64,000 nt of DNA, taken from NCBI RefSeq assembly GCF_031432975.1, contig NZ_CP133838.1, forward strand, positions 3,968,001 to 4,032,000, written 5' to 3'. Below, in pieces: positions 1 to 64,000 of this stretch. The notes below the pieces were generated by a model, which saw only the letters and a list, made by a program, of their open reading frames with translations, did not search any database and had not been told where the DNA came from. Source of the DNA: Buttiauxella selenatireducens. Its GTDB lineage: Bacteria; Pseudomonadota; Gammaproteobacteria; Enterobacterales; Enterobacteriaceae. The position numbers were made by a program, and so were the translations under genes. How positions within the stretch are numbered: position 1 is the stretch's first letter; each line of letters begins with the position of its first letter.

Positions 1-2985
1 GTTCTGGGTTTTGCACCCAAAGCGGCTCTCGCGGAGGTGCGCAATTACAAGCTTATGCGCGCGAAGGAAACCCGCAATACCTGTACGTACTGCTCCGTAG
101 GATGTGGATTGTTGATGTATAGCCTGGGCGATGGCGCGAAAAACGCTAAATCCAGCATTTTCCATATTGAAGGTGACCCGGATCACCCGGTGAACCGTGG
201 GGCGTTATGCCCCAAAGGCGCAGGCCTGCTGGATTACATCCACAGTGAAACCCGCCTGCTTTACCCGGAATATCGCGCACCAGGTTCCGATAAATGGCAG
301 CGCATCAGTTGGGATGACGCGTTTTCACGTATCGCCCGCCTGATGAAAAACGACCGCGATGCCAACTTCGTTGAGAAGAATGAGCAAGATGTCACGGTCA
401 ACCGCTGGCTCTCCACCGGCATGCTGTGCGCCTCTGCGGCCAGTAATGAAACCGGGATGCTGACGCAAAAATTTGTGCGCTCACTCGGCATGTTAGCGGT
501 AGATAACCAGGCGCGCGTCTGACACGGACCAACGGTAGCAAGTCTTGCTCCAACATTTGGTCGCGGTGCGATGACCAACCACTGGGTTGATATCAAAAAC
601 GCCAACGTTGTGATGGTGATGGGCGGCAACGCCGCTGAAGCGCATCCAGTGGGTTTCCGCTGGGCGATGGAAGCCAAAAACAACAACGACGCCACGCTGA
701 TTGTGGTCGATCCGCGCTTTACCCGCACCGCTTCGGTTGCGGATATTTATGCGCCGATTCGCTCCGGCACCGACATTACTTTCCTGTCGGGCGTGCTGCT
801 GTACCTGATTTCCAATAACAAAATCAACGCCGAGTACGTCAAAAGCTACACCAACGCCAGCCTGCTGGTGCGCGATGATTTTAGCTTTGATGACGGGCTG
901 TTTAGCGGCTACGACGAAGCCAAACGCCAGTACGACAAAACGAGCTGGAACTATCAGTTTGACGAAAATGGCTATGCGAAACGCGACGATACGCTGACCG
1001 ATCCGCGCTGCGTGTGGAACCTGCTCAAAGAGCACGTCTCGCGCTATACGCCGGAAATGGTCGAACACATCTGCGGCACGCCGCAGGCAGATTTCCTGAA
1101 AGTGTGTGAAGTGCTGGCCTCCACCAGTGCGGCTGACCGCACCACCACCTTCCTGTATGCGCTGGGCTGGACGCAACACACTGTGGGCGCGCAGAACATC
1201 CGTACCATGGCGATGATCCAGTTGCTGCTTGGCAATATGGGCATGGCGGGCGGCGGTGTAAACGCCCTGCGCGGGCACTCCAACATTCAGGGTTTGACCG
1301 ATATCGGCCTGCTTTCCACCAGCCTGCCGGGTTACCTGACGCTGCCGTCTGAGAAGCAAACGAGCCTTGAAACCTATCTTGCCGCCAACACGCCAAAAGC
1401 CACACTGCCGGGCCAGGTGAACTACTGGAGCAACTATCCAAAGTTCTTCGTCAGCCTGATGAAATCGTTCTATGGCGATGATGCGCAAAAAGAGAACAAC
1501 TGGGGCTTTGACTGGCTGCCGAAGTGGGATCAGTCCTACGACGTGCTCAAGTACTTCGACATGATGGACCGCAACAAAGTCACGGGATACATCTGCCAGG
1601 GCTTTAACCCGGTAGCGTCGTTCCCGGACAAAAACAAAATTGTCGCCAGCCTTAGCAAGCTGAAATATCTGGTGATTATCGATCCGTTAGTGACCGAAAC
1701 CTCCAACTTCTGGCAGAACCACGGCGAGATGAACGACGTGAACCCGGCGGCGATCCAGACCGAAGTGTTCCGTTTGCCATCGACCTGTTTTGCCGAAGAA
1801 GACGGTTCGATTGCCAACTCCGGGCGCTGGTTGCAGTGGCACTGGAAAGGCGCGGACGCACCAGGCGAAGCCCGCACCGACGGTGAAATTCTGGCGGGCG
1901 TTTATCACCGGATGCGCGAGCTGTATCGCACTGAAGGCGGTAAAGGTGCAGAACCGCTGCTGAAAATGAGCTGGCATTACGACATGCCGGACCATCCAGA
2001 ATCCGAAGAAGTCGCTAAAGAGAGCAACGGCTATGCGCTGGAAGATCTCTACGACCCAACGGGCGCGCTGCTGGTGAAAAAAGGCCAGTTGCTGGACTCT
2101 TTCGCACAGTTGCGTGACGACGGTTCGACCGCATCCGCCTGCTGGATTTACACCGGGAGCTGGACGTCGAAAGGCAACCAGATGGCGAACCGCGACAACG
2201 CCGACCCATCAGGCCTTGGCAACACGCTGGGCTGGGCATGGGCGTGGCCGATGAACCGCCGCATTATCTACAACCGCGCGTCAGCCGATCCACAAGGCAA
2301 ACCGTGGGACCCGAAACGGATGCTGATCAAATGGAACGGGGCGAAATGGGTCGGCAACGACATTCCAGACTTTGCCGTGACGATTCCACCAGGCAGCGAA
2401 GCCGGGCCGTTTATCATGCAGCCAGAAGGTTTAGGCCGCCTGTTTGCCATCGACAAAATGGCGGAAGGGCCATTCCCGGAACACTACGAGCCGTTTGAAA
2501 CGCCGCTCGGCACTAACCCGCTGCACCCGAACGTGGTGTCGAACCCGGCGGCTCGCCTGTACGAAGCCGATGCTAAACGCATGGGCAAACGCAACGAGTT
2601 CCCGTATGTCGGCACCACGTACCGTTTGACCGAGCATTTCCATACCTGGACCAAGCACTCGCGGCTTAACGCCATCGTGCAACCGGAACAGTTTGTGGAA
2701 ATCAGCGAGAAGCTGGCGAAAACGAAAGGCATTGCCAACGGCGACCACGTGAAAGTCAGCAGCAAACGCGGCTTTATTCGTGCGGTGGCGGTGGTGACGC
2801 AGCGTTTGCAAACGCTGAACGCGGGCGGACAGGAAGTGGAAACCATCGGTATTCCGCTGCACTGGGGCTTTGAAGGCACAGCGCGTAAAGGCTATCTCGC
2901 CAATACGCTCACGCCGTCAGTCGGTGACGCCAACTCGCAGACGCCAGAGTACAAGGCGTTTCTGGTCAACATTGAGAAGGCGTAA
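1..2985 (+). CDS. fdnG: Formate dehydrogenase-N alpha subunit, selenocysteine-containing (5' truncated by window)
   Basis: Catalytic Mo-bisMGD subunit of the periplasm-facing, nitrate-inducible formate dehydrogenase; it oxidises formate to CO2 and passes electrons to FdnH. Reading frame 1 is open from base 1 (V-L-G-F-A-P, the end of a Tat signal region) to TAA at 2983-2985, interrupted only by an in-frame TGA at 520-522. That TGA lies in VDNQARV-U-HGPTVA, exactly where FdnG has selenocysteine. With about 22 residues lost upstream, the codon is residue ~196, the E. coli Sec position. The N-terminal [11 protein letters not shown] motif binds a 4Fe-4S cluster. Sequence such as [17 protein letters not shown] matches FdnG better than its paralogue FdoG. 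About 994 codons are visible of roughly 1,015. fdnH follows after 11 bp. Confidence 0.97.
520..563 (+). promoter_or_regulatory. UGA selenocysteine codon with SECIS hairpin
   Basis: The TGA at 520-522 is followed immediately by a hairpin: GACCAA (527-532) pairs with TTGGTC (557-562), and the inner stem AGCA (537-540) pairs with TGCT (546-549) around the loop AGTCT. This is the location and shape of the bacterial SECIS element that recruits SelB and Sec-tRNA inside formate dehydrogenase genes. It also explains why the gene looks split by a stop codon. Confidence 0.92.
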
Positions 2986-2996
2986 GGAGCGAACTC

Positions 2997-3881
2997 ATGT
3001 CCATGCAATCTCAGGATATTATCAAGCGTTCGGCTACTAACGCGATTACGCCGCCGCCGCAGGCTCGTGACTTCAAGGAAGAAGTCGCCAAGCTGATTGA
3101 CGTCTCAAGCTGTATTGGCTGCAAAGCCTGCCAGGTCGCCTGTTCGGAGTGGAATGACATCCGCGATGAAGTCGGTCATTGCGTCGGGGTTTACGATAAC
3201 CCCGCCGATTTGAGCGCCAAATCCTGGACGTTAATGCGCTTTAGCGAAACCATGCAAAACGGCAAGCTGGAGTGGCTTATCCGCAAGGATGGCTGCATGC
3301 ACTGTGAAGATCCGGGCTGCCTGAAGGCCTGCCCGTCTGCCGGTGCCATCATCCAGTACGCTAACGGTATCGTCGATTTTCAGTCGGAACATTGTATTGG
3401 CTGCGGTTATTGCATCGCCGGTTGCCCGTTCAATATTCCGCGCCTGAATAAAGACGATAACCGCGTCTACAAATGCACGTTATGCGTCGATCGCGTGAGC
3501 GTGGGCCAGGAACCGGCCTGCGTGAAAACCTGCCCGACGGGTGCCATTCATTTTGGCACCAAAAAGGAGATGCTCGACGTGGCCGACGAGCGTGTGGCGA
3601 AGCTGCAAAAGCGCGGTTATCCGCACGCGGGAGTCTACAACCCGCAGGGCGTGGGCGGCACTCACGTCATGTACGTGCTGCATCACGCTGACCAGCCGGA
3701 GCTGTATCACAATCTGCCAAAAGACCCGCAAATCGACCTGCCGGTTAACCTGTGGAAAGGGATCCTCAAACCGTTATCGGCGGCCGGTTTTATCGCCACC
3801 TTTGCCGGGCTGATTTTCCATTACATTGGCATCGGGCCGAACGAAGAGGTGGATGAAGACGAGGAGGAACATCATGATTAA
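2997..3881 (+). CDS. fdnH: Formate dehydrogenase-N iron-sulfur beta subunit
   Basis: Electron-transfer subunit carrying four 4Fe-4S clusters between FdnG and the cytochrome FdnI. The 294-residue length equals E. coli FdnH. Ferredoxin-type cysteine groups are visible in order: [11 protein letters not shown] near residue 40, [13 protein letters not shown] near 100, [11 protein letters not shown] near 135 and CTLCVDR...CVKTC near 160. A single C-terminal membrane helix ([16 protein letters not shown]) anchors it, followed by an acidic tail. The start ATG follows an AAGGAGCG ribosome-binding site just after the fdnG stop. Its stop overlaps the fdnI start by 8 bp, so the three genes are co-transcribed and probably translationally coupled. 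Confidence 0.97.
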
Positions 3882-4530
3882 GCAGAGCAAATCGATTGTC
3901 AGGACCAAGTTTATCGACCGTGCCTGCCACTGGACGGTGGTGATCTGCTTCTTCCTGGTGGCGCTTTCTGGCATCGCGTTGTTCTTCCCGACGCTGCAAT
4001 GGTTGACGCAAACCTTCGGTACGCCGCAAATGGGGCGCATTCTGCACCCGTTTTTTGGCGTGCTGATTTTTGTGGCGCTGATGTTTATGTTTGCGCGTTT
4101 CGTGCATCACAATATCCCGGAAAAGCAGGACTGGCCGTGGATTAAAAATATTGTCGAAGTGCTGAAAGGCAACGAGCATAAAGTCGCGGATGTCGGCAAA
4201 TATAACGCCGGCCAGAAGATGATGTTCTGGACCATCATGAGCATGATTTTCGTGCTGCTGGTGACCGGCGTGATTATCTGGCGGCCTTATTTTGCCGATT
4301 TCTTCCCGATGAAAGTGGTGCGCTACAGCCTGCTGATTCACGCAACCGTCGCCATTATTCTGATCCACGCCATTCTGATTCATATGTATATGGCGTTCTG
4401 GGTGAAAGGCTCGATTAAAGGGATGATCGTCGGCAAAGTGAGCCGCCGCTGGGCGCAGAAACACCATCCGCGTTGGTATCGCGCTATTCTTGCCAAAGAA
4501 GCGAAGAAAGAGAGCACCGAAGGGTTGTAA
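3874..4530 (+). CDS. fdnI: Formate dehydrogenase-N cytochrome b556 gamma subunit
   Basis: Inner-membrane di-haem cytochrome that takes electrons from FdnH and reduces menaquinone on the cytoplasmic side. It has 218 residues (E. coli FdnI 217), four hydrophobic helices, and conserved histidines in [16 protein letters not shown] and in the last helices ([13 protein letters not shown]). The start is the ATG at 3874, inside the end of fdnH, preceded by GAGGAGGAAC; the open frame runs further upstream but homology and this ribosome-binding site fix the start. A strong hairpin lies just past the stop. Confidence 0.96.
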
Positions 4531-4543
4531 TTGTTCTGCCCTA

Positions 4544-4570
4544 CTTCCCCGGCATTTTCTGCCGGGGAAG
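4544..4570 (+). terminator. Hairpin after fdnI
   Basis: CTTCCCCGGC (4544-4553) is a perfect 10-bp inverted repeat with GCCGGGGAAG (4561-4570) around a 7-base loop, starting 14 bp after the fdnI stop. No clear T-run follows, so it may stabilise the mRNA 3' end or act as a weak terminator. Confidence 0.6.
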
Positions 4571-4640
4571 CACCGATTTGAATCAGCGGTTATTTTCCCG
4601 GACAATGCCTTTAGTTTTTTAACTCAGGCGTAACAATGAC

Positions 4641-4895
4641 ATGAAACACCCTCTGGAAACCCTGATGAGTGCTGGCGGTATTTTGCTGCTGGCTTTCTTT
4701 TCCTGCCTGCTGTTGCCAGCCCCTGCGCTGACGCTCGATCTCGCCAAAAAGTTGATAGCGACTTTCCATTTACAGGATTTAAACCAGCTTTACACCATCA
4801 TCTTTTGCCTGTGGTTTTTGGCGCTGGGTGCCATCGAATACTTCGTGATTCGCTTTATCTGGAGACGTTGGTTTTCGATTGACCGAGAGGGGTAG
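4641..4895 (+). CDS. ybdJ: YbdJ-family small membrane protein (DUF1158)
   Basis: An 84-residue inner-membrane protein of unknown function. It opens with MKHPLETL and has two hydrophobic helices (about residues 10-30 and 50-73), then a basic FIWRRWF tail, matching E. coli YbdJ (82 residues) over its whole length. In E. coli ybdJ sits beside ybdK; here ybdG separates the two. The ribosome-binding site is poor, so the start rests on homology. Confidence 0.88.
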   Translation: MKHPLETLMSAGGILLLAFFSCLLLPAPALTLDLAKKLIATFHLQDLNQLYTIIFCLWFLALGAIEYFVIRFIWRRWFSIDREG

Positions 4896-4902
4896 AGAAG
4901 AA

Positions 4903-4929
4903 TTTCAGGCGGTGAAATACCGCCTGAAA
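4903..4929. terminator. Hairpin after ybdJ
   Basis: TTTCAGGCGGT (4903-4913) pairs perfectly with ACCGCCTGAAA (4919-4929) across a 5-base loop, 8 bp after the ybdJ stop. The A/T ends of the stem make it a plausible terminator for ybdJ and possibly for the converging ybdG. Confidence 0.6.
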
Positions 4930-4960
4930 AGAGGGATTCGCGGCCAGCCAATGATGCTAC

Positions 4961-6302
<1,342 letters not shown>

Positions 6303-6543
6303 AATCACTCCTTCCTAAACAACACATATAATGCTGGGTGACAAATTCATCTGCAACCATTATTGCGTTTTTAATTTCCTGAATATTCTTTACAAGATTT
6401 TTATTGCTTTGATGAAAAAGGGTATTTAAGAAAAATAATAACGATATAAATCCGGCTGGATTATCAGAGGGTGAATTCCACACGGCTGGCTATACTAAAC
6501 GCACGAATGCACTCAGCGCGGGTGCAAAAAGCGAGATGACAGT

Positions 6544-7662
6544 ATGCCACTCAGTGATTTTGCCCATTCTGACCCCTACACCCTCGGTATTGAGCTGGAA
6601 TTGCAAATCATCAGCCCACCCGCCAACGATCTCAGCCAGGACTCATCGCTGCTGATTGACGCGCTAACTGGCGTTGTGACCGAAGGTGAAGTCAAACATG
6701 ACATCACTGAAAGCATGTTGGAAATTGCAACGGGCGTGTGTACTGACATCGCACAGGCGAATTCGCAGCTTTCCAGCTTGCGTCAGCACGTCTTGAAGGT
6801 GGCAAGCCAACATCATCTGGCTATTTGCGGCGGAGGGACGCATCCGTTTCAAAAATGGCAGCGCCAGGAAGTGTGCCAAAGTGAACGTTATAACCAGACG
6901 CTTGAGCTATTCGGCTATTTAATGAAGCAGGCCACTGTTTTTGGCCAACACGTTCATGTCGGATGCGAAAACGAAGAAGACGCTATCTATTTAATGCATG
7001 GATTATCGCGCTTTGTTCCGCACGTCATCGCCCTCGCTGCATCGTCGCCTTATATTCAGGGCAGTGATACCACCTATGCTTCATCACGCTTGAATATTTT
7101 TTCCGCCTTCCCGGACAACGGCCCTGCCCCGTTCGTAAGCAACTGGCAAGAGTTTAAATGGATGTACCAGCGCCTCGAGTCCAGCAGCATCGTGCAGTCG
7201 ATGAAAGATCTGCATTGGGATATTCGCCCCAGCCCACACTTTGGCACGGTTGAAGTGCGCGTGATGGATACCCCTTTAACCATCACGCGTGCGATTAATA
7301 TTGCCGGTTTTATTCAGGCGCTGGCGCATTGGTTGCTGAGCGAACGTCCATTTGTTCCACGTTCTGAAGATTATCTGTTGTATCGTTTTAACCGTTTTCA
7401 GGCCTGCCGTTTTGGCTTTGAAGGGATGCTGACTGATATCCGCAATGGCGAACAACGCACGTTGGCAGAAGACATTTTGCCACTGCTTGATACTCTCGCA
7501 CCTTACGCCGCGTCACTACAGGCGACCCCGGCGTTAGAAGCGATTGAGGGCTACGTTCGCCACAACGACAGTGACACTCGTCGCATCCGTCAATTTATTA
7601 CCGAAGGCGGGCTGTTAACCGAGTTGGTGCGCGAACATTGTGAAATTTGGGCAAAAGAGTAA
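6544..7662 (+). CDS. ybdK: Glutamate-cysteine ligase 2 / carboxylate-amine ligase YbdK
   Basis: 372 residues, identical in length to E. coli YbdK, an ATP-dependent carboxylate-amine ligase with weak gamma-glutamylcysteine synthetase activity in vitro and no settled physiological role. Family motifs include [10 protein letters not shown] at the start, [33 protein letters not shown] and [19 protein letters not shown], which build the ATP and metal site. Next to ybdJ and ybdG it recalls the E. coli ybd region near entD, although here more than 40 kb separates it from entD. Confidence 0.94.
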
Positions 7663-7889
7663 ATTTATTTTCTGATTTAAAACTATGGAGGGGAATTATT
7701 ATTCTCAAAGTAGTTGAGATATAAATATAATTAGCCATCCTAAATTATTCTTTAATCAAAGCTTAATGAATAGATGATTTACTTCCTGAAAAACCATGTT
7801 AAAGTTGCGCGAAATAATCACCACTTCATTAACAACAAAAAATAGCACAATATTCCATTATTGAATGTCTTATTAAAAGGATTTAAAGC

Positions 7890-8456
7890 ATGACTCACTC
7901 GTCAAATTTCCTGATGAAGAATATTTTTATATTGAGCGACAACCGTTATTTATTACCCGGTGTAAAACACCTCTTATCCACCTTTTGTCAGGATGACGTC
8001 ACGTTCAATGTTAAGCATATAACTAACAATAAGTTAAAAGAATTCTTTGAGGAATTAAGATCGCAAGAAAACAACACCAACTCAGTTAATTATTTCATCG
8101 TTGAAAAACAGGTATTTTATATCCTGAAGTTAAATAATCCCTCACCTGCTGGCATACTTATCCCACCCACGGTGGCAATAAGTGAACTGCATAATATTTT
8201 GCTGAAGCACAATAAAAAAGATAAATTCCTGGATTCCGAATTTTACTATCGAAATACACATTCACATCGTGAAGTTGAAGTGGTATCGATGCTTCTGGAA
8301 GGCATTCAGCCCAAAAACATCGCAGACACGCTAGGGATCTCGATAAAAACCGTGAGTCACCACAAACAAATTGCGATTAAAAAAAGTGGTTTCTCGAACT
8401 TTAATGAATACTACATGCGTAATTTGACCATTCATCCTTTTCTCCATCAGCATTGA
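7890..8456 (+). CDS. LuxR/GerE-type transcriptional regulator
   Basis: A 188-residue protein with a C-terminal LuxR-type helix-turn-helix at about residues 127-170 (REVEVVSMLLEGIQPKNIA then LGISIKTVSHHKQIAIKKSG). The N-terminal ~120 residues look like a degenerate receiver-like domain with no phosphoacceptor motif I can point to. The gene is AT-rich compared with its neighbours, as horizontally acquired fimbrial regulators often are. The ATG follows AAAAGGATTTAAAGC. It lies upstream of the cupin/dehydrogenase pair and about 1.7 kb from the fimbrial operon, so control of fimbriae is an inference from context. The ~230 bp before it contains no gene. Confidence 0.82.
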   Translation: MTHSSNFLMKNIFILSDNRYLLPGVKHLLSTFCQDDVTFNVKHITNNKLKEFFEELRSQENNTNSVNYFIVEKQVFYILKLNNPSPAGILIPPTVAISELHNILLKHNKKDKFLDSEFYYRNTHSHREVEVVSMLLEGIQPKNIADTLGISIKTVSHHKQIAIKKSGFSNFNEYYMRNLTIHPFLHQH

Positions 8457-8627
8457 TTTATGAATCTGGCTCATAGCTCCTTTCGTTTTTAGCGGGCTAA
8501 TCGCCAAACTTCCGGAATGGTAGTGTTTCATTTTCGGATAACACGGCAAGCCTGGACGAGTTTCCTATACTTCAGAGTCACTGTTGTCCATTTAACCCCG
8601 GCAGCAAATGCCGACCTGGAGGAAAAA

Positions 8628-9035
8628 ATGGAAGAAAAGCTGAAAATCACCCCGGCGGGCTCCCAGCCCTCTCAATCGGGTCCGGAAAGTTACTTCACAG
8701 GCAGAGTCCGTATTGACGCACCTTTCCAGACCACTCCCCCAGCACGCGCTGGCGGCGCAACCGTCACTTTTGAACCCGGTGCGCGTACCGCCTGGCATAC
8801 CCATCCCCTTGGCCAAACCCTGATTATTACCCACGGTCATGGCTGGCTACAGGAATGGGGTGCAGAAATTCGTGAAATCAACCAGGGCGATATTGTCTGG
8901 ATACCCGAAGGCGTAAAGCACTGGCACGGTGCGACGCCCGACAATGCCATGACCCATATCGCGATTGCTGAGTCACTGAACGGCAGCCCCGTTGAATGGC
9001 TGGAGCATGTCAGCGACGATCAGTATAAAAAGTAG
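8628..9035 (+). CDS. Cupin-domain protein
   Basis: A 135-residue single-domain cupin. Metal-binding motif 1 is visible in the stretch ending [17 protein letters not shown] and motif 2 in [15 protein letters not shown]. The start ATG at 8628 has a good ribosome-binding site (CTGGAGGAAAAA); the frame is open further upstream, but those residues do not resemble the family. It precedes a zinc alcohol dehydrogenase by 22 bp with the same orientation, a pairing often seen for small-molecule redox or detoxification enzymes. The substrate is unknown. Confidence 0.85.
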
Positions 9036-9057
9036 GCTCTTAATCCGGAGAACAAAC

Positions 9058-10110
9058 ATGACGATGAAAGTGCTCGGTTATGCTGCCCAATCCGCAGATG
9101 CTCCCCTTGCTCCGTTCGAATTTATGCGACGAACACCCCGCCCTGATGATGTTGTCATTGAAGTGATGTACTGCGGTGTGTGCCACTCCGACCTTCACCA
9201 GGCGCGTAACGACTGGGGCTTTAGTCAGTATCCGTTAGTGCCAGGCCATGAAGTGGTTGGCCGCGTGGCTTCAATTGGCAGCAACGTGACGAAATTCAAG
9301 CCAGGCGATTACGCAGGAATAGGCTGCATGGTGGACTCCTGTCGAACTTGTCATCCATGCAAAGAAGGCCTGGAGCAATACTGCGAAGAAGGCAACGTGC
9401 AGACTTACAATGGCGTAGACCGCCATGACCACCAGCCGACTTATGGCGGCTATTCGCAAACCATTGTTGCTTCGGAAGATTTTATTCTGAAAATGCCGGA
9501 AGGTATGGATCTGAAAGGGGCGGCTCCCCTGTTATGTGCCGGTATCACCACCTGGTCACCGCTGCGCCACTGGAATGTGGGCAAAGGCAGCAAAGTCGCC
9601 GTTATTGGGCTGGGTGGGCTGGGTCATATGGCGCTGAAACTGGCAAACGCCATGGGGGCAGAAGTCACGCTGTTCACCCGTTCGGCCAGCAAGGAGGCGG
9701 ATGCTCGACGCTTAGGGGCGCATCATATTGTGCTCTCCACGGATGAAACACAAATGGCGTCGGTGAAGAACCAGTTCGATTTAATCATCGACACCGTACC
9801 TTACGATCACGACATTAACCCGTATATGCCAACGCTTACGCTTGATGGAACACTGGTGTACGTCGGGTTGCTGGGCAATATTGAACCGCCGGTTAGCACG
9901 CTGCCGCTGATTCTGGGCCGCCGTTCGGTTGCGGGTTCCTGTATTGGTGGGATTAAAGAGACACAAGAGATGCTGGATTTCTGTGGCGAGCACGGAATTG
10001 TTTCAGATATTGAGATGATTAAGATTCCGGAGATTAACGAGGCTTATGAACGGATGTTAAAAAGCGATGTGAAGTATCGTTTTGTCATCGATATGGCCAC
10101 GCTTAAATAG
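9058..10110 (+). CDS. Zinc-dependent NAD(P) alcohol dehydrogenase, YahK / cinnamyl-alcohol type
   Basis: A 350-residue medium-chain dehydrogenase. Catalytic zinc ligands are seen in YCGVCHSDLH and PGHEVVG, and the four structural-zinc cysteines in CMVDSCRTCHPCKEGLEQYC. The Rossmann nucleotide-binding glycine motif is VIGLGGLGHMALK near residue 185. The C-terminal FCGEHGIVSDIEMI...YERMLKSDVKYRFVID is very close to E. coli YahK, a broad aldehyde reductase preferring NADPH. The start is the ATG at 9058 after CCGGAGAACAA. It is probably co-transcribed with the upstream cupin gene and ends at a strong hairpin. Confidence 0.92.
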   Translation: MTMKVLGYAAQSADAPLAPFEFMRRTPRPDDVVIEVMYCGVCHSDLHQARNDWGFSQYPLVPGHEVVGRVASIGSNVTKFKPGDYAGIGCMVDSCRTCHPCKEGLEQYCEEGNVQTYNGVDRHDHQPTYGGYSQTIVASEDFILKMPEGMDLKGAAPLLCAGITTWSPLRHWNVGKGSKVAVIGLGGLGHMALKLANAMGAEVTLFTRSASKEADARRLGAHHIVLSTDETQMASVKNQFDLIIDTVPYDHDINPYMPTLTLDGTLVYVGLLGNIEPPVSTLPLILGRRSVAGSCIGGIKETQEMLDFCGEHGIVSDIEMIKIPEINEAYERMLKSDVKYRFVIDMATLK

Positions 10111-10128
10111 ACGTTTAAATAAATAGCC

Positions 10129-10162
10129 AGGATAGTGTGGCGCTATTTCACCACACTATCCT
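10129..10162. terminator. Bidirectional terminator between dehydrogenase gene and fimbrial operon
   Basis: AGGATAGTGTGG (10129-10140) pairs perfectly over 12 bp with CCACACTATCCT (10151-10162), with a 10-base loop. It lies between two converging genes and is followed on the + strand by the T-rich GTTGTTCTATTCTT. Confidence 0.85.
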
Positions 10163-10202
10163 GTTGTTCTATTCTTAAAATCCAATACTTAAAATCCGAT
10201 CA

Positions 10203-11372
10203 TTAATAATAGCTGATCGTCACATTGGCCTTACCGGTAATTTTACCGGTAAACGGCTGACCATCTTTTGTAATATCATCGGCGGTTTGTACAATAGCGG
10301 CCGAATATTTCACGCTGGTAGCACCTTTACGAAAAGCCCCAAGATCGTTTTGAGCGCCTAAAACAACGGGTTTATCGTCCTGATCGTAAAGCTCAATCCC
10401 CACACCGTCCAAAGCTTTTAATCCGCCACTAGCATCATAAGCATTTAGCCTTGCTTGCAGTGACTTAGCGGTATGCGCGTCGTCGAAAGTGAGCTCCATA
10501 TGGCTGGTAAACGTGCTGCAGGTGAAACCGATGCCAAATAAAGTCCGGTTTCCAACCAATGGGTAAGATTCACCACTTCGTTTAGAAAATGAACCGAGTT
10601 CGACCGTTTGATGTGGGTTATCCAGCGAACATGAGGGTGCCGCCATATAAACCCCGCTGCCAAGCGGCACACTAATATCAGTACTTCCTGCAAAACCTTC
10701 AACGGTAAAAATTAAATCGTATCCAGGCGGAATAACCGGTAGCTCGCTGTATTCGACCCAACCATATTTAATCAACTCAACGCGCATTGACTCAATCGCA
10801 TAGTTATAAACCTGGTCGAATTTATACTGCGTTTTCTCACTATTATGTTGCGCACCAAACTGTACCAGCGATGTGTCAGGGCCAATATTCACAATCGGAT
10901 ATTCAGCCCCCAGGCTTTTACCCGGCATCATTGCAGCCGATGGATAACTGCTCGGCGGTGTGTCTCCACTGATCGCCGTGGCCTTAATAAACATTTTAAG
11001 TTTTATGCCGTTATTGTTGGTGTCGGCCTCACCAATCCAGTTTAGTGGTTTACCATTCACCGACTTGAGTTTTAACGTGACATATCCATCAAACCCTACG
11101 GGAGGGGCAACATACGCACCATTAGTTGTGCAACTCAAACGCATATTCGGCAAAAAATAGGCGTAGTCGACGTTTAAGATCACCGAGTAATCGGGTGTAT
11201 CTTCATCAACCGCAATCGGGTGCGCACGAGTAAACGGTGAAAAAGGTGCAGCGCCTCCCGTATCAATTTCGCAACTTAGTCCTGACGCGGCCAGCGCTGA
11301 GCCACAGCTGATAACGAACAGTATCAGCCCGAAAACGGAAGCGATAATCGGGGGTAAATGGACACGTTTCAT
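10203..11372 (-). CDS. Fimbrial tip adhesin / large fimbrial protein
   Basis: A 389-residue exported protein, last gene of a chaperone-usher operon. A signal peptide is clear (hydrophobic stretch ending GSALAAS). It has the two-domain build of tip adhesins: an N-terminal domain (~residues 30-245) with its own cysteine pair, presumably the receptor-binding domain, and a C-terminal pilin domain from about APSCSLDN to the terminal VTISYY, with another cysteine pair and an alternating, aromatic-ended last strand typical of donor-strand subunits. The receptor cannot be predicted. It starts 10 bp after the chaperone gene. Confidence 0.85.
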   Translation of the reverse strand: MKRVHLPPIIASVFGLILFVISCGSALAASGLSCEIDTGGAAPFSPFTRAHPIAVDEDTPDYSVILNVDYAYFLPNMRLSCTTNGAYVAPPVGFDGYVTLKLKSVNGKPLNWIGEADTNNNGIKLKMFIKATAISGDTPPSSYPSAAMMPGKSLGAEYPIVNIGPDTSLVQFGAQHNSEKTQYKFDQVYNYAIESMRVELIKYGWVEYSELPVIPPGYDLIFTVEGFAGSTDISVPLGSGVYMAAPSCSLDNPHQTVELGSFSKRSGESYPLVGNRTLFGIGFTCSTFTSHMELTFDDAHTAKSLQARLNAYDASGGLKALDGVGIELYDQDDKPVVLGAQNDLGAFRKGATSVKYSAAIVQTADDITKDGQPFTGKITGKANVTISYY

Positions 11373-11382
11373 AGGTGCCTCG

Positions 11383-12102
11383 TTAGAAAGTCAATTTCTG
11401 ATGCTGCACCGGAGTGTCGCCGCCGAAATCATTGATTAAAGAGGAATTCAGTTCCGCAGATTTTCCAGCAGCCTGCGCCGGCACTTCGTAGCGCTGTTCA
11501 CCTTTCGCGGGAACCATGGTGTGTACATCCGCAAAGGGCAGCGTTTTACCTGCACTGGTCACTGAAAGCTCGGAGAAACTGACGACATAAGGAGAAGGAT
11601 TGGTGACCACCAGCCAGGACTTATTACCGTCATGCTGAACTTGCCATTTTAGTTGCCCGGCGGTGTCAGCCGGGTTGCCGTTTAAATGTTCAGGGCGCAC
11701 AAAAACTTTTAACCGTGTACGAATCGCCAACTGGAGCTGGTTTCCGGCACTTTTAGTTACCGAAGGAACCTCCTGAATCCACAACCAATAAACGGATTCG
11801 CGGTCCTGCGGAATTTTCCCCGGAATTAATACGATACGTAATTTCCCTTCACGGCCAGCGTTCATTTTAAATAATGGCGGTGTGAGGACAAAAGGCAGGT
11901 TTTTATCACTGCCGTTAAGATCCTCAATCCACGACTGAACTAAATAAGGATGCTCTTTATCGTCATTAAGCAATTTGACGGATGTTTCTTTATCACTTTC
12001 CTGAACAATAACGCGCGTCAATGCAGGGCGGATAGCAGCATGAGCGGCACTGCTGAGTAATAAAAGACTCAGGGCGGTGGTGGTAAAAGTTTTAAATTTC
12101 AT
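11383..12102 (-). CDS. Periplasmic fimbrial chaperone (PapD family)
   Basis: 239 residues with a signal peptide ending SSAAHA, then the two immunoglobulin-like domains of PapD chaperones. The first strand region (ALTRVIVQESDKETSVKLLN) and YWLWIQEVPSV are family signatures, with the subunit-anchoring Arg and Lys expected in ALTRVI and RTRLKVF. The start ATG at 12102 has GGAGAACTT upstream and lies 11 bp after the usher stop; the frame is open a few codons further but those are not part of the signal peptide. It delivers fimbrial subunits to the neighbouring usher. Confidence 0.92.
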   Translation of the reverse strand: MKFKTFTTTALSLLLLSSAAHAAIRPALTRVIVQESDKETSVKLLNDDKEHPYLVQSWIEDLNGSDKNLPFVLTPPLFKMNAGREGKLRIVLIPGKIPQDRESVYWLWIQEVPSVTKSAGNQLQLAIRTRLKVFVRPEHLNGNPADTAGQLKWQVQHDGNKSWLVVTNPSPYVVSFSELSVTSAGKTLPFADVHTMVPAKGEQRYEVPAQAAGKSAELNSSLINDFGGDTPVQHQKLTF

Positions 12103-12113
12103 AAGTTCTCCGG

Positions 12114-14648
12114 TTAGCGGCAAATGGCATTGATTTGTTGATACCAGGGCTCTGCCGAACTTTTTGCCGCCGGTAACGTAAATTCACATTGGGTATGGTT
12201 ATCGAGATCAACACGTATCACTGTGTTGTCCTCAGCGAGCACTCCGCTGAGATAGAGCAAACCGTTATCAGCAACCATGCCGACCTGTGATTTTCCTTGC
12301 CACACCGCCGCCCCGAAAGGTGCCGGTTTTCCATCTGTGAGTTGCAGATTAACTAATGCGCGGCGTCCAACCCGCGTCTGAAACTGGCGCACAACAACAG
12401 CACCGTGAGTGGGAATAACCCCAATGCCACCGTCCAGTAATTCAATATTTTCCGCCGCCTGCCGGGTATTTAATGACAATGCATTGTCACGGTAAGGCAT
12501 GATGGAAGGCACAACAGCTTTCCCCCAGCGGTTCGTTTTAACGCCGGGTTGCCCTTCCACTGCGATATTCTCAGCACCCGGTGTTTCAACGATGGCCACC
12601 GTATCCCCCAGCATTTGCGAAAGAACGATGCCATCGCGATAAGCCACCACCCCACCCGTTACCCCTGCAGAATATTGCCTGGTTTGCGGACCGACACTTG
12701 CGCTGGCATTGAAGCTCGCCATGCTATTGCGATAGCCCATCGACGCCGAAGGGGTGTAACCGAATTCATTGTGCTGTGCCGAAAGGCTGTAATTCAGCGC
12801 GCTTTCAAGCCCCGTCCCCGAAAGAGTTGCCATTTGCGAACTGCTGGTGTTGTTACCATTGGTCGTGGTGAAAGAGACATTACGGCTGTTTTTATCCCCG
12901 GCATCTAATGGCACCGAGAAGTTCAGCGACAGCATACGGTCGCCAGGCTCCGATCCGTCATAGGCAGCCTGATAGCTGTAACTTACCCCGACGTTAACTT
13001 TCTTAATTTGCGCGCTGTAACCCAGCGTTACCGATGTATCTGTACGGTCGGTGTCGGTGTAACTATTGCGATCAAGGGTGAAATATCCGTTTCCGTACTC
13101 CCCCATCCCCTGGTTTAGCGTCACCTGTATTTCATTCTTTTTGGAATAACGCGTCTGGTCGTCATCTGAATTCTGCCAACGCCAACGGGCATAGTCAGAG
13201 AAGTCCATAAAATCGCCTGACTGATACCGATAGCCCATGAGTTGCAATGACGTATCCGTGTCATCGAATCGACGTGCATACTGTGCGCGAAGCACATGAC
13301 CGGTACTATCCATGGCTTCAGCCTGGCTCTTATCCGACTGGTTTTGATGATGTTCCAGCGCCCAGTCAAACGAAACGCTTCCCCACCTTCCCATATTAAA
13401 ACCCGCGCTAATGGCCGAGGATTGATACCCTTCTCCCACCAGCAGCAGATCGCTCAATGTCATAACGTCAAAGCCATATTGCAGACTCGCCTGGCTAACC
13501 ATAGGTTGCTGGGAAAGTGAGTCGTCACGATAACGGCCTGCGCTTAAACTGTAGCGCCAGGTGCCGGGGCGCAGCATGTCCGGGAGCGAGGTATAAGGAA
13601 CCACAAACTCCTGCTTGCTGCCGTCGCTCTCTTCAACCGTGACATCTAAATCAGCGCCAATTTGCCCATTGGTTAAGTCGGTAATAGCAAAACTTCCCGC
13701 AGGAACCGTCTGGCTGTAAATAATATTTCCGCGCTGGCGGATAACGACACGGGCGTTAGTTCTTGCCACCCCACGAACGATCGGCGAGTAATTAAACGTA
13801 TCATTTGGCAGCATCTGATTATTCGTTTCCAGAGAGATGCCGCGTATCGGTAATACACCCAGCACGTCGCTGGAGGTATTTGCATAAACATCCCCGACGG
13901 TCATTCGGGAAACTAAACTGGCCAAATCACGTTCCGCATAAGCGCGATCATGGTTATTTTCCCAACCGTCTTGTGCTTTATTAAAGGTGTCAAAACTATA
14001 AAAACGCCAGCTTCCTAAATTCAAACCAGAATTCAGCCCTAAATAAGCACTATTATTGCTGGAATTGTCACTGCTATCGTTACCATGATTTTCGGTGTGG
14101 TAAACATAGCTGGAATAACTCAGGCGCAGTGCGTTAACACCGTCATCCCACAGCGAAGGGTCGATCATCTCAGCTTTCTGCGAAGTCGTCATTGCCGCTT
14201 GTGGCACGGTTATCAACAGTTGCTGCATAGATTCATCGTACTGAATTTTTGCTTCCGGCCAATGAGACGTAAGGTTCAGGCAGCTTTGCTCATCATATTT
14301 ACCCGCCTCGCTCAGATCCTGGCTGCTGATTTGGCTGCTGTGTAATATTGCCGGAGTCAGACAAGGTATGGCACTTTTGCTATCAGCAACGCTAATAAAA
14401 TTAACTTTGGTTTTAAACACCGAATGTTCATTGACGACAATTTCAACCTCTTTCTGCCCTGGTTGCAGAGTATCAGGTGAATAAAACTGAGGCGGAATTG
14501 ACTGACCCGAAGTTCGTAAAAAATCGCTATCGAAAGATGAGTCCGATTGAGTATCTTCAATCTTATTCATTTCACTATTAGCGTAAAAAGGAAATAACGC
14601 GGGTAGAATGATAGCAATAATAATAAAGCAATAATTATTAGCCACCAT
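12114..14648 (-). CDS. Fimbrial outer-membrane usher protein (FimD/PapC family)
   Basis: An 844-residue outer-membrane assembly platform. In order: a short hydrophobic export signal, the periplasmic N-terminal domain (QFYSPDTLQPGQKEVEIVVN...), the 24-strand barrel with plug (VSRMTVGDVYANTSSDVLG, PIRGISLETN and VRGVARTNARV in the plug region), and C-terminal domains (TNRWGKAVVPSIMPYRDN, PTHGAVVVRQF). The signal peptide is less typical than usual (VANNYCFIIIAIILPALF). It is flanked by the major subunit and chaperone genes in the common order subunit-usher-chaperone-adhesin. The length is normal and no disruption was seen. Confidence 0.94.
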   Translation of the reverse strand: MVANNYCFIIIAIILPALFPFYANSEMNKIEDTQSDSSFDSDFLRTSGQSIPPQFYSPDTLQPGQKEVEIVVNEHSVFKTKVNFISVADSKSAIPCLTPAILHSSQISSQDLSEAGKYDEQSCLNLTSHWPEAKIQYDESMQQLLITVPQAAMTTSQKAEMIDPSLWDDGVNALRLSYSSYVYHTENHGNDSSDNSSNNSAYLGLNSGLNLGSWRFYSFDTFNKAQDGWENNHDRAYAERDLASLVSRMTVGDVYANTSSDVLGVLPIRGISLETNNQMLPNDTFNYSPIVRGVARTNARVVIRQRGNIIYSQTVPAGSFAITDLTNGQIGADLDVTVEESDGSKQEFVVPYTSLPDMLRPGTWRYSLSAGRYRDDSLSQQPMVSQASLQYGFDVMTLSDLLLVGEGYQSSAISAGFNMGRWGSVSFDWALEHHQNQSDKSQAEAMDSTGHVLRAQYARRFDDTDTSLQLMGYRYQSGDFMDFSDYARWRWQNSDDDQTRYSKKNEIQVTLNQGMGEYGNGYFTLDRNSYTDTDRTDTSVTLGYSAQIKKVNVGVSYSYQAAYDGSEPGDRMLSLNFSVPLDAGDKNSRNVSFTTTNGNNTSSSQMATLSGTGLESALNYSLSAQHNEFGYTPSASMGYRNSMASFNASASVGPQTRQYSAGVTGGVVAYRDGIVLSQMLGDTVAIVETPGAENIAVEGQPGVKTNRWGKAVVPSIMPYRDNALSLNTRQAAENIELLDGGIGVIPTHGAVVVRQFQTRVGRRALVNLQLTDGKPAPFGAAVWQGKSQVGMVADNGLLYLSGVLAEDNTVIRVDLDNHTQCEFTLPAAKSSAEPWYQQINAICR

Positions 14649-14687
14649 AACACCTACCCGCTTTAATAACCCAGAGAAAAAGAAAAA

Positions 14688-15236
14688 TTAGTTATAAACA
14701 ATATCGATAAAACTTTTCGCTGTAACTTTTCCAACACCAACACTTGGCGTAGAGGTATTCGCTTTATAAGCCACTTTGAATTTCAGAGCAGTTTTCCCAG
14801 TGGTCAATAATTGCTTCTCTGAAGGATCTACACCGTTAATATCAATCGGTGTTGAACCATTATTTTCCAGAATTGCAATGCCAACACCAGTGGCTGGATT
14901 AACATCAGTACTTATATTTTTCAAAATACTTCCGTCTGCGGGATCAGGTGTGCCACTGAATTTTACCTGGGCATTTTTCACCGTGGTGGTTGTACAACCC
15001 TTGAGATCAATGGTGAAGTCCGTCATCCCGGCATAGAGGTTGCCAGTGGAGAAAGCACTGGTACTCACCGGTGACAAATCCATAACACCGCTGGTTGCAG
15101 CAGCACCATTGAAGCCTTCGAGAGTGCAGGCTGACGAAGTGATTTCACCATTAAACGTGATATCACCGTCCGCAGCCATTGCGCCAGAAGACATAGCGCC
15201 TAACACTGATAACAGTGCTAGTTTTTTAAATGTCAT
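14688..15236 (-). CDS. Major fimbrial subunit (type-1-like pilin)
   Basis: A 182-residue pilin with signal peptide MTFKKLALLSVLGAMSS...AMA cleaved before ADGDITFNGEI. It has the standard two cysteines (in SSACTLEGF and LKGCTTTTVK) forming the pilin disulphide, and the final strand ends FIDIVYN with the penultimate tyrosine needed for chaperone binding. The ribosome-binding site AAGGAAAA precedes the ATG. As first gene of the operon its promoter should lie in the AT-rich spacer 15237-15557. Confidence 0.92.
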   Translation of the reverse strand: MTFKKLALLSVLGAMSSGAMAADGDITFNGEITSSACTLEGFNGAAATSGVMDLSPVSTSAFSTGNLYAGMTDFTIDLKGCTTTTVKNAQVKFSGTPDPADGSILKNISTDVNPATGVGIAILENNGSTPIDINGVDPSEKQLLTTGKTALKFKVAYKANTSTPSVGVGKVTAKSFIDIVYN

Positions 15237-15557
15237 ATAATTTTCCTTAATTTACTATTTGAGCCCAATTGAATAAATAATGAGATTCAAGATAACCACC
15301 TCGAATTTCGATGATTATATTCCTCGACCAGAGCACCAGCTATTAGCATTGCTTTGTTATTTATTAAGCCAATCTAAATGATTTTGAATTGATTAAAAAA
15401 TACCGATTAATTAATTGCACCAGAAATATTCAGTTAATGAATGAGAAGATTTAATTTTTGCCGTATTAACAAATTAGAATCAGGCTTATTACAACTCGAC
15501 TTAAATAATGCATTAACGTTTAAACATTCAAACAGGTGTGCATTTCGATAAGATCGG
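15237..15557. other. AT-rich spacer, likely promoter region of the fimbrial operon
   Basis: About 320 bp with no credible gene, strikingly AT-rich (long runs such as GATTAAAAAATACCGATTAATTAA). It separates the fimbrial operon (leftward) from the DUF2946 gene (rightward), so it should hold both promoters and could bind H-NS. No pair of long inverted repeats of the fimS phase-switch type was seen. Confidence 0.55.
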
Positions 15558-16106
15558 TTGTCAGCAAAGGCTTCCTCAACACTGACCAAAAAAAGCGAAC
15601 ATTATCACCAACTATTTTTTAACAACCTACCGCCACCAGGGTACAATCCGGCAACAAAAAACCACTTGCGAATTGCCCGATTGCCATCACTTTTCACTCT
15701 TTCACGCCATAAAGGGTTATCAGCGCTCGCGTTGCTGGCGATGCTGATGCTTTTTATCGCCCCTGTGATTTCAAAATCACTGGAGCACTCGCGCGTCGCG
15801 AAAGACGGTGAACATCAGATGGCAGGCCACTCAAGTAGCCAGATGATGGAAATGGGGGCGATGAAAATGCCCGCCTCTTCGCATCTGATGCCAGGTGCAG
15901 GCGCATCTTTGATGGACGACATCGCCTGTGGATACTGTCAGCTGTTGTTGCATATCCCGCTGATTGTCTGGCTGTTTATTCCTTTTATCTGGCTGGCATG
16001 GCGCATTTCACGCGCACTCCCTCCGCCCATTATCGCCCCACTTCTGGCTCAGCATGACGATGCCGACGCCCTGCCCCGCGCCCCTCCTGTCGTGCCGTTT
16101 CGTTAA
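15558..16106 (+). CDS. DUF2946-family small membrane protein
   Basis: A short membrane protein with one helix (about residues 54-70, ALALLAMLMLFIAPVIS), a His/Met-rich loop (EHQMAGHSSSQMMEMGAMKM), the DDIACGYCQLLLHIP motif characteristic of DUF2946, a second helix and a proline-rich tail. Cysteine, histidine and methionine residues suggest metal contact, but no function is established. The start is uncertain: the frame opens at TTG 15558 (182 residues), no ATG occurs before the helix, and another TTG lies near 15681. The PepSY gene follows within 40 bp, so the two are probably one operon. Confidence 0.72.
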   Translation: MSAKASSTLTKKSEHYHQLFFNNLPPPGYNPATKNHLRIARLPSLFTLSRHKGLSALALLAMLMLFIAPVISKSLEHSRVAKDGEHQMAGHSSSQMMEMGAMKMPASSHLMPGAGASLMDDIACGYCQLLLHIPLIVWLFIPFIWLAWRISRALPPPIIAPLLAQHDDADALPRAPPVVPFR

Positions 16107-16145
16107 AAAAACCCCATTAACGTCACTGTTCTACAGAGGATGACT

Positions 16146-17525
16146 ATGTCTGTGAATCACTCTCAGCTCGCCTGTCGTGGCGCGCTGCTGACGCTTGTGC
16201 GTCGCCTGCATTTTTACATCGGCCTATTTATCGGCCCGTTTATTTTCGTCGCAGCCCTGACGGGCACACTCTATGTACTGACACCTCAAATTGAGAATGC
16301 GCTTTATCATCAGGCCCTGCACACCAGGGATGTTGGAGAAAACCACCCCCTTTCACAGCAAATTGCCGCAGCACGCAAATATATCGGCGAAGATGCTGCA
16401 ATTTACGCTGTGCGCCCTGCTCCGCAAACTGGCGATACAACACGCGTGCAGTTTGTCGACCCGGCATTAGGGGAGTCCGAATCGAGAGCTATTTTTGTCG
16501 CTCCGGCCTCACTGGCCATTCAGGGAGATATGACGGTGTACGGCACCAGAGGTGTGCTCCCGCTGCGTACCTGGATTGACCAATTCCATCGCGGTTTATT
16601 GTTGGGAGAAACAGGGCGTATTTACAGCGAACTGGCGGCTTCGTGGCTGTGGATTGCCGCATTAGGTGGCGTGATTCTGTGGTTAACCTCACGCCCAAAA
16701 AGAGTACGAAAAGTGCGGCAAACCCCGCAAAGAAAAGCACGCCACTGGCACATTACGCTGGGTAGCACGCTACTGCTCGGGCTGCTCTTTTTCTCCGCAA
16801 CCGGGCTGACCTGGTCACAGTGGGCAGGAGAGAATATCGACAAAATGCGCAGTTCGCTGGGTTGGATGACGCCGCAGGTCAATACCGCTCTGACCCCGCA
16901 AACAAGCCATCAGCACGCCGACCCACACGCGGAACATCACGCCATGATGCCGGGAATGGTGATGCCTGAAACGAATGACAGTCAATGGGACAAGGTGCTC
17001 CATGCCGCTCGCACTGCGGGAATTGAATCTAACAAAGTAGAAATCCGCGCACCGCGTTCAGCAGGCAAAGCCTGGACTGTGACTGAAATTGACCGCGCGT
17101 GGCCGACTCACGTCGATACGGCGGCGATCGATCCAAATGGCTTTAAGGTCATCGACCGGACTTATTTCACTGATTTCCCAATGGTTGCCAAGCTCACACG
17201 TTGGGGAATTGATGCTCACATGGGAGTGCTATTCGGGCTGCCGAATCAGCTGTTGCTGGCAGCGTTTGGTTTTGGCCTGTGCGGGATGATCCTTCTGGGT
17301 TACCGCATGTGGTGGCTCAGACGCCCGGCAATGTCTGCGAGCCATCCCGCACAAACACTCAGCGAGGCGTGGCTTGCTCTGCCACTCATCTGGCGCAGCG
17401 TCATGGTGATTATTGCCCTGCTATTGGGCATGGCTTTGCCGGTGATGGGCGTCAGTCTGCTGTTGTTCATCGCCACTGATATTGCTCGCTGGCGGATACA
17501 AGCCCTTAAACCGCAGACCTCATAG
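16146..17525 (+). CDS. PepSY-associated TM-helix protein (PiuB-like, putative iron-linked reductase)
   Basis: A 459-residue inner-membrane protein with the PepSY_TM layout: an N-terminal helix (LHFYIGLFIGPFIFVAALTGTLYVL), a PepSY-like periplasmic domain, a helix pair near residues 165-230, a His/Met-rich loop (HQHADPHAEHHAMMPGM), a second PepSY-like domain and C-terminal helices. Relatives are induced by iron limitation and are suspected to help reduce or release siderophore or haem iron; that role is inference. The start is ATG 16146, spaced correctly from CAGAGG; the ATG at 16140 is too close to it. Confidence 0.85.
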   Translation: MSVNHSQLACRGALLTLVRRLHFYIGLFIGPFIFVAALTGTLYVLTPQIENALYHQALHTRDVGENHPLSQQIAAARKYIGEDAAIYAVRPAPQTGDTTRVQFVDPALGESESRAIFVAPASLAIQGDMTVYGTRGVLPLRTWIDQFHRGLLLGETGRIYSELAASWLWIAALGGVILWLTSRPKRVRKVRQTPQRKARHWHITLGSTLLLGLLFFSATGLTWSQWAGENIDKMRSSLGWMTPQVNTALTPQTSHQHADPHAEHHAMMPGMVMPETNDSQWDKVLHAARTAGIESNKVEIRAPRSAGKAWTVTEIDRAWPTHVDTAAIDPNGFKVIDRTYFTDFPMVAKLTRWGIDAHMGVLFGLPNQLLLAAFGFGLCGMILLGYRMWWLRRPAMSASHPAQTLSEAWLALPLIWRSVMVIIALLLGMALPVMGVSLLLFIATDIARWRIQALKPQTS

Positions 17526-17610
17526 AGCAGGTCATCAAAATGCCATTCGCCGGTAACAAGGTAAAACCGGCGGGTGGTGCTAACACTTCTGCGTCAAATC
17601 CCCCTCAAAT

Positions 17611-17625
17611 ATTGGTCCTACCAAT
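17611..17625. promoter_or_regulatory. LldR operator O1 upstream of lldP
   Basis: The sequence is ATTGGTCCTACCAAT, a perfect palindrome around one central base. An identical copy lies 125 bp downstream. Position, sequence type and spacing match the paired LldR operators of E. coli lldPRD. Confidence 0.9.
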
Positions 17626-17735
17626 CGATCCAAAAATGTGACTCGTTTACCCATACCAACAAAATTAGTTACACGCTTATTGCCATCAGTTAACAAAAGA
17701 TTAACCTTTACGCATTACTTCCCCTACATCGCCAG

Positions 17736-17750
17736 ATTGGTCCTACCAAT
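17736..17750. promoter_or_regulatory. LldR operator O2 upstream of lldP
   Basis: Second identical copy of ATTGGTCCTACCAAT, 43 bp before the lldP start. In E. coli the promoter lies between the two operators and LldR loops the DNA, repressing without L-lactate; the same architecture is inferred here. Confidence 0.9.
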
Positions 17751-17793
17751 AAAGCGAAAAATAATAAGTACATCACTTTCTGGAGAGTCCTGC

Positions 17794-19449
17794 ATGCAAG
17801 CCTGGCAACAAGTCTACGACCCGGCAGGGAACATCTGGCTATCAAGCCTCATCGCTGCTATTCCGATTATTTTCTTCTTTTTTGCGCTGATTAAATTGCG
17901 CATGAAAGGTTATACCGCCGCCACCATCACTGTTGGCCTGGCATTGCTCGTTGCCCTGTTTTTCTACCGCATGCCGGTTGACCGCGCCTTGTCGTCAGTG
18001 GTTTACGGCTTCTTCTACGGATTGTGGCCGATTGCCTGGATTATTATCGCAGCGGTATTCGTCTATAAAATCTCGGTGAAAACCGGGCAGTTCGACATTA
18101 TCCGCTCGTCGATTCTGTCCATCACGCCCGACCAGCGTCTGCAAATGCTCATCGTCGGTTTCTCCTTCGGTGCGTTTCTGGAAGGGGCTGCCGGGTTCGG
18201 TGCGCCCGTGGCGATTACCGCCGCATTGCTGGTAGGTTTGGGCTTTAACCCGCTCTACGCCGCAGGCCTGTGCTTGATTGTAAACACCGCGCCGGTCGCG
18301 TTTGGTGCGATGGGGATCCCCATTATTGTTGCGGGCCAGGTTACCGGTCTGGACAGCTTTGAAATCGGCCAGATGGTGGGCCGCCAGTTGCCGTTCCTGA
18401 CAATTATTGTGCTGTTCTGGATTATGGCGATTATGGACGGCTGGCGCGGCATTAAAGAGACGTGGCCTGCGGTGATGGTAGCGGGTGGCTCGTTTGCTAT
18501 CGCACAGTATCTCAGCTCTAACTTCCTTGGCCCGGAACTGCCGGATATTATCTCTTCGCTGGTTTCTCTGGTGTGTTTGACGGCATTCTTGCGCGTCTGG
18601 AAGCCCGTTCGAATCTTCCGCTTTGGCGATATTGGCGCATCGGTTACCGACCAAACCCTCGCTCGCCAAAACTACACTTTAGGCCAGGTGGTACGCGCCT
18701 GGATGCCGTTTATCTTCCTGACGGCGACCGTCACTCTGTGGAGTATTCCACCGTTTAAAGCGCTGTTCGCACCGGGTGGCGCCATGGCTGACTGGGTGTT
18801 TAACATCTCTGTGCCGTTCCTCGACAAAATGGTTGAGAAGATGCCACCTGTCGTGGCGCACAGCATGGCCTATGCCGCGGTCTATAAGTTTGACTGGTTC
18901 TCTGCAACCGGCACTGCGATTTTGGTCGCAGCACTTATCTCCATTGTTTATCTGCGCATGAAGCCGAAAGCGGCAATCGAAACCTTCGGTGAAACGCTGA
19001 AAGAACTGGCTCTGCCTATTTACTCGATTGGCATGGTGTTGGCGTTCGCGTTCATTTCAAACTATTCCGGTCTGTCGGCAACGCTTGCTCTGGCGCTGGC
19101 TCATACCGGCCACGCATTTACTTTCTTCTCGCCGTTCCTGGGCTGGCTGGGGGTATTCCTGACCGGATCAGATACCTCTTCCAACGCGCTGTTTGCGGCA
19201 TTACAGGCGACCACCGCGCAACAAATCGGCGTGTCCGATCTGCTGCTGGTTGCGGCTAACACCACCGGTGGCGTAACCGGCAAGATGATTTCTCCGCAGT
19301 CCATCGCCATCGCCTGTGCGGCTGTAGGCCTGGTGGGTCGCGAATCTGACCTGTTCCGCTTCACCGTCAAACACAGCCTGATTTTCACCTGCATGGTCGG
19401 CGTTATCACAACGCTTCAGGCCTATGTCTTAACCTGGATGATCCCTTGA
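17794..19449 (+). CDS. lldP: L-lactate permease
   Basis: A 551-residue inner-membrane proton-coupled lactate transporter, the same length as E. coli LldP and nearly collinear with it (for example [60 protein letters not shown]). Many transmembrane helices run through the whole protein. The ATG at 17794 follows TGGAGAG and matches the family N-terminus; the frame extends 52 codons further up but crosses operator O2. Its TGA shares one base with the lldR ATG. Confidence 0.97.
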
Positions 19450-20234
19450 TGAGCAACCAACCGCGCCTGGCCGACCATCTGGTTGAGCGCGTAAAAGCAT
19501 TAATTAACGAACGTAAGCTGGAGGCGGGCATGCGGTTGCCCGCCGAACGCCAGTTGGCCGCCGAGATGGGCGTTTCGCGCTCATCTCTTCGTGAAGCCAT
19601 TCAAAAATTGATCAGCGAAGGCGTATTAATTAGCCGTCGTGGCGGCGGCACGTTTGTGCGTTACGAAGTTCAGGCCTGGTCTGAGCAACGCATTGTGCAG
19701 CCACTTAAAACGCTGGTTGAGAACGATCCAAACTATCGCTACGACATTCTGGAAGCGCGGCACGCAATAGAAGCCAGCACCGCCTGGTATGCCGCAATGC
19801 GTGCAACCCCGGCAGATAAAGAGAAGCTCATTGCCTGCTTTGACGCGACGGTGAAATTCAAAGAAAGTGACGATCCTGACCTGGCCGCCCAGGCAGATGT
19901 GCGCTTTCATCTGGCGATTGCCGAAGCCTCGCATAACATCGTGTTACTTCAGACGATGCGCGGCTTTTTCGACCTGCTGCAATCCTCTGTGATGCACAGC
20001 CGCCAACGCATGTACACCGTGCCCGCTATTTTTGCGGGGCTCACCGAACAACATAACGAACTGCTGCAGGCTATTTTGGCCGGCGATCCTGAACGCGCAC
20101 GCCTCGCGGCGAAAACCCACCTCGGGTTTGTCCATACCACCATCAAAAACCTGCATGAAGACGAAGCTCGACAGGCGCGGATTAGCCGCCTGCCCGATGA
20201 AGATACCGACGTAAAAAGGGACGAAATTCCATGA
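19449..20234 (+). CDS. lldR: GntR/FadR-family regulator of lactate utilisation
   Basis: A 261-residue dual regulator. The N-terminal winged helix-turn-helix has the GntR signature ([28 protein letters not shown], then RRGGGTFV); the C-terminal all-helical FCD ligand domain starts about residue 90 ([15 protein letters not shown]) and carries metal-binding histidines ([18 protein letters not shown]). It overlaps lldP by one base (TGATG) and lldD by four (ATGA), so the operon is tightly coupled. It presumably binds the two operators upstream of lldP. Confidence 0.95.
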
Positions 20235-21412
20235 TTATTTCTGCTGCAACTGATTACCGCGCCGCTGCAAAACGCATTCTGCCGCCATTCCTGTTCCATT
20301 ACATTGACGGTGGGGCTTATGCTGAACATACCTTGCGTCGTAACGTTGACGACCTGGCGCAGGTAGCGTTAAAGCAGCGCGTGCTGAAAAACATGTCCGC
20401 ACTGAGCCTTGAGACCAAACTGTTTAATGAGACGCTGTCGATGCCGGTTGCCCTGGCACCCGTGGGTTTGTGCGGGATGTACGCACGCCGTGGCGAAGTT
20501 CAGGCGGCGAAAGCAGCCGCTGCTAAAGGTATTCCGTTTACGCTATCTACGGTTTCCGTCTGCCCGATTGAAGAGGTCGCGCCTGCGATTGACCGCCCAA
20601 TGTGGTTCCAGCTTTACGTGCTCAAAGATCGTGGCTTCATGCGCAATGCGCTGGAGCGCGCCAAAGCCGCAGGTTGTTCTACGCTGGTCTTTACTGTGGA
20701 TATGCCCACTCCTGGCGCTCGCTACCGTGACGCGCACTCGGGCATGAGTGGGCAACATGCCGCACTTCGTCGCTACTGGCAGGCCGTAACCCATCCGCAA
20801 TGGGCATGGGATGTGGGCCTGAATGGTCGCCCGCACGATTTGGGGAATATCTCTGCTTATCTGGGTAAACCCACGGGTCTTGAAGATTATATTGGTTGGC
20901 TGGCGAATAACTTCGACCCGTCAATTTCCTGGAGCGATCTGGAGTGGATCCGCGAGTTCTGGGACGGCCCGATGATCATCAAAGGTATTCTCGACCCTGA
21001 AGATGCCAAAGATGCGGTGCGTTTCGGGGCTGATGGGATTGTGGTTTCCAACCACGGTGGCCGCCAGCTCGACGGCGTATTGTCGTCGTGCCGCGCCCTG
21101 CCCGCCATTGCCGATGCGGTAAAAGGGGATATCGCGATTCTCGCCGATAGCGGTATTCGTAACGGCCTGGACGTGGTGCGCATGATTGCGCTCGGAGCTG
21201 ACACCGTATTGTTGGGTCGCGCTTATCTGTACGCGCTGGCGACCCATGGCCAGGCGGGTGTGACCAATCTGCTCAACCTGATTGAAAAAGAGATGCGCGT
21301 TGCGATGACGTTGACCGGAGCAAAATCTATCGCTGAAATCAGCCCTGAGCTGCTGGTGCGTGAAGGCCTGAAAGATATTCTGTCGCCGCACGCAATGGCT
21401 GCGGGTTTCTAA
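20231..21412 (+). CDS. lldD: Membrane-associated L-lactate dehydrogenase, FMN-dependent
   Basis: A 393-residue FMN alpha-hydroxy-acid dehydrogenase (E. coli 396) that oxidises L-lactate to pyruvate and feeds the quinone pool. Family signatures are present: FHYIDGGAY near the start, [28 protein letters not shown], and the active-site stretch [12 protein letters not shown] containing the catalytic histidine and the substrate-binding arginine. It is the last gene of lldPRD and overlaps lldR by 4 bp. Confidence 0.97.
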
Positions 21413-21474
21413 GCTTGCGATACGGTAATGCGGCGCTGCCGCCGGGATTCACCGGGGACAGCGCTTGCTGAGTA

Positions 21475-21903
21475 TTAGTTGAGTTTGTAGTCGAGGGTAA
21501 TTTCAGCTTTTAGCAGTTGCGATACCGGGCAACCGGCTTTGGCTTTCTGAATAATTTTATCGAACACCGCGCTATCCGCGTTCGGCACTTTGACGTTGCT
21601 GGTTAGCGCAATTTTGGTAATGGCAAAGCCACCGTCGGTTTTATCCAGCGAGACATCGGCTGTCGTATCGATACTTTCCGCCGTATAGCCCTCTTCGCCA
21701 AGCATTAGCGAAAGTGCCATCGAAAAACAGGCTGCGTGCGCCGCACCAATTAACTCTTCCGGATTGGTACCGGCAACGCCTTCAAAACGCGTGTTAAAAC
21801 CATAGGGCTGTTGTTTTAACGCACCGCTCTCGGTGGAAACAGTCCCTTTTCCGCGCTTAATGTCACCTTCCCAGTGAGCCTGCCCTTTCTTATGAATGGT
21901 CAT
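21475..21903 (-). CDS. osmC: Osmotically inducible hydroperoxide reductase OsmC
   Basis: 142 residues (E. coli 143), opening MTIHKKGQAHWEGDIKRGKG. OsmC is a thiol peroxidase acting mainly on organic hydroperoxides. The two catalytic cysteines are visible in AHAACFSMALSLML near residue 60 and AGCPVSQLLKAE near residue 125. It converges on lldD and diverges from the TPR/sigma operon at 22062; the 158 bp between the divergent genes must hold both promoters. Confidence 0.96.
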   Translation of the reverse strand: MTIHKKGQAHWEGDIKRGKGTVSTESGALKQQPYGFNTRFEGVAGTNPEELIGAAHAACFSMALSLMLGEEGYTAESIDTTADVSLDKTDGGFAITKIALTSNVKVPNADSAVFDKIIQKAKAGCPVSQLLKAEITLDYKLN

Positions 21904-22061
21904 GTAATCGCTCCTCTTTTATTGACACGAACATCAAGTATAGAAGTTGAATACGGGCTTGCCCGGCAACTCAGAACAATCCTTGCAGCGAAGAAAAATA
22001 AAACGAATAAATTCGCGGTCCCGAGTGTTTACTGGTTACCGAACACCACGAGGGTACTACC

Positions 22062-22595
22062 ATGAAGCGTTTATACCGCCAACTCCTTCCCGCTATTGCG
22101 ACCAGTTTTCTGCTGTTTACCGGCTACGCTCAGGCAATGGGAGGTAGCAACGACGAACCGGTTCCTCCAACTTGCCCTAAAGGGCAAATTTATGACTCGA
22201 AAACCAAAACATGCATGGTCGATAAAGGTGGGATGATTGGGGATGAATCCCGCACCGATTATGCGTACGCACTGGCAAAAGCGGGCCGCTACCAGGAGGC
22301 GCTGGATATGCTCAACACGTTGAAAGATCAAAACACCGCAGAAGCCCTGAACTATCGCGGTTATGCCACCCGCAAACTGGGCCGTACCGACGAAGGGATC
22401 AGCTATTATTTAAAATCTGTGGCGCTTGATCCGAAATACCCCAAAGTCCGCGAATATCTGGGGGAAGCGTACATGATAAAAAATCGCCCCGATCTCGCTC
22501 GTGAACAGCTTGCCGCCATCAAATCCCTGTGTGGCACCAGTTGTGAGGAGTATCGCGATTTGTCCGCAGCCATCGACGGCCATCCCGAATCATAA
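22062..22595 (+). CDS. Periplasmic tetratricopeptide-repeat protein, first gene of an ECF-sigma operon
   Basis: A 177-residue protein with signal peptide MKRLYRQLLPAIATSFLLFT...AQA. A short segment with a cysteine pair follows (PPTCPKGQIYDSKTKTC), then about three TPR units between residues 65 and 150 (YALAKAGRYQEALDMLNTLK, ALNYRGYATRKLGRTDEGI, PKVREYLGEAYMIKNRPDLA). A second cysteine pair lies near the end (SLCGTSCEEY). It sits 12 bp before an ECF sigma gene and its anti-sigma gene. I infer an envelope role, either as sensor partner or as target of that system; no named homologue was recognised. Confidence 0.85.
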   Translation: MKRLYRQLLPAIATSFLLFTGYAQAMGGSNDEPVPPTCPKGQIYDSKTKTCMVDKGGMIGDESRTDYAYALAKAGRYQEALDMLNTLKDQNTAEALNYRGYATRKLGRTDEGISYYLKSVALDPKYPKVREYLGEAYMIKNRPDLAREQLAAIKSLCGTSCEEYRDLSAAIDGHPES

Positions 22596-22607
22596 TCGGA
22601 GGCAAAA

Positions 22608-23123
22608 ATTAGTAGCGAAGCGATACGCCGTGATCTTGCGCAATACCTTTCACGCCTGTGGCGTTATGGGCTGGTGCTCTCCCATCAGCGAGATATTGCC
22701 GATGATTTAGTGCAGGCCACCTGTGTGCGAGCCATTGAACGCGCCGCACAGTTTGAAGTGGGCAGCAGGATGGATAGCTGGCTCTTTTCCATCCTGCACT
22801 CCATCTGGCTCAATGAAGTTCGCTCGCAGCTTATCCGCCGCGGGCAAGGTTTTGTGGATATCGATGAACTCACGGGAAGCGAAAGCTGCGACGACCCTAT
22901 CTGGACAAACGACGTGATGAAACGAGTGGCTCGTTTACCCGAAGCCCAGCGTGACACGGTATTTCTGGTGTATGTGGAAGAGTTGTCCTATCGCGAGGCG
23001 GGCCAAATTCTCAATGTTCCTGTCGGAACCGTGATGAGCAGGCTCGCCACCGCACGGCTGACATTATCTCAGGACCGAGCACTTCAGCCTGATTCGCGCT
23101 CTGTAAAAGGAGAAGGTTCATGA
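22608..23123 (+). CDS. ECF-type RNA polymerase sigma factor, apparently starting at ATT
   Basis: About 171 residues. Region 2 reads LSRLWRYGLVLSHQRDIADDLVQATCVRAIERA, and region 4 has a helix-turn-helix (RLPEAQRDTVFLVYVEELSYREAGQILNVPVGTVMSR). The first conventional start in frame is GTG 22674, which would delete most of region 2.1. Upstream the frame stays open only to the TAA of the preceding gene and has no ATG, GTG or TTG. An ATT at 22608 sits 5 bases after a perfect CGGAGG and restores region 2, so it is taken as the start. The gene overlaps the anti-sigma gene by ATGA. Confidence 0.82.
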   Translation: MSSEAIRRDLAQYLSRLWRYGLVLSHQRDIADDLVQATCVRAIERAAQFEVGSRMDSWLFSILHSIWLNEVRSQLIRRGQGFVDIDELTGSESCDDPIWTNDVMKRVARLPEAQRDTVFLVYVEELSYREAGQILNVPVGTVMSRLATARLTLSQDRALQPDSRSVKGEGS

Positions 23124-23863
23124 CAATTACTGTCAATACCGATGAGCTGCTGGTGGCGTATCTGGATAATGAACTGAGCCCAACCGAGCGTCAGGCGCTG
23201 GAAGAACGCTTGAGTCATGATGCGCTTTTGGCTGAACGTTTGGTGCTCCTGGAGCGCAGCAGTCTACCGTTTAAATCCGCTTTCGCCCCCCTGCTGGATG
23301 CGGCTCCTGCCCCTCGCTTGCAGGCCTATCTCACTCCCCCAACGGCTGCGGTATCCCGACGCCAGCTTATTGCCGCAGCGGTGAGTTTTCTGGCCTTAGG
23401 TGTGATTGGCGATCGTGCTTTTCTGCACTTCTCTCAACCTGAAGAAAATTGGCGCGAATTAGTCGCTCAGTACATGGCGTTGTATACCGCTGAAACACTA
23501 GTAGACACACCGTTGCCTGAAGCACTGGAAAACCAACTGCGCTCGACGGGTCAGCAATTAGGTCTCACGCTAACGAGCGAAAAAATGATGTTGCCTGACG
23601 CAACACTGAAAAACGCACGGACGCTGGCTTATGAGGATCGTCGTATTGCGCAAATTACCTGGCTTGATCCTGCCAGCGGCCCATTAGCCCTGTGCATTAC
23701 AGGAAACGCAGGCCAGCCCATGGCTGCCAAAAGTGAACAAAGGCTGGGCATGAACATTGTGTTTTGGGCCGATAAAACCCATCAGTTTATGGTAATTGGG
23801 CATGGATCTGCGGGAAATATGAGTGAGATAGCTCAACGATTGCAGCGCAAAATCAGCGCCTGA
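23120..23863 (+). CDS. Membrane-anchored anti-sigma factor
   Basis: A 247-residue protein. The N-terminal anti-sigma domain (DELLVAYLDNELSPTERQALEERL) has the fold signature of zinc-finger anti-sigma factors but lacks the HxxxCxxC ligands, so it is not a thiol redox switch. One membrane helix at about residues 90-110 (RRQLIAAAVSFLALGVIGDRAF) puts the C-terminal ~130 residues in the periplasm. The ATG overlaps the sigma stop by 4 bp, indicating translational coupling and stoichiometric synthesis. The signal sensed is unknown. Confidence 0.87.
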   Translation: MTITVNTDELLVAYLDNELSPTERQALEERLSHDALLAERLVLLERSSLPFKSAFAPLLDAAPAPRLQAYLTPPTAAVSRRQLIAAAVSFLALGVIGDRAFLHFSQPEENWRELVAQYMALYTAETLVDTPLPEALENQLRSTGQQLGLTLTSEKMMLPDATLKNARTLAYEDRRIAQITWLDPASGPLALCITGNAGQPMAAKSEQRLGMNIVFWADKTHQFMVIGHGSAGNMSEIAQRLQRKISA

Positions 23864-23891
23864 TTTGGGCGCTTGCCTCCAGTACAAACAA

Positions 23892-24287
23892 CTAAACCGT
23901 CCAGTCTTGTACCTGTAAACCTGAAACACCATAGAAAGCGCGATCGCTGGTAATTAGGGTTGTTTTTTCACTTAACGCATGGGCCGCGATAAGCATATCG
24001 AGAGCCCCCATAACGTGCCCTTTCTTCTCCATGCTCGCCCTTAGCTTACCGTAAGTTTCCGCAGCAACACTGTCCCAGTCATAGATTGAAACCGCATCAA
24101 GAAACCCCATTACGGCGGCTTTAAGCGCTTTATTTTTCCGTTTCTCCACACCAAAAAGCAGTTCCGCTTCTGTAATACTTGAAATCGAGATACTTGATGG
24201 AGGAACTGCGGATATTCTGGCAACAATTTGCGGATGCTGGCGCAAAAAATAGCTCACCGTATTGGTATCCAGCATGTATGTCATCAT
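23892..24287 (-). CDS. vapC: VapC-type PIN-domain toxin
   Basis: A 131-residue PIN-domain endoribonuclease toxin. The conserved acidic residues for metal binding are visible: Asp in YMLDTNTVSYFL, Glu in ITEAELLFGVEKR, Asp in MGALDMLIAAHAL and Asp in LITSDRAFYGV. The start overlaps the vapB stop (ATGATG gives two adjacent candidate ATGs). VapC enzymes of enterobacteria typically cut initiator tRNA; that activity is inferred from the family. Confidence 0.92.
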   Translation of the reverse strand: MMTYMLDTNTVSYFLRQHPQIVARISAVPPSSISISSITEAELLFGVEKRKNKALKAAVMGFLDAVSIYDWDSVAAETYGKLRASMEKKGHVMGALDMLIAAHALSEKTTLITSDRAFYGVSGLQVQDWTV

Positions 24288-24547
24288 TTAATTCCCGCAA
24301 AAGGATCTCTGTCAGCTGGAGGCTGATTGCGCTCCTCCGCATCAAGGAAATTATCAGGAACACGGGCCTTTTTTATCAGTGAAATCACATTATCCCAGTT
24401 GTCTGGTTTTGCTGGTTTTTTTGAAAGAATCACATTCCCTTCCTTGTCTTGTCGGATATACACCCTGTCAGTATCGAACTCAAACTCCACCGGTAACCTC
24501 ACCGCCTGGTTTCTGCCATTTTTAAAAAGCTTAGCAATGCGCTCCAT
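24284..24547 (-). CDS. vapB: VapB-type antitoxin
   Basis: An 87-residue antitoxin with an N-terminal AbrB-like DNA-binding domain (MERIAKLFKNGRNQAVRLPVEF, as in VagC/VapB) and a charged C-terminal tail ending DRDPFAGIK that would wrap the toxin. The ATG at 24547 follows GGGAGAAGGTA; the open frame continues upstream but lacks homology. It is the first gene of the leftward pair and overlaps vapC by 4 bp. VapB-VapC complexes normally repress their own promoter. Confidence 0.9.
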   Translation of the reverse strand: MERIAKLFKNGRNQAVRLPVEFEFDTDRVYIRQDKEGNVILSKKPAKPDNWDNVISLIKKARVPDNFLDAEERNQPPADRDPFAGIK

Positions 24548-24782
24548 TACCTTCTCCCGATACAATTCTGGCCTATGCCAAAGCATAGGCCTTTTATTGA
24601 CGTTAGCCAACATACCAGAAAGAAGAGACCGTTAAATAGCCAGAAGAAAGTAGCGCCTTTAACTGTGTTTCGCTCGACCTTTTTCCAGGAAGAATTTGAT
24701 TCTGCGAAGAGTTTCCACAGGAAATGAAACAAGCATCAAGGTAACAAAAATAACCTGGATGAAACTCGCAATTTGGAATGTT

Positions 24783-24807
24783 GGCGGAGGAACTCAGCGC
24801 CTCCGCC
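24783..24807 (-). terminator. Hairpin after ilvN
   Basis: GGCGGAGG (24783-24790) pairs with CCTCCGCC (24800-24807), directly downstream of the leftward ilvN stop. The T-rich tail is poor. The 24548-24782 stretch between ilvN and vapB has no convincing gene. Confidence 0.55.
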
Positions 24808-24816
24808 ACGTCTTAT

Positions 24817-25098
24817 CTACTGCACCAATGCTGCCAGCTTACCAAACACGCCCGCACCGTCAGCGTCGCGCCTGATTTGCACCACATCTTCGAGTTTGTC
24901 GATTTGGCTTATCATTTGCTCGAGGCGCTGGTCGTCCGCGACTTGTAGCCAGATTCGGCTCTGATCTCCCTGCGGCAATGGCAGACAGAGGATCCCTTCG
25001 ACGTTAAAAGCACGACGGGCGAACAGGCCGCAAATGTGAGACATCACGCCCGGATGGTTGCTCACCGTAAGTTCCAGAATAACGGTTAGTTGTTGCAT
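24817..25098 (-). CDS. ilvN: Acetolactate synthase I small (regulatory) subunit
   Basis: A 93-residue ACT-domain protein (E. coli IlvN 96) that stimulates IlvB and confers valine feedback inhibition. The ACT motif [35 protein letters not shown] is intact. The gene follows ilvB by 3 bp in the same direction. Confidence 0.96.
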
Positions 25099-25101
25099 GG
25101 C

Positions 25102-26790
25102 TTACTCTCCAATCATCTCAATGTTGGCAGCGCCTGGCGGCACCATCGGGAATACTTTTTCACTGGCATCGATGCGCACATGAATCAGACAAGGGCCAGG
25201 GCGTGAAATCGCCTCCTGCAAGGCCGCTTGCGGGTTTTCTGCGGCGTTCAAATCGCAGGTTGCAAGGCCAAAACCTTCAGCAATTTTCAGGAAATTAGTT
25301 TGTCCGGAATAGGTCGCCGCAAAGACATTCTGCTGGTAGAACAGAGTCTGTTGTTGATGCACCAGTCCCAGCGCCTGGTTGTTCAGCAGGATAATTTTCA
25401 CATCCAGATTATGATCGGCAGCGGTCGCCATTTCCTGAATGTTCATCATGATGCTGCCGTCGCCGGTGAAGCACAGTACTTTGCGGTTGGGTTCGGCTAA
25501 TGCCGCACCCACTGCGGCAGGCAGGCCAAAGCCCATGGTTCCCAGGCCGCCAGAAGTCAGCCACTGGCGCGGTCGGTTCAGCGGATAAGCCTGAGCCACC
25601 CACATTTGATGTTGCCCCACGTCGGTGGTGATAATCGCTTCGTCATCAACACACGCAGCAGCCGCATTAATCAGACCATAAGGGGTTAATGGATTGTCGG
25701 CACCCGGCATATTGAATGGGAATTCCTGCTGCAAGCCCGCCACTTGTTGCAGCCACTGCAGGCGGGGTTGGGCCTCGACTTTTGGCAGTAATTGCTCGAG
25801 AACCTCACCAACATCCCCGCGAATCGCCACGTGCGCCTGCTTAATTTTACCCAGCTCGGCGCGGTCGATATCCACGTGAATGATTTTTGCGTTCGGGCAG
25901 AATTCTTCCGTTTTGCCAATCGCGCGGTCATCAAAACGCGCGCCCAGGACAATCAGCAAATCCGCTTCCTGCAAAATGTAGTTGGTGCTGCGCGCGCCAT
26001 GCATACCCAGCATGCCCAGAGATAACGGGTGTTTCGCCGGGATCGTCCCGAGCGCCATCAGCGTCATGGTGGTTGGCAGGTTCGCTTTTTCAGCCAGTTC
26101 GCGGGCGCGGCGATGGGCATTGATAACCCCACCACCCAGATACAATACCGGGCGCTGCGCCTGGTTAATCATCTCAACCGCATCGGCAATTTGCTGTGCT
26201 TCACACTGTGGAGCTGGAGTATGGGGTGACACGGGTGGCAGTGCGCTGATATCGATTTCAGCGGTCTGAACATCTTTTGGGATATCAATCCATACCGGGC
26301 CAGGGCGGCCAGACTCCGCAATGCGGAACGCGTCGCAGATGACCTGCGGCAGTTCGGTGATATCGCGGACAAGGTAGTTGTGTTTAGTGATAGGGATGGA
26401 GATGCCGTAGGTGTCGACTTCCTGGAACGCATCGGTGCCAATCATCGATTTTGGCACCTGGCCGGTAATGCACACCAGCGGGATGGAATCCAGGCGCGCA
26501 TCGGCAATGGCTGTGACCAGGTTGGTAGCACCAGGGCCGCTACAGGCGATACATACGGCGGCTTTGCCCTGCGTACGCGCCATCCCCTGCGCCATAAAGC
26601 CCGCGCCTTGTTCGTGGCGCGCCAGAATATGGCGGATTTTTTGGCTTTGACTGAGTGCGTTATAGAGCGGCAGGACGGTGCCACCGGGAATACCGCTGAT
26701 GGTGGTAATGCCATGATGTTCAAGCAGTTGCACAATTAATTGTGCGCCCGTAATACGGTGTGCTTGCGGTGGGTTTTCCGATATTGCCAT
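25102..26790 (-). CDS. ilvB: Acetolactate synthase I large (catalytic) subunit
   Basis: 562 residues, the same as E. coli IlvB. This ThDP- and FAD-dependent enzyme makes 2-acetolactate from two pyruvates (valine and leucine path) or 2-aceto-2-hydroxybutyrate for isoleucine. It has the N-terminal pyrimidine-binding domain with the catalytic Glu region (RHEQGAGFMAQGMAR), a central domain and the C-terminal pyrophosphate-binding motif (TGDGSIMMNIQEMATAADHNL...LNNQ). Expression is expected to be set by the ivbL leader attenuator upstream. Confidence 0.97.
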   Translation of the reverse strand: MAISENPPQAHRITGAQLIVQLLEHHGITTISGIPGGTVLPLYNALSQSQKIRHILARHEQGAGFMAQGMARTQGKAAVCIACSGPGATNLVTAIADARLDSIPLVCITGQVPKSMIGTDAFQEVDTYGISIPITKHNYLVRDITELPQVICDAFRIAESGRPGPVWIDIPKDVQTAEIDISALPPVSPHTPAPQCEAQQIADAVEMINQAQRPVLYLGGGVINAHRRARELAEKANLPTTMTLMALGTIPAKHPLSLGMLGMHGARSTNYILQEADLLIVLGARFDDRAIGKTEEFCPNAKIIHVDIDRAELGKIKQAHVAIRGDVGEVLEQLLPKVEAQPRLQWLQQVAGLQQEFPFNMPGADNPLTPYGLINAAAACVDDEAIITTDVGQHQMWVAQAYPLNRPRQWLTSGGLGTMGFGLPAAVGAALAEPNRKVLCFTGDGSIMMNIQEMATAADHNLDVKIILLNNQALGLVHQQQTLFYQQNVFAATYSGQTNFLKIAEGFGLATCDLNAAENPQAALQEAISRPGPCLIHVRIDASEKVFPMVPPGAANIEMIGE

Positions 26791-26842
26791 TGCTCCAGTC
26801 CTTCTTCTTATGCCGTTTCGCTTTTGACCGGGGGACTAAAAC

Positions 26843-26877
26843 AAGAAACCCCGCCCGGTTTGCGCCGGCGGGGTTTT
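26843..26877 (-). terminator. ilvBN attenuator terminator
   Basis: On the minus strand, a GC-rich stem (AAACCCCGCC with GGCGGGGTTT, plus-strand 26846-26855 and 26867-26876) is followed by TTTCTTGTTTT. It lies between the ivbL stop and the ilvB start, exactly where attenuation by valine/leucine-coupled leader translation requires it. Confidence 0.9.
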
Positions 26878-26901
26878 GGAATCGATGCGTTGATTCAGAC
26901 C

Positions 26902-27000
26902 CTACGGCGCATTGCCGACGACCACCACCACACGCACGACGACCACCGCGGCTGGTAGCGCGGTTAGTAGTAGGTTAGCGTTGCGAGTGAATGTAGTCAT
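26902..27000 (-). CDS. ivbL: ilvB operon leader peptide
   Basis: A 32-residue leader peptide beginning MTTFTRNANLLLTALPAAV and ending VGNAP. It has the same length as E. coli IvbL and contains the same valine block (four Val, Arg, five Val) plus four leucines. Ribosome stalling on these codons when charged Val- or Leu-tRNA is scarce should disrupt the downstream terminator. Confidence 0.93.
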   Translation of the reverse strand: MTTFTRNANLLLTALPAAVVVVRVVVVVGNAP

Positions 27001-27118
27001 TTGGGTCCTGAATATGTGTTGTGCGTTTTTAACGTCGAAATTTATACAACCACACTGCTTCGTTTCGTACAACCGCTTTATTCATCGACGCTAAAAACCG
27101 TGCGGGAGATCACAGTAC

Positions 27119-28141
27119 TTAAATGGTTGTTGCCGCAAATTGCTGTCGAAGTTCGTCAATCGGCAGATAACGTCCGATAATCACCAGGCGTGAAACCCGT
27201 GATTCGTCTGGATGCCAGGCCGAGCCATAATCAAAGCCCACCACTTTATGCACACCTTGCACGATAAGGCGTTGGGGATGGTCGGCAATCGCCAGAACCC
27301 CTTTGTAACGCAGCATGTCGTTGCCGAAACGGGCGATACAGCTTTCCATAAACGCACCAATCTTTTTCACATCCAGCATTCCGGCATCAAATACGTGGGC
27401 CTGAATCGCATCATCCCATGAGCGTTTTGCCGAAGGTTTACGGAACGGCTGGAAGCTAACGAGATGGTTCAAATCTGCGCGGATCACACGGAATCCTGCG
27501 GACATCTCGATGCTATCGGTCAGTTCAAAGGCATTAAGATCGAGCCAGTGATCTGCCGGGCATTCACCGTTCACGATCTCAAAAAGATCCGCTTTGTTGT
27601 TGATCCGATGAATACGTTCCAGCGCCAGCTGTTTGGTTTCATCGTCAACTCTGTCCGCTTTAGTCAGCAAAATTCTGTCTGCAAAACCGAGCTGTGCCGC
27701 AGCAACTGCATGTTCATCCAACTGGCGAGAGATATGCTCTGCATCCGCCAACGCGATGACGGCATCAAGACGTAACGCTTCACGTAAATAATCATCAACA
27801 AAGAAGGTTTGGACGATAGGCGCGGGGTCTGCAAGACCCGTGGTTTCAACAATTAACCGTTCAAATTTCAACTGGCCCGCCGCGCGTTTTGCCAGCATTT
27901 CTCTGAGTGCTGCGGTGAACTCACCGCGCACACTGCAACAGACGCAGCCGTTGCTTAATTCCACGACGTTGACGTTTTCACCGCCCTTGAGTAAGGCTCC
28001 GTCGATATTTACGGCACCAAATTCATTTTCCAGAATGGCGACGGGTTCGTTACCGTTATGGGCGAGAAAATAGTTGAGAAGTGTGGTTTTCCCGGAGCCG
28101 AGAAAGCCCGTTAAGAGGGTGACAGATACCGCTTGATTCAT
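27119..28141 (-). CDS. COG0523 (CobW/YjiA-type) GTPase in the cstA operon
   Basis: A 340-residue G3E-family GTPase related to E. coli YjiA (318). The P-loop GFLGSGKTTLLNYFL starts near residue 12; the metal-binding CxCC motif is in SNGCVCCSVRGEF near residue 66; TKAD is the guanine-specificity loop; a CobW C-terminal domain follows. The family delivers or buffers metal ions such as zinc. It starts 15 bp after ybdD in the same direction. In E. coli the comparable GTPase gene follows btsT-yjiX rather than cstA-ybdD, so the neighbourhood differs although the gene pattern is the same. Confidence 0.88.
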   Translation of the reverse strand: MNQAVSVTLLTGFLGSGKTTLLNYFLAHNGNEPVAILENEFGAVNIDGALLKGGENVNVVELSNGCVCCSVRGEFTAALREMLAKRAAGQLKFERLIVETTGLADPAPIVQTFFVDDYLREALRLDAVIALADAEHISRQLDEHAVAAAQLGFADRILLTKADRVDDETKQLALERIHRINNKADLFEIVNGECPADHWLDLNAFELTDSIEMSAGFRVIRADLNHLVSFQPFRKPSAKRSWDDAIQAHVFDAGMLDVKKIGAFMESCIARFGNDMLRYKGVLAIADHPQRLIVQGVHKVVGFDYGSAWHPDESRVSRLVIIGRYLPIDELRQQFAATTI

Positions 28142-28156
28142 GTCAAATTCCTTAGA

Positions 28157-28354
28157 TTAACAGCAGCGAGCGCCGCCTTTACCGCCGTATCGCGCATCCT
28201 GACGCTCGCGGAAAAACTCTTCGTAAGTCATCGGCGTCTGTTCTGGATGCGTCAGACGGATGTGTTGCACGTAGTTATCGTAATCAGGAACGCCAACCAT
28301 CAGTTTAGCGGCCTGGCCGAGATATTTTCCTGCTTTCGCGAGGGTGTCGAACAT
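28157..28354 (-). CDS. ybdD: YbdD/YjiX-family small protein
   Basis: A 65-residue soluble protein ([19 protein letters not shown]... ending [13 protein letters not shown]), the same length as E. coli YbdD. Family members form part of the peptide/pyruvate transporter operons and are needed for transport in some systems. The ATG at 28354 matches the family; the longer open frame runs into the repeat cluster upstream. Confidence 0.95.
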
Positions 28355-28377
28355 GGTGACTCCTGTTCTTGTTGGTT

Positions 28378-28495
28378 CCCCCTCACCCCGGCCCTCTCCC
28401 AAAGGAGAGGGGGAGAAGCGCGATCCCCTCTCTCCCTGGAAAGGAGGTTTAGTCCCCTCTCCTGGGGGAGAGGGTTAGGGTGAGGGCGAAGGGCC
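28378..28495. repeat. GC-rich palindromic repeat cluster a (cstA-ybdD)
   Basis: About 115 bp holding palindromic units such as CCCTCTCCCAAAGGAGAGGG and CCCTCTCCTGGGGGAGAGGG, bounded by CCCTCACCCC at one end and GGGTGAGGG at the other. It fills the space between the co-directional cstA and ybdD and, transcribed, would form strong hairpins within the operon mRNA. Confidence 0.88.
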
Positions 28496-28503
28496 AATCT
28501 CAA

Positions 28504-30609
28504 TTAATGCGCACTCTTCGCCTGCGCTACAACTTGTTCAACATCTTCTGGCATCGGCTCGTATGGTGTTTCCTTCGCGGTTGGCGTGTCCGATTTCAGC
28601 GCTTGCAGCGCGGTTTTAATCGCAAACAGACCAATCACCACCACAACCACCATAAAGAAGATCGTCAGACCCGCATCCAGACGGTTGTTAAACACCAGTT
28701 GAGAAAGCTGCGACTCGGTGTATTGCGCCGGGATCTTGCCGCTGTCGATCATCGCCTGGAACTTGTTAGCAATCGCGAGGAAGCCCACTTTGTTGTCCGG
28801 GCTGAACGCTTTTTGCCAACCCGCCGTCAGAGTACAGAACAGCAGCCAGGCCGTTGGCAGCAGAGCCACCCACGCGTACTTCTGTTTCTTCATCTTGAAC
28901 AGTACGACCGCACACAGCATCAGCGCCATACCTGCCAGCATCTGGTTGGCGATACCAAACAGCGGCCACAAGGTGTTGATACCGCCAAGTGGGTCAACAA
29001 CGCCCTGATGCAGGAAGTAGCCCCACGCCATGACGCAAAGCGCGGTTGCCAGTAAGTTCGCAGGCAGCGAGTCTGTACGTTTAAGGCCTGGAGAGATAAC
29101 CCCCAGCAGGTCTTGCAACATAAAGCGTGCCGCACGCGTTCCGGCATCTACTGCCGTCAGAATAAACAGCGCTTCAAACAGAATGGCGAAGTGGTACCAG
29201 AATGAAACATCCATCAGGCCGCCCAATGCGCCATGCAGTATGTACGCCATCCCTACAGCAAGCGTTGGTGCGCCACCCGCACGAGAAATAATGCTTTGCT
29301 CGCCGACGTCATTAGCAATCTGAGTTAAGGTTTCAGGGGTAATCTGGAAGCCCCAACTGCTGACAACACTAGCCGCTGACGCCACGACATCCGTGGTGCC
29401 AGCCGGAGCCAGTACCGCCATTGGGCTGTTCATCGCGAAGTACACGCCCGGGTCGATAACACAGGCAGCCACCAGTGCCATAATCGCCACAAACGACTCC
29501 ATCAACATGCCACCGTAACCGATGAAACAGGCCTGGTTTTCGTTAGCCAGCATTTTCGGCGTAGTGCCGGAAGAGATCAGTGCGTGGAAGCCAGAAACAG
29601 CGCCACACGCGATGGTGATAAACAGGAACGGGAACAGGTCACCCGTCCAGACCGGGCCGGTGCCATCAATGAATTTAGTCAGCGACGGCATTTGCAGCGT
29701 AGGACGCATGATCAAAATGCCGATTGCCAGGCCAATGATGGTCCCGATTTTCAGGAAGGTAGAGAGATAATCACGCGGTGCCAGCAGCAGCCAAACCGGT
29801 AAAACCGCAGCCACAAAACCGTAACCCACCAGCATCCACGTCAGTTGTACGCCAGTGTAGTCAAAGTACGGTGCCCAGGTTGGGCTTTCCGCTACCCAGC
29901 CGCCGGAGATGATGGCGAAGATCAACATCACCAGACCAATAACCGACACTTCACCGATACGCCCTGGGCGCAGATAGCGAATATACACGCCCATAAACAG
30001 CGCCAGCGGAATCGTGAATGCGACGGTGTACGTCCCCCACGGGCTGTGGGTCAACGCTTTCACCACGATCATCGCCAGTACTGCAAGAATGATGACCATA
30101 ATCATAAAGCAGGCGACCAACGCGATAACGCCCGCGGTGTTGCCCATCTCTTCTTTCACCAGTTCACCCAGCGAGCGCCCGTCACGACGGGTTGAGACAA
30201 ACAGCACCATAAAATCTTGTACCGCACCGGCCAGCACCACACCCGCCAGCAGCCAGAGCATGCCAGGCAAGTATCCCATTTGCGCGGCAAGCACCGGCCC
30301 GACCAACGGACCCGCTCCAGCAATCGCGGCAAAATGGTGACCGAACAACACTTTTTTGTCCGTCGGGACATAATCCAGGCCATCGTTATGGCGCACGGCT
30401 GGCGTCATACGAGTGGCATCAACGGTTAAGACACGTTTAGCGATAAACAGGCCGTAGTAACGATAAGCGATGAGGTAAACGCAGATTGCGGCAACCACAA
30501 TCCACAATGCGTTTATCTGCTCGCCACGATTGAGTGCGATATAGCCGAGCGCGAATGCACCTATCAGTGCAAGCACCGCCCAGACGAGGTGTTTCCCTGG
30601 GTTATTCAT
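28504..30609 (-). CDS. cstA: Carbon-starvation pyruvate/peptide transporter CstA
   Basis: A 701-residue inner-membrane transporter, the same length as and collinear with E. coli CstA (MNNPGKHLVWAVLALIGAFA, NDGLDYVPTDKKVLFGHHFA, AGAGPLVGPVLAAQMGYLPG), with many helices. It is linked to peptide and pyruvate uptake under carbon starvation. The ATG at 30609 follows GGAAAACAATT; the frame opens 21 codons earlier but those lack homology. It heads a leftward cstA-ybdD-GTPase operon. In E. coli cstA is CRP- and CsrA-controlled; no clear CRP site was found here. Confidence 0.96.
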   Translation of the reverse strand: MNNPGKHLVWAVLALIGAFALGYIALNRGEQINALWIVVAAICVYLIAYRYYGLFIAKRVLTVDATRMTPAVRHNDGLDYVPTDKKVLFGHHFAAIAGAGPLVGPVLAAQMGYLPGMLWLLAGVVLAGAVQDFMVLFVSTRRDGRSLGELVKEEMGNTAGVIALVACFMIMVIILAVLAMIVVKALTHSPWGTYTVAFTIPLALFMGVYIRYLRPGRIGEVSVIGLVMLIFAIISGGWVAESPTWAPYFDYTGVQLTWMLVGYGFVAAVLPVWLLLAPRDYLSTFLKIGTIIGLAIGILIMRPTLQMPSLTKFIDGTGPVWTGDLFPFLFITIACGAVSGFHALISSGTTPKMLANENQACFIGYGGMLMESFVAIMALVAACVIDPGVYFAMNSPMAVLAPAGTTDVVASAASVVSSWGFQITPETLTQIANDVGEQSIISRAGGAPTLAVGMAYILHGALGGLMDVSFWYHFAILFEALFILTAVDAGTRAARFMLQDLLGVISPGLKRTDSLPANLLATALCVMAWGYFLHQGVVDPLGGINTLWPLFGIANQMLAGMALMLCAVVLFKMKKQKYAWVALLPTAWLLFCTLTAGWQKAFSPDNKVGFLAIANKFQAMIDSGKIPAQYTESQLSQLVFNNRLDAGLTIFFMVVVVVIGLFAIKTALQALKSDTPTAKETPYEPMPEDVEQVVAQAKSAH

Positions 30610-30803
30610 AATTGTTTTCCATGTGTCAGGCCAGAAGCAGAGGGTGTTACCGTTTTGTTCTAGAACAATCACGCGGATTTAACAATAATGAAACGTTAGA
30701 ATACAGTGGTTTGACCAGGTCTTTACATCAGCTTGTTAAGGTGATCACTATGTGGGGAGATTCTGGAGTGCAGTTACCCCTTGCTGGTCGAGAAAATCAA
30801 TGA

Positions 30804-30940
30804 ATGCCCTCACCCCAACCCTCTCCCTCAGGAGAGGGGGAAATCAAAACTCAGCCAATCCTCTCGTCTTCAAGAAGAGGGCGAAAATCAAAACTCGATC
30901 GTTCCCCTCTCCCTCAGGGAGAGGGCCAGGGTGAGGGTGG
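30804..30940. repeat. GC-rich palindromic repeat cluster b (entH-cstA)
   Basis: About 137 bp starting CCCTCACCCCAACC and ending GGGTGAGGG, containing CCCTCTCCCTCAGGAGAGGG and CCCTCTCCCTCAGGGAGAGG plus a degenerate middle unit. It lies directly downstream of the leftward entH stop and could terminate or protect the entCEBAH transcript. The remaining 30610-30803 holds the cstA promoter region and no gene. Confidence 0.88.
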
Positions 30941-30941
30941 T

Positions 30942-31358
30942 TTACCCCAATACCGCCGTCGTCAAACGGCTGGTACAACAACGCTTATCGCGTGCGTCAA
31001 AAATAGCAATTTCCCACACCTGGGAAGATTTCCCCAGGTGCAGCGGCTTACACACCCCGCGCACCTTGCCTGACGCCACAGCACGATGGTGGCTGGCGTT
31101 AATTTCCGTGCCCACTACGCACTGCCCTTCGGTAGTCGTCAGAAAACCGGCCATTGAACCCAGCGTTTCCGCCAGCACCACCGATGCGCCACCGTGCAGC
31201 AAACCAAACGGCTGCTGAGTGCGTGCGTCCACCGGCATTTCGGCTTCCAGACTTTCACCATCCATGCGCGTGTAGACGATGCCGAGATGCTCAACCATCG
31301 TCCCTTTGCTGGTTTGGTTTAACGCCTCAAGCGTCATTTCGCGTTTCCAGATGCTCAT
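30942..31358 (-). CDS. entH: Enterobactin proofreading thioesterase EntH (YbdB)
   Basis: A 138-residue hotdog-fold thioesterase (E. coli 137) that clears misloaded acyl groups from the EntB carrier domain. Active-site motifs [17 protein letters not shown] (catalytic Glu) and [15 protein letters not shown] are intact. Its ATG directly follows the entA TAA, so it is the last gene of the entCEBAH operon. Confidence 0.95.
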
Positions 31359-32111
31359 TTAAGCTCCAAGCGTAGCGCCGCCATCAATCACAATATCCTG
31401 CAAGGTGATATGGCTGGCGTGGTGTGAAGCGAGGAACAAAATCGTGCTGGCGATATCTTGCGGACGGGCGATTTTGCCCAGCGGAATACCCAGTTTAAAC
31501 TGGTCCGGGAAGCCATTAATGCGTTGCTGCTCGGCGTCTGGTGTTTTCCACAACGTGCGTTGCATGTCGGTATCGGTCGAGCCCGGCGACACCACATTAC
31601 AGCGCACGCCGAATGGAGCCAGTTCCAGGCCAACCGTTAACGCCAGGCTTTTCAGCGCCGCTTTCGACGCGCCATAGGCAGACATTCCGGTGCGCGGCGT
31701 GTGGGCCGCGTCAGAAGCCACGGTCACAATCGCCCCGCTACGCTGTTCACGCAGGCGCGGCATCACGGCGCGGAACAGATTGAACGCACCACCGACGTTA
31801 ACCGCGAAGGTGTCCTGCCAGTCTTGCAGTGGCAACGCATCGGTTGCCCCCATGCGCAAAATCCCTGCCGCATTGACCAACACATCCAGTTGCGGTTTCT
31901 CGGTCAACAGACGCTGAGATACGCCCGCCACCTGGTCTGCATCCGCAACGTTAAGCTGTTCGGTGGCAAACGGGTAAACCTCCAGCGGGAAGGCAAGGTC
32001 AAAACCGATAACGTCCGCGCCCGCTTCGCTAAACGCCAACGCAGTGTGATAGCCGATACCTTTGCCCGCCCCGGTTACCCAGACGGTTTTGCCACTAAAG
32101 TCGATTTTCAT
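31359..32111 (-). CDS. entA: 2,3-dihydro-2,3-dihydroxybenzoate dehydrogenase
   Basis: A 250-residue short-chain dehydrogenase (E. coli 248) converting 2,3-diDHB to 2,3-dihydroxybenzoate with NAD. It shows the Rossmann TGAGKGIGYHTA motif near residue 10, NAAG, and the catalytic S...YGASK (SAYGASKAALKSL). The start is ATG 32111, overlapping the entB stop by 4 bp; an upstream in-frame extension lies inside entB and is not used. Confidence 0.96.
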   Translation of the reverse strand: MKIDFSGKTVWVTGAGKGIGYHTALAFSEAGADVIGFDLAFPLEVYPFATEQLNVADADQVAGVSQRLLTEKPQLDVLVNAAGILRMGATDALPLQDWQDTFAVNVGGAFNLFRAVMPRLREQRSGAIVTVASDAAHTPRTGMSAYGASKAALKSLALTVGLELAPFGVRCNVVSPGSTDTDMQRTLWKTPDAEQQRINGFPDQFKLGIPLGKIARPQDIASTILFLASHHASHITLQDIVIDGGATLGA

Positions 32112-32968
32112 GCCTGCGCTTCCCGTGACAGCAGCGCCCACCAGGCGTCAACAGTCGGTTTTTTCGCCAGCATGACAAAGTCGATATCCGCATGGATTTT
32201 GCGCCACTTCGCCGCCAGCGCCATCATGCGTACCGAATCCAGGCCGTAATCAATCAGGTTTTCGTCGTCTTCAGGAATGTCAGATTCATCGAGCAGCGGC
32301 AAGATCAGTTCGCGCAATTGCGCTTTACTTTGCGGGGCTGATTCTGGCAGCAAATCGCGCGTCATCACCACGCGACCGGAACGGCCCGCAGTGTATTTCA
32401 GCGCCATCATGTGTTCTTCGCGGCTGAAATCAGCCAGCGCGTCGGCCACCATAAACGGTTTGATATCACGCATAAACGCATCGGTTGCGGTAGTCATGCA
32501 GCCGATGTGGGCGTACACACCGCAGATGATCAGTTGGTTACGGCCCGTCTCTTTTAAGGCTTGCTCGAGCGGTGAGCGGATAAACGCGCTGTAGCGCCAT
32601 TTGGTCAGCACCGTGTCGTGCTCATCCGGAGCCAGTTCTGCCACCACTTTCTGGCGCTCAGGGTGTTTGTTTAAACCCGGTCCCCACATGTCGTTGAGCA
32701 GCGCACGATCTTCATCGCTTTGCGCATTAGGCTGCGCGGTATAATAGACCGGAATATTGTGGCGTTTGCAGTATTCACGCAGCGCGGCAATGTTGGCGAT
32801 AACCTGCTGGATCATCGGGCAATTGTCGCCCCAAAAATCAATGAAATACTCCTGCATATCGTGAATCAGCAACGCCGCACGCTCGGGTTCAAATGCCCAG
32901 CTCACTTTATTTTCTGGAATGTCAGTTGCCGTCGGTAAGGTGTATGCGTTCAGTTTTGGAATAGACAT
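32108..32968 (-). CDS. entB: Isochorismatase / aryl carrier protein EntB
   Basis: A 286-residue bifunctional protein (E. coli 285). The N-terminal ~205 residues form the isochorismatase domain (ALLIHDMQEYFIDFW, CGVYAHIGCMTTA). The C-terminal aryl carrier domain has the phosphopantetheine serine in IDYGLDSVRMM near residue 245. It makes 2,3-diDHB and then carries dihydroxybenzoate to EntF after EntD loads the arm. Confidence 0.97.
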   Translation of the reverse strand: MSIPKLNAYTLPTATDIPENKVSWAFEPERAALLIHDMQEYFIDFWGDNCPMIQQVIANIAALREYCKRHNIPVYYTAQPNAQSDEDRALLNDMWGPGLNKHPERQKVVAELAPDEHDTVLTKWRYSAFIRSPLEQALKETGRNQLIICGVYAHIGCMTTATDAFMRDIKPFMVADALADFSREEHMMALKYTAGRSGRVVMTRDLLPESAPQSKAQLRELILPLLDESDIPEDDENLIDYGLDSVRMMALAAKWRKIHADIDFVMLAKKPTVDAWWALLSREAQA

Positions 32969-32982
32969 AAATTCTCCGTCAA

Positions 32983-34599
32983 TCAGGAAGCCAGTTGCTT
33001 ATCAGCAATCAACTGGCGCAAACATTTTTTGTCCACTTTGCCCACGGCGGTTAGCGGAAGATGCTCAACAATTTCAATGCGGTCGGGCAGTTTGAAATCC
33101 GCAATGCCGAGTTCGCGCAGATAACGGCGAATCTCTACGGCGCGGAACGGGCGAAGGCCGACGATAAACGCGCAGCTTTTCTCGCCCAGCAAGCTGTCTT
33201 CCATCGAAACGAGTGCTGCGTGAACGATCTCTTCATGGCGTAACAGCAGGTTTTCGATCTCCTCGGCGGCGATCTTTTCCCCACCGCGATTGATCTGATC
33301 TTTCTCACGCCCCTGAACCGTGATGTAACCGTCTTCGGCAATAGAAATCAGGTCGCCCGAGCAGTAGAAACCGTTGGTATCAAAGGCCTGGGCGTTGTGT
33401 TCAGGGCTGCGGTAATAGCCACGGAAGGTGTACGGCCCGCGCGTCATCAGGCGGCCAACTTCACCGTGCGGGAGCGGGTTTCCATCAGCATCTGCAACCC
33501 AAACTTCGTCGTCCTGGCACATTGGCTTGCCCTGAGTTTTGAAGATGTGGTCGTTGTCATCGTCAAGGCGCGTGTAGTTCACCAGCCCCTCCGCCATGCC
33601 GAAAACTTGCTGTAGCTGGCAGCCAATTTCAGCAGGGATACGCGCCGCCAGCGCTTCGCTCAAACGCGCGCCACCCACTTGCAAAAGCTGTAGCGACTCC
33701 AGGGCCTGATTGCTCCCCCACTCGCCAATCGCCTGTAGCCACAGGCTGACCGCAGGTGGCACCAGTGCGGTGACGTTGATCTTATGGCGTTCGATAAGCG
33801 GGAAGCACAGCGTGGCACTCGGGTCATTTGCCAGCACCACGCGCCCACCGCCGTAAAACACGCCCAGAGAACCCGGCGAACTGAGCGCGTAGTTATGCGC
33901 CGCAGGAATCGCGCACAAGAAGCGGGTATTCGCATCAAAGCAGCAAATTTCTACGCTGCGACGAATGCTGTAGTAGTAATCGTTGTGCGTGCGAGGAATG
34001 AGTTTTGGTGTGCCGGTGCTGCCACCGGAAAGCTGGAAAAAGGCCACTTCGTCTGCCGCCGATGGTGTGGCAACAAAGTTCTCTTCCGGCTCATTAATCA
34101 ATGCGCTCAGTGAGCGTTCACGATCGTTTTCGTTGAGCAAAACCGCCATACGCAGCGACGGATTTTGTTGGCACAGCGCATCCAGGAAATCGTCATGGGC
34201 GAACAAATTATGTTTGCGGTCGGCAATCACTACCACCGGCTCAATTTGCTTTGCGTAGGCTTCCATTTCGGTGCGTTGGTGGCTAAACAGCGCGTTCACC
34301 GGTGCCACGCCAATTTTCAGCAGCGCGAAAAGCGTGATGTACAGTTCCGACACGTTGCCAAGCTGTACCAGTGCCGTTTCGCCGGTAGTCAAACCACGGC
34401 GTTTAAGTGCAGACGCCAGGCGCGTTGCTGCCTGCTCGAGCTCGCGATAGCTGAAATGACGTTCACCATCGATAAGCGCAATCGCGTCATTGTTCGCGTG
34501 GCGGCTGAGGATATCTGTCAGCGGAAAATCCGCCCAGTAGCCTTTTTCACGGTAGAGTGCAGCCAGTTCGTTCGGCCAGCGAGTAAAAGGAATAGCCAT
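32983..34599 (-). CDS. entE: 2,3-dihydroxybenzoate-AMP ligase
   Basis: A 538-residue adenylating enzyme (E. coli 536) that activates 2,3-dihydroxybenzoate and loads it on EntB. ANL-family motifs are present: [20 protein letters not shown] (P-loop), [24 protein letters not shown], and [18 protein letters not shown] with the hinge and catalytic lysine near the C-terminus. The start ATG at 34599 follows AAGGACG; the open frame extends upstream into entC without homology. Confidence 0.97.
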
Positions 34600-34609
34600 A
34601 AAATCGTCC

Positions 34610-35791
34610 TTAATTAAGCCCAAATACCCGGAGCATGGTGGATAGTTTGACGCCGGTTTCGCGCCATTCCGATTCCGGCGACGACGCAGGCACGATGCCA
34701 GCACCCGCAAACAGGCGCACCTGATTGCCGCCTACGCGTGCGCAGCGAATGGTCACCACCCACTCGCCGTTACCCTCGGCGTCACACCAGCCGACGATGC
34801 CGCCAAACAGTTCGCGGTCAAACGGTTCCAGTTCGGCAATGAGTTTTTGCGCCACATCATGCGGGAAGCCGCTCAGTGCAGGTGTGGGATGCAGCAAACA
34901 GGCGAGCGATAACGCATTGTCCTGGCTGTCTTTAATCTGGCCGTAAATCGGAGTGGCGAGGTGCCATAACGTCGGCGTAGTGATCAGTTCTGGCGTATCA
35001 GAGAGCGTCAACGATTGGCTGTGCGGCTGCAAAACCGTCTGCATCGCCTGCGTCACCAGTCCGTGTTCGTGGCGGTCTTTGGTGGAACGCAGCAGTTGCG
35101 CGCCAATCTCTGCGTCGCGCTGGATATTTTCTCTGTCGCGACGGGCGGAACCTGCCAGCGGTAACGAACTAAAATTCTTGCCGGATTTGCGTAATAGCAA
35201 TTCCGGGCTGGCGCCCACCAGTGAACTGCCGTCCGGCAACGGGACGTGGAAGTTGTAGCTGGTTGGGTTTTGGCTAATCAAATTATTGAGCAGCCCATCG
35301 AGATCAATCGGTGTTTGGGTTTCGATATCAATCAGGCGCGAGAGCACGACTTTGTCGATATCCGGCTGCGCCGTTGCGGCGGCGGCCTGCGCCACCATTT
35401 CCATAAATTTGTCTTGTTCGGGAATCGCTTTACGCGCAGCAATGTTTAGCGGTTTTGACGCGCCGGTGTGGCGGGCGTCGTTCTGTCGTTCGGCGCGTGA
35501 GAACGGCTGCCAGCGTTCGGGAATAAACAGGGCTGAAGCCTGGCGGGGATCAAACGGAATGGCGCCGACCACAACGGGCTTTTCGATACCGTGTTTTTTG
35601 GCGTTTTCAAACGCTTCACGCAATGTTGTTTGCAGGTGACCATGGGGATTTGCGCCATCCAGCGCCGGGCTATCAAGGCGAGCGAAGCAGCCGCTTGTTG
35701 AAAAACTCCGATATGGCGACATAAAGAAAAAGCTATCTGCACAAGGTGTTAGCTGTTTCTCGAGTCGTTCCTCAGCCAGTAACGTTTCCAT
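34610..35791 (-). CDS. entC: Isochorismate synthase EntC
   Basis: A 393-residue chorismate-using enzyme (E. coli 391), the first step of 2,3-dihydroxybenzoate synthesis. The C-terminal chorismate-binding region includes [30 protein letters not shown] and [14 protein letters not shown]. The ATG at 35791 follows CGGAGAGTTC, 32 bp from a Fur-box-like sequence. It is the first gene of the iron-repressed entCEBAH operon, divergent from fepB. Confidence 0.97.
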
Positions 35792-35823
35792 GAACTCTCC
35801 GTAAAAACATGACAAAAGATAGT

Positions 35824-35842
35824 AATAATGATTATCATTTGC
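35824..35842. promoter_or_regulatory. Fur box between entC and fepB
   Basis: AATAATGATTATCATTTGC matches 15 of 19 positions of the Fur consensus GATAATGATAATCATTATC. It sits in the 83-bp divergent spacer, so one site could repress both entCEBAH and fepB. Confidence 0.85.
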
Positions 35843-35874
35843 TTTTCGGAGTCGTAACCTAAAGAGAAAAGTAC

Positions 35875-36840
35875 ATGCTGTCAACAAAGGTCAAATTTTT
35901 TTTAACAATTCCCACGCTTGTATTGTTAAGTTTGAGTCACCTCGCTCATGCCGGTGACTGGCCCCGAACCCTTACCGACAGCCACGGCACACACACGCTG
36001 GAGCAGGCTCCTGTGCGCATTGTTTCCACAAGCGTAACGCTGACCGGTTCGCTATTGGCGATTGACGCACCGGTAGTAGCAAGTGGTGCGACTACGCCAG
36101 GCAATCGCATGGGGGATTCACAAGGTTTCCTGCGCCAGTGGGGCGATGTGGCTAAAGCGCGTCATGTTCAGCGTTTATATATTGGTGAAGCCAGCGCCGA
36201 AGCCGTGGCCGCACAAATGCCTGACCTGATTTTGATAAGCGCCACCGGCGGTGATTCCGCCCTCACCCTTTATGACCAGCTTTCAGCGATTGCGCCGACG
36301 CTGGTGATTAATTACGACGACAAAAGCTGGCAGCAATTACTGACTCAACTTGGCGAGATAACCGGGCACGAAAAACAAGCCGCTGAGCGTATCGCAAGCT
36401 TTGATAAGCAATTAAACGAAGCCAAACAGCGCATGGTGCTGCCGCCACAGCCCGTCACCGCGCTGGTTTACACGCCCGCTTCTCACTCGGCGAACCTGTG
36501 GACTGAGCAATCCGCGCAAGGGAAATTACTCCAGCAGCTTGGCTTTACACTGTCGACGTTGCCTGCGGCCATTCAGGCCAGCAAAAGCATGGGCAAGCGC
36601 CATGACATCGTGCAACTCGGCGGTGAAAACCTGGCTGCGGGTTTGAATGGCGAGAGCCTGTTCCTGTTCGCCAGCGATGAGAAAGACGCCACGGCGCTGG
36701 AAGCCAACCCTTTGCTCTCGCATCTGCCCGCCGTGCAACAGAAGCGTGTTTATGCGCTGGGCACCGAAACTTTCCGTCTGGATTATTACAGTGCCACTCA
36801 GATACTCGCGCGCATGAGTCAGTTATTTGCCAGTCAGTAG
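35875..36840 (+). CDS. fepB: Periplasmic ferric-enterobactin binding protein
   Basis: A 321-residue class III binding protein (E. coli 318) with a signal peptide ([13 protein letters not shown] before GDWPRTLTD). It has the two-lobe siderophore-binding domain with [11 protein letters not shown] and [14 protein letters not shown]. It passes ferric enterobactin from FepA to the FepDG permease. It is transcribed alone, divergent from entC and convergent with entS, with a repeat unit just past the stop. Confidence 0.95.
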
Positions 36841-36845
36841 AATAC

Positions 36846-36886
36846 GGGACAGTCCCCTCTCCTGTGGGAGAGGGTTAGGGTGAGGG
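36846..36886. repeat. GC-rich palindromic repeat, single unit c (fepB-entS)
   Basis: One unit, CCCTCTCCTGTGGGAGAGGG followed by TTAGGGTGAGGGG, between the convergent fepB and entS stops. The position suits a bidirectional transcription end. Confidence 0.85.
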
Positions 36887-36903
36887 GATTCGTTGCCTGA
36901 ATA

Positions 36904-38178
36904 TCAGCGTCGGTTACCAGCCTGAGGAGAAGGGGAAGCGACCACTTCAGCCGGAGCGGCTTGCTGATAACGGCGTAATTGCACCAGAACGATCGCCAGA
37001 ACAACCCCGCACACCGTCAATGCCAGCCCGCTAGAACTGGCCGCAGCAACCGGCGTCATCGCCACCGTCAGGCTTCCTAAAATAGCGGCACCTATCGCAT
37101 CACCCGTCACGTTTTGCGCGGTCCACAAACCGTTAATGCGGCCTAACATTCCGTCCGGCGTCAGCGTCTGAATTAAGGTGTATTGCAACAAAGAACTGAT
37201 CGCACTGAGATAGCCAAACAGCGCAAGGCAGGCAAGTCCTAACCCCCAAACCGGCATCAGGCTGAACATGCCAATCGAGATAAACGAAACAATCCCCGCC
37301 GCCAGCATAATCAGGCCGGGACGGGCGTGATGGGCAATGCGCCCGCTGGTCAATGCGCCAATGGCCGCACCCAGCGGAACGGCGGCGTACATCAGACCGA
37401 TTTGGCCCGCACTCATCTGCCAGTGGCCTGCCAGCGCGGGATAGAGCACGCGCACCGCGCTCGCCATCGTCAGCAACGCGCCAACTAACGCAATGCCACC
37501 AATAACCGGGTTGCCGACCAGAAAACGTAGCCCGTTCCACAATGAAAGCAGCGGGTTTTCACGCGCTTGCGGCGGCGGCGCCAGTTTCGGCAAACTCAGC
37601 AACGGCAATAACGTAATAAAGGTGCCGACTGACGCCAGCGCGTAGTTCCACACCACGCCGCCGGACGCCAGCAACAGCCCGCCGATCATCGGTGAAATCA
37701 CTGAACCGAGGCGCACCGTAAGCATGGTAATCGCGCTCGCCTGCATTAAATTCTCACGCCCCACCAGTGCGGGAGTTGCGGCTAATAATGCGGTCACGCC
37801 CAGTGCGCCAAAGAAACCATCCCACACGCCAAGCAGGTAAATCACGGCAAGCGAGGGTTCCGGCAAAGCGGCGTTAATCGTCAGGCCAATAAAACCCACG
37901 CCGCAGGTAGAGCGCGCCAGCAAGATAAGACGACGACGCTCGTGACGGTCAGCCAGTACGCCCCCCATCATCAGGCCGATAAACATCGCGCTGCCGGTTA
38001 GCGTCACCGCAAGCCCAACCTGCAAGGAAGAGCCGGTCAGCGTCTGGATTTGTACTGGCACCGCGACGCCGAGTAACCCCAGAGACACAATTGAAATAAA
38101 ACGGGCGAGGAAAACAGCGCGAAAAGCGGGATGGGTCTTGAGCAAACTCAGATTGAGCAACAAAGAATTGCGGTTCAT
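36904..38178 (-). CDS. entS: Enterobactin exporter EntS (MFS)
   Basis: A 424-residue major facilitator protein (E. coli 416) with 12 predicted helices; N-terminal [21 protein letters not shown] and the loop [20 protein letters not shown] carry the family MFS motif A. It exports enterobactin to the periplasm. The C-terminus is slightly longer ([17 protein letters not shown]). It diverges from fepDGC across a strong Fur box. Confidence 0.95.
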
Positions 38179-38248
38179 TACATGGCCTTAAAGCGAATTT
38201 TTCTTTCCAGGTGCGAGGCGGCTCATGCTAACATAAACAAATAAGAGT

Positions 38249-38267
38249 GATAATGATAATAACTATC
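38249..38267. promoter_or_regulatory. Fur box between entS and fepD
   Basis: GATAATGATAATAACTATC matches 17 of 19 Fur consensus positions, the best site in the window. It lies 71 bp upstream of entS and on the fepDGC side precedes a repeat cluster, so it should control both transcripts. Confidence 0.9.
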
Positions 38268-38304
38268 ATTTAATTTACTGCTAAATATTATCTTGTGTTG
38301 GTGG

Positions 38305-38458
38305 CCCTCCCCTCACCCTAACCCTCTCCCCAGGGAGAGGGGAAAAATCGGTATTCGTCTTCGCCTGAGGAATAAGCGGTTTTCACCTTATCCTAAGGGA
38401 GAGGGGCTGTACGGTTTTCTCCTTCTCCTGTGGGAGAAGGTTGGGATGAGGGCAATTT
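38305..38458. repeat. GC-rich palindromic repeat cluster d (fepDGC leader)
   Basis: About 150 bp from CCCTCCCCTCACCCTAACC to GGGATGAGGG with three palindromic units (one is CCCTCTCCCCAGGGAGAGGG, another CTTCTCCTGTGGGAGAAG). It lies between the Fur box and the fepD start, so it would be part of the fepDGC 5' leader. Confidence 0.87.
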
Positions 38459-38475
38459 TTCAGGGAAAGAACCTT

Positions 38476-39471
38476 ATGTCTGTCTCGCGGTTATCAATAC
38501 TGCTTATCTTATTGTTTTTGCTGTTATTGATGGCAACTCTCAGCCTGCTGCTGGGCGCAAAATCACTGCCCGTTGCGGTGGTTATGGATGCACTCAGCGG
38601 CCAGTGCCAAAGTGCTGATTGCACCATCGTGCTTGATGCCCGTCTCCCTCGCACGCTGGCAGGCATTCTCGCCGGAGGCGCACTCGGACTTGCGGGCGCG
38701 TTGATGCAAACTCTGACCCGTAATCCTCTCGCCGATCCCGGCCTGCTTGGCGTCAATGCCGGTGCCAGCTTTGCCATTGTGTTGGGTGCCGCCGTGTGGA
38801 GCCTTTCATCGCCGGTTGCGCTACTTGGGCTGGCGTTTGCTGGCGCATTATCTGCCGCACTGGTGGTGGCGTTTACCGGAAGCCAGGGCGGTGGGCAGTT
38901 GAGCCCGGTGCGCTTAACGCTTGCGGGCGTGGCGCTTGGCGCGGTACTTGAAGGCATGAGCAACGGCATCGCGCTGTTAAATCCGGTTGTCTATGACCAG
39001 TTACGATTCTGGCAAGCCGGAACGCTGGATATTCGCACCCTCGAAACCCTGAAAATTATCGTGCTGCCGGTACTGACGGGCTGCGCGATTGCACTGTTTA
39101 TCAGCCGTTCGCTAAACAGCCTGAGCATGGGCACCGACACCGCGACCGCACTTGGCAGCAAAGTGGCGCGTACCCAACTGCTGGGTTTAGTCGCGATTAC
39201 GTTGCTGTGTGGCAGTGCCACCGCCGCCGTTGGGCCGATTGCTTTTATCGGCCTAATGATGCCGCACCTGGCGCGCTGGCTGATGGGCGCTGACCACCGC
39301 TGGTCACTCCCCGCCACGTTGATTGCCACCCCGGCACTGTTACTTTTCGCCGATATTATTGGCCGCATGTTGGTGCCGGGCGAGCTGCGCGTTTCGGTCG
39401 TCAGCGCGTTTATCGGTGCGCCGATGTTGATTTATCTGGTGCGCCGCAGCCGCAAAGGAGTCGGGCAATGA
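38476..39471 (+). CDS. fepD: Ferric-enterobactin ABC permease FepD
   Basis: A 331-residue FecCD-family permease (E. coli 334) of about ten helices; DARLPRTLAGILAGGALGLAGALMQTLTRNPLADPGLLGVNAGAS is the family signature and GPIAFIGLMMPHLARW the coupling region contacting the ATPase. The start is ATG 38476 after AGGGAAAGAA, matching MSVSRLS of homologues. A longer open frame exists but reads through the repeat cluster. Confidence 0.95.
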   Translation: MSVSRLSILLILLFLLLLMATLSLLLGAKSLPVAVVMDALSGQCQSADCTIVLDARLPRTLAGILAGGALGLAGALMQTLTRNPLADPGLLGVNAGASFAIVLGAAVWSLSSPVALLGLAFAGALSAALVVAFTGSQGGGQLSPVRLTLAGVALGAVLEGMSNGIALLNPVVYDQLRFWQAGTLDIRTLETLKIIVLPVLTGCAIALFISRSLNSLSMGTDTATALGSKVARTQLLGLVAITLLCGSATAAVGPIAFIGLMMPHLARWLMGADHRWSLPATLIATPALLLFADIIGRMLVPGELRVSVVSAFIGAPMLIYLVRRSRKGVGQ

Positions 39472-40460
39472 ATTCCCCTTCCCCTCGCCTGTTAATGAGT
39501 TGCCTGTGTTTATTCGTTCTCAGCTGTGCGCTCGGATTATGGAGCCTGGGCAGTGGCGTGTTGCCGCTCTCAGCCCGCCAGGTTATCGACGCCCTCCTCG
39601 GTTTCGCGCCGCGCAATATCTCTTTAGTGGTGGTCGAATGGCGCTTGCCGCGCGTCATGATGGCGCTATTGATTGGCGCAGCACTTGGCGTAAGCGGTGC
39701 CATCTTCCAGTCGCTGATGCGCAACCCCCTCGGCAGCCCGGATGTCATGGGCTTTAACACCGGTGCCTGGAGCGGCGTGCTGATTGCGATGGTGCTGTTT
39801 GGTCAACATCAGACAGCGATTGCCGGTTCAGCAATGGCTGGCGGTATCATCACCGCGCTGATTGTCTGGATGCTCGCCTGGCGTAACGGTATCGAAACCT
39901 TCCGTTTAATCATTATTGGTATCGGCGTTCGCGCCATGCTGGTGGCGTTTAACACCTGGCTGTTACTGCACGCGTCGCTGGAAACCGCGATATCCGCAGG
40001 GCTCTGGAATGCCGGTTCGCTCAACGGTTTGACGTGGGCCAAAATTTACCCTGCCGCACCGTTGATGTTGTTGGCGTTAATCGCAGGCGCGTTATTGGTT
40101 CGCCGTATGCGTTTACTGGAAATGGGCGATGACAGCACCTGTGCATTGGGTGTTTCGGTTGAGCGTTCGCGCCTGCTGCTGATGTTAACAGGCGTCATTC
40201 TGACTGCCGCAGCGACAGCGCTTGCCGGGCCGATTTCATTTATCGCTCTCGTCGCCCCGCACATTGCCCGCCGGTTAAGCGGCACCTCACGCTGGGGTCT
40301 GATGCAATCTGCTTTATGTGGTGCCACTTTGCTGCTGGCGGCAGACCTTTGCGCCCAGCAACTCTTCATGCCGTATCAGCTGCCGGTCGGTGTGGTCACC
40401 GTCAGCCTCGGCGGCATCTATTTAATTGCGTTGTTGATTCAGGAGTCCCGTAAGAAATGA
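39468..40460 (+). CDS. fepG: Ferric-enterobactin ABC permease FepG
   Basis: A 330-residue second half of the permease (E. coli FepG 330), FecCD family (WRLPRVMMALLIGAALGVSGAIFQSLMRNPLGSPDVMGFNTGA; GPISFIALVAPHIARR). It overlaps fepD and fepC by ATGA at both ends, so the three genes are translationally coupled. Confidence 0.95.
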   Translation: MNSPSPRLLMSCLCLFVLSCALGLWSLGSGVLPLSARQVIDALLGFAPRNISLVVVEWRLPRVMMALLIGAALGVSGAIFQSLMRNPLGSPDVMGFNTGAWSGVLIAMVLFGQHQTAIAGSAMAGGIITALIVWMLAWRNGIETFRLIIIGIGVRAMLVAFNTWLLLHASLETAISAGLWNAGSLNGLTWAKIYPAAPLMLLALIAGALLVRRMRLLEMGDDSTCALGVSVERSRLLLMLTGVILTAAATALAGPISFIALVAPHIARRLSGTSRWGLMQSALCGATLLLAADLCAQQLFMPYQLPVGVVTVSLGGIYLIALLIQESRKK

Positions 40461-41257
40461 GTCAGATTTCCTCACCATCGCGCCTACATGGCGAAAAACT
40501 GACGCTGGGATATGGCAATCATGTGGTGGCAGATGGCTTGACCGTCGCCATCCCCGACGGGCAATTTACCGCGATTATCGGCCCCAACGGCTGTGGCAAA
40601 TCGACACTGCTGCGCACGCTAAGCCGCCTGATGAAACCGATGCAAGGCCAGGTCTGGTTGGACGGCAACGAAATACACCGTTTCGCGACTAAAGAGGTGG
40701 CGCGACGCGTAGGGCTATTGGCGCAAAATGCCAGCGCACCGGGCGATATCAGCGTGGCAGAACTGGTCGCGCGTGGGCGTTATCCGCATCAGCCGATGTT
40801 TTCCCGTTGGCGGGAAGAGGACAGCCAGGCGGTAGAACGGGCGTTGAAAGCCACAAACATTGAAGATTTAGCCGATCAGCCGGTAGACACCCTTTCCGGC
40901 GGCCAGCGCCAACGCGCCTGGATTGCCATGGTGCTGGCACAGGAAACATCCATCCTGCTGCTGGACGAACCAACGACCTGGCTTGATATCAGCCATCAAA
41001 TTGATTTACTCGAATTACTGCGCGAACTGAACCAAAAACAAGGCTTTACGCTTGCGGCGGTACTGCACGATTTGAACCAGGCCTGCCGCTACGCCACGCA
41101 TTTAATCGCCCTGCGCGATGGCAAAATTGTGGCCGAAGGCGCACCGACCGAGATTGTCACGCCGGAACTTATCGAGGCGATTTATGGCCTGCGCTGCATG
41201 ATTATTGAAGACCCGGTGGCGCATACGCCGCTGGTTGTGCCTTTGGGGCGCGGGTAA
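40457..41257 (+). CDS. fepC: Ferric-enterobactin ABC transporter ATPase FepC
   Basis: A 266-residue ATPase (E. coli 271). Walker A is GPNGCGKSTLLRTL near residue 38, the Q-loop LLAQNAS, the signature TLSGGQRQRAWIAM, Walker B ILLLDEPTTWLD and the switch His in AAVLHDLNQA. It powers FepDG. The fepE gene that follows in reverse context in E. coli is not here; a toxin-antitoxin pair begins about 115 bp further on. Confidence 0.96.
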   Translation: MSQISSPSRLHGEKLTLGYGNHVVADGLTVAIPDGQFTAIIGPNGCGKSTLLRTLSRLMKPMQGQVWLDGNEIHRFATKEVARRVGLLAQNASAPGDISVAELVARGRYPHQPMFSRWREEDSQAVERALKATNIEDLADQPVDTLSGGQRQRAWIAMVLAQETSILLLDEPTTWLDISHQIDLLELLRELNQKQGFTLAAVLHDLNQACRYATHLIALRDGKIVAEGAPTEIVTPELIEAIYGLRCMIIEDPVAHTPLVVPLGRG

Positions 41258-41373
41258 GAAAAATTAACTGATTAAAAGTTTGCGTAGTGCTTCGCAAGGG
41301 CGCACACTTGAACTGTGCAAAAGTGCAATTCATGTTTTACTGCCCATCCGGTCAATTAGATGGAACCAGCATC

Positions 41374-41688
41374 ATGGAGAAGATGCGCACGATAAGCAGT
41401 TTTAGAGATGCATGGCTTGAAGATTTCTTTTTGTTCACCAGACATCATCGAAAAATTCCTTCCGATATCGTCAGCACTTTGGCACGCAAGTTAGATTTAA
41501 TTAATGCAGCCGTAACCTATAAGGATTTGCGATCGCCTCCTGCAAATCGTTACGAAGATCTCAGAGCACCGTTAAATGGCTATTCATCAATACGCGTCAA
41601 CAGCCAGTACAGACTGATCTTCATCTGGCGCGATGGTAAAGCGCACGATATTTACCTCGATGACCACAGTTACAAATTGTATAGATGA
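41374..41688 (+). CDS. higB: HigB/RelE-type toxin
   Basis: About 104 residues in the plasmid-maintenance toxin family (killer protein, ParE/RelE fold): TISSFRDAWLEDFFLFTR, PADIV-like helix, LARKLDLINAA, DLRSPPANRYEDLRAPLNGYSSIRVNSQYRLIFIW and a DDHSY ending. These enzymes cut mRNA on the ribosome. Starts at 41374 or 41383 are both possible; the frame is also open further up to 41287. It precedes a matching antitoxin by 32 bp, the toxin-first order typical of higBA. Confidence 0.9.
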   Translation: MEKMRTISSFRDAWLEDFFLFTRHHRKIPSDIVSTLARKLDLINAAVTYKDLRSPPANRYEDLRAPLNGYSSIRVNSQYRLIFIWRDGKAHDIYLDDHSYKLYR

Positions 41689-41720
41689 TTCGGTCAGAAA
41701 CAGCACAATAAGGATGAATA

Positions 41721-42050
41721 ATGGTCCAGGCACAACGTAAACCCACCACCGTCGGCGACGTGCTTTTATACGAGTATCTCGAACCTACTGGCCTGCGAGT
41801 GACCGATCTGGCTGATATGCTCCAGGTACATCGCAACACGGTCAGCAAGCTGCTCAATAACAACAGCAAACTGACACCTGACATGGCGTTCAGACTGGCT
41901 AAGGCGTTTGATACTTCCGTGGATTTTTGGCTCAATTTGCAAACCAATGTGGATATCTGGGAAATCCAGAACGATCCTCGCACCCAGGAAGAGATCAGCC
42001 GCATCATCACACTCAGTGAGATGCTGGAACGCAAAACCCGGGCTGCATAA
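41721..42050 (+). CDS. higA: HigA-type antitoxin
   Basis: A 109-residue XRE-like antitoxin. The helix-turn-helix is at about residues 26-50 (RVTDLADMLQVHRNTVSKLLNNNSKL), then the family signature MAFRLAKAFDTSVDFWLNLQTNVDIW. It neutralises HigB and normally represses the operon. The ATG follows AAGGATGAATA. The gene is convergent with entF across a perfect hairpin. Confidence 0.93.
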   Translation: MVQAQRKPTTVGDVLLYEYLEPTGLRVTDLADMLQVHRNTVSKLLNNNSKLTPDMAFRLAKAFDTSVDFWLNLQTNVDIWEIQNDPRTQEEISRIITLSEMLERKTRAA

Positions 42051-42056
42051 AAGAAG

Positions 42057-42083
42057 CGGCGAATGAAGAAACTTCATTCGCCG
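42057..42083. terminator. Bidirectional terminator between higA and entF
   Basis: CGGCGAATGAAG (42057-42068) pairs perfectly with CTTCATTCGCCG (42072-42083) across a 3-base loop, followed by TTATTGTTT on the + strand and CTTCTTTTATG on the minus strand. It separates converging genes. Confidence 0.9.
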
Positions 42084-42094
42084 TTATTGTTTAA

Positions 42095-45000
42095 CTACGC
42101 AAGCACCCGCAGCAATACCGGCCCAATCTCCTCAAACGCTTTCGGGGAAATAATATCGACATGGGCGCAATCCAGGTGGAACACGTCCAGTTCACCTATC
42201 CAGGGAGCCCAGGTTTTATGCGGGTCCATTCCTTGCGGTAACGTTCGCTCCGCCACAAACAGCGTGGCTTTGCCGCTAAACGGCACACTTTGCGCGGTGC
42301 TTAGCAAGCGTACCGCATCGCCGTAGTTGCCTTCGATGGCCTGGAATAATGCGTCACTTGCCTGCCCTTTTTGAGCCGCAACGAAAGCTTCACGCTCACG
42401 GTTGATCTCTTCCAACACCGCCGGATCGAGTTCGTTCGCCCCCTTTTCGGCCCAGTTTTGCGTTTCTGGCGGCCAGGTATCGAGCAGACCAAGGAAAGCC
42501 ACTTCCTCACCTGCCGCCTCAAGCCGTGCTGCAATGCCTTGTGCCAGCGTGCCGCCCAACGAATATCCCATCAGATAATACGGGCCATGCGGCTGGAGTT
42601 CGCGCAGGGTTTGCAGATGTGTTTCACAAACTTGCGCCAGATTTTCAGCCTGCTGCATCGGGCCTGTTGGGCGTGGCGACTGAATGCCGGTAATTGACCA
42701 GCGTGGGTCGAGGTAACGCTGCAACACACTAAATTGCCACGCAAAACCAGAAGCAGGATGGAAGCAATATAACGTTGACCCATAGCTTTTACGCAGAGGC
42801 AGCACCGTATCAAAACCTGCACGACTGGCTTCTTCTTCGCTCTGCTCTTGCGCCAGTGTTTGTGCGAGCTGGGCGACGGTAGATGCCACCATCACCTGCC
42901 CTACCGTCACTGGCCTTGCAAGAGTGCGGCGCAATTCTGCCGCCAGGCGCATTGCCAGCAATGAATGGCCGCCGAGAGCAAAGAAGTCGTCATCAACAGA
43001 CTGAATTTCGCAGCCCAGTAGCTGGGAAAAAGCATCTGCTATGACGATTTCAAGATTCGACTCAGGCGCACGTCCGGAACCACGCAACGCCAGCTCAGGC
43101 AACGGCAAGGCCTTTCTGTCCAGTTTGCCGTTGGCGCTCAGCGGGAATTCATCCAATTGGATCAACGCCACGGGCACCATATGCGCAGGTAGCACGGCGC
43201 AGAGTTGCTCGCGCAGCGCATCAACGGGCAACACCTTCTCCGTAGCCGACACCAGATAACCCACCAACTGGCGTGCATCACCGCCGCTTACCGCCGCCTG
43301 ATTCAGCACACAGGCATGAGTGACGGCTTGCGCGATATCCGGTAATGCTTGCAAAGCACGGTCGATATCACCTAACTCAATGCGCTGGCCGCGAATTTTC
43401 AACTGATCATCGCTGCGCCCAAGATATTCCACGGCACCGTTTTCGAGCCAACGCGCCACATCTCCCGTTCGATACATCCGCTCGCCTGCGGCAAAAGGAT
43501 CGGCGACAAAGCGGCTGGCAGTCAGATCCGGGCGAGATAAATAGCCCTGCGCCAGTTGAATACCGGTGAGATAAAGATCGCCTGCAATCCCCACAGGTAC
43601 CGGACGCATCGCCGAGTCCAGAATCCGTAAACCGGTATTCCACACCGGCCAGCCAATCGGCACGCTGCTGCCAGTAACTTGAGCTAATTCATCGCCAAAT
43701 GCCGGATACCAACTCACGTCAACGGCGGCTTCGGTTGGCCCGTAAAGATTGTGCAATGGCGCATGAGTGAGTTGTTCCCACTGGCGACAAAGCTCGGTTG
43801 GCAGTGCTTCGCCGCTACAGAAAACGCGGCGCAAAGTGGCGCAACTCGCAATCGCTGCGTCGTCGGTTAATGCTGCGACAAACGCGCTCAACATCGACGG
43901 AACAAAATGCGTGGTCGTCACACGGTAGCGAGCGAATAACTGCTGCAACGCCTCCGGGTCACGGTGCGCTTCTGGCGGCGCCATCACCAACCGTGCACCG
44001 ACAATATACGGCCAGAAAAACTCCCATACCGAGACATCAAAACTGCACGGCGTTTTCTGTAAAACCACATCATCGTGCGTCAATGGATAGTGGTTTTGCA
44101 TCCACAACAGCCGGTTAACGATGGCCTGTTGCCCCACCATGACCCCTTTCGGACGGCCTGTAGAACCGGAAGTGAAAATCACATACGCGGTATGTTCTGG
44201 GGACGAGAGATGCTGAAGATCCGGTACATCATCCGTTGGCAACACGTTCTGATAGCAGAAGGTTTGCAGACCGTTGATGGCACTAAAGCGCGGCAATTGA
44301 TCGTCTGATGCCAGCAGCAAACGCGGAGCCGCATCTTCGATCATCATATGCAGGCGGTCGTCAGGATAACCGGTATCCAGCGGCAACCAGGCGGCACCCA
44401 CCTCCACAATGGCCTGCAATGCCAGTGATAAAAACACCGAGCGAGGCAGCGCCACCGCAACCACATCGCCGGGTTTCACGCCACGTTCGAGAAGCTGATG
44501 CGCCAAAGCCTGCACCTGTTCGTGCATCTCGCGATAGCTAAACTTGTGGTTTTCATCGGCCAGCGCGGGGGCATCTGGCGTACGCCGTACCTGTTCGGCA
44601 ATCAGCGCACTTAACGTGGTTTCAGGAATGGAAACTTGCGTGGCATTGACGCTTTCGAGTAATGCGCTTTCGCAATCGTGCAGCAGTTGGGCATCAACAC
44701 AACGTAATGAGGGATTGACCGCAAACTGGCGCAAAAGTAGTGGCATACGAGCGAGATGTTGCTGCAAAGTGTTTGCATCATAGCGTTCAGAATTTGCCAG
44801 CATTTCAAGGGAGAATTCGCCTTGTTCGCTGATATAGATCGCAATTTCCAGGTCACGAACCGGGCCGGAAGCCAGTTGATGCGTAATGCCATCGATGCCA
44901 TTGAAATCGAGGCGGTAATCAAACATTTTCAGGTTCAGCACCGGGCCATAAAGCGGTTCACCGCTGGAAATTTTCCCCAGGTCACGCTGGATTTGTTCGG

Positions 45001-46030
45001 CGTCGTAGCGCTGATAACGGCGCATGCTTTTAAGTTCTTTCGCAATATTTGCCGCGAGCTGTGGCAGCGTAAAGTTCGGTTCGATACTCACGCCAAACGG
45101 CAGCACGTTTAACACCGGGCCGGTTGCGCATAATGCTGCGGAACCCATGCGACGCATAAAGATGAAGCCCGCAGAATAATCAGCGCGGCCGCTTAAACGC
45201 CCAAGCCACAAGGCCACCAGACCTAATGCCATATCGGCGGCAGTCAGGTTGTGAAGACGTGCGTTTTCCACCAGCGCGTGGAAATCGGCGTTATCAAAAC
45301 TGAGCGACTGGCGAATCAGTTGCGTGGTGGAGCCCGTGCCATTCAACGGCTGTGTTGATAGCGTGGCAGGGGGCGGCAACTGTTTAGCACGACTTACCCA
45401 AAATGCGGCATCACGCTGGAAGGCTGGCGTTGTGCGGTAATGTTCGTATTCCGCGACCACTTCGCTGAAGGGGGTAAACGGGCTGGGTTCCGGCGCCTGG
45501 CTTTGGCAATATGCGCTATAAATATTGGCAATTCGGCGGGTAATTGCGGTGAAGCTGAAGCCATCCACCACCAAATGATGAAAACGTTGATACCAGAACC
45601 AGCGCGTTTCGCTGACACGCAACAGTTGATGATGGTAGAGCGGCTTACCGCTATTGATGCGTAAATCCTGCTCGAGGTCGTCGCGCATGAAAGCCAGCGC
45701 TACGGCTTCAGGTTCAGCCTCGTCACGCAGGTCGCGGCAAATGGGTGGCGTAAAAATTGTGGCGGGATCGATCCACTGGCGCGCTTCACCATCCACTTCG
45801 CTAAAACGCATGCAAAGGGTATCGGCTTCTTTCATGCCCGCGATAATCGCCTGGCACAGAAGCGTTTCGTTAAGCTCACCGTTTAATTCCACACTTTCTA
45901 TTTCAACGTAATGCGCCACACTCCACGCATTCGCCTGAGGCGAAAGCTGATCTGCCATCCAGATGCCGGGCTGCGCCGCCACCAGCGGTAAGGTGTCGGT
46001 TTGCTGATCTACCATGGTTAATTCACTCAC
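42095..46030 (-). CDS. entF: Enterobactin synthase component F (NRPS)
   Basis: A 1,311-residue non-ribosomal peptide synthetase (E. coli 1,293) with domains C-A-PCP-TE. The condensation domain has HHLVVDGFS near residue 135; the serine-activating adenylation domain has FTSGSTGRPKGVMVG and NLYGPTEAAVDVSWYP; the carrier domain has FFALGGHSLLAMRL; the C-terminal thioesterase has GYSLGGTLAQG. It joins dihydroxybenzoate and serine, then cyclises three units. GTG 46030 is well placed after AAGGGG and overlaps the ybdZ stop. The N-terminus is ~10 residues longer than in E. coli; ATG 46015 is an alternative. Confidence 0.97.
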   Translation of the reverse strand: MSELTMVDQQTDTLPLVAAQPGIWMADQLSPQANAWSVAHYVEIESVELNGELNETLLCQAIIAGMKEADTLCMRFSEVDGEARQWIDPATIFTPPICRDLRDEAEPEAVALAFMRDDLEQDLRINSGKPLYHHQLLRVSETRWFWYQRFHHLVVDGFSFTAITRRIANIYSAYCQSQAPEPSPFTPFSEVVAEYEHYRTTPAFQRDAAFWVSRAKQLPPPATLSTQPLNGTGSTTQLIRQSLSFDNADFHALVENARLHNLTAADMALGLVALWLGRLSGRADYSAGFIFMRRMGSAALCATGPVLNVLPFGVSIEPNFTLPQLAANIAKELKSMRRYQRYDAEQIQRDLGKISSGEPLYGPVLNLKMFDYRLDFNGIDGITHQLASGPVRDLEIAIYISEQGEFSLEMLANSERYDANTLQQHLARMPLLLRQFAVNPSLRCVDAQLLHDCESALLESVNATQVSIPETTLSALIAEQVRRTPDAPALADENHKFSYREMHEQVQALAHQLLERGVKPGDVVAVALPRSVFLSLALQAIVEVGAAWLPLDTGYPDDRLHMMIEDAAPRLLLASDDQLPRFSAINGLQTFCYQNVLPTDDVPDLQHLSSPEHTAYVIFTSGSTGRPKGVMVGQQAIVNRLLWMQNHYPLTHDDVVLQKTPCSFDVSVWEFFWPYIVGARLVMAPPEAHRDPEALQQLFARYRVTTTHFVPSMLSAFVAALTDDAAIASCATLRRVFCSGEALPTELCRQWEQLTHAPLHNLYGPTEAAVDVSWYPAFGDELAQVTGSSVPIGWPVWNTGLRILDSAMRPVPVGIAGDLYLTGIQLAQGYLSRPDLTASRFVADPFAAGERMYRTGDVARWLENGAVEYLGRSDDQLKIRGQRIELGDIDRALQALPDIAQAVTHACVLNQAAVSGGDARQLVGYLVSATEKVLPVDALREQLCAVLPAHMVPVALIQLDEFPLSANGKLDRKALPLPELALRGSGRAPESNLEIVIADAFSQLLGCEIQSVDDDFFALGGHSLLAMRLAAELRRTLARPVTVGQVMVASTVAQLAQTLAQEQSEEEASRAGFDTVLPLRKSYGSTLYCFHPASGFAWQFSVLQRYLDPRWSITGIQSPRPTGPMQQAENLAQVCETHLQTLRELQPHGPYYLMGYSLGGTLAQGIAARLEAAGEEVAFLGLLDTWPPETQNWAEKGANELDPAVLEEINREREAFVAAQKGQASDALFQAIEGNYGDAVRLLSTAQSVPFSGKATLFVAERTLPQGMDPHKTWAPWIGELDVFHLDCAHVDIISPKAFEEIGPVLLRVLA

Positions 46031-46244
46031 CGTTCACCCCTTCTTTCGCAAATGTTGCGGGTTGCAGCTGTGTCCAGTTGGCGAGTAGCCAACGCTGGCA
46101 TTCTTCGTTTGGTGCAGGTTCACAAACCACCACCCAGCCATCCGGTAATGCACAATGTTCAGGCCATAAGCTGAACTGCTGTAGCGTATTTTCAAGGATA
46201 AAAAAACGTCCCTGTGGCGCGTCGAAAGGGTTACTGAATTCCAT
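46023..46244 (-). CDS. ybdZ: MbtH-like protein YbdZ
   Basis: A 73-residue MbtH-family chaperone/activator of NRPS adenylation domains (E. coli YbdZ 72). The motif core NPFDAPQGRFFILEN, QQFSLWPEHCALPDGW with the conserved tryptophans is intact. It overlaps fes by 14 bp and entF by 8 bp, so fes-ybdZ-entF is translated as a unit. Confidence 0.95.
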   Translation of the reverse strand: MEFSNPFDAPQGRFFILENTLQQFSLWPEHCALPDGWVVVCEPAPNEECQRWLLANWTQLQPATFAKEGVNGE

Positions 46245-47460
46245 ATTCTCTCCAAAGCCATGCTAAACCATCCGTCAAGCCACCACGCCAGCAAAGCGCA
46301 TCGTGCCCGCCGTCAACCTCGCGATAGAAAACATCGCGCTGCGTTTGTAGCAGTAAGGGGAATAAACGTTGATTAACCTGATGAATGAGAGGTTCTCTGA
46401 CCCCGGCTTCAAGATAGATGCGCAGCGGTTTGTCACACGCAAACCCCTCTTCGAGTTGCTGTATTAACAATCCGCCTTGTTGATTTGTCTCACGACGCGG
46501 CCACCAGTAAGAGCCGGACTGGCTCAGCACACAGCCAAATTGTTCCGGCCAGTGGAGTGCGGCGTAAAGCGATGAAAGCCCGCCAAAACTTTGCCCGGCC
46601 ACCACCGTCGTTTCTGGATTTTCATTCCAGCGAATAAGCTCGCGTAACTGCGGTAATAACTCTTCCTGAACCGCTTGCCAGAACTGAGCATTACACGGGA
46701 GTTCGCTGTTGCGAGTCGCGTTGTCGATAACATCAATCAGCACGTAAACCGCTGGCGGCAGCGCGCCGGCATCCGTTTGAGCCTGTAGCGCAGGCCACAC
46801 CGGCATACCTTCCGCCCAAAATTGCCCATCGAGCAAAATGGCTAACGGGCGCTGTTCTGGCTGCGCGTCACCGGTTGAGAATATCCAGACATTGCGTTGG
46901 TTATCCAAACGCTGACTTTGCCAGGTTATACAAAGTGGAGCGGCATGCGGGGTGTTCGGTTTGTCCCAACCTGCTTGTTTTGGCGCATCAGGAAGATGCA
47001 GCGCCGACATCGGATGTCCGCGCCCGCCGAGCCAGCTTTCAGAGTTGAGTGGGTCGGCAATCGCCTGCGGCAGCAGTTTGCGCCAGCCTTCACGCAGCGC
47101 TATACGTTCGGCCGCAATACCGTCAAAGGCTTCCGGCGGGAAATCATCTTCACGGGTCGATGGAATGAAACAATAACTGCCGCGCCACGTGCTGCTGAGT
47201 TGAGTTTGCCATTGCCAGACATCCGTTCCGGGCACGCGCTCCAGGGTTTGTGGGCGAGAACGTTGGTGATGGTCGGTGACGCCCGTGACATAAATCCAGA
47301 CCCGTTTAATCGGTGAGGTTTTTTCACAGCCTTGCGGATCTCGCCATAAGAAAGTGACGGCACACTGGCCATCATTTTCGCAGGTAATGTGCGGAATTCC
47401 CTGCATCTGCTTTTCCTGCCACCAGCCCTCACTTCCTGTAAGCAAAATTGTCACTTCCAC
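46231..47460 (-). CDS. fes: Enterobactin esterase Fes
   Basis: A 409-residue cytoplasmic esterase (E. coli 400) that hydrolyses ferric enterobactin to release iron. The catalytic serine is in VVAGQSFGGLSSLYAALHWPE and a catalytic His lies in DGGHDALCWRGG near the end. The start is probably GTG 47460 after ATAGGGTTAT; GTG 47454 is an alternative. It is divergent from fepA across candidate Fur boxes and is the first gene of the fes-ybdZ-entF operon. Confidence 0.94.
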   Translation of the reverse strand: MEVTILLTGSEGWWQEKQMQGIPHITCENDGQCAVTFLWRDPQGCEKTSPIKRVWIYVTGVTDHHQRSRPQTLERVPGTDVWQWQTQLSSTWRGSYCFIPSTREDDFPPEAFDGIAAERIALREGWRKLLPQAIADPLNSESWLGGRGHPMSALHLPDAPKQAGWDKPNTPHAAPLCITWQSQRLDNQRNVWIFSTGDAQPEQRPLAILLDGQFWAEGMPVWPALQAQTDAGALPPAVYVLIDVIDNATRNSELPCNAQFWQAVQEELLPQLRELIRWNENPETTVVAGQSFGGLSSLYAALHWPEQFGCVLSQSGSYWWPRRETNQQGGLLIQQLEEGFACDKPLRIYLEAGVREPLIHQVNQRLFPLLLQTQRDVFYREVDGGHDALCWRGGLTDGLAWLWREYGIQ

Positions 47461-47473
47461 ATAACCCTATGAA

Positions 47474-47535
47474 ATTAATGATAACGATCAATAAAGCTGA
47501 AATATATTGATAATACTATTGATAATTATTTGCAT
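47474..47535. promoter_or_regulatory. Candidate Fur boxes between fes and fepA
   Basis: Two AT-rich blocks: ATTAATGATAACGATCAAT (47474-47492, 12 of 19 to consensus) and GATAATACTATTGATAATT (47509-47527), which overlaps a second register reaching GATAATTATTTGC. Each scores 12-13 of 19, weaker than the other two sites, but clustered in the divergent iron promoter where E. coli has its fes/fepA Fur site. Confidence 0.7.
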
Positions 47536-47733
47536 TTGCAATAGCGTATTTCCGCGCTTTGGGCTACCCGCTTCCTGGTGCAAAAACAATAAATTGCCGA
47601 ACTTGAACGCACAAATCCCTCATTTCGGGGCCGTTGCCGGACAGATCTCGGTATCAATACGTGAAATCATGCTGCGCCCGCTCCCTCTGGGAATGGAATG
47701 ACACCGGGCTCAGCGGAAAAGCAGGCCGCCATA

Positions 47734-50016
47734 ATGAATAAAAAAATTAACTATTCCCTCGCAATGCTAATTAATTTGGGGATATACGGTGTCGCTCAAC
47801 CTGCCTTTGCAGCAGAGCAAGCGACATCCGCAACGGCTCAGGCCGCTGCGACAGACACTGACAACACACAGAATCCCGCAGACGAAGACACCATGGTGGT
47901 TACTGCTGCCGAGCAAAACTTGCAGGCACCAGGCGTTTCAACCATCACCGCTGAAGAACTGAAAAAACGCCCCCCGGCACGGGATATTTCCGAAATCGTC
48001 CGCACCATGCCGGGTGTGAACCTCACCGGTAACTCCACCAGCGGCCAGCGCGGGAACGGTCGCCAGATCGATATTCGCGGCATGGGCCCGGAAAACACCC
48101 TGATTCTCATCGATGGTAAACCGGTCACCAGCCGTAACTCGGTGCGTCTGGGCTGGCGTGGCGAGCGTGATACGCGCGGCGATGCAAGCTGGGTTCCACC
48201 GGAAATGGTTGAACGTATTGAAGTTATCCGTGGCCCTGCCGCCGCACGTTACGGCAACGGTGCCGCCGGTGGCGTGGTGAATATCATCACCAAAAAAGGC
48301 AGCGGCGAGTGGCACGGTTCCTGGAACACTTACCTCAATGCGCCTGAACACAATGATGAAGGCTCAACCAAACGTACCAACTTTAGCCTGAGCGGCCCGC
48401 TGGGCGGAGATTTCAGCTTCCGTTTGTACGGCAATCTGGATAAAACCCAGGCCGATGCCTGGGACATTAACCAGGGTCACCAATCTGAACGTACCGGGAT
48501 TTACGCTGATACGCTGCCAGCAGGCCGCGAAGGCGTGACCAATAAAGACGTGAATGGCGTGGTGCGCTGGGACTTTGCGCCGATGCAGTCACTGGAACTG
48601 GAAGCGGGCTACAGCCGCCAGGGCAACCTGTATTCCGGCGATACGCAAAACACCAACACCAACCAAATCGTTAAAGATAACTACGGCAACGAAACTAACC
48701 GTCTTTATCGCCAGAGCTACTCACTGACCTGGAACGGCGGTTGGGATAATGGCCTGACAACCAGCAACTGGGTGCAGTACGAGCACACCCGTAACTCGCG
48801 TATGCAGGAAGGGCTGGCGGGCGGTACTGAGGGGATCTTCTCCAGCGATAAATTCAGTGATATCGACCTGAGCGATGTGCTTTTGCACAGCGAAGTGAAT
48901 ATTCCGATTGATCTCGTTTTCAACCAGAACCTGACGCTGGGTACCGAGTGGAACCAGCAAAAAATGAAGGATCTGTCTTCGAACAATCAGACCTTTATGG
49001 GTGGCAACATTCCTGGCATGAGCGGGACTAACCGTAGCCCGTACTCCCAGGCAGAAATCTTCTCCCTGTTTGCTGAAGACAACATGGAGTTGACGGACAG
49101 CACCATGCTGACGCCGGGCTTGCGTTTTGATCATCACAGCATTGTGGGTAACAACTGGAGCCCGTCTCTGAACCTGTCTCAAGGTTTGGGCGACGACTTC
49201 ACCCTGAAAATGGGTATCGCCCAGGCGTATAAAGCGCCAAGCCTGTATCAAACCAACCCTAACTACATTCTGTACAGCAAAGGCCAGGGTTGCTACGCCA
49301 GCGGTACCGGCGTGGGTTGCTACATGATGGGTAATGAAGATCTTAAAGCTGAAACCAGCATCAACAAAGAGATCGGCCTTGAGTTCAAACGTGACGGCTG
49401 GCTTGCCGGCGTGACCTGGTTCCGTAACGACTACCGCGACAAGATTGAAGCGGGTTACGCGCCTATCGGTCAGACTTCAAAAGGCAGCACTAAAACGGAT
49501 ATTTATCAGTGGGAAAATATTCCTAAAGCCGTTGTTGAAGGCCTGGAAGGGACATTGAACGTACCGGTTTCAAACACCGTAAACTGGACCAATAACGTCA
49601 CTTACATGCTGCAAAGTAAGAACAAAGAAACCGGCGAGCGCCTGTCGGTTATTCCGGAATATACGTTGAACTCCATGCTGAGCTGGCAGATTCGTCAGGA
49701 TATTTCTGTGCAATCGACCTTTACCTGGTATGGCAAACAGCAACCGAAGAAGTACAACTACAAAGGTCAGCCTGCGACAGGACCTGAAACCAACGAAGTT
49801 AGCCCTTATAGCATTGTTGGCCTGAGTGGAACCTGGGATGCGACCAAAAACATCAGTCTGACGACGGGGATTGATAACCTGTTCGACGAACGTCACTGGC
49901 GCGCGGGTAATGCCCAAACCACAGGCGGCGATGCCGGTTATATGTATGGTGCAGGTGCCGCAACGTATAACGAGTCTGGTCGTACTTATTATGTGAGTTT
50001 GAATACCCACTTCTAA
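47734..50016 (+). CDS. fepA: Ferric-enterobactin outer-membrane receptor FepA
   Basis: A 760-residue TonB-dependent receptor (E. coli 746). In order: signal peptide (MNKKINYSLAMLINLGIYG... ending AFA), TonB box region DTMVVTAAEQ, plug domain (GVNLTGNSTSGQRGNGRQID, NGAAGGVVNIITKKG), then a 22-strand barrel ending in SLNTHF. It imports ferric enterobactin and is a likely colicin B/D and phage receptor by homology. Start ATG 47734; the preceding upstream frame has no homology. entD follows after a repeat cluster. Confidence 0.97.
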   Translation: MNKKINYSLAMLINLGIYGVAQPAFAAEQATSATAQAAATDTDNTQNPADEDTMVVTAAEQNLQAPGVSTITAEELKKRPPARDISEIVRTMPGVNLTGNSTSGQRGNGRQIDIRGMGPENTLILIDGKPVTSRNSVRLGWRGERDTRGDASWVPPEMVERIEVIRGPAAARYGNGAAGGVVNIITKKGSGEWHGSWNTYLNAPEHNDEGSTKRTNFSLSGPLGGDFSFRLYGNLDKTQADAWDINQGHQSERTGIYADTLPAGREGVTNKDVNGVVRWDFAPMQSLELEAGYSRQGNLYSGDTQNTNTNQIVKDNYGNETNRLYRQSYSLTWNGGWDNGLTTSNWVQYEHTRNSRMQEGLAGGTEGIFSSDKFSDIDLSDVLLHSEVNIPIDLVFNQNLTLGTEWNQQKMKDLSSNNQTFMGGNIPGMSGTNRSPYSQAEIFSLFAEDNMELTDSTMLTPGLRFDHHSIVGNNWSPSLNLSQGLGDDFTLKMGIAQAYKAPSLYQTNPNYILYSKGQGCYASGTGVGCYMMGNEDLKAETSINKEIGLEFKRDGWLAGVTWFRNDYRDKIEAGYAPIGQTSKGSTKTDIYQWENIPKAVVEGLEGTLNVPVSNTVNWTNNVTYMLQSKNKETGERLSVIPEYTLNSMLSWQIRQDISVQSTFTWYGKQQPKKYNYKGQPATGPETNEVSPYSIVGLSGTWDATKNISLTTGIDNLFDERHWRAGNAQTTGGDAGYMYGAGAATYNESGRTYYVSLNTHF

Positions 50017-50025
50017 GTGTGCAAA

Positions 50026-50113
50026 ACCGCCCTCATCCCGGCCTTCTCCCTGTGGGAGAAGGTGAAAATTGATCATCCCCTCTCCCCGTGGGAGAGGGTT
50101 AGGGTGAGGGCAG
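50026..50113. repeat. GC-rich palindromic repeat cluster e (fepA-entD)
   Basis: CCCTCATCCCGGCCTTCTCC... with CCTTCTCCCTGTGGGAGAAGG and CCCTCTCCCCGTGGGAGAGGG, ending TTAGGGTGAGGG. It fills most of the 116 bp between fepA and entD in the same operon and may alter relative expression or mRNA decay. Confidence 0.87.
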
Positions 50114-50132
50114 CCCTTTCAGGCAGAGTATT

Positions 50133-50810
50133 ATGCAAATCCAGGCTTCAAACTTTATTTTCCCCGGCACCACCCAGCGCATTTTCCGCATCGACTTTGA
50201 CGCTTCCACACTTGAGCCACACGATTTGCTATGGCTGCCCCATCACCCACGTTTGTCCCACGCGTCGAAAAAGCGCCAGGCCGAACACCTGGCCGGCAGA
50301 ATTGCCGCCCGTGAAGCGCTGCGTTTTCATGGAGTCACAGATTTTGTTCCTGGAATCGGGTTACACCGCGAACCTTGCTGGCCACCCGGATTTACCGGCA
50401 GTATTACGCACAGCGGCAATGTCGCAATGGCAACGGTTGTGGCTGATGATCCCCTTTTGCGTGTAGGAATGGGAATCGACTACGAAGAAATAATTGCGCC
50501 AGCGGTGGCGTGGGATATTTACGACGGAATTATTGAAAGCGCTGAGAGAGAACTTCTTGCTGCATCCCCCCTCCCCTTTAATTACGCGTTAACGTTAGTG
50601 TTTTCAGCCAAAGAAAGTTTATTTAAAGCTTTGTTTCGCCACGTCGGGCGCTACTTTGATTTTTCAGCGGCATCCATATGTAAAATTGAACAAAAGCACA
50701 TGATTCTGACGCTCAACCAATCACTCGGACCCTATCAAAAAGACAGTAAATTCAAGGCAGTATGGAAAGGTAACGCTACGCAATTAATAACATTAATACG
50801 GTTTGAGTGA
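50133..50810 (+). CDS. entD: Enterobactin synthase component D, phosphopantetheinyl transferase
   Basis: A 225-residue Sfp-type 4'-phosphopantetheinyl transferase (E. coli 206) that activates the EntB and EntF carrier domains. Motifs: HLAGRIAAREALRFHG, GSITHSGNVAMATV, GMGIDYEEI (magnesium aspartate) and LVFSAKESLFKALF (catalytic Lys/Glu). It diverges more from E. coli than the rest of the pathway. It is downstream of fepA in the same orientation. Confidence 0.93.
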   Translation: MQIQASNFIFPGTTQRIFRIDFDASTLEPHDLLWLPHHPRLSHASKKRQAEHLAGRIAAREALRFHGVTDFVPGIGLHREPCWPPGFTGSITHSGNVAMATVVADDPLLRVGMGIDYEEIIAPAVAWDIYDGIIESAERELLAASPLPFNYALTLVFSAKESLFKALFRHVGRYFDFSAASICKIEQKHMILTLNQSLGPYQKDSKFKAVWKGNATQLITLIRFE

Positions 50811-50910
50811 GGATAAAGAGAAATGACTTGCGGTTCGGTAATAAGTGAATGTTATATTCGAAAGAACACACACATCTATAACATCACTTATAACAAGGAC
50901 TCATTAATCT

Positions 50911-52254
50911 ATGGAAAATTCGCTTTCTCTGGAATCGTTCCTCTCTTCTGTACAACAACGCGATCCACACCAACCTGAATTTGCTCAGGCAGTACGCGAA
51001 GTCATGACCACGCTGTGGCCTTTCCTCGAACAAAATCCTCAATACCGTCGCTCTGCGCTGCTGGAGCGTTTAGTCGAACCCGAGCGTGTGATTCAGTTCC
51101 GCGTGACCTGGGTTGATGACAAAAATCAGGTCCAGGTGAACCGCGCCTGGCGTGTGCAATTCAGCTCCGCGATTGGGCCATTTAAAGGCGGGATGCGCTT
51201 CCATCCATCCGTTAACCTTTCCATTCTGAAATTCTTAGGCTTTGAGCAAACCTTCAAAAACGCACTCACCACGCTGCCGATGGGCGGGGGTAAAGGCGGT
51301 AGCGATTTTAACCCTAAAGGTAAAAGCGAAGGCGAGATCATGCGTTTTTGCCAGGCGTTGATGCTTGAACTGTACCGCCATTTGGGGCCAGATACTGACG
51401 TCCCGGCAGGTGATATTGGCGTTGGCGGGCGTGAAGTGGGCTTTATGGCGGGGATGATGAAAAAACTCTCCAACAACACAGCTTGCGTGTTCACCGGCAA
51501 AGGTCTTTCGTTTGGCGGAAGCCTGATTCGCCCGGAAGCCACTGGTTACGGCCTAATCTATTTCACCGATGCGATGCTCAAGCGTCATGGTCTGGGCTTT
51601 GAAGGGATGCGCGTCGCCGTTTCTGGTTCCGGCAACGTGGCGCAATATGCCATCGAAAAAGCACTCTCTCTGGGAGCTCGCGTCATTACCGCTTCTGACT
51701 CCAACGGCACCGTCGTTGATGAAGCAGGCTTCACCACCGAGAAACTGGCTCGTCTGACTGAAATCAAATCCAGCCGTGACGGGCGCGTTGCCGATTATGC
51801 GAAAGAGTTCGGCCTGCAATACCTCGAAGGCCAGCAACCGTGGAACGTGCCGGTAGATATCGCGCTACCGTGTGCCACGCAAAATGAACTGGATACCGAC
51901 GCGGCACGCACGCTGATTGCCAACGGTGTGAAAGCCGTGGCAGAAGGCGCGAATATGCCGACCACCATTGAAGCCACCAATTTGTTTATTGATGCGGGCG
52001 TGTTGTTTGCACCAGGCAAAGCCGCTAACGCGGGTGGCGTGGCAACATCAGGCCTTGAGATGGCGCAGAATGCCGCTCGCCTGAGCTGGAAATCAGAAAA
52101 AGTGGATGTCCGTCTGCATCACATCATGCTGGATATTCACGAAGCCTGTGTGAATTACGGCGGTGAAGATAAGCAAACGCATTATGTTCGCGGCGCGAAT
52201 ATTGCGGGCTTTGTAAAAGTGGCTGACGCAATGGCAGGACAAGGTATTTTATAA
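50911..52254 (+). CDS. gdhA: NADP-specific glutamate dehydrogenase
   Basis: 447 residues, equal to E. coli GdhA, forming glutamate from 2-oxoglutarate and ammonia with NADPH. The substrate site shows PFKGGMRFHPSVN, LPMGGGKGGSDFNPKGKS (catalytic Lys region) and DTDVPAGDIGVGGRE; the nucleotide domain has VAVSGSGNVAQYA near residue 235. In E. coli the gene is elsewhere on the map; here it follows entD by 100 bp with its own leader, and a terminator ends it. Confidence 0.97.
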   Translation: MENSLSLESFLSSVQQRDPHQPEFAQAVREVMTTLWPFLEQNPQYRRSALLERLVEPERVIQFRVTWVDDKNQVQVNRAWRVQFSSAIGPFKGGMRFHPSVNLSILKFLGFEQTFKNALTTLPMGGGKGGSDFNPKGKSEGEIMRFCQALMLELYRHLGPDTDVPAGDIGVGGREVGFMAGMMKKLSNNTACVFTGKGLSFGGSLIRPEATGYGLIYFTDAMLKRHGLGFEGMRVAVSGSGNVAQYAIEKALSLGARVITASDSNGTVVDEAGFTTEKLARLTEIKSSRDGRVADYAKEFGLQYLEGQQPWNVPVDIALPCATQNELDTDAARTLIANGVKAVAEGANMPTTIEATNLFIDAGVLFAPGKAANAGGVATSGLEMAQNAARLSWKSEKVDVRLHHIMLDIHEACVNYGGEDKQTHYVRGANIAGFVKVADAMAGQGIL

Positions 52255-52264
52255 TATTTAACCG

Positions 52265-52291
52265 TGGCGCCTGGTAGATTACCGGGCGCCA
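52265..52291 (+). terminator. gdhA terminator
   Basis: An 11-bp stem with one G-U pair (TGGCGCCTGGTA... with ...ACCGGGCGCCA), 10 bp after the gdhA stop, followed by TAATTATTATTT. Confidence 0.87.
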
Positions 52292-52511
52292 TAATTATTA
52301 TTTCGCAGTTTAATAACATCCATTCTTTAATCTCCCAATCAAAATCAACAATTTAATTACATCAATAAACGGCGCCTCAACGATTAATCGAATTTTATTT
52401 ATTCCCTCAATGGGCATTCCTGTTTTAAGAATCTTCTCGTTCGGTAGTTTTTTTCTGTCGATATTATTCAGCGCATCTATTTGCATTTGAATATACCTAC
52501 CAGGAAACACG

Positions 52512-52871
52512 ATGAAAAAACTAACTCTTATTACACTGGCCGTTCTGCTGGCGGGGTGTAGTGCTAACAGCGTGAACTCACAGGCTCAACACGTGCGCGT
52601 AACCAACAACGAGCCAGGCAAAGAGTGTAAATTCCTCGGCGATGTAACCGGCAGCCAGGGGAATTTCGTGACCGGCGGCTGGACATCAAACAGTAACCTG
52701 GAAACCGGTGCGCGTAACGACCTGAAAAACCAGGCAGCTAATATGGGTGGCAATGTGGTGTCTATTTTGACTCAGCGTGCAGGCCAGACCGGCAGCGCCT
52801 ATAACGGCTCCGGCAGCAGCGAGCAAACAAACGTAACGCTGACCGGGAATGTGTATCGCTGCCCTGAGTGA
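52512..52871 (+). CDS. DUF4156 lipoprotein
   Basis: A 119-residue lipoprotein. The lipobox LLAGCSANS puts the acylated cysteine at about residue 16. The DUF4156 core follows (CKFLGDVTGSQGNFVTGGW, ARNDLKNQAANMGGNVVSIL, GNVYRCPE), as in E. coli YjeI. The Ser at +2 would predict outer-membrane sorting by the usual rule. Function unknown; two cysteines outside the lipobox may pair. It has its own ~220-bp AT-rich upstream spacer with no convincing gene. Confidence 0.9.
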   Translation: MKKLTLITLAVLLAGCSANSVNSQAQHVRVTNNEPGKECKFLGDVTGSQGNFVTGGWTSNSNLETGARNDLKNQAANMGGNVVSILTQRAGQTGSAYNGSGSSEQTNVTLTGNVYRCPE

Positions 52872-52888
52872 TGCGTCTGTGCTTAGCG

Positions 52889-53062
52889 AAGCAGGCAGCC
52901 CTCTCCCGTGCGGGGTAACCTTTTCCCCTTATCCTGGGGGAGAAGGTTGGGATGAGGGCGCGTTGTTTTGACCTTCCCCTTCTCCTGGGGGAGAAGGCCG
53001 GGATGAGGGCGAGCTGTTTTGACCTTCCCCTTCTCCTGGGGGAGAAGGCCGGGATGAGGGCC
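52889..53062. repeat. GC-rich palindromic repeat cluster f with exact 51-bp tandem array
   Basis: After a degenerate unit (CCCTCTCCCGTGCGGGGTAA), TCCTGGGGGAGAAGG recurs at 52932, 52983 and 53034: three copies exactly 51 bp apart, each followed by GGATGAGGGC or near match and a linker GAGCTGTTTTGACCTTCCCC or variant. It lies between the convergent DUF4156 and opgB stops, so is non-coding. Confidence 0.92.
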
Positions 53063-53070
53063 GTTTTATT

Positions 53071-55359
53071 CTACGCGGCTGGCACCACTTTAATATCTTC
53101 CATTCCAATCCCCAGCTTGCGCGGTTCATGACCAAGAATATTACCTTCATTCGATAACTGTGGCTGTGGTGGAATAATTTCCACCAGGCTACTGCGCTCA
53201 GGATTATCAAAATGCAGCGTAGTGGTACTGAGTTCTTCGCCAAGTGTTAACGTCTGCTGCTGGCTTCCCACTTTTACCGGCACCGGCTGGCCGATATTTG
53301 GGCCAAATGCTTTGGCTGTAATGATCAGGTCAAATTTCTCCGGCAACGGCTCGGCATATTCGATTTTCACTTCCGGTGCCAGATTGGCATTTGACCAGCG
53401 CCCCCAATTTTCAGGACGGGAAATCCCGGTAAACGCTTTCACATTTTGCGGAGCGCCGGGGATATTGAAAATAAAGCTATCGGCCTGGTAGCGAATGGCG
53501 TTTTCATCCAGTTTCAGCAGTGCCACATTATTTTTAAAACGCGCCTTGTCGGTGGCTTGCTGGATAAATTGCACCGCATGTTGTTCCTGCGGTTGTTCAA
53601 TTAAACGCACTGACGGCTGCCCGCCCATTTGCCCCTGGGCGACACACAGTCCGGTGGAAAGTGCCAGTTTTGGCTCCCACAAACGCGCCATTTTGAAGCA
53701 GCGGTCGGCCCAAATAAATTTGTCGTTTTCTTTAAAATCAGCCAGTTGGTAGCGCAGCGGTGCAGAATACTCGCTTTCCGGTAATGGCTCGATTTTCTTA
53801 TCCAGAATACGCAGCAGCAATGGCATTTTAAAATGTGCCCCGGAATAGCTGAAGGTGTTTTTCTGCTGGTTTATCTCATATTGGGTGATTGTTTTAGGGA
53901 AATTCCACAGATCAATGACGTCGGGTTTCCACGCCATCACCTTTTCTTTTACGTTAAGAAATACGGCGGCTATCGACTGCCCGGACAAACTGCTGCGCCC
54001 TAAGCCAAGATAATTATCGCCCCCCAGAACATCCAGCACCGTGGCTCCGTTATCCAGAGTACTGCGTTTTACCGGCACCAGGTCTGCCTGCGGTTTATCA
54101 CCACGAATAATAAAGAACAGGTTATTTCTATCGTGCTGATTAAGGTATTTGTAGGCGGTGTTATTCATGGCGAGATGATCAGAAGAAACGACAATCACCG
54201 TATTTTTAAAATACGGTGACGCTTTTATCTTTTCGATCAACGCGGCGATATGTTCCTGGCTACAGGCTACCGCGCCAAACGACAGGTTTTGTTTGCCGTC
54301 AAAGTTGTAACTGCGACGCTTGCACGTTTTTGAAATAAAACCGTCTGGATGGTGCGTATCGACGGTTAACGTAAACAGGGAGAACCGTTTGTTTGCTTTC
54401 GACAGTTCAATATACTTTTCATAGACTTCATCCAGCACCGTATCGTCGTAGAAGCCCCAGTTATTGCGATAGTTTGGGTCGGCAACCAGGCTTTTCAGCT
54501 CTTGAGCCCCGTACATATAGTCGAAACCATGAGACTGTAAAAAGATGTCTTTGCCAGCAAAACGCAAGTCTGCGCCCTGCATAAAGTAGTTTTCATAACC
54601 CGAGGCTTTCAGGATGTCACCCAGGCAGATATTTTTCGGGAAGAAACTCGACATCGAAGCCGAAGAGTTCCCCTCGAACGGCGCAAACAATGGAATACCA
54701 CATTGTGAGGCGACCATTCCGGCAATGGTGTAATCAGTGCCGGGTAATTGCACGGTATGGCTGAAATCTATTCCTTCATTTTTTAGCCCCGTTAATTCCG
54801 GCGCTAAGTCAGGGAAGTATTCCGGTTCCAGATAAGTGCGTTCAAGACTTTCGCCATAAATATAAACGAGGTTAAGTTTCGGATTATTAATGGTGCCATG
54901 GGGGACTTTGTAATAAACATCGAAATCAGAATCACCCGCACGAGTTTGTGATGTAACCAGTTCTGTCACCTGGCGAAAAGCAGGTGACGCATCCACCGAG
55001 GCCAGCGCCAAAACAATTGCCAGCAGGCTATATCCAAAGTGATGGGGATAGCCTTTACGGCGACGCAGAATCCAGGCCAACCCACCAAATACGGCGACCA
55101 GAACAACAAACACTCCAACCCCAGGAAGAATGTATTTGCCTGTTCCGGCGCCCGTCAGGCTGCTGGTCAGGGTATAAAGCACCGCGTCGTTGATACCTTC
55201 ACCGGTGAAGTAGTTACTGGCGACAAACGTCACGTTCAGGACGATATATAATCCCAAAATAAGCAGGATGACACTAAACCACCAAACGTTACGTCCAGCT
55301 TTAACGGCGTACACGGCAATGGCTGCGACAAACAACACAATTGAAAGCATTTCCGACAA
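53071..55359 (-). CDS. opgB: Phosphoglycerol transferase I (OpgB/MdoB)
   Basis: A 762-residue inner-membrane sulfatase-fold enzyme (E. coli 763) that moves phosphoglycerol from phosphatidylglycerol to osmoregulated periplasmic glucans. Four N-terminal helices (to about residue 130) precede the large periplasmic domain with [13 protein letters not shown] (catalytic Thr/metal region), [15 protein letters not shown] and [13 protein letters not shown]. The start is TTG 55359, aligned with the family MSE start; ATG 55350 is the alternative. In E. coli opgB lies elsewhere (near dnaTC). Confidence 0.95.
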
Positions 55360-55795
55360 CGCCTAACCCTCGAAATGAACCTGCGCCATTGCGCAAAAAT
55401 GTACATAAAAACGTATGTGCGCTAAATCTAGCTGTGTTGTCACACTCCTGCAATTTCTCTGACATGAAAGTGACATGCATTTCGGAATTGTACGTATCCC
55501 GGACGTCATCGACGTGCATGATTAATAGCTGCCAGCTATTAGAACCATCGTTAATACAACGCTTGAGTGGATTGACCCGTTCAGCGCATCAGTGATTTAA
55601 TCCCGCCGCTGTTATGATTTTTTAAAGTGGAATTGTAACGCGCAACATTAAGAGGCCACTCCGCAAGGGGTGGCTTTTTTTATGCCTGTCGTTTCGATTG
55701 GTAGGTATTACTTATCAATTCAATACAACCTACCCATTAGAGCGAAACGCGAAACTTCGTTATCTTTCTCCCATCGCAAAACGGAGGAAGTACAG
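55360..55795. other. Spacer upstream of ahpC with an orphan terminator
   Basis: A 436-bp stretch between the divergent opgB and ahpC with no credible protein gene. It must contain both promoters. It holds a strong rho-independent terminator at 55655-55681 that points towards ahpC but has no gene before it; a TATGAT hexamer lies at 55613. This suggests a short terminated transcript or an attenuated ahpC leader. An OxyR site is expected by homology, but no convincing match was picked out. Confidence 0.6.
55655..55681 (+). terminator. Rho-independent terminator upstream of ahpC
   Basis: GCCACTCC (55655-55662) pairs with GGGGTGGC (55667-55674), with a GCAA tetraloop and seven T residues. It is 115 bp before the ahpC start and no coding gene precedes it on this strand. 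Confidence 0.88.
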
Positions 55796-56359
55796 ATGTC
55801 TTTAATTAATACAAAAATCAAACCATTCAAAAACAGCGCTTTTAAAAACGGTGAATTCATTGAAGTTACCGAGCAGGACGTAGAAGGTCGCTGGAGCGTT
55901 TTCTTCTTCTACCCGGCTGACTTCACTTTTGTATGCCCAACTGAACTGGGCGATGTTGCTGACCATTACGACGAATTCCAGAAACTGGGCGTGGATATTT
56001 ACTCTGTTTCTACAGACACCCATTTCACCCACAAAGCATGGCACAGCAGCTCTGACACCATCGCTAAAATCAAATACGCGATGATCGGCGACCCAACTGG
56101 TGCATTGACTCGTAACTTCGAAATCATGCGTGAAGACCAAGGCCTGGCAGACCGTGGGACCTTTATTGTTGACCCACAGGGCATTATTCAGGCTATCGAA
56201 GTGACAGCTGAAGGCATTGGCCGTGATGCATCTGACCTGCTGCGTAAAGTGAAAGCCGCTCAGTACGTGTCTTCTCACCCAGGTGAAGTTTGCCCGGCTA
56301 AGTGGAAAGAAGGCGAAGCGACATTGTCTCCGTCATTAGATCTGGTCGGCAAAATTTAA
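55796..56359 (+). CDS. ahpC: Alkyl hydroperoxide reductase peroxiredoxin subunit
   Basis: 187 residues, equal to E. coli AhpC: a 2-Cys peroxiredoxin reducing H2O2 and organic hydroperoxides. The peroxidatic cysteine is in [13 protein letters not shown] near residue 47 and the resolving cysteine in [13 protein letters not shown] near 166. The start ATG follows ACGGAGGAAG. It leads an ahpCF operon with an internal terminator, giving more AhpC than AhpF. Confidence 0.98.
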
Positions 56360-56383
56360 TCCTCTTCAAATTGAATAACGCTT

Positions 56384-56410
56384 ATCGGCTGCGCTTGCAG
56401 CCGATTTTTT
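56384..56410 (+). terminator. Partial terminator between ahpC and ahpF
   Basis: ATCGGCTGC (56384-56392) pairs with GCAGCCGAT (56397-56405) across GCTT, then T-rich sequence. It lies in the ahpC-ahpF gap, so it probably reduces rather than ends transcription into ahpF. Confidence 0.87.
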
Positions 56411-56432
56411 CTTGCCAATAGGGAGACGCAAC

Positions 56433-57992
56433 ATGCTCGACATTAATTTAAAAACCCAACTCAAAGCCTATCTTGAGAAAATCACCAAACCTGTTGAGTT
56501 AATTGCAACTCTGGATGGCAGCGTCAAATCTTCTGAAGTGGGTGAATTACTGGCTGAAATCGCACAGCTATCTGACAAAGTTTCTTTCAGCATTAATAAC
56601 GATTTGCCGGTGCGCAAGCCGTCATTTCTGATTACTAATCCGGGTTCCAATACAGGCCCGCGTTTTGCCGGTTCTCCACTCGGACACGAATTTACTTCTC
56701 TGGTGCTGGCATTGCTGCAGATCGGAGGACATCCGTCGAAAGAGTCGCAAGATTTGCTTGAGCAGATCCGCGAGATCGATGGCGATTTCCATTTCGAAAC
56801 TTATTATTCGCTCTCCTGCCACAACTGCCCGGACGTGGTACAAGCGCTGAACCTGATGAGCGTGTTGAACCCGCGAATCAGCCATACCGCGATTGACGGT
56901 GGTGTGTTCCAGAATGAAATTCAGGAGCGCAACGTCATGGGCGTGCCAGCGGTATTCCTGAACGGTAAAGAGTTCGGCCAGGGGCGTATGACGCTGGCTG
57001 AAATCGTCGGTAAGATTGATACCGGTGCCGAAAAACGTGCTGCCGAAGCGCTGAATAAACGTGAAGCCTACGATGTGTTAATTGTCGGCAGCGGCCCAGC
57101 GGGTGCGGCAGCAGCGGTTTACTCCGCACGTAAAGGCATTCGTACCGGCCTGATGGGCGAGCGTTTTGGTGGCCAGGTATTAGATACCGTTGATATCGAA
57201 AACTACATTTCCGTACCGAAGACTGAAGGTCAAAAACTGGCGGGCGCACTGAAAGCACACGTTGATGATTACGATGTGGATGTTATCGACACGCAAAGTG
57301 CCAGCAAACTGATCCCGGCGAAAACCGAAGGTGGTTTGCATCAGATTCAAACTGCGTCTGGCGCCACGCTGAGTGCTCGCAGCATCATCATTGCGACCGG
57401 TGCGAAATGGCGCAATATGAATGTTCCAGGCGAAGAACAGTACCGCACCAAAGGCGTGACGTATTGCCCACACTGCGATGGCCCGCTGTTTAAAGGTAAA
57501 CGCGTGGCGGTGATCGGTGGCGGTAACTCAGGCGTTGAAGCAGCTATTGATCTGGCGGGTATTGTCGAACACGTGACGTTGCTGGAGTTCGCGCCAGAAA
57601 TGAAAGCCGACCAGGTCTTGCAGAATAAAGTTCGCAGCCTGAAAAACGTCGACATCATTTTGAATGCGCAAACGCTGGAAGTGAAAGGCGATGGCGCGAA
57701 AGTCACCGGTTTACAGTACAAAGATCGTATTACTGAACACGTTCACGAGATTGAGCTGGCGGGGATTTTCGTACAAATCGGCCTGCTGCCAAACACGAAC
57801 TGGCTGGAAGGCAGCGTTGAGCGCAACCGCATGGGTGAGATTATCATTGATGCGAAATGTGAAACGACCGTGAAGGGTGTATTTGCTGCGGGGGACTGCA
57901 CTACCGTCCCGTACAAACAAATCATTATCGCGACCGGCGAAGGTGCGAAAGCCTCTCTGAGCGCATTTGATTATTTGATTCGCAACTCATAA
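56433..57992 (+). CDS. ahpF: Alkyl hydroperoxide reductase flavoprotein subunit
   Basis: A 519-residue FAD/NADH disulphide reductase (E. coli 521) that re-reduces AhpC. The N-terminal double thioredoxin-like domain has the CxxC in [11 protein letters not shown] near residue 130; FAD binding [19 protein letters not shown] near 215; the second redox CxxC in [12 protein letters not shown] near 345; NADH binding [17 protein letters not shown]. The ATG at 56433 follows GGGAGACGC. Confidence 0.97.
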
Positions 57993-58010
57993 AACCGCTT
58001 ATTTATGATA

Positions 58011-58037
58011 AAGGCCTATCAACTGATGGGCCTTTTT
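58011..58037. terminator. Terminator after ahpF
   Basis: AAGGCCTATCA pairs with TGATGGGCCTT (58011-58034, one G-U pair) around a 2-base gap, followed by a T-run. It also faces the end of the converging regulator gene. Confidence 0.87.
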
Positions 58038-58696
58038 TAATACTCTTTCGGTAAATGTTTAATCGAAATTAATTTACCGCGCTTGATCTCAATATACTCA
58101 CCACGCCGTAATTGACTCAATATTGCCATAATAGTGCTGCGCGCCAGTTGTGTGCGTTCCTGAATATAGTCCGTTACATTAATGGCACTGCGTAATTCAG
58201 GTGTCAGGATATTCAATTCAAGTAATTTATTACGGATCATGACATATGCTGTCACCCCCAACAGATGCTCTTCACGCACAGAATAAACCTGTATAAACCA
58301 GGTAAGCAGGCTGGCGACAGTTTGCCATAAATTCTGTTGGGTAAAGATTTCGAATGCCTGATCCACTGGAACCACTCGTGCTTTGCAGGGTTCTTCTATT
58401 TTCAAAAACCAACCGCCACGTGGGCGCATGCACTCTGCAATGCCGTAAATCATCTCGCCTCTCGCGGACGAAAGCACTAAGCCATCACTGACACGAATAA
58501 ACGAAAAGTACCCATCAGTGAACAAATAGAGTGATTTATCATTCTCCCGAGCGGCGTAAATTTCTTCATTCGAATTAAAACACTGCTCTGTGCCAACGCC
58601 AGAAAGTGCCTGCCGCAAAACGGCCATTTCTTCATAAGGGCGAAGTGGATACAGAGAAGGAGGCGGTGTTTCACCACTATTATTGTTGACAGCCAT
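58037..58696 (-). CDS. IprA-like winged-helix regulator
   Basis: A 219-residue protein resembling E. coli IprA (YaiV), a Crp/Fnr-fold regulator linked to peroxide resistance. The N-terminal cyclic-nucleotide-like beta domain covers about 20-130; the winged helix ends with RTQLARSTIMAILSQLRRGEYIEIKRGKLISIKHLPKEY, closely matching the IprA C-terminus. The ATG at 58696 matches that length; the open frame runs on upstream without homology. It converges on ahpCF, so a link to peroxide defence is suggested by position but not shown. It could be a paralogue rather than IprA itself. Confidence 0.82.
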   Translation of the reverse strand: MAVNNNSGETPPPSLYPLRPYEEMAVLRQALSGVGTEQCFNSNEEIYAARENDKSLYLFTDGYFSFIRVSDGLVLSSARGEMIYGIAECMRPRGGWFLKIEEPCKARVVPVDQAFEIFTQQNLWQTVASLLTWFIQVYSVREEHLLGVTAYVMIRNKLLELNILTPELRSAINVTDYIQERTQLARSTIMAILSQLRRGEYIEIKRGKLISIKHLPKEY

Positions 58697-58736
58697 GAAC
58701 CAACCCTTTTCAATTTCTATTACCAATATAGTAGTC

Positions 58737-58766
58737 GATAAAAAAAAGCGGCTTACGCCGCTTTCT
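58737..58766 (-). terminator. cysS terminator
   Basis: AAAGCGGC (58745-58752) pairs with GCCGCTTT (58757-58764) around TTAC. On the minus strand it follows the cysS stop and ends in a long T-run (the plus strand shows ATAAAAAAA). Confidence 0.88.
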
Positions 58767-58787
58767 TTATCACTAGCTGAATAAAAA

Positions 58788-60176
58788 TTATTTTCTACGC
58801 CAGGTTGTCCCCTGCGGGCCATCTTCCAGCACGATACCCATTTCGTTCAGACGATCGCGAGCCTGGTCTGCCAGCGCCCAATCTTTCGACTGGCGCGCAT
58901 CGTTACGCTGTTTGATTAGCGCTTCGATTTCAGCCACTTCGCCGTCATCCGCCTGCACGCTGCTTTGCAGGAAAGCTTCTGGTTCTTGCTCAAGTAAGCC
59001 CAGCACGGCTGAAAGCTGACGCAACGCCGCCGCCAGGCCGTTTGCTGCGTTCACATCTTCTGTTTTCAGTCGGTTGACTTCACGCGCCATATCAAACAGC
59101 ACGGAATAAGCTTCCGGCGTGTTGAAGTCATCGTCCATCGCTTCGCGGAAACGGGCTTCAAATGCCTCGCCACCAGCGGGTTGAGCGTTGGTGTCAGTGC
59201 CACGCAGTGCGGTGTACAAACGTTCCAACGATGTGCGCGCCTGCTTCAGGTTTTCTTCGCTGTAGTTCAGTTGGCTGCGATAGTGACCGGACATCAGGAA
59301 GTAGCGAATAGTTTCTGCATCGTAATACTTCAACACGTCACGCACAGTGAAGAAGTTGCCCAGAGATTTAGACATTTTCTCACGATCGACCATCACCATC
59401 CCGGAGTGCATCCAGGTGTTGACGTACTCACCGCCGTGCGCACAGGTTGACTGCGCAATTTCGTTTTCGTGGTGCGGGAACATCAGGTCTGAACCGCCGC
59501 CATGAATATCAAAATGATTGCCAAGCTGTTTGCAGTTCATTGCGGAACATTCAATGTGCCAGCCTGGACGGCCTTCACCCCATGGCGATGACCAGCTTGG
59601 TTCGCCCGGCTTAGACATTTTCCACAGCACGAAGTCCATCGGATTGCGCTTCACGTTGGCTTCAACTTCCACACGAGCACCCGCTTGTAATTGCTCTAAA
59701 TCCTGACGGGAAAGCTTGCCGTAATCCGCATCGGATTCAACGGAGAACATCACGTCGCCGTTGCTGGCAACATACGCATGATTACGCTCGATAAGCTGTT
59801 CAACAATTTCGATGATGTCTGGGATATGTTTTGTCGCGCGCGGCTCGCTGTCCGGGCGCAAAATATTCAGCGCGTCGAAATCGGTGTGCATTTCGGCCAC
59901 CATGCGGTCAACCAGCGCAACAAAATCTTCGCCATTTTCGTTAGCGCGTTTAATAATTTTATCGTCGATATCGGTAATGTTGCGCACGTACTTCAGGTTA
60001 TAACCGAGATAACGCAGGTAACGCGCGACGACATCGAAGGCAACAAAAGTACGGCCGTGGCCAATGTGACACAAATCGTAAACGGTAATACCACACACGT
60101 ACATGCCAACCTCTTGGGCATGAATAGGTTTGAATTCCTCTTTTTGGCGACTCATTGTATTGAAGATTTTTAACAT
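58788..60176 (-). CDS. cysS: Cysteinyl-tRNA synthetase
   Basis: 462 residues (E. coli 461). Class I synthetase: zinc ligands start at [10 protein letters not shown] (Cys28), the HIGH motif reads HIGHGRTF, and KMSKS is in [12 protein letters not shown] near residue 270. It has the normal C-terminal tRNA-binding region. The start ATG at 60176 aligns with [15 protein letters not shown]. It is divergent from ppiB. Confidence 0.97.
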
Positions 60177-60364
60177 CAGGGGATTCCATGTAAGTGTGTC
60201 GAAACAATGCAATTGGCTATATTAAACCATAATTTTATCCGGATGCAGTGTGCTTTGCGAGGTTATCGCTTACTGACGTACGGGACGCAGTTATGCTATA
60301 ACAACCACCTTGTGTCACGGCACCGTCTGCCTGAACACTGTCTGACTAATATAGGATACACAGC

Positions 60365-60859
60365 ATGGTTACTTTTCATACTAATCACGGCGATATCGTA
60401 ATCAAAACTTTTGATGATAAAGCGCCGATTACTGTTAAAAACTTCCTCGAATACTGCCGCGAAGGTTTCTACGACAACACCATTTTCCACCGTGTGATCA
60501 ATGGTTTTATGATCCAGGGCGGCGGTTTTGAACCGGGTATGAAGCAGAAAGAGACCAAAGACACCATTCAGAATGAAGCGAACAACGGCCTGAAAAACAC
60601 CAAAGGCACGCTGGCAATGGCTCGTACTCAGGCTCCACACTCTGCAACAGCTCAGTTCTTCATTAACGTAGCTGATAACGATTTCCTGAACTTCAGCAGC
60701 GAAAGCATGCAAGGTTGGGGTTACTGCGTATTTGCTGAAGTCGTTGAAGGTATGGACGTCGTTGAGAAAATCAAAGGCGTGTCCACCGGTCGCAGCGGTA
60801 TGCACCAGGACGTTCCTAAAGAAGACGTGGTTATCACTAGCGTAACCGTAAGCGAATAA
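60365..60859 (+). CDS. ppiB: Cytoplasmic peptidyl-prolyl isomerase B (cyclophilin)
   Basis: 164 residues, equal to E. coli PpiB. The cyclophilin active site is visible in [33 protein letters not shown] and [16 protein letters not shown]. There is no signal peptide. It is followed 8 bp later by lpxH, a pairing also found in E. coli. Confidence 0.98.
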
Positions 60860-60867
60860 TTCGCCCC

Positions 60868-61593
60868 ATGGCGATGACGCTTTTTATCGCAGATTTGCAT
60901 CTGTGTTCAGAAGAACCGGCGATTACCGCCGGTTTTCTGCGTTTTCTGGCGGGCTCGGCGCGGGAAGCTGACGCACTCTATATCCTTGGCGATCTGTTTG
61001 AAGCCTGGATTGGTGATGACGACCCTGAACCTTTGCACCGCCAAATTGCTCTTGCTATCAAAGACCTGGTTGATTCCGGTGTGCCCTGCTTCTTTATTCA
61101 TGGCAACCGCGATTTCCTGCTCGGTAAACGTTTTGCACGCTTGAGCGGAATGACATTGTTACCCGAAGAACAGGTTGTCAATTTATACGGTCGCAATATG
61201 TTATTGCTACACGGCGATACACTTTGTACCGATGACCACGGTTATCAGGCCTTCCGCAAGAAAGTCCACCAGCCCTGGCTGCAATGTCTGTTTCTCGCCC
61301 TGCCGCTGTTTATTCGCAAACGCGTCGCCGCCAAAATGCGTGCTAACAGCAAAGCGTCCAACAGCAGTAAATCGATGACGATTATGGATGTGAATCCACA
61401 CGCCGTTGTTGATGCCCTTACCCGTCACCAGGTGCAGTGGATGATCCACGGCCATACTCATCGCCCTGAAATTCACCCGCTAACGGCTAACGGCAAACCC
61501 GCATTTCGCTGCGTTTTAGGTGCCTGGCATGCGCAAGGGTCGATGATTAAAGTGACCGCCGAAGATGTGGAATTAATTCCTTTCGATTTCTAA
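60868..61593 (+). CDS. lpxH: UDP-2,3-diacylglucosamine diphosphatase LpxH
   Basis: A 241-residue calcineurin-like phosphoesterase of lipid A synthesis (E. coli 240). Metal-site motifs in order: [42 protein letters not shown] and HGHTHRP. The ribosome-binding site is weak, and either ATG (60868 or 60874) might be used. Its product is essential for the outer membrane. Confidence 0.95.
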
Positions 61594-61626
61594 ACAAAAC
61601 CCTCCATTTTTGCTGCATTCACAGCT

Positions 61627-61642
61627 ACGCAACCGTTTTCCT
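61627..61642. promoter_or_regulatory. PurR box upstream of purEK
   Basis: ACGCAACCGTTTTCCT matches 14 of 16 positions of the PurR operator consensus and lies about 90 bp before purE, where E. coli has its PurR site. Repression by PurR with hypoxanthine or guanine is inferred. Confidence 0.88.
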
Positions 61643-61731
61643 TGCTCTATGTTCATGCTATTCTCTGAACCCTTCTGACCGTTCGAGCCACGTTCGGTGA
61701 TGTTTGCATACCCACAGGAGTTTTGAGACGC

Positions 61732-62241
61732 ATGTCCTCCAACCAGACCCCGGCGCGTATCGCCATTGTCATGGGTTCCAAAAGTGACTGGGCCACCATG
61801 CAGTTTGCCGCAGAAATCCTCACCACCCTTGATGTCCCACACCACGTTGAAGTGGTTTCCGCTCACCGCACTCCCGATAAACTTTTCAGCTTTGCCGAAC
61901 AGGCAAGCGGCAACGGTTATCAGGTGATTATTGCGGGCGCAGGCGGTGCGGCACATTTACCGGGCATGATCGCGGCAAAAACCCTGGTTCCCGTGCTGGG
62001 TGTGCCAGTCCAAAGTGCTGCATTAAGCGGCGTCGACAGTCTCTATTCCATTGTTCAAATGCCGCGTGGTATTCCGGTCGGGACGTTGGCTATCGGTAAA
62101 GCGGGTGCCGCCAATGCCGCTCTGCTGGCCGCCCAAATCCTGGCGCTGCACGACCAGGCACTCAATCAACGCCTGCAAAACTGGCGTCAAAGCCAAACCG
62201 ACGAAGTGCTGGAAAACCCAGACCCACGGGGTGAAGCATGA
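61732..62241 (+). CDS. purE: N5-carboxyaminoimidazole ribonucleotide mutase
   Basis: 169 residues, equal to E. coli PurE. It converts N5-CAIR to CAIR in purine synthesis. It contains [23 protein letters not shown] (catalytic His), [16 protein letters not shown], and [21 protein letters not shown]. The ATG at 61732 is chosen over one 3 codons upstream by homology. The stop overlaps purK by ATGA. Confidence 0.98.
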
Positions 62242-63308
62242 AACGGGTTTGCGTGCTGGGTAACGGTCAATTAGGCAGGATGTTACGCCAGGCGGGCGAA
62301 CCGCTGGGTATCGCAGTTTATCCGGTTGGCTTAGATGCCGAACCCGAAGCCGTTCCGTTTGCACAAAGCGTGATTACCGCTGAAATTGAGCGCTGGCCTG
62401 AAACCGCCCTCACCCGCGAACTGGCTCGCCACAACGCTTTTGTAAACCGCGATGTGTTCCCGATAATCGCCGACCGCCTGACGCAAAAGCAGTTGTTCGA
62501 TAAGCTCGAACTGGCAACCGCGCCGTGGCAATTGCTTTCCAGCCGCGACCAATGGGCCGATGTATTCCAGAACTTGGGCGAACTGGCGATTGTGAAACGC
62601 CGCGTCGGTGGATACGACGGGCGTGGACAGTGGCGTTTGCGCAGCCAGGAAACCGACCAGTTACCCGATGATTGCTACGGCGAATGTATCGTCGAGCAAG
62701 GTATTAATTTCTCGGGTGAAGTTTCTCTCGTGGGTGCTCGTGGACATGACGGCACCACCGTATTTTACCCGCTGACGCATAACCTGCATCAGGACGGCAT
62801 TCTGCGCACCAGCGTGGTTTTCCCACAGGTCAATATCGAGCAACAGCAGCAAGCAGAAGCGATGCTGTCGGCCATTTTGCACGAGCTGAACTATGTTGGC
62901 GTCATGGCGATGGAGTGCTTTATCACGCCAGCCGGTTTGTTGATTAACGAACTCGCCCCGCGTGTGCACAACAGCGGGCACTGGACGCAAAACGGCGCAT
63001 CCATCAGTCAGTTTGAATTGCATCTGCGCGCCATCGTAGATCTGCCGCTGCCACAACCTGTTGTCAATTCACCGTCTGTGATGGTTAACCTCATCGGCAC
63101 AGACCTGAATTACGACTGGCTAAAACTGCCGTTAGTGCATTTGCATTGGTACGACAAAGAAGTGCGTGAAGGTCGAAAAGTGGGCCATCTCAATCTCAAT
63201 GACAGCGATATCGGCAGACTTGGCGCGTCGCTTGAAGCGCTGGTGCCACTATTACCTGCGGAATACGCAAGTGGGATTTCCTGGGCGCAGAGTAAACTCT
63301 CCATATAG
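62238..63308 (+). CDS. purK: N5-carboxyaminoimidazole ribonucleotide synthase
   Basis: A 356-residue ATP-grasp enzyme (E. coli 355) that makes N5-CAIR from AIR, bicarbonate and ATP. Features: [16 protein letters not shown] at the start, [13 protein letters not shown], and [14 protein letters not shown] near the metal and ATP site. It is translationally coupled to purE by a 4-bp overlap. Confidence 0.97.
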
Positions 63309-63319
63309 TTAGTCATCGC

Positions 63320-63346
63320 GGCGGATGGCGCTTGCGCTTATCCGCC
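63320..63346. repeat. REP-like palindrome after purK
   Basis: GGCGGATGGCGCTTGCGCTTATCCGCC resembles the REP element core found downstream of many enterobacterial operons, in a 120-bp gap between purK and selU. Only one copy was seen in the window. Confidence 0.8.
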
Positions 63347-63428
63347 CTGGAATTCATTCCCCCCATAACTTTCTTTTCTTTGTTTCAAGGCGCACAATCC
63401 ACGGCGTTTCTGGCCTCAAGGTTTAACC

Positions 63429-64000
63429 ATGGAAAACGCTCGTCCCAACACCCAAAATTATGAACATCTGCTGCGCGCAGATATTCCGCTTATCGACGTG
63501 CGGGCGCCGGTTGAATTCACCCAGGGGGCCATGCCTGCCGCGCTGAATTTGCCGCTGATGTCAGATGATGAGCGTGCGCAAGTGGGTACGTGCTACAAAC
63601 AGCGTGGGCAACAAGCAGCGATTGAGTTAGGTCACAGTCTGGTTCAGGGTGAAATTCGTGAGGCCCGTTTGCAGAAGTGGCTCGAACTTTGTCGCCAAAA
63701 TCCGCAGGGGTATCTGTGCTGCGCCAGAGGCGGCCTGCGCTCCCATCTGGTTCAGCAATGGCTGCGTGAAGCGGGTGTCGACTATCCGCTGGTCGAAGGC
63801 GGTTATAAGGCGCTGCGCCACTATGCGATGGATGTGATTGAGTCTCGCTCACGTTGGCCTATGGTGCTGGTCAGCGGTAATACAGGCGGCGGTAAAACGA
63901 TTCTAATCCGTTCACTGCCGACAGGCGTCGATCTTGAAGGGCTGGCTCATCATCGCGGTTCGTCATTTGGCCGCACCATTGTCGAACAACCCTCGCAGAC
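63429..64000 (+). CDS. selU: tRNA 2-selenouridine synthase (3' truncated by window)
   Basis: The first ~190 residues of SelU/MnmH (E. coli YbbB, 364). The N-terminal rhodanese domain carries the active cysteine in [17 protein letters not shown] near residue 97, followed by the P-loop [16 protein letters not shown] near residue 147. It replaces the wobble 2-thiouridine sulphur with selenium using selenophosphate. The start is ATG 63429; no strong ribosome-binding site is obvious (AAGGTTTAACC). The sequence continues past base 64000. Confidence 0.95.

Follow-up and report, generated by a model that had tools for sequence, protein, structure and literature searches.

Comparative evidence that an ECF sigma factor gene of Buttiauxella selenatireducens starts at a conserved weak codon

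Introduction

In Escherichia coli, infC and pcnB start at AUU and are subject to IF3 discrimination. For infC, rejection of the AUU by IF3 is established, and the gene has an IF3 feedback loop of its own. To our knowledge, starts at AUU, AUC or AUA have been described for only a handful of bacterial genes. Among sigma factors, Feeney et al. (2017, PMC5472188) describe Streptomyces sigR as a gene that starts at GTC and is repressed by IF3; when GTC was exchanged for a canonical codon, the sigma factor exceeded its anti-sigma factor and the regulon was constitutively on. According to the same report, enhanced translation under oxidative stress could not be shown by the authors, and the codon was found in Streptomyces, with no evidence for it in other actinobacterial genera. 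In the open-licence literature, we found no paper on an ECF sigma factor initiated at AUC or on a sigma factor that starts with ATC, and sigR was the only sigma factor with a non-canonical start among the matches listed, judged from titles and the beginnings of abstracts.

Here we describe an ECF sigma factor gene in a stretch of 64,000 nucleotides from B. selenatireducens (contig NZ_CP133838.1; hereafter the window, to which all coordinates refer). An earlier note, made from the sequence of the window, had proposed that this gene initiates at ATT 22608. Comparison with orthologues strongly supports this proposal and places the codon within a lineage that has probably kept a weak start through long evolution.

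Results

Comparison with orthologues shows that the sigma gene lies in the middle of a conserved three-gene operon, between a TPR gene and an anti-sigma gene. The first gene (22062–22595, +; TAA at 22593–22595) encodes a TPR protein (Pfam TPR_16 and others) with an apparent signal peptide, judged by eye, and a TPR end motif lies 5′ of the sigma gene in 126 of the 134 orthologous loci described below. After the TAA, the sigma frame reads TCG GAG GCA AAA ATT AGT AGC. As the earlier note had stated, the Shine-Dalgarno sequence CGGAGG (22597–22602, +) is separated by five bases (22603–22607) from the ATT (22608–22610, +), and the frame holds no ATG, GTG or TTG between the TPR stop and the GTG at 22674–22676 (+), where the list of open reading frames begins its product of 149 aa. 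Read from the ATT, the predicted protein has 171 aa (22608–23123, +; TGA at 23121–23123) and matches Sigma70_r2, Sigma70_r4_2 and TIGR02937; these profile matches comprise regions 2 and 4 only, as in ECF sigma factors, and its best NCBIfam match was PRK12511 at 106.7 bits, below the cut-off of 185. Codons 1–22 (22608–22673, +), absent from the GTG product, would encode the start of region 2.1.

The third gene (23120–23863, +) encodes a putative anti-sigma factor with an N-terminal zf-HC2 match (residues 8–29) and, by eye, one apparent membrane segment. Its ATG overlaps the sigma stop (ATGA) and follows a separate Shine-Dalgarno sequence, AGGAG (23108–23112, +), 7 nt upstream. Among the orthologous loci, where canonical codons alone were sought, the anti-sigma gene had a canonical start in 130 of 134; in 110 of the 134, this start had an offset of −1 relative to the sigma stop.

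The operon is preceded by a divergently oriented OsmC-like peroxidase gene (21475–21903, −), named by eye from its translation, and in some Pantoea and Cronobacter plasmids the orthologous operon has YceI or cytochrome b genes as neighbours. From these neighbours, one may guess at envelope oxidative stress as the input. The main text of a study on a lipocalin and cytochrome b561 (PMC9113575) does not contain the terms "sigma factor", "ECF" or "RpoE". Just 3′ of the anti-sigma gene, the translations suggest by eye a VapBC-type pair of a PIN-domain toxin and its antitoxin (23892–24613, −).

To place the gene among its relatives, we gathered 182 loci; 17 paralogue loci (L011–L027) were left out beforehand, and the remaining 165, which came from searches at the level of genus, family, class and phylum, from named genomes (the best 80 of 379 loci) and from three plasmid records, comprised 148 distinct sequences. 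A tree of 145 sequences was built by a quick method under LG+G4, with L149, L181 and L182 left out as short. In this quick tree, 134 sequences from Enterobacterales, Pseudomonas and Rhizobiales formed one clade (SH-aLRT 93), with L146 and ten distant ECFs as outgroups. Since the 134 rows represent many species but few genera, the counts below are not independent events. A blastn search of ecoli_genomes returned no match to the gene at the DNA level. Two genomes of the window's family carry interrupted copies of the sigma gene with internal stops, L181 and L182, which keep ATC and ATT, respectively.

At the site of the ATT, the 134 distinct orthologues carry ATC (102), ATA (17), ATT (13), GTG (1, L038) or ATG (1, L114), the first codon being counted where two ATH codons are adjacent. 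GTC or GTT was found at the counted site in 0 of 134; L038 has GTC directly before its GTG. The ATG that the earlier note had suggested seeking at the same codon in relatives thus occurs in a single orthologue against ATH in 132, which strengthens the case for the ATT start, and L114 and L038 indicate that the weak start can be lost or had not yet been gained. When the 134 rows were analysed on a tree together with L146 (135 rows), at least 14 changes were needed for the codon, in a run whose caller labels three ATC rows ATA, and at least 3 for ATH versus canonical. GGAGG or a shorter Shine-Dalgarno match precedes the site in nearly the whole clade; the caller found none in L045 and L048. An upstream in-frame canonical start is missing in 69 of 134 orthologues, and in 41 it is missing through residue 21 as well; in 10, an in-frame stop lies at most two codons upstream of the site. 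Several observations count against an ATH start: some canonical codon occurs upstream in frame in 65 of 134, Rhizobiales included; ATG stands directly before the ATC in L120 and two codons before it in L141; and an in-frame GTG overlaps the Shine-Dalgarno sequence in L003, L034–L036 and L075.

The gene was present in 10 of 12 genomes of the same genus, the window's own included, with ATT in 3 and ATC in 7, all preceded by GGAGG at a spacing of 5. Because these 10 genomes and 132 of the 134 orthologues agree, the ATT reflects neither chance nor an assembly error. In the same genome, infC served as a positive control and reads ATT AAA GGC GGA AAA at what we take to be its start. Public annotation handles the site poorly: across eight records, the annotated start lies −5, 0, 5, 5, 13, 21, 22 and 34 codons from the ATC, which amounts to seven different places, and only one of the eight uses the ATC. 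The record furthest off, L155 (LR134125.1, Klebsiella aerogenes NCTC10006), names the ECF sigma factor "sigma-54 factor RpoN", with a start placed 34 codons too far downstream; this 770-kb "plasmid 5", which has hut genes, may represent a chromosomal fragment. A conserved RNA structure over the start was not detected by RNAalifold in 16 sequences (6 pairs, none changed on both sides), and six single folds gave z between −1.35 and 0.69.

The spacing of the TPR and sigma genes bears on why an ATH codon would be kept. The TPR stop lies 12 nt upstream of the ATT in the window, and the median distance among orthologues is 24 nt, so that the ATT could be the true start and yet be retained for reinitiation by ribosomes that have terminated on the TPR gene, not for IF3 discrimination. 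We regard this as improbable, given that the distances range up to 168 nt, that the upstream gene can differ and that reinitiation has no need for a weak codon. A start at the ATT that limits initiation by its mismatch is the reading we prefer.

We then compared rates of change on either side of the site by the Nei-Gojobori method in five sets; because synonymous change is high, the dN/dS ratios are rough. For codons 2–22, the six codons before the site and codons 2–8, respectively, dN/dS was 0.14, 0.55 and 0.20 in nine Buttiauxella; 0.14, 0.58 and 0.20 in 13 of the 14 rows of the Buttiauxella clade; 0.03, 0.82 and 0.08 in eight Serratia; 0.09, 0.87 and 0.19 in 14 Pseudomonas; and 0.10, 1.16 and 0.48 in ten Rhizobium. 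By this measure, codons 2–22 evolve as protein and the six codons before the site do not; the ratios for codons 2–8 indicate weaker constraint at the very N-terminus, most markedly in Rhizobium. Furthermore, R7 and R16–Y20, all encoded before GTG 22674, are invariant in 35 aligned proteins. Among 18 solved sequences matched, several ECF sigma factors (5uxx, 6jcy, 1h3l) align from residues 5–7. An AlphaFold model of the sigma factor (mean pLDDT 58) gives weak support for helices at residues 3–11 and 14–26. Small residues at position 2 favour removal of the start methionine, and the presence of A, T, S or V there in 123 of 134 orthologues fits such removal.

These data bear directly on the possibility that translation starts at GTG 22674 and that the preceding region is a 5′ untranslated leader. 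In its favour, the GTG is the first canonical codon in frame, and three of the eight annotated orthologue records start at offsets of 21, 22 and 34 codons. It nevertheless appears very improbable, and we reject it for the window's sigma factor: the codons that it would leave untranslated show protein-type evolution, and the product would lack the invariant RLWRY along with a large part of the first helix of region 2. No Shine-Dalgarno sequence was seen by eye before the GTG, and the eight annotated records use seven different offsets. In line with the earlier note, which held that region 2 needs residues before this GTG (residue 23), the Sigma70_r2 match begins at residue 12 and that of PhyR_sigma2 at residue 10; orthologues devoid of the region, which the note had named as counter-evidence, were not encountered. 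The GTG would accordingly encode an internal valine.

Rhizobiales required separate attention, as their frame is open to an ATG or GTG at about codon −35 and codons −34 to −24 form a conserved block, with pN/pS of 0.22 and 0.53 in two Rhizobium sets. This block looks constrained and counts against an ATH start, in that the ATH could be a conserved internal isoleucine of a longer protein started upstream. For codons −23 to −6, however, pN/pS was 1.14 and 1.09 in the two sets, and the Shine-Dalgarno codons of 15 Rhizobium loci showed almost no synonymous change (pS 0.005). An unconstrained interval followed by frozen Shine-Dalgarno bases supports the AUH start there too. Moreover, an upstream start is impossible with canonical codons in the window and in 69 of the 134 orthologues, 10 of which have a stop within two codons. 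We judge a longer protein highly unlikely overall and reject it for the window, where the frame offers no upstream canonical codon. In L071, L087, L074 and other Rhizobiales, the conserved block between the TPR and sigma genes ends in TTYCYGCYTATAGT, about 70–105 nt before the ATH, and is preceded by an in-frame ATG or GTG; this block may act as an internal promoter or mark where a longer, SigR′-like isoform begins. Production of the sigma factor as a fusion to the TPR protein, by read-through or frameshifting, is scarcely credible and is rejected for the window: the two open reading frames share a frame there, 12 nt apart, but across 126 loci the distance from the TPR stop to the site varies between 12 and 168 nt and the stop occurs in all three frames (51/38/37), which excludes conserved read-through or a fixed frameshift, while the TPR protein looks exported by eye and the sigma factor must be cytoplasmic, and two Cronobacter plasmids have a cytochrome b gene in place of the TPR gene. 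The fusion that the earlier note had allowed for thus found no echo in the orthologues.

Taken together, ATH codons at the orthologous site, the many orthologues lacking a canonical start upstream and the protein-like evolution of codons 2–22 strongly support ATT 22608 as the start of sigma translation.

We also considered whether the weak start is a property of related ECF genes or of their hosts. The Rhizobiaceae sample drew on 151 genomes and, in addition, on the match that a scan of 346 genomes gave to the published rpoE1 promoter; 31 loci were examined, and 13 further match places were left out. In the four loci that carry the TPR end motif, GGAGG is followed by ATC (three of these loci belong to genomes already among the 134), whereas the other 27 have canonical starts: an in-frame ATG, GTG or TTG, in most cases no more than five codons away from the homologous place. 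One of the 27, L216, carries ATT at the site, but an ATG stands three codons ahead of it and GGAGG is missing. L195, the presumed rpoE1 of Sinorhizobium meliloti, starts at an ATG 15 codons before the homologous place, and the annotated relatives in Sinorhizobium (L193) and Phaeobacter (L194) are annotated from ATG. As a negative control, the motif that we take to mark the start of rpoE occurred at 12 places among the 17 paralogue loci, all in same-genus genomes, and had ATG in every case. Together with the 27 canonical loci, this indicates that the weak start belongs to this operon, and not to ECF sigma genes or the host in general.

Upstream of the TPR gene lies a putative operon promoter resembling those of ECF26, CGAATAA-N14-GTGTTT (22004–22030, +). 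It is one of three exact matches in the genome; as the other two lie inside open reading frames and a reversed control pattern gave one match, we claim no regulon. A looser motif, xGAATA-N14-16-GYGT at 480–1000 nt upstream of the sigma start, occurs in 98 of 134 orthologous loci, against 0.83 expected from single-base shuffles. This variant has C or T for the first G of the ECF26 −35 element GGAATA (−10 GT), and the exact GGAATA was not found at any site shared among the orthologues upstream of the operon. The published S. meliloti SMc01418-rpoE1 promoter, given as GAATAA-N14-GTGT in PMC6180224, has the same spacing by eye. Conservation of a motif with this spacing points to autoregulation, and the operon is probably autoregulated.

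Discussion

The explanation that we favour, and to which we attach considerable though not complete confidence, is that of an ATT-started ECF sigma factor in a TPR–sigma–anti-sigma operon, translated at a rate limited by IF3 and hence made in smaller amounts than its anti-sigma factor. An AUH start (AUU, AUC or AUA) would leave its third base mismatched with the initiator tRNA and, combined with a near-perfect Shine-Dalgarno sequence, would let ribosomes bind well yet rarely commit, because IF3 rejects initiation complexes without a matched start codon. The anti-sigma gene, with its ATG and its own Shine-Dalgarno sequence, would then outpace the sigma gene, and an autoregulated loop with sigma below anti-sigma would stay silent until the anti-sigma factor is inactivated. 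A self-activating sigma factor would need such a low set point. By analogy with the described cases, low sigma output via IF3 discrimination is plausible. Coupling of the sigma factor to translation quality, which the earlier note had raised, is speculation. In its strongest form, the AUH start would act as a sensor of initiation fidelity, such that loss of or damage to IF3 raises sigma over anti-sigma and fires the loop, with the state of translation as the inducing signal in two proteobacterial classes; we consider this a long shot.

That a clade spanning two proteobacterial classes uses AUH, whereas the ECF relatives examined use canonical codons, suggests selection for a weak start, probably one kept to hold a stress-response regulator low in many soil-dwelling and enteric bacteria. 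There is also a practical side. Annotated N-termini are often wrong, with seven of eight checked public records missing the AUH codon, and clones whose insert begins with ATG or with the annotated codon would give a false picture of the regulation.

Several described systems resemble this one in part. A Brucella ECF system (PMC8315932), assigned to ECF16, was set aside as a comparison. Closer in architecture is the S. meliloti RpoE1 operon SMc01418-rpoE1-ecfR1 (ECF26), which according to PMC6180224 and PMC3511301 has the same layout of a secreted-protein gene, a sigma gene and an anti-sigma gene. Its presumed representative here, L195 (genome G1373, with the exact published rpoE1 promoter), starts at ATG, unlike the clade, is 35% identical to a Rhizobium clade member and has no TPR motif upstream, and we therefore reject S. 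meliloti RpoE1 as an orthologue. With infC and pcnB, the gene shares, on comparative grounds, an AUH codon at the true start that is conserved as such, but neither of those is a sigma factor. RsrA-like anti-sigma factors carry the zinc-binding motif HxxxCxxC; the product of 23120–23863 differs in having no Cys in its first 60 residues, and thus no such motif.

The closest precedent is Streptomyces sigR-rsrA, as set out in the report cited above: an ECF-type sigma factor in a sigma/anti-sigma operon, with a non-canonical start and an extended Shine-Dalgarno sequence, an ATGA overlap with an independently translatable anti-sigma gene that has a canonical start, and misannotated starts. The in-frame GTG over the Shine-Dalgarno sequence in L003, L034–L036 and L075 recalls the misannotated GTG of sigR described there. 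In contrast to sigR (GUC/GUU), the codon here is AUH and is retained in both Gamma- and Alphaproteobacteria, the operon begins with a TPR gene, and the window, with no in-frame upstream canonical codon, would yield no longer isoform from an upstream ATG. Considered alongside Streptomyces sigR, the operon suggests that start-codon throttling to set sigma:anti-sigma ratios arose more than once.
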